From IMG/VR virus record IMGVR_UViG_3300008117_000651, positions 1-30,348 of that record: DNA of 30,348 bases; one strand, written 5' to 3'. This stretch comes from a virus. Below, piece by piece: positions 1 through 30,348 of the stretch. The notes under the pieces are model-generated. The model was not told where the DNA came from, did no database searches, and was given only the letters and a program-made list of their open reading frames with translations. Every line of letters starts with the position of its first letter. Position 1 is the stretch's first letter. Both the position numbers and the translations under genes were made by a program.

Positions 1-1
1 A

Positions 2-3000
2 GAAGAACGCCTTAATATGCTTCATAGTTTATACAACTTGTATTTAGATAAAATTGGTTTTTCTAATACAGCAGATGGTATAGCACGTAAGCGTGCTATA
101 TTAGATGGAATATTTGGTGGTCAAGGATTTGGACCAATACCAGAATTTAAAATTCCAAAGCAAATGGATTCTCCATTATTGGCTAATCGTTTTGGTGGAC
201 CTAGTCAAATATTGCACACAACACCTGGTATATCTATGCTTAATTTTGACCAACTATTAACAGAAGTTTATAATTTAAATGAAGGAAATGTTAATCAACT
301 TCTTCGTTATAAAGGAACTGGTGGATTAACAAACAATGCTATTTCTAGGGCTGCTAATAAAGCCTGGGCATTTTTCTTATTAGTTCCTGACCTTGGTTGG
401 AAATCTGCTGCTGATAACGCACTTGTTTATACAATGACAGCATCTCCTAAAAATGTAGTTTCTTATTTTAGTCGCAGAGGTAAAAATGCAGAAAATGCTA
501 TTGCTGCTTGGAGTGGTTCAGAAAAAACTCAAGGTTTAATTAAATCTAGAATACTAGATGTTTTTGATAGAAATCCTGCTAAATATGTTTCTCCAGAAAA
601 ACGTAAAACAATGCAGGCTATGCAAAAAGTAGATACAAGTTATACTACTCCTAGTGGTAAAGTAATTAAAAGTTCTGAATTAGTTTCTGCTGATGAACTA
701 TTTGGTGCACCATTTGAAGAGCGTCTTGCTAATACTATTACTGCAAAGTATGGATATTTAGATGCAGAAAAAAATGGTGACTTGGCTGAATTATTAATGT
801 ACAATAATCAGTCAATTGAGTCTATGGTTCAATCAACAGTTGCTGCTAATTTTGCTAATACAATAGTTGATGGAACTCTTGCTGCTGAAATTTATGGCAA
901 GTCTACTTTATCAGAAGCCTTAGAGGCTGCTGGACGTAAAGCAACTGGTAAATATAAAACTGATATTAATAATAATTTAATAAATTCAGATAGAAACCTT
1001 GTACATTTTTCTTCTTTTTATAAATACTTTGGAAAGAATATCTGGAAAAATGTAGACTTTGGTTCATTGTTTGTGCGTAATGGAGCACTTAGAACTGCAA
1101 ATGATGTAAATTCTTATGTAGATGATGCAATGAAACGCATTGGTTATACTAAATCTGATGCTGGTAAATGGACTGTACCAGAAAATAACACTGTAAGGGT
1201 AAAAGAATTTAACAGTGAGTTTGGAAAAACTTCTAGTTTAAGAGCAACTGGTTTAACAGATGCAGAAATTACTGAATCTATTATTCGTTACTCTGCTGCT
1301 GAAATGTATACCGTATTTCACGGTAGTGCAGATGTATTTAATGAGCGCCTTTACTCAGCAATTACAAATAAAATACAAAGCGGTTTAGAAAAAGTAGCAA
1401 AGTCTCGTCAATTCCGTGGTAAAGATGCTATGCGTCGTACCGCTATTGGTGAAGAACTTGTAACTTTATCTCCAAAAGAAATAGCACGCCGACAAAAATA
1501 TGAAACAGAACGCGGATTAGCCTCTAGTTATGTTCGTGGTATGTCTTCTCAAGAATTTGATGAATTAGTTAAAGGTTTTGAACTTCAAGGTACAATAAAA
1601 ACTGATATTGATTTCAAAGCAATGGTTGACCCTATAAGTCAATTTGAAGGTACTGGTAGTCTTGGTTGGGAATGGATGGATAGGCAAATTAATGACCTAT
1701 TTAATACTCCTGCTTTTACTATAGAATATTTTGAAGCACGTAAATTGCTAAGAAAAGAACAACAAACATATAAATCTTCTCTTATCAAACAAGGTATGTC
1801 TCCTGAAAATGCTGCAATTCAATCAAGTATTTATTTTACTAATTTTGCTAGTAAGAATGCAATTGATAAAGTATTAAAATATATTGATAATCCAGAAATT
1901 AAAACACAATTAGCCTTTAATCTTCGTGTTGGTGGACGTTTTTACCGAGCAGTAGAAGACTATACAAGACGTTTAGTTAGATTTAGTGCTCGTCATCCAG
2001 AAAGAGTTTTATATCGCCTAGGTCATTTTAGTCAGGCTATGGATGGTAGTGGTATGACATACACAGATGACAATGGTACTGAATATGTAATGATACCTAA
2101 TGATGGTGTTTTCTGGAGAACAGTAGCCCCAGCCTTTGCTGCTGTAATGAATCCACTTGGAACAACGCAAGCAGTACTTGGACAAAATTGGGATTTCTTT
2201 AAACAACCAGCCTGGAATCAATACACATTAAAGATATCTATGTTGAATCCAGGATATGCAGAAGGTTCAGGTTTACCTACACTTACTGGTCCAACAATTG
2301 CAATTCCAGTATTAGGTGCTAGACAATTACTAACAGTTACTGGTACACAATTTAAATCTCCTAAATTATTAGAAATAGCGGATGGTTTAGATAACTGGTT
2401 GCTTGGACCTCAAAGTGATAACACAACCTGGCTTCGTGGTTTAATACCAACTAATTTATTAAATGCTTACGGTACATTACCTATAGCCGATAAGACTGGT
2501 GCAATGGCTACTGCTATTTATCAGGCTGGTGCTTATCTGCAAGTTAATGATAAAACCAGAATGAAACCAGAAGATTATGATAATGAAAAGAAGTTAGGTC
2601 AATATTATGACCGACTAAGAAATCAGGCTTTTAATGTTATTGCTACTAAACTAGGATTTAATATTCTTTCTCCTGTGCCACTAGGTACAACAGAACCAGG
2701 AATTTTACCTGAGTTACGTGAAGTTGGAATAGTAAGTTTCCGCCAAGAGTTTAGCGATATTCTTCGTGGCGTACTTAGTGTTAATGCTGAATATGGATAT
2801 AACTTGCAAGACCCAATTGGTACTGCAGTATCTATCTTTGCTTCTGAGAATCCAGATAAATTAGTTTTTACAGTTAGTAAGAATAGCCAAGAGGCTAGAA
2901 AAGTAATTAACTACACTCAAGAAACTAAAAAATGGGCTATGAATAACGTTAAGTTATTAAAAGAATATCCATCAGTAGGTTGGGTATTTGCCCCACATAT

Positions 3001-3652
3001 TGGTGAGTATGACCCATCTGTAATAAACTTTTTACAGGCTACTGATTTAATATCTGAAAAAACAAATGTTTTTGATGATGACAATGCAGTACTAAGAAGA
3101 TACTTGACAGAGTTGGCTGCAGTTAAAGACCGTCAATTATATTATGATGTAGACCGAGAAGTTCAACGTTTACTTAATGACCCAGAAAATCCTGAACGAA
3201 ATAACTTTATGTATCGTAAAGACCTTATGGAAAAAGGTAAAAATACTAAAGCAATGATTATGGCTGGTAATGCAGCCCTTACTGAGGTATTAAAAAACTC
3301 TGATTGGGAAAATAGACAGTCTTTGTTAGGACGATTTAAAAATCTTAACAATATGGCTAATGACCCAGAGGTTGTAACTTTGATGGAAAAAGAAAAAAAT
3401 GACCTTGTTGTATCTAATCTACAGAAGATGACAGCATTGACTAATCGTATGTTAGTTGTTCTTGAAGATACAAAAATTCGTGGACAATTTGGTTCAGAAG
3501 AAACTTTGGAAAAAGTTTACCGAGATGGGATTAATAATTTGGAAAATATAATGGGTGCAAATTTAACTCTTGGTCACGCATATACCCACATTATTAGACC
3601 TTTATTAGATGATGTTTACACTACCCCAACAGTAGCGATAGCGAGACAATAG
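2..3652 (+). CDS. Large internal virion / ejection-type protein (5' end outside window)
   Basis: The frame is open to the first base of the window, so the gene almost certainly begins upstream. An internal ATG at 17 has no Shine-Dalgarno sequence. At least 1216 residues are visible, rich in Asn, Lys and Thr, with no signal peptide and no enzyme motif that I recognise. A hydrophobic stretch with FFLLVPDLGW lies about 120 residues in. Position and size (huge protein, two further structural genes, then scaffold and capsid) suggest a protein packaged inside the capsid and ejected with DNA, as the internal virion proteins of short-tailed phages are. That role is inferred from size and context. The stop codon shares one base with the GTG of the next gene (TAGTG), so translation is probably coupled. 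A portal or terminase is not supported by anything seen. Confidence 0.75.
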   Translation, partial: EERLNMLHSLYNLYLDKIGFSNTADGIARKRAILDGIFGGQGFGPIPEFKIPKQMDSPLLANRFGGPSQILHTTPGISMLNFDQLLTEVYNLNEGNVNQLLRYKGTGGLTNNAISRAANKAWAFFLLVPDLGWKSAADNALVYTMTASPKNVVSYFSRRGKNAENAIAAWSGSEKTQGLIKSRILDVFDRNPAKYVSPEKRKTMQAMQKVDTSYTTPSGKVIKSSELVSADELFGAPFEERLANTITAKYGYLDAEKNGDLAELLMYNNQSIESMVQSTVAANFANTIVDGTLAAEIYGKSTLSEALEAAGRKATGKYKTDINNNLINSDRNLVHFSSFYKYFGKNIWKNVDFGSLFVRNGALRTANDVNSYVDDAMKRIGYTKSDAGKWTVPENNTVRVKEFNSEFGKTSSLRATGLTDAEITESIIRYSAAEMYTVFHGSADVFNERLYSAITNKIQSGLEKVAKSRQFRGKDAMRRTAIGEELVTLSPKEIARRQKYETERGLASSYVRGMSSQEFDELVKGFELQGTIKTDIDFKAMVDPISQFEGTGSLGWEWMDRQINDLFNTPAFTIEYFEARKLLRKEQQTYKSSLIKQGMSPENAAIQSSIYFTNFASKNAIDKVLKYIDNPEIKTQLAFNLRVGGRFYRAVEDYTRRLVRFSARHPERVLYRLGHFSQAMDGSGMTYTDDNGTEYVMIPNDGVFWRTVAPAFAAVMNPLGTTQAVLGQNWDFFKQPAWNQYTLKISMLNPGYAEGSGLPTLTGPTIAIPVLGARQLLTVTGTQFKSPKLLEIADGLDNWLLGPQSDNTTWLRGLIPTNLLNAYGTLPIADKTGAMATAIYQAGAYLQVNDKTRMKPEDYDNEKKLGQYYDRLRNQAFNVIATKLGFNILSPVPLGTTEPGILPELREVGIVSFRQEFSDILRGVLSVNAEYGYNLQDPIGTAVSIFASENPDKLVFTVSKNSQEARKVINYTQETKKWAMNNVKLLKEYPSVGWVFAPHIGEYDPSVINFLQATDLISEKTNVFDDDNAVLRRYLTELAAVKDRQLYYDVDREVQRLLNDPENPERNNFMYRKDLMEKGKNTKAMIMAGNAALTEVLKNSDWENRQSLLGRFKNLNNMANDPEVVTLMEKEKNDLVVSNLQKMTALTNRMLVVLEDTKIRGQFGSEETLEKVYRDGINNLENIMGANLTLGHAYTHIIRPLLDDVYTTPTVAIARQ

Positions 3653-5229
3653 TGAAGAATAATCTCCAGTATTATATTGATGAAATACGACGCCAGAACC
3701 CAGGGCTATCAGATAAAGATGTAAATACTTATGCTAATAAGTTTTATAAGATGGACCCTAATTCTGATTATACTGGAAAGCGTACTAAGGCAGACCCTGC
3801 ATTTAAATTATTTAATGCTAATGCAAAGGCTGGAACTACTGCTGCTGCTAACGTAACTCCTGCACCTACTCCTACAAAAGAAACTAAGGTTAACGAGTCT
3901 TTAAATCAACCACAATTTTCACCTATTGGTTCTGGTATACAATCAAATTTTAAACAATTCGTTGACGGTACACTTAATCGTAATGCTGGTGGTCCTGGCT
4001 CTATTAGTACAGAACCATTTATTACTGGTCGTTCAACTCCTGAACAACCAAATCCTAAACCTATAGCAATTCTTCCCACTAATGATGGTTTAGGATTTAT
4101 AGTTTCTGATTTAGATAGTGCTGTTAATGATTATATTAGCAAAATTCCTCGTGGTGAAGAAGAATATTACAAAAAACAATTACAAAAATATTATTCAAGT
4201 CCTTCAGAATTTAAAAAATCTATAGCAGGTGGTCCTGTTACGGACAAAGATATTGCTTTTTCTAGAGCGGTTAAATCAGCACTTCAAGAAATTACTGTAA
4301 ATAACTTTGATGCAGGTGTTCAGGTTGGTACAGGTTTAGAAAATAAAACCATACTACAAGGTAATTCTGCTGGCTTTTATAGTTTTGATAATTGGATTGC
4401 AAGTCGTATAAATACACAACCAATTAGTGAAAGTGCAAGAAGTAGTGGTTTAACTACTAAGGCTGATGCGTTAGCAGAGTTTAGACGTACTGTTCAACAA
4501 TATGTTGGTGATTTTGATTTAGTAAATAACTATGATGCCTTGGCTGAAGCATATTGGCAAAAACTTCATAAAGAAGAACTGGCAAGAGTAAGTCAAAGCA
4601 CAAGCGTTACTAACCCTATTACTGGTAGTAGAACTAGTAGAAGTACATCTTATAATCAATTATCTGAACAAGATAGATTAGAGATGCGTATTAATTTTAT
4701 TACCAAAGGTGCTATGGACAAAAAGGGTAAAGTAATAAGCACTGGTATTAGAGAAGCAGAACCACTAGAACTGCAAGATGCTGGTGGTACTATTGGTGAT
4801 AACTATACCAAACTAAAAAGTTATGCTTATGATTACGGTGTAAAATTATCAGATGCTCAAATAAAAGAAAAAGCAGCCGAGTCTTTATTGCCAGGTGGTT
4901 CTATAGATGAACAAAAAAGAAGTATTCAAATGGCATCTCGGGCTTTATATAAAGGTTTAGATTCATACATTCAGGCTGGTTTAAAAGTATCTGATGTTGC
5001 TGACCAATACAGAAAACTTAAGGCTAGCGAATTAGAATTAGCAGATGGCGCTGTAGATATATTTGATACAGATGTTCAGTCTGCTTTGACTGCAGATAAG
5101 TTGATGGACCCAATGACTTACACTGGTTTGCTTCGTCAAAATCCAGATTGGAAATACACAAGAAAAGCCAATGAATCTGCAGCGGGTCTTGTAGATACAA
5201 TTCTTAAAACTTGGGGGGTTGTAGGTTAA
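3652..5229 (+). CDS. Putative virion structural protein, 525 aa
   Basis: It starts at a GTG overlapping the previous stop by one base and ends directly against the ATG of the next gene. The first 45 residues (QYYIDEIRRQNPGLSDKDVN onward) look helical. A Pro/Ala/Thr-rich linker follows at about residues 58-90, then a mixed region with many Tyr, Gln and Ser residues. There is no enzyme motif, signal peptide or membrane span. The location between the giant internal protein and the scaffold/capsid genes argues for a minor virion or ejection protein. I do not recognise the family; the role is inferred from neighbours only. Confidence 0.7.
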   Translation: MKNNLQYYIDEIRRQNPGLSDKDVNTYANKFYKMDPNSDYTGKRTKADPAFKLFNANAKAGTTAAANVTPAPTPTKETKVNESLNQPQFSPIGSGIQSNFKQFVDGTLNRNAGGPGSISTEPFITGRSTPEQPNPKPIAILPTNDGLGFIVSDLDSAVNDYISKIPRGEEEYYKKQLQKYYSSPSEFKKSIAGGPVTDKDIAFSRAVKSALQEITVNNFDAGVQVGTGLENKTILQGNSAGFYSFDNWIASRINTQPISESARSSGLTTKADALAEFRRTVQQYVGDFDLVNNYDALAEAYWQKLHKEELARVSQSTSVTNPITGSRTSRSTSYNQLSEQDRLEMRINFITKGAMDKKGKVISTGIREAEPLELQDAGGTIGDNYTKLKSYAYDYGVKLSDAQIKEKAAESLLPGGSIDEQKRSIQMASRALYKGLDSYIQAGLKVSDVADQYRKLKASELELADGAVDIFDTDVQSALTADKLMDPMTYTGLLRQNPDWKYTRKANESAAGLVDTILKTWGVVG

Positions 5230-6375
5230 ATGGGTTATTTAGATAATCAAAACTGGGAAAGAAATTATAATGCAAAAAATCAATATGGTGCCCCAACTGA
5301 AACAGTAGTTATTGATGGAAAGTCATATACTGGAGTAAATCCAGGTAAAGGTAGACCACCTGCTGCTACAGAAATAGGAATGGTTTCACCTTCATCTGGT
5401 TTAACAATTACTGGTACTGAGCGTAACGCTGCTAAAGAAGCAGAAGCCAGAGCAATAGGTTATACTCCAGAATACATAGCATCTCGTGGCGGTATTAATG
5501 CACAGGGTTATTTTAATGATACACCTTTGTCTGGGCAGTTAAGTGCTGCTGAGCAAAAACAAGTAAGAAAACCAGATGGTAGTACTGATACTACGGCTAT
5601 GGCTCGTATTCTTCAAGAAAAACAAATAAAAGAATTAGTTGCTCAAGGAGTTTCAGAGGCTGATGCTTATAAAAGAGTAACTAGCCAATATGGTCAATAT
5701 GCTATTTCTCCTACAGCATCAGCAGGTGGTTATGATGCTAATGGTAAACCAGTTGCAGGCGGACAGTATGATGCTTCTGGTAAATTTGTAGGTACTACTA
5801 CTGGTGGTACTACCGTTGGTGGTGCTGATAATGTATCTCAAGAAAAGCGGGACGCTTTTGCTCTTGTAGAACAGACTATGCGTAGTTACGGATTTAATCA
5901 AACAGAGTTAACTGAAATATTAAATTATGTTAAGACTGGTTTATTAGACCCTAGAATGGGTGCTAATCAATTAGTAATTGAACTACGTAATTTACCATCA
6001 TATAAAACTAGATTTGCTGGTAATGAAACTCGTAGGGCTGCTGGACTAAATGCTTTATCTGAAGCAGAATATTTAGCCCAAGAAAAAGATTACTCAGAAA
6101 CTTTAAGACAATTTGGTCAACAAAGATTAGCAACACGAGCACAGTTTTCTACTTTAATTGGTAATGATATATCTAATATTGAATTAGGTAAGCGTGTTGG
6201 TATAGCCGTTAATCGTTTGGCTAATACTAATCCAGCAATAAAAGCACAATTAAAGGCTTTTTATCCTACAATTAATGATTCAGATATTGTGGCTTTTTTC
6301 CTATCACCAAAAGAAGCCTTACCAGAACTAGAGGCTAAGGTAACTACTGCTGAAATTGGTGCTACTGCTGCATAG
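5230..6375 (+). CDS. Putative virion structural protein, apparently truncated at its C terminus
   Basis: The ATG follows the previous stop with no spacer. The N-terminal part is Gly/Ala-rich and includes a short Gly/Thr stretch at about residues 175-200. The C-terminal third is helical (DYSETLRQFGQQRLATRAQF, then ELEAKVTTAEIGATAA). In related phage proteins, as I remember them, an AEIGAAA-like segment continues through a further helical region into a conserved tail resembling (I)A.ILP..E.LSDIY...T.A..E...GLASA.R.R.QL. That tail is present here but in the -1 frame, straight after this stop (see the 6399 entry). The gene therefore looks shortened by a small out-of-frame deletion or assembly error, or it uses frameshifting. 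Family memory is moderate; the frame relationship is seen directly. Confidence 0.7.
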   Translation: MGYLDNQNWERNYNAKNQYGAPTETVVIDGKSYTGVNPGKGRPPAATEIGMVSPSSGLTITGTERNAAKEAEARAIGYTPEYIASRGGINAQGYFNDTPLSGQLSAAEQKQVRKPDGSTDTTAMARILQEKQIKELVAQGVSEADAYKRVTSQYGQYAISPTASAGGYDANGKPVAGGQYDASGKFVGTTTGGTTVGGADNVSQEKRDAFALVEQTMRSYGFNQTELTEILNYVKTGLLDPRMGANQLVIELRNLPSYKTRFAGNETRRAAGLNALSEAEYLAQEKDYSETLRQFGQQRLATRAQFSTLIGNDISNIELGKRVGIAVNRLANTNPAIKAQLKAFYPTINDSDIVAFFLSPKEALPELEAKVTTAEIGATAA

Positions 6376-6398
6376 CCCAAATATTACCTAGAACAGAA

Positions 6399-6590
6399 AT
6401 GTTAAGTGATATATATAAGCAGACTGGTATTGACTATAACCAGACTACTGCTGAACAAGAAGAATTTAAAGGGCTTGCGTCTGCAAGACGTGCCCGTAAT
6501 CAACTAGCCCAATTAGAAGCAGCAGCATTTAGTGGTGCTTCTGGACTAGGCAGAACTTCGCTTACAAGCAATATAGGCGGAGCAATATAA
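6399..6590 (+). pseudogene. Detached C-terminal segment of the 5230-6375 protein (63 aa from the first ATG)
   Basis: This reading frame is -1 relative to the 5230 gene and is open from about 6354, so translation from the neighbour would give ...AQILPRTE before the ATG at 6399. The ATG has no recognisable Shine-Dalgarno sequence upstream (ACCTAGAACAGAA). The peptide is helical and ends in a Ser/Gly-rich tail (FSGASGLGRTSLTSNIGGAI), typical of the extreme C terminus of a phage structural protein. I read it as the displaced end of the upstream gene. Independent translation of a small virion protein is possible but less likely without an SD. Confidence 0.5.
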
Positions 6591-6598
6591 GAATCCCG

Positions 6599-6697
6599 AT
6601 GTGGACTGACCAGCCCCACACGGTGTATAAGACTGGTAGCAAGAGCCAGCCTATCTACCCCTGGATAGAACTGTGGCTTGCGACTAACAACGAATAG
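6599..6697 (+). CDS. Possible 32-aa peptide in the gap before the scaffold gene
   Basis: An ATG at 6599 opens a 32-codon frame (MWTDQPHTVYKTGSK...) that ends with TAG at 6697, just before the scaffold SD. Aromatic and charged residues are spread as in real protein, and the end (PWIELWLATNNE) reminds me of short phage proteins seen elsewhere, but there is no SD upstream. The same stretch also contains three short potential hairpins (TGTGG/CCACA, CTGG/CCAG and CTATC/GATAG), so it may instead be a structured leader for scaffold and capsid expression. Coding status is uncertain. Confidence 0.2.
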   Translation: MWTDQPHTVYKTGSKSQPIYPWIELWLATNNE

Positions 6698-6711
6698 AAA
6701 GGGTGGTTACT

Positions 6712-7182
6712 ATGAGTAACAACTACTGGGATGAAGAAGAAGACGAACAAGATACACCAGAGCAGCAATTAACTGGCGATGATTTAGTTAAGAAACTAAG
6801 AAAAGCCAAACGTGCTGATGAAAAGCGTATCAAAGAACTATCCGAACAACTTGAAGGATTCCTCAAGGAACGTAAGGAAAGAACCGTCACAGAAGTCCTA
6901 GCAAAAAAGGGAGTAAACGCTAAGGCTGCTCGCCTAATACTTAAAGATGTAGAGGATACCACAGAAGAATCTATTGATTCTTGGCTTCGTGATAACGGAG
7001 ATTTAATTGGTTACAACCCACAGGCTGAAGTAGAGGAAAAGCAGAAAGACCTTGCTGCATTACGCCAGCAAGACATTATTACCCAAGGCGGAATTGCTCC
7101 AGACAAAGCCGTAGATTTAGAGCGACAATTAGAAAATGTTGACTCTATAGATGATTTAATGAATCTTCTACGTAATTCCTAA
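6712..7182 (+). CDS. Capsid assembly scaffold-like protein
   Basis: It is 156 aa from ATG 6712, which sits about 9 nt after AAAGG; a GTG at 6703 in the same frame would add three residues but is poorly placed. It is highly charged. The N terminus is very acidic (WDEEEDEQDTPEQQ). A long predicted helix with alternating Lys, Glu and Arg (about residues 24-70) follows, then a second helical part. Such small acidic, coiled-coil proteins placed immediately before the major capsid gene are normally scaffolds that organise capsid subunits and leave before or during DNA packaging. No protease motif is visible. The call rests on composition and position. Confidence 0.7.
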   Translation: MSNNYWDEEEDEQDTPEQQLTGDDLVKKLRKAKRADEKRIKELSEQLEGFLKERKERTVTEVLAKKGVNAKAARLILKDVEDTTEESIDSWLRDNGDLIGYNPQAEVEEKQKDLAALRQQDIITQGGIAPDKAVDLERQLENVDSIDDLMNLLRNS

Positions 7183-7215
7183 TCCGTTCATAGTCACTTG
7201 GAGGTGACGCAAACA

Positions 7216-8418
7216 ATGGCAAACGCCTATACAGATACAGGTGCTTCCTCTCTTGGAGGTACCACTGGTGGCGCAGGTCTCGTACAGAAGGCATATGACC
7301 GCCTTCTAGAGTTTGCTCTCCGTTCAGAACCACTACTTCGTTCTGTCGCAGACAAACGTCCTGCCCGTCAGGCTTTTCCAGGCTCAACAGTTGTTTTACA
7401 ACGCTATGTTGACCTAGACCAAAAGACCTCTACTTTATCTGAGACAACAGACCCAGATGCAGTAGCGCTCTCAACACCGACTTCAGTAACCATTACTCTT
7501 AACGAGTATGGTAATGCAGTCCTAGTAACCCGTGCACTTGAGTTGTTCTCACTTGCAGATGTAGACCCAGCAATTGCAAATATTATTGCATATAACCTTG
7601 CTGATTCTATTGATGCAGTTGTGTCTTCAACTTTAACTGGCGGAACAAATGTAATTTACGGTGGAAGCCGTACATCTACAGCAACTATCACTGCCTCTGA
7701 CACAATTGACTCAGCAGACATCCGCAAGGCTGTTGCTAAGTTACGTGCCAATAAGGCAAAGGCTCGTCGTGGTTCATACTACTGGTGTGGTATTCACCCA
7801 GAAGTTTCACACGACCTTCGTGCAGAATCTGGTAACTTGGGCTGGAACTTTGTTCACGCACAATCAGCACCTGCCGTTGATAATATCTGGGCTGGTGAAA
7901 TTGGAGATTACGAAGGCGCATTCTTCGTAGAGTCTTCACGTATCCCATCTGCTAAAAATGGTGCAGACCAATCTGCTCTTGCAACAACCGCTGTAACTGT
8001 TCCAGGTACTTCAGCAGGCTTCACCTTTGGTGTTGCTTCTTCTTCAGTAATTGCTTCTCGTGCAGAAGTTGGAGATAAGATTGCTGGAACAGGTATTGCT
8101 TCAGGTGCATTGATTTCTGCAATTAGCACAACTGGTTCAACCACAACAATTACTGTAAACACAGCAAATACTGCTGCCGTTACTGCTACAACAACTGTAA
8201 CTGTAACTCCAGTAACTCGTGTATTTGATACTCTGCTATGCGGACAGCAAGCAATTGCTGAGGCTGTAGCAGAAGAACCACACATCGTTATCGGTAACGT
8301 AACCGACAAGTTGATGCGCTTCCGCCCAATGGGTTGGTACGGCGTACTTGGCTTTGCTCGCTATCGTGAGGAAGCGTTGTATCGTATTGAAACAGGTTCT
8401 TCAATCGCTGCTCTTTAG
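7216..8418 (+). CDS. Major capsid protein, N4-gp56-like, with an inserted beta-rich domain
   Basis: Start chosen at ATG 7216, 11 nt after a strong GGAGG at 7200-7204; a TTG at 7198 in the same frame lies before the SD and is rejected. The protein is 400 aa. The segment RYVDLDQKTSTLSETTDPDA, followed by TLNEYGNAVLVTRALELFS and NLADSIDAVV, fits the N4-gp56 family of HK97-fold capsid proteins, and the C terminus (RFRPMGWYGVLGFARYREEA) is the usual closing strand. Residues about 248-335 are unlike the rest: Thr/Ala/Val/Gly-rich, with the pattern VGDKIAGTGIASGALISAI then repeated Thr/Ile strands. That looks like an Ig-like or similar beta domain inserted in the capsid fold and probably displayed on the capsid surface. 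A large hairpin follows the stop. Confidence 0.88.
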   Translation: MANAYTDTGASSLGGTTGGAGLVQKAYDRLLEFALRSEPLLRSVADKRPARQAFPGSTVVLQRYVDLDQKTSTLSETTDPDAVALSTPTSVTITLNEYGNAVLVTRALELFSLADVDPAIANIIAYNLADSIDAVVSSTLTGGTNVIYGGSRTSTATITASDTIDSADIRKAVAKLRANKAKARRGSYYWCGIHPEVSHDLRAESGNLGWNFVHAQSAPAVDNIWAGEIGDYEGAFFVESSRIPSAKNGADQSALATTAVTVPGTSAGFTFGVASSSVIASRAEVGDKIAGTGIASGALISAISTTGSTTTITVNTANTAAVTATTTVTVTPVTRVFDTLLCGQQAIAEAVAEEPHIVIGNVTDKLMRFRPMGWYGVLGFARYREEALYRIETGSSIAAL

Positions 8419-8428
8419 TTGATTGACT

Positions 8429-8470
8429 GTAAGATACTGTTTAAACGGCGAATACGTTGCAGTATCTTGC
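8429..8470 (+). promoter_or_regulatory. Strong hairpin between capsid gene and the next gene
   Basis: Bases 8429-8439 (GTAAGATACTG) pair with 8460-8470 (CAGTATCTTGC), 11 bp including one G-U. The 20-nt interval can form an inner AACG/CGTT stem (8444-8447 with 8455-8458). There is no U-tract after it, so it is not a standard terminator. It may protect the 3' end of a processed capsid mRNA, slow polymerase, or limit read-through, letting capsid outpace downstream genes. Confidence 0.65.
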
Positions 8471-8492
8471 GGTGAGTTCATTAGGAGGACTT

Positions 8493-8765
8493 ATGACCGA
8501 ATGGCTATTTAAAACACCAACAGTAGAAGAAGGTCCCGCTGGTCAATCTCGGTTATTTCATTTTTATAAAATAGACCGTGGTATAACTATTGTTAGAGAA
8601 CTAGATGGTGACTATGCACAGGTACGTTATTTACAAGATTCTGACTATGCAACATATCCAGAAATTTATCAAGGTGGTTATAACCACACAGTAGATGATG
8701 CTACTAAAGCAAGATTAATAGCAGGCAATGTTGGAGTAACAGAAAGTAATTTTACTGCATTATGA
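8493..8765 (+). CDS. Small phage protein, 90 aa, unknown function
   Basis: It starts at ATG 8493 with an excellent SD (GGAGG, 4 nt upstream). A TTG start at 8457 in frame would place the SD inside the gene and is rejected. The protein has no Cys and is acidic and aromatic (RLFHFYKIDRGITIVRELDG), consistent with a small mixed alpha/beta fold. It lies right after the capsid gene and overlaps the next gene by 4 nt, so it may be a head decoration, stabilising or completion protein. That role is suggested by position only. Confidence 0.75.
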   Translation: MTEWLFKTPTVEEGPAGQSRLFHFYKIDRGITIVRELDGDYAQVRYLQDSDYATYPEIYQGGYNHTVDDATKARLIAGNVGVTESNFTAL

Positions 8766-9073
8766 AACATTGGGAATATCATCCAGAACCAATAGATACT
8801 TGTTTTGGATGTAAAGGATTATCTTTACAGATGAATACTGGAGACGCTGATAGTCGTAGGTCTATGCCTAACAAAGCGTTTAACGCAGAATTGAATGCCT
8901 ATAAAGAGGCGAGAGCCCAGGGTATTCAGCCAAATGGAACTTCTATGACGAAGATTCAAGAGGCAGTAAAGGCTAGTGAAGCATTAGGTAAGCCGTATGA
9001 CGGTAACAAAATGCCACCAGCAAAACATATAAACAAAAAAACAGCAGCGATAATGAAAGAAATAGGAGCATAA
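8762..9073 (+). CDS. Small conserved phage protein with CFGCK motif
   Basis: The ATG overlaps the previous stop by 4 nt (ATGA). It is 103 aa. The N terminus carries HPEPIDTCFGCKGLSLQM, a single CxxC knuckle, followed by a helical, polar region (GDADSRRSMPNKAFNAELNAYKEARAQGIQPNGTS) and a Lys-rich end. I recall this arrangement from conserved hypothetical proteins located after the capsid gene in other actinobacterial phages. With only one CxxC plus nearby His it could bind zinc in a dimer or form a disulfide in the virion. Function unknown. Confidence 0.75.
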   Translation: MKHWEYHPEPIDTCFGCKGLSLQMNTGDADSRRSMPNKAFNAELNAYKEARAQGIQPNGTSMTKIQEAVKASEALGKPYDGNKMPPAKHINKKTAAIMKEIGA

Positions 9074-9074
9074 A

Positions 9075-9221
9075 ATGCCAATGGTAAATGGAAAGAAGTT
9101 TGCTTACGACAAAAAAGGTATGGCTATGGCAAAGAAAGAAGCCAAGAAGTCAGGTAAGAAAATGACTATGAAAAAGTCAGACAAGAAAATGTCAATGAAA
9201 AAAATGGGTAAGAAGAAGTAA
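9075..9221 (+). CDS. 48-aa extremely Lys/Met-rich protein
   Basis: The ATG at 9075 follows the preceding stop after one base and is preceded by AATAGGAGCAT, an acceptable SD. Of 48 residues, 19 are Lys and 9 are Met, built from near-repeats such as KKMTMKKS, KKMSMKKM and GKKK. There is no hydrophobic core, so it is probably disordered and nucleic-acid binding, like a tiny histone or protamine. Its stop is followed by the next ATG after two bases. It belongs to a run of basic proteins between capsid and connector genes. DNA condensation in the head, or binding to host nucleic acid, is inferred from composition only. Confidence 0.8.
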   Translation: MPMVNGKKFAYDKKGMAMAKKEAKKSGKKMTMKKSDKKMSMKKMGKKK

Positions 9222-9223
9222 TA

Positions 9224-9490
9224 ATGAGTATCGGTAATAGAATCAAAAGAGTAGCCCGTGAAGCACGGGATATTCCAACTGCTTGGGGTACTAGCGTATC
9301 TGCTCAGTATGATGCCCGTGGTGGTAATCCAGATGATGAAATGTTAGCCAAAAAAAATCTAAATCGTTCTAGCAAAAACTGGGATAGACAACTTAAAGAG
9401 TTGGCTCAAGCAGTACTAAGCGGTAGAGAAGGTACTCGTTCAGATGAAATTAATGAATACCTTAAATACAAAAAGGGCGGCAAGAAGTGA
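9224..9490 (+). CDS. Small basic phage protein, 88 aa
   Basis: The ATG lies two bases after the previous stop; the upstream AAGAAG run is a weak SD, so coupling is likely. The N terminus is Arg-rich (NRIKRVAREARDIPTAWGTS). The middle (SSKNWDRQLKELAQAVLSGREG) is predicted helical, and the end is KYKKGGKK. I do not recognise a family. It shares the basic C-terminal tail of its neighbours and is part of the same tightly packed set. Confidence 0.75.
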   Translation: MSIGNRIKRVAREARDIPTAWGTSVSAQYDARGGNPDDEMLAKKNLNRSSKNWDRQLKELAQAVLSGREGTRSDEINEYLKYKKGGKK

Positions 9491-9666
9491 AGGCTAAAAA
9501 AGGTATGGGTTTTAAAGCAGCCCAAAAATCTATTGCTAAAAAGCAAGGTATTTCTATGGAATCCGCTGGTGCAATTCTAGCCAGCGGTGCCCGTAAAGCA
9601 TCTGCTGCAGCCAAAAAGAAAAACCCTAACCTTAAAAAGGTTAAAGGCAAAGCAAAGAAAAAGTAA
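9487..9666 (+). CDS. 59-aa Lys/Ala-rich basic protein
   Basis: A GTG at 9487 overlaps the previous TGA by 3 bases. The protein reads MKAKKGMGFKAAQKSIAKKQ and continues through an Ala-rich segment (AGAILASGARKASAAAKKKN) to a Lys-rich end. I recall very similar small proteins (a KKQGIS..AA.AILA..AR.AS..AKK.NP.L.KVKG pattern) at the same position in other actinophages, which supports real coding. A compact helical fold with basic tails suggests DNA or RNA binding. Function unknown. Confidence 0.8.
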   Translation: MKAKKGMGFKAAQKSIAKKQGISMESAGAILASGARKASAAAKKKNPNLKKVKGKAKKK

Positions 9667-9818
9667 TGTCATCAGGTCAATATAAGCGACACGATGGCTT
9701 TAATCCAATACAGATTAAAAACGGAATGATTGTAAGACTCCGTAAAGATGGAACTGTCAAAGCAGTTCTGGGAAAGTATGGGGAATATGGAAAAGAAAAA
9801 GGACTCAAGACTCGCTAG
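9666..9818 (+). CDS. Small phage protein, 50 aa
   Basis: The ATG shares one base with the previous stop (TAATG). The product (SSGQYKRHDGFNPIQIKNGM then IVRLRKDGTVKAVLGKYGEY) reads like a small beta protein with alternating hydrophobic residues and a basic C terminus. It overlaps the next gene by 32 nt in another frame. No family recognised; support comes from tight coupling and protein-like composition. Confidence 0.6.
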   Translation: MSSGQYKRHDGFNPIQIKNGMIVRLRKDGTVKAVLGKYGEYGKEKGLKTR

Positions 9819-10077
9819 AGCGGGCGTGTCTGGTTTTAATAAACCTAAACGCACACCTAATCATCCAACTAAATCACACGTTGTTGTGGCTAAAGAAGGC
9901 AATCAAGTAAAGACTATTCGCTTTGGTGAGCAAGGTGCTAAGACTGCAGGTGCTCCAAAGGCTGGAGAGTCTGACAGAATGAAAATGAAACGTAAATCTT
10001 TTAAGGCTCGTCATAGCAAAAATATAGCAAAGGGAAAAATGAGTGCCGCTTACTGGGCAGATAAGGTGAAATGGTGA
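9787..10077 (+). CDS. DUF6321-like basic phage protein, 96 aa
   Basis: ATG 9787 is chosen because the conserved part begins there (EKKKDSRLARAGVSGFNKPK); in-frame ATGs at 9748 and 9772 would overlap the previous gene more deeply. The segment KRTPNHPTKSHVVVAKEG, then KTIRFGEQGAKTAG, then KRKSFKARHSKNIAKGKMSA and YWADKVKW is the signature I associate with DUF6321, a conserved phage family of unknown function usually near capsid and connector genes. The protein is strongly basic and probably nucleic-acid binding. Its stop overlaps the GTG of the next gene. Confidence 0.8.
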   Translation: MEKKKDSRLARAGVSGFNKPKRTPNHPTKSHVVVAKEGNQVKTIRFGEQGAKTAGAPKAGESDRMKMKRKSFKARHSKNIAKGKMSAAYWADKVKW

Positions 10078-10235
10078 AGAAGAAAGCGTTTTGGGATAAA
10101 AAGAACCCTAAGAAAACTTCTAAGAAACTAACTCCTTCTCAAAAAATAGCAGCAAAAAAACGGGCTAAAGCAGCGGGACGACCATATCCAAATTTAATTG
10201 ATAACGCAGCAGTAGCAAGGAAGAAGGGTAAGTAA
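10074..10235 (+). CDS. 53-aa basic protein with GRPYPNLIDN motif
   Basis: A GTG at 10074 overlaps the preceding stop codon. The sequence KKKAFWDKKNPKKTSKKLTP, followed by SQKIAAKKRAKAAGRPYPNL and IDNAAVARKKGK, matches a small Lys-rich protein I recall from actinophage late operons. Its stop shares one base with the next ATG (TAATG). It is the last of the six tiny, mostly basic proteins that separate the capsid region from the connector genes. Function unknown; a packaged or DNA-associated role is inference. Confidence 0.8.
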   Translation: MKKKAFWDKKNPKKTSKKLTPSQKIAAKKRAKAAGRPYPNLIDNAAVARKKGK

Positions 10236-10510
10236 TGGCAACTGGCACAGCAGGTAGTTCTTTTACCAGCGAGTTAAATCGGCTGGCTAATGGTGGGACA
10301 TATCCAGCAATTACTGCATATTTAGCACCTACTCAGGCTGCTAATGAATATGCAAACACTACAGGACTAGCGCTTATTGGTGCTTTAAATAAGGCTGCTG
10401 ATGCTAATCGCCAACCTAATGACTATAAAGCATTAGGTGGTATTTGTAATGAACTTGCTGGTACTACAGGACTTTCTCCAACTGATGCTTTAAGGAGCAT
10501 AGACTTATGA
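10235..10510 (+). CDS. Small conserved late protein, 91 aa, with AGTTGL-type repeats
   Basis: The ATG overlaps the previous stop. The protein is neutral and Ala/Gly/Thr-rich with two similar elements, ANTTGLALIGALNKAAD and CNELAGTTGLSPTDALRSI, suggesting a small helical repeat unit. I recall this TGL..(I/V)GALN plus ELAGTTGL pattern from structural-module proteins next to connector genes in other actinophages. It ends in a 4-nt ATGA overlap with the connector-like gene, suggesting balanced expression with it. A head-completion or tail role is inferred from position. Confidence 0.75.
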   Translation: MATGTAGSSFTSELNRLANGGTYPAITAYLAPTQAANEYANTTGLALIGALNKAADANRQPNDYKALGGICNELAGTTGLSPTDALRSIDL

Positions 10511-11430
10511 CATATACCCTTGCACAAATGATGGATGAAGTTCAGATTAATTTATCTGGATATACCTATCAACAAGACCGTTCTACATATTTAAATTCTG
10601 CAGTAACTACAACTACTTCTCCAAGTTCATCACCATTAATTCTTAGTCTTGCATCTACACAAGACTTAGGTAAAGGTATTGTTGAAATTGATGACGAATT
10701 GTTATGGGTAGACAATGTAGACCGTGTTGCTAATACTGCAACTGTATCTCCGTATGGTCGTGGTTATCTTGGGACTACTGCTACTACCCACGCTGTTGAT
10801 GCAAAGGTAACTGTTAGCCCAATTTTCCCTAGGGATAGTATTAAGAAGGCTATTAATGACACTATCCACGCAGTTGGTGGTGCGGTATTTGCTACTAAAC
10901 AAACTACATTTACATATAATGCTGCTGTAACTACATATGAATTTCAAGATTTATATGTAGAAAATATCTTATCTGTATCTTGGCAGGACATTGGTCCTAC
11001 TAAAGAATGGATTCGTGTTAATCGTTGGTCATTTGACCCATTTGCAGATGTAACAACTTGGGGTACTAATAGCCAAACTATAACTATTGGGGATGTAATT
11101 ATTGCTGGTAGAACTGTAAAGGTTATGTATGCAACAGCGCCTTCAGTGTTTACTTCTACTAGCCAAGATTTTGTTACACAAACAGGACTATCATCTAGTG
11201 TTAAAGATGTAGTTATTCTTGGTGCTGCGTATAGACTATTGCAATATCTAGACCCAGCCCGTGCTGCTCAATACAGCCCACAGGCTGATGAGATTGACGC
11301 TAAGCGTCCGTTCGGTGCTAGCAATAACGCAGTCCGACAACTCTTTGGTTTGTATACCCAGCGTCTCAATGAAGAACGCAGTAAACAACAGAACCAATAT
11401 CCCCCACGAGTTCATTACAGCGCCCGATAG
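10507..11430 (+). CDS. Head-tail connector / tail-tubular-A-like protein
   Basis: 307 aa, starting in a 4-nt overlap. The N terminus (TYTLAQMMDEVQINLSGYTY) is helical. Residues about 35-100 form a beta domain (LILSLASTQDLGKGIVEIDD ... SPYGRGYLGTTATTHAVDAK) used by many phages for binding between structural proteins. The rest resembles adaptor proteins: PRDSIKKAINDTIHAVGGA, a beta-rich centre, then a helical C terminus (VVILGAAYRLLQYLDPARAA). The place between capsid and fibre genes suits a protein that attaches tail parts to the portal. The exact assignment (gp11-type adaptor or another connector) cannot be settled by reading. Confidence 0.6.
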   Translation: MTYTLAQMMDEVQINLSGYTYQQDRSTYLNSAVTTTTSPSSSPLILSLASTQDLGKGIVEIDDELLWVDNVDRVANTATVSPYGRGYLGTTATTHAVDAKVTVSPIFPRDSIKKAINDTIHAVGGAVFATKQTTFTYNAAVTTYEFQDLYVENILSVSWQDIGPTKEWIRVNRWSFDPFADVTTWGTNSQTITIGDVIIAGRTVKVMYATAPSVFTSTSQDFVTQTGLSSSVKDVVILGAAYRLLQYLDPARAAQYSPQADEIDAKRPFGASNNAVRQLFGLYTQRLNEERSKQQNQYPPRVHYSAR

Positions 11431-11438
11431 GAATATAA

Positions 11439-13412
11439 ATGACAATACGCCAATACTCATCTCGCTCACAACAAACTACATTAACAGCAGCAATTACTTC
11501 TGGTGCTTCGTCTATAACTGTAGTATCAGGTACAGCACTATTAGGTGCTCAGACAATTCCAGCAGGTCGTACATTTACATTAGTAATTGACCCAGATACA
11601 GCGCTTGAAGAAATTGTAGATGCTACTGCTAATCCCAGCACTAATACTTTTACAATAACTAGAAGCGTAGATACTGTTGGTGGTGCTCAAGACCACTCAG
11701 CAGGTGCAGTAGTACGACATATGGCAATTGGTCGTGACTTCCGTGATGCTAATTTACACGCTGAAGCAAGTGCTTATTATAATGATGGTAGTGGTACTGG
11801 TCATACAATGCACGGTATTGGCTCTGGTGAAGGTGACGTAGTAGGTACTGATAAAGCACAAACTCTTACTTTAAAGACTTTAACTAGTCCTACAATTTCT
11901 AACCCTACTTTTACTGGTACAACTTCTGTTGCTGCTAGCATTGTATTTGAAGGTTCTACTGCAGATGCTCACGAAACAACTTTAACTGTTGCTGAACCTA
12001 CTCAAGATAATGAAATTACTTTACCTAATACAACAGGTACAGTCACTCTTCTTACTGCATCTCAAACAATTAGTAATAAAACTTTAGGTTCTAATCTTGA
12101 TGCTGGTGGTTATACAGTAACTAATCTTGCTACTCCAGTAAATCCTAGTGATGCAGTACGTAAAGACTTTGCTGATGCACAGGTAGCAGCAGCAGCAACA
12201 TCTGCAGCATCCGCTGCTACATCTGCTACATCTGCTGCAACTTCGGCATCTAGTGCATCTACTAGTGCATCTTCAGCATTAACTTCGGCTAACTCAGCGA
12301 GTACATCAGCAGCATCGGCTTTGACTTCTGCAAACTCCGCAGCAACTTCTGCTTCAACTATGGCAGCATCTGTTGCAGCAGCACAGGCTTCTGAAACTGC
12401 TGCAGCCACAAGCGCTACCAGCGCTGCTGCTTCTGCTACGGCTGCTGCTACATCAGCATCATCTGCTAGCACGTCAGCCTCTAGTGCTTTAACATCTGCT
12501 AACTCTGCTTCTACTTCTGCTACATCAGCAGCCAATAGTGCTACTGCGTCTGCTACTTCAGCAAGTGCTGCAGCAACTAGTGCTACTAGCGCAGCAGCCT
12601 CTGCTACTGCAGCAGCAACCAGCGCTTCAAGTGCAAGCACTTCTGCCTCATCTGCTTTAACAAGTGCTAACTCGGCTGCGACATCAGCCTCAAGTGCTGC
12701 TGCTTCTTATGACGAGTTTGATGATAGATACCTAGGTAGTAAAACTTCTGACCCAACTCTTGATAATGATGGCAACCCACTAATTACTGGTGCGCTTTAT
12801 TTTAACTCAGTAGTTGGAGCAATGAAAGTTTATGATGGTGCTGCTTGGGATTTAGTAGCCCCTGATACATCTAACTTTATTGATAAGTCAATCCTTACTG
12901 CTAAGGGTTCTATCATTTCAGCAAGCACAGCATCTACTCCTGTGGCTCTTACAGTTGCATCTACCGATGGTTATATTCTTTCAGTATCTGCAGCAACCAC
13001 TTCAGGACTTGCTTGGATAGCACCTAACCCAGGTGACATTACTGGTGTAACTGCTGGTACTGGTTTATCAGGTGGTGGTACCTCTGGTGATGTAACTTTA
13101 AACCTTGCTGATACTGCGGTAACTCCTGCTTCATATACTTACACAAGTTTAACCGTAGATGCTCAAGGTCGTATAACTGCAGCATCTAATGGCACAGCCC
13201 CAGTAACTTCGGTTACTTCTGCAGATACAACAAGAATCACTATTGGCGGTACTGGTACTGCACCAACAGTTGATTTATCTACAAGCGGTGTAACTGCTGC
13301 AACATATACTCTTTCTACTATAACAGTTGATGCTTATGGTAGAATCACCTCTGCTTCTACAGGAACAGCACAAGGTGAAACTTTCAATCCACTACTACTG
13401 ATGGGAGCCTAA
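11439..13412 (+). CDS. Long tail fibre with Ala/Ser shaft
   Basis: 657 aa; ATG 11439 follows AGGAATATAA. Residues 1-105 are a virion-anchoring beta domain with FTLVIDPDTALEEIVDATAN and a DHSAGAVVRH motif. Residues about 106-245 hold strand repeats such as TLTLKTLTSPTISNPTFTGT and QTISNKTLGSN, typical of phage fibres. Residues about 248-423 are almost pure Ala/Ser/Thr, with Asn and Leu at intervals, as in trimeric coiled-coil shafts of lambda-type side fibres. After it come YDEFDDRYLGSKTSDPTLDN, a LYFNSVVGAMKVYDGAAWDL unit and two repeats of the form Y..(S/T)(L/I)TVDA(Q/Y)GRIT(A/S)AS. No chaperone or enzyme domain is present. It is the main candidate fibre; receptor recognition may instead lie in the following small proteins. 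Confidence 0.85.
   Translation: MTIRQYSSRSQQTTLTAAITSGASSITVVSGTALLGAQTIPAGRTFTLVIDPDTALEEIVDATANPSTNTFTITRSVDTVGGAQDHSAGAVVRHMAIGRDFRDANLHAEASAYYNDGSGTGHTMHGIGSGEGDVVGTDKAQTLTLKTLTSPTISNPTFTGTTSVAASIVFEGSTADAHETTLTVAEPTQDNEITLPNTTGTVTLLTASQTISNKTLGSNLDAGGYTVTNLATPVNPSDAVRKDFADAQVAAAATSAASAATSATSAATSASSASTSASSALTSANSASTSAASALTSANSAATSASTMAASVAAAQASETAAATSATSAAASATAAATSASSASTSASSALTSANSASTSATSAANSATASATSASAAATSATSAAASATAAATSASSASTSASSALTSANSAATSASSAAASYDEFDDRYLGSKTSDPTLDNDGNPLITGALYFNSVVGAMKVYDGAAWDLVAPDTSNFIDKSILTAKGSIISASTASTPVALTVASTDGYILSVSAATTSGLAWIAPNPGDITGVTAGTGLSGGGTSGDVTLNLADTAVTPASYTYTSLTVDAQGRITAASNGTAPVTSVTSADTTRITIGGTGTAPTVDLSTSGVTAATYTLSTITVDAYGRITSASTGTAQGETFNPLLLMGA
12240..12677 (+). 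repeat. Protein-level repeats in the fibre shaft with scrambled codons
   Basis: The 20-residue string TSASSASTSASSALTSANSA is encoded at 12240-12299, 12450-12509 and 12618-12677. The last two copies belong to a 37-residue identical repeat (12399-12509 and 12567-12677). The peptide copies are identical, yet only 15 of 37 codons match between the two long copies and 5 of 20 between the first two short ones. Several serines switch between TCN and AGY. Confidence 0.85.
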
Positions 13413-13413
13413 C

Positions 13414-13743
13414 TTGGCTGCAACATATAAAGTGCTGGGTCAGGTCAATCCCAGCGCAACAACAGCAACGACAGCATATACCGTGCCGTCTGCTACAGAA
13501 ACTGTAATATCTACTATTACGGTAGCAAACATAGGTGCTGCACCTGCTACATATAGATTAGCAGTCAGACCAAATGGAGCAACTTTAGAGAATAAACACT
13601 ATATAGTTTATGACTCAAGTGTGGCTCCACAAAGCACAGACACTTTAACTTTAGGAATAACCCTAGATGCTACAGATGTTGTAACTGTATACGCTAGTTC
13701 AGCAACAATGGCATTTAATCTATTTGGAAGCGAGATTGCATAA
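13414..13743 (+). CDS. Small beta-sandwich tail protein, 109 aa
   Basis: It starts at TTG 13414, with GGGAG 7 nt upstream, one base after the fibre stop. The sequence AATYKVLGQVNPSATTATTA, TVANIGAAPATYRLAVRPNG and TLGITLDATDVVTVYASSAT is the pattern of a widespread small phage protein (KVLGQ ... ATDVVTVYA...FNLFGSE(I/L)). All strands and no catalytic residues suggest a beta-sandwich, probably trimeric, in the baseplate or fibre tip. It resembles the protein at 15606 in length, opening (YTVP versus YTAP) and strand spacing, so the two may be paralogues. It overlaps the next gene by one base. Confidence 0.75.
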   Translation: MAATYKVLGQVNPSATTATTAYTVPSATETVISTITVANIGAAPATYRLAVRPNGATLENKHYIVYDSSVAPQSTDTLTLGITLDATDVVTVYASSATMAFNLFGSEIA

Positions 13744-14900
13744 TGGCAACAGGAAATATCAAAGGCGGTAAAAGAAACTACGCAAGACCTACTTCGCCAA
13801 CTACATCATCTGCTACAACTACAGAAGATTCTGTAAATATAACTTTTACATATACTCCTAGTACATTAGGTCCTGCAGCAACTTCTTATGTAGTAACTGC
13901 TACATCTACTACTGCTGCAACAGTTACTACAACATTAACAACATCTCCAACTACTGTTACCACTTTTTCCTCTGGCGCAACTTATGCTGCAAATATAGTG
14001 GCACAAAACTATAACGGAGCAAGCGGTTCAATAACTATAGGTAATTTTACAGTACCTACAGTATATGCACTGGCACAGACATTTAACACAAATGGAACAT
14101 ATACAATTCCATCAGGAATTACTAAACTTGCTGCTTATGTAATTGGCGCAGGAGGCGGTGGTGGAGGTGCTTCTGGATTTACAAATGCTAATAGTACTAA
14201 AGGTCAAGGCGGTGGCGCAGGTGGTGCTGGTGCAATCGCAGCATTTAAAGACTTTACTGTAACTGCTGGTCAAACTGTAACTGTTACTGTTGGTACTGGT
14301 GGTGCTGCTGGTAATGGTGGTCCTGCTGGTAACACAGCAAATAATACTATAGGAAATAGCGGTTCTGGTGGTAATTTATCTAAAATTACTTATGGTGGGA
14401 CTGATATTGCTACCGCTAATGGTGGTTCTGGTGGTCAACTAGGGGAATCATACTCTAACTCTGGTGGTAATGGAGGCTCTGGAGGAAGTGCATCTTCTAA
14501 TGTTGCTGGAGCATTAACAAAATCTGGTCCTGGCGGTGGTAAGGGTGTTGATTTTGATGAAAATCCAACTGCTGGCTCAGCACAATCTAATAACACTAAT
14601 CTTACTGGAGATGGTTTAACTGCATTAGGAATTTTACCATCTAATACTGCTTATGGCTCTGGCGGTGGCGGTGGTGGAGCAACTGTTGGTAATCAAGACC
14701 GCAATGGTGCTGCTGGTGCAGGTGGTGGCGGTGCTGGCGGTAATATAGGTAATGATACTAACGGCAATGCTGGCGGTGCTGGTACTGGTGTAGGTTCTGG
14801 CGGCGGAGGCGGAGGCGGCGGAGGTTCTGGCAACGCGACACGAAACGGTGGCGCAGGCGGTGCTGGCGCTGCTGGTCAAGTTTTACTTTACATACTGTAA
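13743..14900 (+). CDS. Gly-rich tail tip / receptor-binding protein with Fn3-like domain
   Basis: 385 aa; the ATG overlaps the previous stop (TAATG). Residues about 15-100 resemble a fibronectin type III domain (VNITFTYTPSTLGPAATSYV, YAANIVAQNYNGASGSITIG). At about residue 112 a Gly-rich domain opens with TFNTNGTYTIPSGITKLAAY and VIGAGGGGGGASG, the standard start of phage glycine-rich adhesin domains. It continues to the end with long Gly runs separated by short variable segments. In phages such domains often form polyglycine-helix receptor-binding tips with changeable loops. Receptor binding is inference; the domain order is visible. Confidence 0.75.
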   Translation: MATGNIKGGKRNYARPTSPTTSSATTTEDSVNITFTYTPSTLGPAATSYVVTATSTTAATVTTTLTTSPTTVTTFSSGATYAANIVAQNYNGASGSITIGNFTVPTVYALAQTFNTNGTYTIPSGITKLAAYVIGAGGGGGGASGFTNANSTKGQGGGAGGAGAIAAFKDFTVTAGQTVTVTVGTGGAAGNGGPAGNTANNTIGNSGSGGNLSKITYGGTDIATANGGSGGQLGESYSNSGGNGGSGGSASSNVAGALTKSGPGGGKGVDFDENPTAGSAQSNNTNLTGDGLTALGILPSNTAYGSGGGGGGATVGNQDRNGAAGAGGGGAGGNIGNDTNGNAGGAGTGVGSGGGGGGGGGSGNATRNGGAGGAGAAGQVLLYIL

Positions 14901-14919
14901 TAAATAATAGGGGGCAATA

Positions 14920-15606
14920 GTGGCAAAAGAAATAACATTTACTAATGTGCTTGGGTTGGATTTTTTTCCACCCAAGCCAGCAGTAAAAGAAGTGCCAGAG
15001 TGGTATAGAAATACACCAGAGTATACTGGCACTCAAGGTAAAAAAGTTATTGATGGTAATACACCGCATACAATTAAAAAATGTATACCTGTATTTGATG
15101 CTATAACTGCTGGATATATTCTTTATACTCAAGTAGATATACAAGTATCAGTAGTAGATGATTTACCATATTACACTTGGTCAGACCAAGGTGCTATTTC
15201 TTTTCATCCAATAGTACAAGCCCCATTACATCCAGCAAGAAATGAAGCACCATATCCTAAGTGGAATAATCCTTATGCGATTACTACCCCACCTGGATAC
15301 TCAGTATTATTTACACAACCAATGCACAGGGAATCTGTGTTTACTATCCTTGATGGCATAGTAGATACCGATACCTACAAAGCCCCAGTTAATTTTCCAT
15401 TTGTACTTAATGATGTCAAATGGGAAGGCATAATCCCAGCAGGAACTCCTATGGCTCAGGTAATACCATTTAAGCGAGAGTCCTGGGAACACAAGATAGG
15501 CTCTGATAAAGAGCGAATAGAGCAAGAAAAGATAACTAGAAAGTTAAAGACCTTGTTCTTTAATTCTTACAAACGACAATTCTGGTCACGAAAGGAATAT
15601 AAATAG
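14920..15606 (+). CDS. DUF6065-like phage protein, 228 aa
   Basis: GTG start at 14920 after AGGGGG. The segments FFPPKPAVKEVPEWYRNTPE, CIPVFDAITAGYILYTQVDI, TPPGYSVLFTQPMHRESVFT, GIVDTDTYKAPVNFPFVLND and GIIPAGTPMAQVIPFKRESW agree with what I remember of DUF6065, a conserved phage family with a cupin-like beta core. The biochemical role is unknown to me. Placed among fibre and receptor-binding genes, it may modify or accompany tail proteins, or it may be a cargo gene. The C terminus is strongly basic. Its stop overlaps the next GTG. Confidence 0.75.
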   Translation: MAKEITFTNVLGLDFFPPKPAVKEVPEWYRNTPEYTGTQGKKVIDGNTPHTIKKCIPVFDAITAGYILYTQVDIQVSVVDDLPYYTWSDQGAISFHPIVQAPLHPARNEAPYPKWNNPYAITTPPGYSVLFTQPMHRESVFTILDGIVDTDTYKAPVNFPFVLNDVKWEGIIPAGTPMAQVIPFKRESWEHKIGSDKERIEQEKITRKLKTLFFNSYKRQFWSRKEYK

Positions 15607-15908
15607 TGGCAGACACATCCATAACCCTGTACAGAGGTGCAGCAGCAACCTCTAATACAACCTTATACACAGCCCCAACAAACATAGCAGTAGCCATAAC
15701 TAACATTGCTATTGCTAACGACTCTGCATCTGCTGTTACTGCAACTATAAACTTAGCCACATTTCCTTTATTAGGTGGTATATCAGTTGCTGCTAACTCT
15801 ACTCAGTTTGTTGACCTAGAGCAGATTATCTACAATGGTGAAACCATTACTGGTTCCGCATCTACAACTACAGTTGACTTTCATATTGCAGGTTACGAGG
15901 TCTACTAA
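15606..15908 (+). CDS. Small beta-sandwich tail protein, 100 aa
   Basis: GTG 15606 overlaps the previous stop (TAGTG). The protein is almost entirely beta-prone: TSITLYRGAAATSNTTLYTA, ITNIAIANDSASAVTATINL, then FHIAGYEVY. It looks like a distant paralogue of the 13414 protein and probably forms part of a fibre tip or baseplate. No enzyme motif is present. Confidence 0.7.
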   Translation: MADTSITLYRGAAATSNTTLYTAPTNIAVAITNIAIANDSASAVTATINLATFPLLGGISVAANSTQFVDLEQIIYNGETITGSASTTTVDFHIAGYEVY

Positions 15909-16381
15909 TGGCAGGTATATTAGTTCCAGCAGCACAGGCTGGTGGTATGACTTTATTATCTACTACTACACTTACAGGCGCTACGGTTAATATAACTTCA
16001 ATAAATCAAACTTATATTAATTTACAAATGATTATTGAAGGCATAACTTTAAGTAGTTCTCAGGACTGTTTTATTAAATTTAACACTTCAACTGTTCCAG
16101 AATTAAACGGGGTCGCTGGCGGAGTCGCTTTTAATAAAGCAACTGGAGAATTCATACCAAGTGCTACCGCTTCAATTTCAATTAATAATTACACTATTAT
16201 TAATTATGCTTCAACATCTTTTAGGAAGCCAATTTTTGGTTCAGGAACTACTAGCACTACGAACGCACTTCTTTTTGGTGGGTCAATTCCCACGAATACC
16301 GCTATAACCGCAATTAATTTTAGCGTTGGTGGCGGCGCAACTTTCACAGGTGGAACCGTTAGATTATACGGAGTAAAATAA
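15908..16381 (+). CDS. Putative tail fibre tip protein, 157 aa
   Basis: ATG 15908 overlaps the preceding stop by one base. It has a short Gly/Ala-rich start, a beta-rich body (TTTLTGATVNITSINQTYIN, LQMIIEGITLSSSQDCFIKF) and the ending INFSVGGGATFTGGTVRLYG, which I know as a common C terminus of small phage fibre or head-fibre proteins. It is likely a receptor-contacting or capping subunit of the tail apparatus. The assignment relies on this C-terminal motif and its place in the fibre cassette. Confidence 0.7.
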   Translation: MAGILVPAAQAGGMTLLSTTTLTGATVNITSINQTYINLQMIIEGITLSSSQDCFIKFNTSTVPELNGVAGGVAFNKATGEFIPSATASISINNYTIINYASTSFRKPIFGSGTTSTTNALLFGGSIPTNTAITAINFSVGGGATFTGGTVRLYGVK

Positions 16382-16641
16382 TGACTAAACCAACAATAAG
16401 AATTCACGATATATCAACAGATACAATCACAGACCGTGAAATGACTGACGAAGAATTTGCTCAATACGAAGCAGACCGAGCAGCCAACGAAGCACGCAAG
16501 GCAGCCGAGGCAGAAGCCAAGGCAGCAGAAGAAGCAGCCAAACAACAGGCATTTAATGATGCCGTGGCAGCAGCAGTTGCTGCAGCATTGGCAGCACAAC
16601 AGACACCTGCTACTACAGCAGAGCCAACCGTAGAAGAATAA
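16381..16641 (+). CDS. Small helical coiled-coil protein, 86 aa
   Basis: ATG 16381 overlaps the preceding stop. The N terminus (TKPTIRIHDISTDTITDREM) is a short beta segment. Residues about 25-70 are a continuous charged, then Ala-rich helix (AEAEAKAAEEAAKQQ, AVAAAVAAALAAQQ), and the tail is disordered. The organisation resembles small fibre-associated or fibre-assembly proteins encoded after fibre genes. No function can be fixed from the sequence. Confidence 0.7.
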   Translation: MTKPTIRIHDISTDTITDREMTDEEFAQYEADRAANEARKAAEAEAKAAEEAAKQQAFNDAVAAAVAAALAAQQTPATTAEPTVEE

Positions 16642-16657
16642 CTAATAAGGGGACACA

Positions 16658-17389
16658 ATGATTAAACCAAATGAAACAGTAGCAATCGGTTGGTGCGATA
16701 ATGGCACTACTGATGGCAAGTTTACTGAAGGATTAGCAACAGCAATTATTGCTGGACCAACTAACGGTATGATAATTAATACCAGTATCCGAGTACAAGG
16801 CAACCAAATAGGTAGACAACGCCAAGTACTTTTTGACCATTGGGCAGATAAACTTAAGACAGATTGGTTACTTTGGGTTGACTCAGATATTGTGTTAAAC
16901 CTAGACTCAATGAAATTACTTTGGCAGACAGCCGACAAGATTAACAAGCCAGTAGTAAGTGGTGTTTACTTTATTTCTAAAGAAAATGAAGGCACATTGA
17001 TGCGCCCATTTCCTGTTTTGTTTGACAACGTAAGTGAATTCCAAATTAAATATCATCATCCACTACCAGAAAATCAAGTACTTAAAGTTGACTGTGCTGG
17101 TTTTGGTTTTGTATTAATGCACAAATCTATTGTGCCAAAAATGCGTGAGGCTAACCCTGGTAAGGGTATGTTTATGGAAACTGGTGATGGTCAGGATGAC
17201 CATTTTATTGGTGAGGATATTATATTTTTCCGCCGTATGGCTAAAGCAGGCATACCATTACACGCCCATACTGGTGCCATAGTTAAACATATGAAGCGAT
17301 TTAGTCTTGACTATGACTACTACGCATTGTATTGGGCTAATGAACATTTAAAAGAAAAATTAAAGGAACAACAACAGCAAGGAGAATAA
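16658..17389 (+). CDS. GT-A type glycosyltransferase
   Basis: 243 aa; ATG 16658 with GGGG 6-7 nt upstream. Residues 71-80 (LLWVDSDIVL) contain the DSD metal/nucleotide-sugar motif (75-77) that follows a hydrophobic strand in GT-A folds. Residues 90-130 (KINKPVVSGVYF) fit the usual next strand. The C-terminal part has VDCAGFGFVLMHKS and GEDIIFFRRMAKAGIPLHAH, as in phage-encoded GT2-like enzymes. There is no membrane span, so it acts in the cytoplasm. It probably glycosylates a phage protein or an intracellular sugar carrier; the fibre genes just before it make virion decoration plausible. The fold is fairly sure, the substrate unknown. Confidence 0.8.
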   Translation: MIKPNETVAIGWCDNGTTDGKFTEGLATAIIAGPTNGMIINTSIRVQGNQIGRQRQVLFDHWADKLKTDWLLWVDSDIVLNLDSMKLLWQTADKINKPVVSGVYFISKENEGTLMRPFPVLFDNVSEFQIKYHHPLPENQVLKVDCAGFGFVLMHKSIVPKMREANPGKGMFMETGDGQDDHFIGEDIIFFRRMAKAGIPLHAHTGAIVKHMKRFSLDYDYYALYWANEHLKEKLKEQQQQGE

Positions 17390-19603
17390 GTGGCTGGTCG
17401 TGATATTACCGAAGGTCGTGCTACCCGAGCCATTGCGGTTGATGTAGGTGTAGTTGGTAATCAAGCAGTTTGGCAAAATACAGACATTGCTTATGATACT
17501 GCGCTTGGTGGTATGCCGTTTATATATGCTATTTCTGATGCACGTCCTTATGTCCGCCAGACTGCACCGTATAGAAAAGAACAGTTTGATAATCAGACTG
17601 AACCTGGTGAACAGTCTTTAACTGGGTGGTGGATAAGAAGCCAGTCCTCATTTCAAGATGGGACTGGCATTACTTTTTATGACCCTGCTTTAATTCCAGG
17701 TGAAGGTACATTTAGATTTGCAGATAGCAAAGGTGTAAATGTATGGACAGAAGGTGAAGTAACTCTTCTTAATAATACTGCTAGTGCTCATTATACAACT
17801 GGTGTTGTTCGTGCTAATGGTAAACCAAGTCAGATTGCTCGCAGCATTCAATGGGCTGGTACTAATGGCGTACTACTAGTAGATGGTTATGATGTTGACA
17901 AAATTGCAATAGATGGAACTGATACCCATTTTATTGACTATGCTGCTGGTATAGACAAACCAGTTTATGCTATATGCGATGATGGCGTTAATGCTTATTG
18001 GGTAACTGCAATTTTAGATTCAGGTGTAGACAAGACTGCTGTATATAAAAAACCTTTAACTGGCAGTTCAGCAAGTACTGCTGATGTAACTCTTATGTTT
18101 AGTAGTAGCACTATTGTTGCTAATGAAGCAACTATGGAGTATGTAAAAGACCGTATTATTATGGCGGTTAATAATAAAATTTTTGAATTTGCTACAACTG
18201 CTTCTTCTTTACCAACTGCAGTTTATACTCACGCTAGCACAAGTGTAGTATTTACTAGTGTTGCTGCATCTGGTACTGCTATATATGTATCTGCCTTTGA
18301 AGGTATCCAGTCATATATTTATAAGTTTACTTTAAGCACAAGTACTGGTTCTATGCCTTCATTGACCAGCGCTATTACTGCTGCTCAAATGCCTACTGGT
18401 GAAAAAATATTTAAGATTGAATATTACTTAGGTTATATGTTAATTGGTACCAATAAAGGTATCCGAGTAGCAACTGTAAGTGATGATGGTTCTATTATCT
18501 ATGGACCTTTAATGGTTGAAACTAGCCAACCTGTATATGATTTTGCATTTAGAGATAGATTTGTTTGGGCTACTACAGGTGTTGCAGGCGAAGGCGGAGT
18601 TATTCGTATTGATTTAGGTAATGACTTAGGTGGTTTACGTTTTGCTTATGCTAATGATTTATGGCTAGACAATGGAGTCACTGGTTATGTTACAACTTCT
18701 TGCGCTTTTGCTGGAGAAACAGACAGACTTGTATTTGTTACTACTGCACTTAATCGTGGCACAATTACTAATAAACAACTTACTTCTAACGTAGCCACAC
18801 TTACTACAGCCTCAGCACACGGACTAACAGTTAGTGATAGTATTTGGGTAGAAGGTGTAGATAATACATTTAATGGTCAATACACAGTTACCGCAGCCAC
18901 AACTACAACATTTAGTTACACAAAGGCAGCAACTAACGTAGCCTCAACAGCAGTTACAGCAGCCACAGCCTTAGTTAATGAAACAGGTTCTATTAACATA
19001 GAATCATCTGGTACTAAAATGACTGATGGTTATATACAGACAGGTTTTATTAGATATAACACATTAGAACCTAAAAATTTTAAACGACTTATTGGTAGAG
19101 GTGATTTTACTTATGGGTCTATGACTTTAGAAACTGTAGATGCAGACAATACTGAATATGATGTAGTTACTTATGATGCTACTGTCGGACCTGTTGAGGT
19201 CACAACTACTCAACCAGCAGGTGCACAAGAGTATCTTGCATATAAATTTATTCTTTACAGAGATGCTACAACTAATAGCCTTGGTCCTGTATTTAAAGGT
19301 TATCAAGTAAAGGCTACTATTGCTACACCGCGTCAGCGAGTAATTAAGTTTCCTGTCTTTTGTTATGATGTTGAGACAGATAAGTACAATGTAATGGTTG
19401 GTTATGATGGTCGTGCTAAAGACCGTATTGCTGAACTAGAAACCATTGAACAAAATGGTGACATTGTAACTTGGCAGGATTTACAAACTGGCGAATCACG
19501 TCAGGTTGTAATTGAACAAGTAACATTTAGCCGACTTACTCCACCAGATAGAGGATTCTCTGGCTATGGTGGAATACTAGATATAATTATAAGGACTGTA
19601 TAA
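17390..19603 (+). CDS. Large tail / nozzle-like protein with propeller-like repeats and an inserted beta domain
   Basis: 737 aa; GTG 17390 directly after the previous stop with GGAG upstream. The N terminus (RDITEGRATRAIAVDVGVVG) and the stretch PYVRQTAPYRKEQFDNQTEP followed by LTGWWIRSQSSFQDGTG match large phage tail proteins. The centre has repeated beta units (NAYWVTAILDSG, IYKFTLSTS, FRDRFVWATTG), suggesting a propeller. A separate domain at about residues 455-525 (QLTSNVATLTTASAHGLTVS then FNGQYTVTAATTTTFSYTKA) is a module I know from several phage tail proteins. The C terminus is beta-rich. It probably forms the tail nozzle or tip, or is a major minor-tail protein. The exact tail type is unproven. 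Confidence 0.7.
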   Translation: MAGRDITEGRATRAIAVDVGVVGNQAVWQNTDIAYDTALGGMPFIYAISDARPYVRQTAPYRKEQFDNQTEPGEQSLTGWWIRSQSSFQDGTGITFYDPALIPGEGTFRFADSKGVNVWTEGEVTLLNNTASAHYTTGVVRANGKPSQIARSIQWAGTNGVLLVDGYDVDKIAIDGTDTHFIDYAAGIDKPVYAICDDGVNAYWVTAILDSGVDKTAVYKKPLTGSSASTADVTLMFSSSTIVANEATMEYVKDRIIMAVNNKIFEFATTASSLPTAVYTHASTSVVFTSVAASGTAIYVSAFEGIQSYIYKFTLSTSTGSMPSLTSAITAAQMPTGEKIFKIEYYLGYMLIGTNKGIRVATVSDDGSIIYGPLMVETSQPVYDFAFRDRFVWATTGVAGEGGVIRIDLGNDLGGLRFAYANDLWLDNGVTGYVTTSCAFAGETDRLVFVTTALNRGTITNKQLTSNVATLTTASAHGLTVSDSIWVEGVDNTFNGQYTVTAATTTTFSYTKAATNVASTAVTAATALVNETGSINIESSGTKMTDGYIQTGFIRYNTLEPKNFKRLIGRGDFTYGSMTLETVDADNTEYDVVTYDATVGPVEVTTTQPAGAQEYLAYKFILYRDATTNSLGPVFKGYQVKATIATPRQRVIKFPVFCYDVETDKYNVMVGYDGRAKDRIAELETIEQNGDIVTWQDLQTGESRQVVIEQVTFSRLTPPDRGFSGYGGILDIIIRTV

Positions 19604-19604
19604 A

Positions 19605-19808
19605 ATGACACCTGCTGACTGGGCTGCTTTAGCCGTATCAATATCAACACTATTAGGCGCACTTGCTTTAGGCGTAAGACATTTAGTTAAACATTATTTG
19701 TCAGAACTTCGCCCCAATGGAGGCTCAAGTGTTAAGGACCAAGTCAACAGGCTGGAAGAAAAAGTAGAATTTTTAACAGAGTTTGTGATAGAAGCATTCA
19801 AGAAATGA
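19605..19808 (+). CDS. Holin-like membrane protein, 67 aa
   Basis: ATG one base after the tail gene. Residues about 4-27 (ADWAALAVSISTLLGALALG) form one transmembrane helix, followed by a positively charged juxtamembrane part (RHLVKHY) and a C-terminal coiled coil (VKDQVNRLEEKVEFLTEFVI). This is a common layout for small phage membrane proteins encoded before the endolysin. It could be a holin, holin partner or membrane anchor. It sits directly before the peptidase-like gene and a second membrane protein, so it is part of the late lysis cluster. Confidence 0.7.
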   Translation: MTPADWAALAVSISTLLGALALGVRHLVKHYLSELRPNGGSSVKDQVNRLEEKVEFLTEFVIEAFKK

Positions 19809-19821
19809 GGGACAATGACTG

Positions 19822-20091
19822 TTGCCAAGAAAGCCTGATTGTTTTGATATATATGAAAGATTAAAGTCGGACTCACGGGTTAAGTATTTAATATTTACTG
19901 GTAAGATTTGGTCAGCCAAGAATGGCGAATCTAAATATACTGGAATCAATCAACATAATAAACATTTGCATATTTCTATCAAAGATAACTGCGGTAATGA
20001 TACATCACCTTGGTTTCCTTGGATGGGAAAAGCAAAGACACTCAAGAAAATGGTAGCGTCAATCAAGCCTCTACCAAAGAAGGAGAAATAA
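19822..20091 (+). CDS. M15-type peptidase C-terminal half (possible truncated endolysin)
   Basis: TTG 19822 is the likely start: GAGGGA at 19807-19812 is 9 nt upstream, whereas ATG 19815 is too close and stops after 7 codons. The 89-aa product contains DSRVKYLIFTGKIWSAKNGE, then YTGINQHNKHLHIS (residues 39-52), which I recognise as the C-terminal half of the M15-like peptidases found in actinobacteria and their phages. H48 and H50 fit the HxH zinc/catalytic motif. The usual upstream half with the SxHxxGxAxD motif is absent here and is not found in the adjoining reading frames. It may be inactive alone, a wall-binding remnant, or part of a two-protein enzyme. Overlaps the next ATG by one base. 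Confidence 0.65.
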   Translation: MPRKPDCFDIYERLKSDSRVKYLIFTGKIWSAKNGESKYTGINQHNKHLHISIKDNCGNDTSPWFPWMGKAKTLKKMVASIKPLPKKEK

Positions 20092-20303
20092 TGAAAGACC
20101 TAATCGCTAAACTAAAAAGCAAAAAGACTAAGGCAGCATTTAAGTCTTATCTTCGTGCAGTTCTAGCATCAGCAATCACTATGGGATTGGCATTGGCTGC
20201 AGACCTTGCACCTGAATATGCGATTCTCATTGGCTCTATAGCAGGACCTCTGGCTAAATGGGCTGATAAGACCGAAAGAGAGTATGGTCTAGGCTCTAAA
20301 TAG
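20091..20303 (+). CDS. Second small membrane (holin-like) protein, 70 aa
   Basis: ATG 20091 is 6 nt after AGGAG and overlaps the preceding stop by one base. In-frame starts farther upstream would lie inside the peptidase gene. The basic N terminus (KDLIAKLKSKKTKAAFKSYL) precedes one or two hydrophobic segments (AVLASAITMGLALAADLAPE and YAILIGSIAGPLAKW) and a polar end. The layout fits a class II-like holin or a phage membrane protein. It is the last gene of the plus-strand late unit, followed by a terminator. Confidence 0.75.
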   Translation: MKDLIAKLKSKKTKAAFKSYLRAVLASAITMGLALAADLAPEYAILIGSIAGPLAKWADKTEREYGLGSK

Positions 20304-20345
20304 ATGCCCTTAATTAGCCTTTAAATGCCCTTTATAGGCACAAAT

Positions 20346-20388
20346 ACCCCCCAACCTAGTAGAGATACTGGCGAGGGGGGTCTTTTTT
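20346..20388 (+). terminator. Rho-independent terminator of the late operon
   Basis: ACCCCCC (20346-20352) pairs with GGGGGGT (20375-20381), with an inner CC/AGTA-TACT/GG stem in the loop, followed by C and six T (20383-20388). It lies 43 nt after the last plus-strand gene. Confidence 0.9.
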
Positions 20389-20428
20389 GTTGCCTTGTTT
20401 CTTACTTAATACTTACTTTCAAGTAAAT

Positions 20429-20463
20429 AAAAAAGGATAGACAGTAATTGCCTATCCCTTTTT
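20429..20463. terminator. Bidirectional terminator between convergent units
   Basis: GGATAG (20435-20440) pairs with CTATCC (20452-20457). The stem is flanked by an A-run on the left (20429-20434) and a T-run on the right (20459-20463), so it has a U-tract on both strands. It would stop early transcripts from the right and late read-through from the left. Confidence 0.75.
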
Positions 20464-20465
20464 AT

Positions 20466-20520
20466 TATCTATTAGTTTCCTTGCCTAATAGATATCTGTT
20501 AGTTTTCCCCTTACTAACAG
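20466..20520. repeat. Two tandem look-alike hairpins downstream of the early operon
   Basis: The first stem pairs TATCTATTAG (20466-20475) with CTAATAGATA (20485-20494), 10 bp. The second pairs CTGTTAGT (20496-20503) with ACTAACAG (20513-20520), 8 bp. Both have 9-nt loops, pyrimidine-rich on the plus strand and purine-rich (GCAAGGAAA, AAGGGGAAA) on the minus-strand transcript. The second touches the stop of the last early gene. They probably protect that mRNA 3' end or assist termination. Confidence 0.7.
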
Positions 20521-20521
20521 A

Positions 20522-20983
20522 CTACTCATTAATTGCAAGATTATGCCAGTACTCTGGATAATCGTGTGCATTATAGAATACCACTAAATCTCTTTCCTTG
20601 GTATCCCATCTGGTATGAAAGACTGGTTCCATTCCTGCTAGTAATCTGGCTGGTATAACACTGATGCCATCTGTATATCTGAATACTATTCTATGATATG
20701 AGTGTTCATTATCTGTATATGGTGGGGCTATCATCATCTGTTGTAATTTATTAAATGGAAATATTGCTGGCTTACTACTATCTATCTTGAGCCATTTAAC
20801 TTCTAGGTCGCCTATGTAATTCTCTCTACCGTTGCCCCATTGTAGACATATATGAAAGTCTGAGAAATAAAATCTAGGTGTTGGATATAATTTCCAACCT
20901 TTAAAATAATCCTCAAGCGCAAGTGCTGCAATCTTCTCACGTTTACCGTCAGCATTTACCTGACGTATTGGTTCTAGTGTCAT
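20522..20983 (-). CDS. Putative PD-(D/E)XK-type nuclease
   Basis: 153 aa; the ATG shares one base with the stop of the zinc-ribbon gene. Residues 35-45 (TPRFYFSDFHICLQ) and 55-65 (NYIGDLEVKWLK) form the pattern of two core strands with D42 and the E61-V-K63 pair, plus an upstream helix containing E16. This is how PD-(D/E)XK nucleases place their metal-binding residues. It is the last gene of the early unit, directly before paired hairpins. It could be a resolvase or a host-DNA-degrading nuclease. The motif is seen; the activity is inference, and a non-catalytic relative is possible. Confidence 0.55.
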   Translation of the reverse strand: MTLEPIRQVNADGKREKIAALALEDYFKGWKLYPTPRFYFSDFHICLQWGNGRENYIGDLEVKWLKIDSSKPAIFPFNKLQQMMIAPPYTDNEHSYHRIVFRYTDGISVIPARLLAGMEPVFHTRWDTKERDLVVFYNAHDYPEYWHNLAINE

Positions 20984-21156
20984 TATCCGCCCGTCTTGTA
21001 GAAGCCTGTGCCTTTAAAGATTACTGCTGGTGGTGCAAATCTTTTATTCATTTCAACCTTGCAGGTTTCACAAGATATTATGTGGTCAGTATACACTGAA
21101 AAAGTTTGTTCTATTACTACATTACAAATAGGACAAGAAAATTCATAGGTCGGCAT
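20983..21156 (-). CDS. FmdB-like zinc-ribbon protein, 57 aa
   Basis: ATG 21156 is chosen because MPTYEFSCPIC is the classical start of FmdB-type zinc ribbons; a longer version would run back through the upstream gene. Two knuckles, CPIC (residues 8-11) and CETC (about 30-33), bind one zinc ion, and the end KRFAPPAVIFKGTGFYKTGG is typical of the family. Such proteins are common in bacteria and phages; their role is poorly known, with transcription-linked functions proposed. It overlaps the neighbouring gene by 14 nt and shares a base with the next. Confidence 0.85.
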   Translation of the reverse strand: MPTYEFSCPICNVVIEQTFSVYTDHIISCETCKVEMNKRFAPPAVIFKGTGFYKTGG

Positions 21157-21376
21157 CAAAATCCTTTGGGGTAGGTAGTGTAACCATACTGCCACAACTA
21201 GCACACTCAGCATCCAGAAAATAGAAAGCAACTTCTCCATCTACAAATCCACCCAGCATTACAAATACCTCACAGCCACATACACAGATATCACCAATAG
21301 GTGTATCTCTTAAATCCATTGCATTGCTATAGTCAATACGACTAAACAACTCTCGTATATCTTTACTCTCACTCAT
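21143..21376 (-). CDS. Small zinc-ribbon-like phage protein, 77 aa
   Basis: ATG 21376 overlaps the end of the sigma-factor gene by 8 nt. CVCGC (about residues 32-36) and CASCG (about 58-62) can form a zinc ribbon, separated by a strand pair (EVFVMLGGFVDGEVAFYFLD). I recall similar proteins as conserved hypotheticals in actinophages. It lies between a sigma factor and an FmdB-like protein, a context suggestive of transcription or replication regulation, but function is unknown. Confidence 0.75.
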   Translation of the reverse strand: MSESKDIRELFSRIDYSNAMDLRDTPIGDICVCGCEVFVMLGGFVDGEVAFYFLDAECASCGSMVTLPTPKDFDADL

Positions 21377-22013
21377 TGTTTTCATCTGCCTGTTGTACAT
21401 CTTCATCAGAGTATGCTCTCCATCCACCTAGGTTTCTTATCAAAGAGTTGATAGCCCGTTGGACTTTCATTCTTGCACCATCAACTGATGTACTTAAATC
21501 CTTTGCTACGTTACTCCATTCGTTAGAGTCTGTGCTGAATTTAATTCTAAGTACATTCTGTTTAGCCTCTGTTAGTTTGTAAAAAGCATTGGCTATATCT
21601 GACCTTAAAACTAACCAGTTGTTACCATCTGTAACTGATTCTGATTTACTTACTTTAAAGTTTAAGTCTTTAATTTTTGTAGGTATCTCGTAGGATTCTG
21701 AAATAATACTAGGTAGAAATACCTCAATCACAGAGGCATCATAGTAATAAAGGTCTATTAATTCATAGCCAACTGTCTTGGCTTTTTCTTTTTCGCAATA
21801 TTTTATTGCTGCATTTCTAAGAGATTTTGCTATTAACTTGTCTCTATCTTTCTGTTCTAATGCTGACCACTCTTTATATTTTGCAGGGTGAGTAACAAAC
21901 CATAGCCATAACATTTGTTGAATATCTAGTGCTTCAACCATAGGATATTTTCTATGGTATTCATTAGATAAAGATGCTACTAAAGCATCGTACTCGGCTA
22001 TGTAATCGCTCAT
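21369..22013 (-). CDS. Phage sigma factor (sigma-70 family-like)
   Basis: 214 aa; ATG 22013 lies in a 4-nt ATGA overlap with the previous gene, while a TTG three bases earlier is less likely. Residues about 5-75 (YDALVASLSNEYHRKYP ... AKSLRNAAIKYCEKEKAKTV) resemble region 2, and residues about 146-196 (KLTEAKQNVLRIKFSTDSNE, then VAKDLSTSVDGARMKVQRAI) form a region 4-like helix-turn-helix for -35 recognition. It probably redirects host RNA polymerase to phage promoters, perhaps for the plus-strand late genes. The similarity is judged by pattern; a helix-turn-helix regulator is the alternative. Confidence 0.7.
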   Translation of the reverse strand: MSDYIAEYDALVASLSNEYHRKYPMVEALDIQQMLWLWFVTHPAKYKEWSALEQKDRDKLIAKSLRNAAIKYCEKEKAKTVGYELIDLYYYDASVIEVFLPSIISESYEIPTKIKDLNFKVSKSESVTDGNNWLVLRSDIANAFYKLTEAKQNVLRIKFSTDSNEWSNVAKDLSTSVDGARMKVQRAINSLIRNLGGWRAYSDEDVQQADENNE

Positions 22014-22510
22014 CAAGTTGTTTCTTTAATCTCCGATACTGGTACACGCCAGCCATCTATCTGAGCATCAACATACTCAGGCTTCATATAATCATTAGCA
22101 TTAAAACTTCCGTATATGTGTACAGATGAATAGTATTCTTCATCTAATACCTTTACACCTACAATTTTTTTATTAATATCTTTGCGCCAAAATGGTATAG
22201 AGTCACGGGTTCTTACAGTTCTAATCTCAACATTTCCAACATCAGGTATATTTTTTCTATCCTTGTGCAATTCATTAGGATACCAAGGCACAGACCATTG
22301 AAGATTATATTTTTTTGCTACTGCCCATTCGGCTATATTGGCTCTGATGTTTGCATTTATTTCTGGCTCTAGTCTGCCAGTCTGTTTGCCGTATGCGTAG
22401 TTAGGTCTATCTATTGAGCCGAACTTAGTTAGCCATCTTTCAACGGCTAATAAAGTGCAGACTCTAACTTCATCCTTTGTTAGGTGAACTATCACGATTC
22501 TCGCCGACAC
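22013..22510 (-). CDS. Conserved phage protein, possible nuclease fold
   Basis: GTG 22510 gives 165 aa, but a second GTG at 22495 is equally plausible; the SD signal is weak at both. The sequence contains ANIRANIAEWAVAKKYNL, a DVGNVEIRTVRTRD segment at about residues 90-103, and an ending AQIDGWRVPVSEIKE. The (D)VG..E(V/I)RT motif recurs in a family of phage proteins I associate with a restriction-endonuclease-like fold. Catalytic competence is not evident, since the expected ExK has Arg in place of Lys. It overlaps the upstream gene by 41 nt. Confidence 0.65.
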   Translation of the reverse strand: MSARIVIVHLTKDEVRVCTLLAVERWLTKFGSIDRPNYAYGKQTGRLEPEINANIRANIAEWAVAKKYNLQWSVPWYPNELHKDRKNIPDVGNVEIRTVRTRDSIPFWRKDINKKIVGVKVLDEEYYSSVHIYGSFNANDYMKPEYVDAQIDGWRVPVSEIKETT

Positions 22511-22784
22511 CTTCCCATTGACCTCTTTGTACCATAAGTCCTATTATGGCATAGTTTGCTAGGTCTTTCAGCGTATCCTCTATAGATTCGTAGTTCGGCG
22601 TGTTGTTTCTTTTGTAAAACAAATTCTGTAGTCGTTCCATCTTGTCGTGCATACGAACCAATAGCCCATTCATAGGACCGCCAGGTGCGTGGGCTATGTT
22701 GTATGGTCCGTAGTCTTGATGTTTTTGAACCATTGTAATTTTAAGTTCTGTAATTATTTCATCTAAATGACTAATGTCCTTCAT
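22470..22784 (-). CDS. DUF1599 / nucleotide-modification-associated domain protein
   Basis: 104 aa, ATG 22784. KHQDYGPYNIAHAPGGPMNG (about residues 21-40), RMHDKMERLQNLFYKRN and ESIEDTLKDLANYAIIGLMV form the all-helical pattern of DUF1599, described in Pfam as a nucleotide-modification-associated domain. The acidic and charged residues (E, D, K along the helices) are reminiscent of MazG-like NTP pyrophosphohydrolases. It may clean up or bind modified nucleotides in replication. The function is inferred from family; it overlaps its neighbours at both ends (14 and 41 nt), so translation is coupled. Confidence 0.8.
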   Translation of the reverse strand: MKDISHLDEIITELKITMVQKHQDYGPYNIAHAPGGPMNGLLVRMHDKMERLQNLFYKRNNTPNYESIEDTLKDLANYAIIGLMVQRGQWEGVGENRDSSPNKG

Positions 22785-23040
22785 CTAAAACTTCTTCTAC
22801 TATTTCTTCACCATCGCCTTGAGATGCTGCTACTAGCACGTTGGCTAGCATAGTCAATAATACCTGAGCACCATCTGTATTTGTCTTATTGGTTTCGTAT
22901 ATGTCTCTTAATGCTGAGAGTAAATCTATGCCTCTGCGTTCTGATACTGGCAGCCCAATTATTAATGGGTTTTCTTTTATATAACCCCAGACTCGCTCCA
23001 TTTCTTCTCTATCCTCCCAAGCATTTTCTGATTTTGTCAT
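22771..23040 (-). CDS. Small acidic phage protein, 89 aa
   Basis: ATG 23040 lies 32 nt inside the end of the TOPRIM primase gene. The protein is acidic and helical, with WEDREEMERVWGYIKENPLI and VLLTMLANVLVAASQGDGEE. No domain recognised. Its placement between primase and the DUF1599 gene suggests a small replication accessory factor. Confidence 0.7.
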   Translation of the reverse strand: MTKSENAWEDREEMERVWGYIKENPLIIGLPVSERRGIDLLSALRDIYETNKTNTDGAQVLLTMLANVLVAASQGDGEEIVEEVLDEGH

Positions 23041-23638
23041 CTAAAAATTGTACTCCTTCCTGTATCACAATGCTATTTACATCGTGTCCTTCTGGCATTT
23101 GAACTATGTTTACGTTGCCTAACTCACGGCTAATCTTTTTACCAAACTCTAGTCCTGGGGCATCACCATCTGCTAGAACTATGACTACTTCAAAATCATC
23201 TAGTATCTTGGTGTAATACGGCTTCCAATTGTTAGCCCCTGGTATGCCTACTGCTGGGTGATTTGTTTTGACTGCAACTGTTACACAATCTATTTCACCT
23301 TCGGTTACACATATGTATTGGTTTGCTGTTAGTACTGCTTGTGCATTAAACATTGTAGTTTTAGCACCAGGTAATCCTATATATTTAGGGTCCTCACCGT
23401 GGATGCTGCGAAAGCGTAAGTCAACCACACCTGATGGTGTTGTGTAAGGTATTACTAACTTACCCTTGTAGCCTTCGTGACCTGGTAATGGATTGTCCAC
23501 TACTCCTAAATGAAACTTCTTTGCTTCTTCTACCGACAGACTCCGTGTTGCCAGATAATCTGTGGCTTGATGTATGTGCTGGGCGTATTCTTGTGTTGCC
23601 TGTAGGAGAAATTGCCTCTGCGAATTTGACAGCCTCAC
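23009..23638 (-). CDS. DnaG-type primase, TOPRIM/catalytic part
   Basis: 209 aa from GTG 23638, preceded by the SD AAGGAGGT (23646-23653) with 7-nt spacing. Residues about 5-47 (RQFLLQATQEYAQHIHQATD then SVEEAKKFHLGVV) match the DnaG core linker; LVIPYTTPSGVVDLRFRSIH and PKYIGLPG follow. TOPRIM motifs are TEGEID (112-117) and DGDAPG (157-162), which carry the conserved acidic residues. It synthesises RNA primers for replication. The N-terminal zinc domain is encoded separately and upstream, in another frame with 179-nt overlap. It lacks the C-terminal helicase-binding domain of bacterial DnaG. Confidence 0.85.
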   Translation of the reverse strand: MRLSNSQRQFLLQATQEYAQHIHQATDYLATRSLSVEEAKKFHLGVVDNPLPGHEGYKGKLVIPYTTPSGVVDLRFRSIHGEDPKYIGLPGAKTTMFNAQAVLTANQYICVTEGEIDCVTVAVKTNHPAVGIPGANNWKPYYTKILDDFEVVIVLADGDAPGLEFGKKISRELGNVNIVQMPEGHDVNSIVIQEGVQFLDDKIRKCLGG

Positions 23639-23852
23639 GATAGTTACCTCCTTCTCTTTGCATAATTAAATCATAGACATCGCCACCGACTCCACAACCG
23701 TGGCACTTGAATCTTTCCTCTGTGAAATTAACACCTGCTGATGCGTGTTTATCTGGATGAAAAGGACAGCGCATTTTTCGCCAGCCACTGCCCACAGCAG
23801 GCAGGCTGGCGCCTATATGTTCTAAGTAAGCAGCAATGCTGTGCTTATCCAT
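23460..23852 (-). CDS. CHC2 zinc-finger part of the DnaG-type primase
   Basis: 130 aa from ATG 23852. Residues 28-53 carry the CHC2 zinc ribbon (CPFH at 29-32, CHGC at 50-53), followed by GGDVYDLIMQREGGNYREAV. After about residue 82 the protein loses family character (SPTGNTRIRPAHTSSHRLSG and on), because the conserved primase sequence continues in the +1 frame as the TOPRIM gene. The zinc domain of DnaG recognises template initiation sites. Either two proteins cooperate, or a +1 shift joins them. The last 48 residues are probably a tail without conserved function. Confidence 0.85.
   Translation of the reverse strand: MDKHSIAAYLEHIGASLPAVGSGWRKMRCPFHPDKHASAGVNFTEERFKCHGCGVGGDVYDLIMQREGGNYREAVKFAEAISPTGNTRIRPAHTSSHRLSGNTESVGRRSKEVSFRSSGQSITRSRRLQG
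23646..23653 (-). promoter_or_regulatory. Consensus ribosome binding site inside the CHC2 gene
   Basis: AAGGAGGT, a full match to the anti-SD core, lies within codons 67-69 (EGG) of the CHC2 gene and 7 nt before the GTG of the TOPRIM gene. It supports independent initiation of the second primase half and decides its start. Confidence 0.85.
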
Positions 23853-23903
23853 AGTAACAATCCTAACAATTCTTGTTGTAAATACATAAACAAAATAGTA
23901 AAT

Positions 23904-24104
23904 TCATTTAACAAGTTTCAATGCCCTTTCTTTATTGTAATGTTTTTTTACAATTATTAAAGCCATTTCGTATGCAAATGCTGCTGTATAATGTTTATCT
24001 TCTGTAGCATAATCTTCTTGTCCTTCATACATTATTCCTAATCTACGATGTGTAAGAATTTTATTTTCTAATTCTTCTATAACTTCATCAATTACTTCTA
24101 CCAT
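23904..24104 (-). CDS. Small helical phage protein, 66 aa
   Basis: ATG 24104 with GGAG 7-8 nt upstream inside the end of the resolvase gene. It is acidic, then helical (VIDEVIEELENKILTHRRLG, then YTAAFAYEMALIIVKKHYNK). There are no Cys residues and no known motif. It lies between resolvase and primase genes, followed by 51 nt without a gene. Confidence 0.7.
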   Translation of the reverse strand: MVEVIDEVIEELENKILTHRRLGIMYEGQEDYATEDKHYTAAFAYEMALIIVKKHYNKERALKLVK

Positions 24105-24438
24105 TTATAATCTCCTTTATAAGTTCTAACCAAATTTTGGCTGGCATAGTTGCATACCATTCACCTACATTACCTTTGTTCCTCCGTTTATGTAGGACTG
24201 TACCTGTCCAAGCACCATCGTTTTTCATTTCTATTTCTAATTCTGCTAGCCAACCAGATAAATCCATCTTAGCGTGGTTCTTTATTTCAATAGTGACTCC
24301 TGGAACTCCACTAATATCGCCTTTATCTAGGGTTGCTCCTGCTAGTCTGCGGTCCGCATACTTAAAGCCATTAGCCTTAAGCCAAGCAACAACATCTCGT
24401 TCTGCTTGACTACCTTTGCGTTTGGCTGCACTACTCAA
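24088..24438 (-). CDS. Holliday-junction-resolvase-like PD-(D/E)XK nuclease
   Basis: 116 aa from TTG 24438, 3 nt after the stop of the helicase-like gene; GGAAAT upstream is a weak SD. RKGSQAERDVVAWLKANGFK, then DKGDISGVPGVTIEIKNH gives E13, D41 and the E51-I-K53 pair, the PD-(D/E)XK arrangement of archaeal-type Hjc and phage resolvases. The following segment (KMDLSGWLAELEIEMKNDGA and GTVLHKRRNKG) is also typical. It probably cuts branched DNA in recombination or before packaging. The resolvase label is by family; a VRR-NUC-like nuclease is an alternative. Confidence 0.8.
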   Translation of the reverse strand: MSSAAKRKGSQAERDVVAWLKANGFKYADRRLAGATLDKGDISGVPGVTIEIKNHAKMDLSGWLAELEIEMKNDGAWTGTVLHKRRNKGNVGEWYATMPAKIWLELIKEIINGRSN

Positions 24439-24441
24439 ATT

Positions 24442-25260
24442 TTAATTTCCGTATACTGTCTCTTGCATATATTTAACTTGAACATCATCTAAGTACATAT
24501 TGTCTGGGTTAAAGGCAAGGCTGACATAATTGTTACCTGTCTGGTCTGCTCGTCCATATCTGTTCTTGACTGGGGCTACACAGAGATAGGTCTCGTCTCC
24601 TTGTTTCATTTGTCCTATAGTCAAAACCATTGCTGGTATCTGATTTACTAGACCTTGAATAGCATTACGTGGCTGGCAAGGATAGCCATCAAATCCTTCT
24701 TTAGTATGGTGCAGAACTAATACTGCTGAGTTGGTATCTCTTGCAAGATACTTTAACTCTTTCATAGCAGCACGCATACCTTGGAATTCTTCGTGTCCAT
24801 CCATTGCTATATCCATCAAGTTATCTACAACAATAAGCGTAGGACTTCTACCCCATACAGTTTCAAATGCAGATACTTCTTCATCTAAATCTTTTAGTGT
24901 TGGTGTAGATTCAAATGACCAGAACAAATGATTGTTCATAACCAATACTTCTTCTGCTTGTTTTGGGTCACGCTTTAGTAATTGTTCTGCTGCTTGTTGA
25001 GATATATGACTAGACATTGCTACTAATCGCATAGCCATAGTGTGAGCGTTGGTATCTGCACTGAAATAAAGTGTAGGTACTTTTGCTCTGGCTGCTATTG
25101 CTAATGCTATTGATGACTTACCTGCACCTGGGGTGCCTGCAATCATTGTGATTTCTGCACGGCGCAGAATAATTCCTGCTCGTTCAAACGCCGCAAAAGC
25201 GGGTGGCAATGGTTCGCCACCCACCTCTGCTTTGTTGATGCTACGTTTTAATGTACGCAT
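24442..25260 (-). CDS. DnaB-like RecA-fold helicase ATPase
   Basis: 272 aa; ATG 25260 directly follows the TAA of the upstream gene. Walker A is GTPGAGKSS (42-50), Walker B is TLIVVD (141-146), and a sensor-like strand LVLHHTKE lies at 181-188. A basic NRYGRADQ near the end can supply the arginine finger. Sequence and order fit the C-terminal ATPase domain of DnaB-type replicative helicases without the N-terminal primase-interacting domain, as many phages have. With the split primase next to it, it probably unwinds the replication fork. A related recombination ATPase is the alternative. Confidence 0.8.
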   Translation of the reverse strand: MRTLKRSINKAEVGGEPLPPAFAAFERAGIILRRAEITMIAGTPGAGKSSIALAIAARAKVPTLYFSADTNAHTMAMRLVAMSSHISQQAAEQLLKRDPKQAEEVLVMNNHLFWSFESTPTLKDLDEEVSAFETVWGRSPTLIVVDNLMDIAMDGHEEFQGMRAAMKELKYLARDTNSAVLVLHHTKEGFDGYPCQPRNAIQGLVNQIPAMVLTIGQMKQGDETYLCVAPVKNRYGRADQTGNNYVSLAFNPDNMYLDDVQVKYMQETVYGN

Positions 25261-25719
25261 TTACTTTACCTGGTCTGGAACAAATGTATTCCAGTCTGGT
25301 GTACCCACTCTCGCATAAACATTTTTGCATTTATCCAATGCACCTTTTTGTGCTGCACAGAAATAACCACGGTACATCTTGCCGTCTTTACCTGTTCCCT
25401 GGATTGCTGTCATCTTTCCGTGTGGACAATTGCGTCCACCACCGATTGATGGTGATGATGTAGTTGCCCAACCTTCTGGTGTTGGTTGAGTCTCTACGAT
25501 ACTAGCGCCCAGACTTGCTGCTACCTGTGCTGATGACATAGGTGCTGGGCTAGAGTAGTTTTTTGATGCTGATTCTAGTTCCATTACTGCAGACTTAATT
25601 GATTCCAATGCCTCTGCTACTAGGTTATCAAGTTGGTTTCCTGTTTCGGCACGGACTGTAATTAAACTACCTGCTGCTGACTTTACTGTGATACTGATTG
25701 GTGCTTCTGTTGAAGACAC
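25261..25719 (-). CDS. Conserved phage protein with C-terminal zinc-binding motif, 152 aa
   Basis: GTG 25719 follows AAGGAGAAGATA. The N-terminal half (ISITVKSAAGSLITVRAETG then LVAEALESIKSAVMELESAS) looks like strands plus a helix. A linker of Ser, Pro and Ala follows, then a compact C terminus with CPHGKMTAIQGTGKDGKMYR, GYFCAAQKGALDKCKN and DWNTFV. The Cys/His residues (C-x-H, C, C) could bind zinc. I recall this C-terminal pattern from phage proteins beside helicase and RecB-type nuclease genes. Single-stranded DNA binding is a reasonable guess from context but unproven. Confidence 0.7.
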   Translation of the reverse strand: MSSTEAPISITVKSAAGSLITVRAETGNQLDNLVAEALESIKSAVMELESASKNYSSPAPMSSAQVAASLGASIVETQPTPEGWATTSSPSIGGGRNCPHGKMTAIQGTGKDGKMYRGYFCAAQKGALDKCKNVYARVGTPDWNTFVPDQVK

Positions 25720-25729
25720 TATCTTCTCC

Positions 25730-26497
25730 TTACTCTAGTGGTGTAACGAGACCTTTCTTGTCTCGCCATTGTCTTACCTTCATTGCAAATTGTACTCCCT
25801 TCCAGCCTTCTGCTATGTCTATCCAAACTAATTTGCATAGACCAGTTCCTGCTGGTAAGTGAATGATAATTGCTTTTTCTTTGTTGACTTCTCCCCAACT
25901 ACCACGGGTTGCCGTCTGCACATCATAAGGCAACCCGTTAGCATAGATTGCTAACTGGATTGCTATATTATTTGGATGGTCTATACGACCTGTCTTTATA
26001 TCTGCAATGAATCTTTCACCTTTATATTCAACAAGTCTGTCTGGTGTGCCAGCAATCTTGAATTTATCTAGCACACAGAATTGTTCTATAAAGATTTTAT
26101 TTAGTTGCTTTGTTGTTTCTTCATAGGCTCGGATGTCCCCTGCCCACTCGTCTGGGATAGGTCCAAGTTCCTGTCCCAAATCTAGTTTTTCTGTAAATGC
26201 GTGAAGTGCTGTGCCGATAGTCGCTGCACGACTAGCACCTGCTACTTCCATAGCATCTTCTATATACTTGTTAATAGCCATCTTATCATCTTGCGATGCA
26301 TTGATTGCTAATAACAAATCACTTCGCACTGTTAATCCTATTGCTGCCATACGCATTTTCCAGGCGGTCAATGCTGATGGGTCATCAAGACTGTTGGCTA
26401 TTGTTGTAGCCCTAGTGTAAGCAATTGGCGTACCACCTTTAGGTGGCTTGACCAGTGGTCTTCCATATCTATCACGGTCTATTTCGGTACGTGCCAT
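25730..26497 (-). CDS. RecB/Cas4-type PD-(D/E)XK exonuclease
   Basis: 255 aa; ATG 26497, with AAGGAGAC 9 nt upstream and AAGGAC closer. IGTALHAFTE (94-103) supplies the conserved His and Glu, GTPDRLV (150-156) the first Asp, IADIKTG (164-170) the D-x-K pair, and QLAIYA (181-186) the QxxxY motif. Together they are the RecB/Cas4 nuclease signature. It probably processes DNA ends in recombination and replication. No four-Cys cluster is seen, so no iron-sulfur centre. Its mRNA has a 192-nt structured leader whose loop is complementary to its own SD, suggesting translational control. Confidence 0.85.
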   Translation of the reverse strand: MARTEIDRDRYGRPLVKPPKGGTPIAYTRATTIANSLDDPSALTAWKMRMAAIGLTVRSDLLLAINASQDDKMAINKYIEDAMEVAGASRAATIGTALHAFTEKLDLGQELGPIPDEWAGDIRAYEETTKQLNKIFIEQFCVLDKFKIAGTPDRLVEYKGERFIADIKTGRIDHPNNIAIQLAIYANGLPYDVQTATRGSWGEVNKEKAIIIHLPAGTGLCKLVWIDIAEGWKGVQFAMKVRQWRDKKGLVTPLE

Positions 26498-26689
26498 TGG
26501 GTCCTTGTCTCCTTGTTAGAGAGACGGGCTGATAAAGGAGACTAATCATAAACCAGCCCGTCTTCTTGAGTGAATGGTATCAGACGGAAGGAGATATGAC
26601 ACCATTCGCATCGGCGTGGTTTTGACAATCACACAATCTCCTATGCGCCCAGATGGAATCTAGACGCCTGTGTGGTTGTCTACCAAAAA
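26498..26689 (-). promoter_or_regulatory. Structured non-coding leader with anti-Shine-Dalgarno loops (candidate sRNA or translational switch)
   Basis: This 192-nt stretch lacks a convincing gene and can form three hairpins. H1 pairs 26624-26635 with 26669-26680 (12 bp with one G-U). H2 pairs 26572-26578 with 26601-26607 (7 bp, extended after one mismatch). H3 pairs 26522-26531 with 26554-26563 (10 bp, GC-rich). On the minus transcript the H3 loop shows GUCUCCUU (26542-26535), an exact complement of the SD AAGGAGAC at 26514-26507 of the downstream nuclease gene. The H2 loop shows AUCUCCUU, which can pair with AGGAGAU inside H1. Structure and complementarity are seen; regulatory action is inferred. 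Confidence 0.6.
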
Positions 26690-27157
26690 CTATTGTTCGT
26701 CAGTACTAGTAATGTCTAGTGACCAGTCGCCAACTGTATCACCATCTAGTTCTATAGCAATACCATTTTCTACTATCTGGTATGCATCATCTTCTGACTC
26801 TGCTTCAATATCAGTAACTGTGAATTCAATTCTGCCACTGATTGTCCACAAAGTCTTAAGCATATCTGCGCCAATAGACTCTAGTAGTTCGTTAACATCT
26901 TCTTTAGAACAGGTAATTTCTGTATCGCCTGTTTCATAACGAGCACTAAAGAATTCATATATTTCTTTACGCATCTTATGTTTGTTTTCCCAATGAGTGT
27001 CAATAAGATTTTGTTTTTCTTCTAGTTTTGTTTTCAGGTTATCTTTTTCTTCTATTAATATAGCAAGTGATTCATTAGTAAAAGTATACTTAGTATCTTT
27101 TACTTGGATAGATACTGTTGGTTCAGCACCATTTAACTCAGTGTAATACATTGTCAT
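26690..27157 (-). CDS. Phage protein with central coiled coil, 155 aa
   Basis: ATG 27157 with AAGGAGACAGT upstream; it overlaps the previous stop by 4 nt. The N terminus is beta-prone, a charged coiled coil covers about residues 35-70 (LIEEKDNLKTKLEEKQNLID), and the C-terminal half is acidic (FTVTDIEAESEDDAYQIVEN). No enzymatic motif. The acidity and small size could suit a DNA mimic or an inhibitor of a host protein, but nothing specific supports that. Confidence 0.75.
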   Translation of the reverse strand: MTMYYTELNGAEPTVSIQVKDTKYTFTNESLAILIEEKDNLKTKLEEKQNLIDTHWENKHKMRKEIYEFFSARYETGDTEITCSKEDVNELLESIGADMLKTLWTISGRIEFTVTDIEAESEDDAYQIVENGIAIELDGDTVGDWSLDITSTDEQ

Positions 27158-27393
27158 ACTGTCTCCTTTTGTTTGTTTAATTCATCAGCCATATCTTCTG
27201 CTATCTTGTATGTATCACCAACAAATACTGGTGGTGGAACTTGAACTGTTGTTCTTGTAAAACGTTGCTCGTTATACCATTTACTCCACGCAGAAAAACG
27301 AACAACAATATGTTGATGTGATTGTACAAAACCCTTAGATAGACAAGCATCGTGATAATGTCCACCTGGACTTGTAGTTATATAGTAATCCAT
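27154..27393 (-). CDS. Small phage protein, 79 aa, unknown
   Basis: ATG 27393 with the recurrent SD cassette TAAGGAGACTAACA. It is aromatic and His-rich near the N terminus (DYYITTSPGGHYHDACLSKG, SHQHIVVRFSAWSKWYNEQR), followed by a helical Lys/Glu end. No family recognised. The 4-nt overlap with the next gene indicates coupled translation. Confidence 0.7.
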   Translation of the reverse strand: MDYYITTSPGGHYHDACLSKGFVQSHQHIVVRFSAWSKWYNEQRFTRTTVQVPPPVFVGDTYKIAEDMADELNKQKETV

Positions 27394-27394
27394 T

Positions 27395-27409
27395 GTTAGT
27401 CTCCTTATA
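27395..27409 (-). promoter_or_regulatory. Early-gene RBS cassette (copy 1)
   Basis: On the minus strand TATAAGGAGACTAAC combines the TAA stop of the DUF932 gene with the SD of the next gene. The same 15 nt occur at 28921-28935. Confidence 0.8.
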
Positions 27410-28394
27410 CTGTTAGTAGTTCTAGTGCTCTAATCTTTAGGCTATCAGAGCCACCTGACATAGCCCTGACTCCTGTTGTAGTTCCACTATCTTGTCTGCC
27501 GTGGTCGGCATACTCAATAATAGATTGCCACAAACCGAACTCCGTATCACGGATGTTCTCTTGCGTAGGGCTACTCTCATAGATAGCCCGAGCAATGTTA
27601 CGTGCTGTAGTTGCACGGCTGAGTTGATTCTTTTCACCTTGGCTGAGTAAGTGGTGAGGTGCGTTCTCAATAGTAGATGGTAGTGGAAATACTTTTTTGA
27701 AATACTCCAAAGCCTTATCTCTACTAACTGATTTAGTAATTAAACTGTTGGCAACAGTCTCATATTCTTCAATACTCTCGTAAGATATCTGCATAATATG
27801 TCTGACTTCTTCTAGGTTTAACTTACTATTTGTTGTGTGCTTTAGTGTATAGGTGTACTTGTTATTGTTTCTATACAGTTTGTTTATCTGGTTGGCACAG
27901 AACAATCTTTCAATGATTGGCTTGATGATGACTGAACTGCTGCCATCGTGGCTGGTTCTAGCCAGGATAAATGCAGCGTGTGGGTCATTGGCTACGTTAA
28001 CTTCTGTTGGTAACTGAAGTAACATCCATACCTTTGCTCCACCATCATACTCACCTGCTGCTGCATAGCGTGCTTCGCCTGAATCAATCAGGGAATCTAA
28101 CGCACTAAACAACTCACCGTTTTGAAATACTTGGTAGCGATTACCAACTACTCCTATGTTGGTGACTTCACCGAAAGGTGTTGTCTTGATGACTGCTTGT
28201 TTCTTTCTTACTGGTACTGATAGTGGCTGTCCTGCTCCAGGTATGCTGTAGTCGGCTGTCATTGGGTGCAATGATACTGACCAGTCAAGACCTGCTTGTC
28301 TGGCTACATCTTGTGCTGATGTGGCTGTTACTGCTGTGCCTGACTTGACCCAGTTGGATAGGTTTTTAGTTGGCACACTAGTTGTTACTGTCAT
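27405..28394 (-). CDS. DUF932 family protein
   Basis: 329 aa from ATG 28394, with GGGAGACTA upstream; an in-frame start at 28409 would lack an SD. FGEVTNIGVVGNRYQVFQNG, LFSALDSLIDSGEARYAAAG, KVWMLLQLP and SVIIKPIIERLFCANQ are the segments that define DUF932, a family of phage- and plasmid-borne proteins of unknown function. The fold is mostly alpha/beta. It is in the early operon between DUF4192 and small unknown genes, and its SD lies in the end of the previous gene. An anti-restriction or replication role has no direct support here. Confidence 0.85.
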   Translation of the reverse strand: MTVTTSVPTKNLSNWVKSGTAVTATSAQDVARQAGLDWSVSLHPMTADYSIPGAGQPLSVPVRKKQAVIKTTPFGEVTNIGVVGNRYQVFQNGELFSALDSLIDSGEARYAAAGEYDGGAKVWMLLQLPTEVNVANDPHAAFILARTSHDGSSSVIIKPIIERLFCANQINKLYRNNNKYTYTLKHTTNSKLNLEEVRHIMQISYESIEEYETVANSLITKSVSRDKALEYFKKVFPLPSTIENAPHHLLSQGEKNQLSRATTARNIARAIYESSPTQENIRDTEFGLWQSIIEYADHGRQDSGTTTGVRAMSGGSDSLKIRALELLTV

Positions 28395-28920
28395 TAGTCT
28401 CCCTTTCATAGATTGTATCTATTACTTTGTGATGTAATTGTTCTGACATACTACGAAATAACTTTGGTTCCCATTGAGCATCAAATACTCTCTTGAGTAA
28501 TTTTGCCAAAGCATAATCTGGATTGATGCTTATAACTTCATCAAGCATAATCTTGGCTGTATCTACTGCTGATAATTGATACAGATAACCACAAAATATT
28601 GTGGCTAAAGGAACTGCTTGTTCTTTAGTTACAACTTCGCTTAATAGTTGTACATATTCACCAACAAAATCTATATCTTTTTCTAACTGTACACCCATTA
28701 GAAAGTCTCTGATTTGTAGATTCTCATTGGCTGCTACTGTTACTTGGGCAATGTGTGATGCTGATGGAATTACACCATCTGCTATACCATCAATTGCTTT
28801 GCGGATATCTTCTACAATTTGTATGTTGGTATCCGTATCATTTATTTCATATGTTCTTAATTGTTGTATCATTTCGTCTTGTACTTTCATACGAAGTACA
28901 TCATAGTCTAGGTCTAACAC
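28378..28920 (-). CDS. DUF4192-like protein, 180 aa
   Basis: GTG 28920 with AAGGAGACTAAC upstream. Features are LQIRDFLMG (about residues 88-96), LATIFCGYLYQLSAVDTAKI and LDEVISINPDYALAKLLKRV, the helical C-terminal pattern of DUF4192 proteins that are common in actinobacteria and their phages. It is shorter than the cellular versions, which usually have an extra N-terminal part. Function unknown. Overlaps the DUF932 gene by 17 nt. Confidence 0.7.
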   Translation of the reverse strand: MLDLDYDVLRMKVQDEMIQQLRTYEINDTDTNIQIVEDIRKAIDGIADGVIPSASHIAQVTVAANENLQIRDFLMGVQLEKDIDFVGEYVQLLSEVVTKEQAVPLATIFCGYLYQLSAVDTAKIMLDEVISINPDYALAKLLKRVFDAQWEPKLFRSMSEQLHHKVIDTIYERETNDSNN

Positions 28921-28935
28921 GTTAGTCTCCTTATA
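28921..28935 (-). promoter_or_regulatory. Early-gene RBS cassette (copy 2)
   Basis: An identical 15-nt TATAAGGAGACTAAC; here its TAA ends the 28931 gene and the GGAG serves the DUF4192-like gene (GTG 28920). Confidence 0.8.
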
Positions 28936-29359
28936 GGTATTGGGCTATTGAATTGTAGGTAGATGTAGATACTACCTCATCGTCAGTAAGTTTAAGAATA
29001 CGAAGTGCATTCTCAATCTCATCAACTGTATCTTTATATGTATGTGCATTCATAACTTCGTGTGCACGCTCAGGTTCTTTTGGAAAATCTTTACCACTAA
29101 TAGACAAATCAAAATCAACATTCATAGTTGAGTTCCAAGAACGATAATTAGTGCGTAGATTTTCAGCCTTTGCTACATTATCCATAGCATATTTAACAAG
29201 TTCTTTTTGCCAGGCTAAATATGCTTTGTTGTACTTGGCTTCCAGTTCATCTTGAGCCTTGTATTCAGCCTTGATTACTGCGAGCCTGTTTTCTAATGCT
29301 TTGATAACCCTTGCTGTGGGTATCTTGACATTGATTGTCCTATTATTTCCTCTTGCCAT
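28931..29359 (-). CDS. Conserved actinophage protein, 142 aa
   Basis: ATG 29359 with AAAGGAGACTAT upstream. The N terminus (MARGNNRTINVKIPTARVIK) followed by a long charged helix (ALENRLAVIKAEYKAQDELE) is a pattern I recall from actinophage early operons. A beta segment (VDFDLSISGKDF) and a helical end follow. The long coiled coil suggests dimerisation. Biochemical role unknown. Confidence 0.75.
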   Translation of the reverse strand: MARGNNRTINVKIPTARVIKALENRLAVIKAEYKAQDELEAKYNKAYLAWQKELVKYAMDNVAKAENLRTNYRSWNSTMNVDFDLSISGKDFPKEPERAHEVMNAHTYKDTVDEIENALRILKLTDDEVVSTSTYNSIAQYL

Positions 29360-29379
29360 ATAGTCTCCTTTGTTGGTTG

Positions 29380-29466
29380 TTAGATGTATTGGTATCCACT
29401 ATGGTATGGCAAGTGGCAGCCGTGGTACAACATCATTTCAGGTTTCCCTGCTGATTGACTATACAT
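29380..29466 (-). CDS. Possible 28-aa peptide in the gap before the transglycosylase gene
   Basis: ATG 29466 opens MYSQSAGKPEMMLYHGCHLP and stops at 29380, 21 nt before the ATG of the next gene. Cys and His residues are close (HGCHLPYHSGY), but there is no SD, and the frame lies in an inverted-repeat region. It is listed because the 189-nt gap (29360-29548) holds no other coding candidate except a 16-codon frame. Low confidence. Confidence 0.2.
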   Translation of the reverse strand: MYSQSAGKPEMMLYHGCHLPYHSGYQYI

Positions 29467-29475
29467 ACCAATACA
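29385..29475. repeat. Inverted 11-bp repeat with a third partial copy
   Basis: TGTATTGGTAT (29385-29395) is a perfect inverted copy of ATACCAATACA (29465-29475). A partial copy (ATACCAATT) lies at 29540-29548, touching the end of the transglycosylase gene. Spacing is too long for a terminator; operator-like binding or an attachment-type site is possible. Confidence 0.6.
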
Positions 29476-29548
29476 TTTAGTTGAGCAGTTTTAAGTCATA
29501 CTCAGGACTATCGGCGCTATCGCTGCTTTAGCAGTATGCATACCAATT

Positions 29549-29962
29549 CTAATACCATTTATGCTTACGCCAATGAGACCAAGCAATTGATGGTTTGTCG
29601 TAGCGGTGTTTGATATACGCCAAGCCACGAGCAATCTGCTCGGGCGCAGGCGTTCCTGGTTTCATCTTTAATAACTGTGGTATCCCATATGCTGATGACT
29701 CTGGGTTGGCTGCTGTGTGGTCCCACGCAGATTCTTTACCCCAAAGTTTTAGTAGTGCTCTGTATTCAGACCTGTCCCAGTCTTCATACTGTGCTGAGAT
29801 TAGAGCCTTCGCATAGTATTTGCTTAATGATTTGGTCCACTTCGTTTCTTTGCGAACCTTTTTGCTCTCTTCTTTGGCGTGTATTCCCCAAGAAAGACTT
29901 GGAAATATCACTGATGGCACTGTTAATAGCCAACTCAATAATATGGCATACAATTTTTTCAT
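29549..29962 (-). CDS. Secreted lytic transglycosylase-like enzyme, 137 aa
   Basis: ATG 29962, AAAGGAATTGTTAA upstream. The first 29 residues form a signal peptide or N-terminal anchor (KKLYAILLSWLLTVPSVIFP) followed by a Lys/Glu-rich linker. The domain LLKLWGKESAWDHTAANPES (E77 as catalytic Glu), SAYGIPQ (90-96) and AYIKHRYDKPSIAWSHWRKH is the compact SLT-like domain of actinobacterial transglycosylases. It cuts the glycan strands of peptidoglycan. Its position in the early operon, next to a 33-aa membrane protein and away from the late lysis cluster, is unusual. It may be an endolysin that uses host secretion rather than holin release. Confidence 0.85.
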   Translation of the reverse strand: MKKLYAILLSWLLTVPSVIFPSLSWGIHAKEESKKVRKETKWTKSLSKYYAKALISAQYEDWDRSEYRALLKLWGKESAWDHTAANPESSAYGIPQLLKMKPGTPAPEQIARGLAYIKHRYDKPSIAWSHWRKHKWY

Positions 29963-30060
29963 TTAACAATTCCTTTGTATAGGAAATATCCAATTGCAAT
30001 GAGGTAGAACCAGGAGATGAGCGGTGAGATGTGTGGAAGTTGAGTGATTCCATCTATCAT
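29959..30060 (-). CDS. Hidden 33-aa membrane protein
   Basis: An ATG at 30060 overlaps the preceding TGA (ATGA) and its own TGA overlaps the ATG of the transglycosylase (ATGA again), so it is coupled on both sides. Residues 12-32 (SPLISWFYLIAIGYFLYKGI) form one transmembrane helix with a short polar N terminus and a Lys at the end. Coupling to a secreted muralytic enzyme suggests a pinholin-like or anchoring role. Too short for standard gene callers; the overlaps and membrane segment make it credible. Confidence 0.7.
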   Translation of the reverse strand: MIDGITQLPHISPLISWFYLIAIGYFLYKGIVK

Positions 30061-30260
30061 TTTACCCTGACTATCTCTTTACTGTGGCATATACCTGTAT
30101 CAAACTCAAGGATTTCCCAGTCAGATACATCTTCAACTGCTTCATAGTCAGCATTATCTATGTTCCAGTTTGGGGCTGTCTTCCTAACTTTAGCCATTAT
30201 CCACATTGTGTGCTGGTATACAGGTACATCTTCTACTAATGTGTCACTCATACTTTGCAT
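30057..30260 (-). CDS. Small acidic phage protein, 67 aa
   Basis: ATG 30260 with AAGGAGACAGACA upstream; a second ATG at 30251 is possible. It contains two helical parts (VPVYQHTMWIMAKVRKTAPN and ADYEAVEDVSDWEILEFDTG) and no known motif. It overlaps the 33-aa membrane gene by 4 nt and lies first in a small lysis-like run with it and the transglycosylase. Confidence 0.65.
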   Translation of the reverse strand: MQSMSDTLVEDVPVYQHTMWIMAKVRKTAPNWNIDNADYEAVEDVSDWEILEFDTGICHSKEIVRVK

Positions 30261-30348
30261 TGTCTGTCTCCTTGTCTAGGTCATCGGCTACATATACTCT
30301 GCCTGTGGCTAAGAGTTCATCATATACATCAAGCAGGTCAAGCATCGC
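30244..30348 (-). CDS. Partial small phage protein at the right edge
   Basis: The frame is open to the right edge and ends with TGA at 30244, overlapping the next gene by 17 nt. An ATG at 30345 would give 33 aa (MLDLLDVYDELLATGRVYVA and so on), but the true start may be outside the window. It is acidic and helical, and its last codons contain the SD (AAGGAGAC) of the next gene. Confidence 0.6.
   Translation of the reverse strand, partial: AMLDLLDVYDELLATGRVYVADDLDKETDNAKYE

Follow-up and report, generated by a model that had tools for sequence, protein, structure and literature searches.

A conserved hairpin in a viral leader presents the complement of early-gene Shine-Dalgarno sequences and may silence earlier-stage genes

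Which ribosome-binding sites are addressed by an RNA loop that displays the complement of a Shine-Dalgarno (SD) sequence? The question is raised by a leader in an IMG/VR virus record of 30,348 bases, analysed here over its whole length (the window), that lies directly ahead of a gene for a Cas4/RecB-like PD-(D/E)XK exonuclease (Table 1). A preliminary description proposed that this leader folds into three stems on the transcribed strand, and all three were found, each far more stable than its shuffled counterparts (z scores of -5.1, -5.0 and -5.0 for hairpins 1, 2 and 3, respectively), as was the whole leader when compared with shuffled sequence (z -6.0). The leader had also been taken for the only sizeable gap within the early genes, which proved to be wrong, a second gap of about 190 nt being present at 29360-29548. 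There, on the same minus strand, a long imperfect hairpin (TGTATTGGTAT / ATACCAATACA) is followed by a AAGGAGACTA-type SD. The RNA of the leader is both structured and conserved and carries an anti-SD loop, and no named RNA family has such a layout: in agreement with the earlier statement, Rfam 15 gave no match at the gathering threshold for the window and five relatives, and no credible match for the window at either strict or loose thresholds. A search with the leader DNA against annotated phages likewise returned no match.

Table 1. Features of the leader and of the putative target sites, in window coordinates
Feature	Coordinates	Strand	Remarks
Leader	between 27157-26690 and 26497-25730	-	flanked by gene 27157-26690 and the exonuclease gene
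Hairpin 1, small Cys-rich ORF remnant	26624..26680	-	AGGAGAU at 26642-26636
Hairpin 2 / inverted repeat	26572..26607	-	right arm holds the -10; arms vary and stay complementary (main clade)
Candidate extended -10 TGATACCAT	26574..26582	-	predicted RNA start near 26567
Hairpin 3, conserved element	26518..26566	-	loop 26551-26534; z -5.0; folds in 74/74 distinct leaders
Loop segment UUAGUCUCCUU	26535..26545	-	reverse complement of early-gene SDs
Cas4-like gene SD AAGGAGAC	26507..26514	-	8-nt loop match
Cas4/RecB-like PD-(D/E)XK exonuclease gene	25730..26497	-	PHROG 466 exonuclease, E 6.5e-61
Putative target SD AAGGAGACUAA	27396..27406	-	gene 27393-27154; exact 11-mer
Putative target SD AAGGAGACUAA	28922..28932	-	gene 28920-28378; exact 11-mer
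Putative target SD GGAGACUAA	28394..28402	-	DUF932 gene (Pfam), start 28394; best duplex, -20.7 kcal/mol
Putative target SD AAGGAGACUA	29361..29370	-	gene 29359-28931
Putative target SD AAGGAGAC	27161..27168	-	gene 27157-26690 (family F0); F0 switches with the loop between clades
Putative target SD AAGGAGAC, weaker	30266..30273	-	gene 30260-30057; -12.9 kcal/mol, equal to the cis SD

Relatives of the Cas4-like gene were collected from the viral collection (the best 80 of 244 were fetched), and a second scan, started from a distant Cas4-like member, gave 80 loci. By inspection the element is visible in 94 of 96 distinct upstream regions, the exceptions being L070 and L325. When the leaders were folded with the loop core kept unpaired by constraint, hairpin 3 formed in every one of 74 distinct leaders, with a stem of 11-17 bp and a loop of 15-20 nt. 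In the alignment, 10 of the 11 predicted pairs of this hairpin show one or more changes of both partners by which pairing is preserved; compensatory change among relatives, which the preliminary description had named as a check, is thus evident in the hairpin-3 stem. The loops divide the leaders into two clades, main (..UUAGUCUCCUUU) and distant (..GGCUAUCUCCUUU). A generic search of viral contigs for GTCTCCTTT, a gap and then AAGGAGAC gave, among the listed matches that were inspected outside Cas4-like leaders, only scattered ones lacking the layout, so the element appears to be bound to the Cas4-like gene context. The closest annotated Cas4-like genes (those of McProf, Dulem virus 32 and Issmi) have no such leader gap, the host genomes searched contained no relative, and no earlier description of such an element was found in the open-licence literature.

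The loop of hairpin 3 had been reported as an exact 8-nt complement of the SD of the gene that follows it, and so it is: GUCUCCUU (26542-26535) is complementary to the cis SD AAGGAGAC, 20 nt onward. What was missed, and is the strongest fact of the present analysis, is that loop 3 is a better match to SDs of other early genes than to the cis SD. Two early genes have as their SD the exact 11-nt loop complement AAGGAGACUAA, whose only other occurrence in the window is on the opposite strand, as the loop, and partial matches are located at the early SDs at 29370, 28402, 27168 and 30273. The window contains three copies of AAGGAGACTAA against 0.01 expected, and eight copies of AAGGAGAC against 0.57 expected. 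AAGGAGAC is found at the early SDs at 30273, 29370, 28932, 27406 and 27168 and at the Cas4-like SD at 26514, with a further copy within a gene at 24602. The gene after the Cas4-like gene has the SD AAGGAGAAGATA. With the loop, five of the six early SDs form duplexes of -15.0 to -20.7 kcal/mol, compared with -12.9 for the cis SD; one downstream gene, 2393 nt on, reaches -16.3 through other pairs, so that energy alone is no proof. The main partner of loop 3 appears to be the SDs of earlier genes, elsewhere than in cis.

Phages of the distant clade have the loop CUAUCUCCUUU. The prediction that their early SDs would accordingly read AAAGGAGAUA was set down before these were examined; it held for the first four distant contigs and then for the larger set, AAAGGAGAUA being the early SD of that clade. 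The base that follows GGAGA in early SDs is C at 169 sites and T at 18 in the main clade, as against C at none and T at 126 (of 135 early SDs) in the distant clade. Seven early orthologous gene families common to both clades switch their SD, and for F0, the gene directly before the leader, the shift extends over 3-4 positions, from GGAGACTAA to GGAGATAGA or GGAGATAGC; family F1, directly downstream of the Cas4-like gene, has GGAGAA or GGAGAG in 36 of 36 distant members. As judged by duplex energies, the early SDs of a clade are matched better by the loop of that clade than by the other clade's loop, and the downstream SDs of the distant clade show no bias towards their own loop. The excess of T at early over downstream genes in the distant clade gives a Fisher p of 3e-20 with relatedness ignored; because the contigs are related, the key covariation represents in effect largely one evolutionary split, seen at several genes. 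GGAGAC is also fairly frequent at downstream genes of the main clade, at 35 of 72 GGAGA sites. One-base loop variants within the main clade (UCGUCUCC) were considered as additional covariation and rejected, the early SDs not matching them, while L242 and L251 combine altered loops with relaxed SDs. Under the SD pairing rules a U after GGAGA can pair with 16S rRNA past one mismatch, which could by itself favour GGAGAU; the distant clade is also somewhat lower in G+C (0.40 vs 0.44 in the main clade), a difference that gives no account of the change from T to A at the following position.

A candidate promoter adjoins hairpin 3. The motif TGNTANNNT, which comprises those positions that are invariant in an extended -10 element, is present directly ahead of hairpin 3 in 73 of 74 leaders. 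The arms of hairpin 2 vary strongly in the main clade yet remain complementary, with the -10 in the right arm invariant, and in the distant clade this hairpin is small or absent. A simple promoter consensus scan did not report the -10 site, since it also demands a -35. The preliminary description had assigned a second anti-SD motif to the loop of hairpin 2; this motif, AUCUCCUU (26595-26588), is indeed present in the window but is not conserved among leaders, and the hairpin-2 loop was rejected as a conserved anti-SD. As the extended -10 ends just before hairpin 3, the recombination/replication transcript probably begins there, placing the hairpin at its 5' end. No terminator was found after hairpin 3, so the element would be a leader, perhaps processed out, and a stand-alone small RNA is not obvious. 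Also on the minus strand, at 23009-23852 of the window, the DNA primase appears spread over two ORFs that overlap in different frames, one with the zinc-finger part and the other with the Toprim part; this pair may reflect a split gene, a frameshift or a sequence error.

We lean towards the view that hairpin 3 is a leader-borne antisense silencer of earlier-stage genes, acting through a dedicated SD sequence. Located in the leader with which the recombination/replication transcript begins, the hairpin would show in its loop the reverse complement of the early-gene SD of its own lineage, AAGGAGACUAA in the window's group and AAAGGAGAUA in the sister group. Once the leader had been made, the loop would pair with early SDs, either in trans or by long-range contact on a polycistronic transcript, and this pairing would block ribosomes, so that early genes would be turned off as the replication genes came on. 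The Cas4-like gene and the next gene would be spared strong repression, since the match of their SDs to the loop is confined to the core. The conserved hairpin, the repeated SD code, the exact complementarity and the parallel change between clades can be read directly from the sequences; transcription from the -10 site, pairing in vivo, the silencing outcome and its timing are inferred.

The proposal originally made for this locus was of a translational switch in cis, between a pseudoknot that hides the Cas4-like SD and loop-loop pairs that free it. On this reading the pairing of loop 3 with that SD would create an H-type pseudoknot and repress translation until the SD is freed by a ligand, a protein, the ribosome or an alternative pairing. 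The anti-SD loop and the conserved RNA on which it was built have stood, and besides the exact 8-nt cis complement there is a workable pseudoknot spacing and a hairpin that always adjoins the Cas4-like SD; pairing between loop and cis SD is kept in most of the main clade, and in the L023 group it is longer by one C-G pair. For the distant clade the pseudoknot itself is harder to uphold. Loops of that clade call for T after GGAGA, and this base, present in the early SDs, would extend the pairing, but the cis SDs listed have A, G or C and never T, retaining the generic core alone. Moreover, the distant cis duplexes show no preference for their own loop (-11.9 vs -11.6), and a cis switch leaves unexplained the extended SDs common to other genes. 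As to the alternative pairing, the AGGAGAU in hairpin 1 is present as described, but its pairing with loop 2 is not conserved. Overall, regulation of the Cas4-like gene by such a switch seems unlikely.

Hairpin 1 was rejected as a fixed part of the leader, as it belongs to a small ORF found in only part of the family. Relatives have in this region a Cys-rich ORF of 50-59 residues, of which the window keeps only a decayed tail; in L019, L039, L040, L076 and others the ORF lies at about -260 to -80 relative to the Cas4-like start and overlaps with an RNA hairpin. Codons 38-40 are AGG AGA CNN in all 35 distinct small ORFs. The two Arg codons never vary, whereas every one of the five amino acids that the CNN box can encode is seen at residue 40, and five different codons are used for the preceding Leu. 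The invariance of AGG AGA C despite a variable residue 40 points to a constraint at the RNA level, and the AGGAGAC is mostly single-stranded (0.81 vs 0.39 on average). Taken together, these two properties make a contact between hairpin 1 and loop 3 plausible in part of the family, and on the simplest reading loop 3 (GUCUCCU) would dock on AGGAGAC in read-through RNA. The same complementarities would also allow regulation in the reverse direction, with abundant early mRNAs holding the loop off the cis SD and the Cas4-like gene being translated for as long as they are plentiful, a role in which the exposed AGGAGAC of the small ORF could take part. Such an arrangement needs a strong cis lock, which is not maintained in the distant clade, and we consider it improbable. 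There is equally little likelihood that the early SDs are set by something else, such as translation efficiency or a phage protein binding start regions, and that the loop is complementary to them as a derivative or mimic of the SD region: other actinophages do have repeated SD-like motifs with no known complementary RNA, as no anti-SAS was seen in K2 TM4, K3 Pixie and cluster EF AnnaSerena, and the Adephagia authors speculate that the protein gp51 acts on SAS genes (PMC11373665), but neither the strongly covarying hairpin that presents an exact complement in every leader nor the parallel changes at 2-4 positions would be accounted for.

If hairpin 3 is indeed an antisense silencer, then one loop, sited in the leader of the next block of genes and matched to the co-evolved SD of a whole early set, would be the equivalent, at the level of translation, of the early/late transcription switch. 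Antisense loops blocking a single ribosome-binding site are already known in phages. It would also make testable the reason why some actinophages keep over-conserved 'start-associated' SDs. It is tempting to go further and, quite tentatively, to imagine that these actinophages encode a stage switch in translation, in which the early stage is marked by an SD code and the leader hairpin of the next stage serves as the anti-code that silences the whole set. In some phages the AGGAGAC bulge hairpin in the small gene might then mask the loop on read-through RNA, leaving only RNA from the internal promoter active, and a convergent form of the switch might explain the reverse SAS copy of K1 mycobacteriophages discussed below.

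Several known systems share individual features with this leader. In Staphylococcus aureus, hairpin loops of RNAIII complementary to several SDs repress several mRNAs; unlike hairpin 3, RNAIII is bacterial and long, and its targets are not known to have co-evolved as one SD code. The ar14 small RNA family (RF02344) resembles the leader in having hairpins with CUCCU-rich anti-SD loops, but ar14 is an alphaproteobacterial family, and the match scored 26.5 bits against a cut-off of 58.8. Likewise, DUF2815 RNA (RF03084) consists of a hairpin followed by an SD and AUG, as here, but scored only 14.3 bits (E 1.8), the cut-off being 41.2. The loops of the c4 antisense RNA of phages P1 and P7 pair around a ribosome-binding site and block translation (reviewed in PMC12197685). 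Hairpin 3 is likewise a phage RNA element whose loop is complementary to the ribosome-binding region, with exact matches of up to 11 nt and co-variation between clades; whereas c4 acts on one antirepressor mRNA, the hairpin-3 loop matches many early SDs and is housed in the leader of the next block of genes.

The SAS motifs of cluster K mycobacteriophages, with in K1 one reverse copy away from gene starts (PMC3203893), resemble the early SDs described here, in that extended SDs are over-conserved at numerous non-structural genes; whether SAS is bound by RNA or by protein was left open in the original study (PMC3203893). The sequences are different, SAS being GGGATAGGAGCCC, a start-site motif that the early SDs here (AAGGAGACUAA or AAAGGAGAUA) do not carry, and the hairpins are unrelated. 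The cluster K ESAS has a promoter within an inverted repeat, a layout similar to that of hairpin 2 and its homologues. An anti-SAS loop was rejected as a general explanation of SAS: K2 (TM4), K3 (Pixie) and cluster EF (AnnaSerena) yielded none, and K4/K6-type loops (Cain, Amgine) have two mismatches. Most subclusters, unlike the hairpin-3 leaders, are without a complementary loop. Amgine gene 95 (L262; 60967-61620 of the record) is an annotated ORF that spans conserved non-coding leader hairpins, probably through an annotation error. In Adephagia and Angelica the reverse SAS copy is located in the loop of a strong hairpin, and its CTCCTATCC core is similarly placed in Anaya and SgtBeansprout; the K1 copies lie at L256:43683 (about 58682 of the Adephagia record) and L257:38635, and also in L261 and L263. 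The Adephagia hairpin lies between genes 92 and 93, the region reported as the start of late transcription (PMC11373665). As a lead only, the K1 layout may thus follow the same logic as that proposed here for hairpin 3, a later leader carrying a loop directed against earlier SDs.
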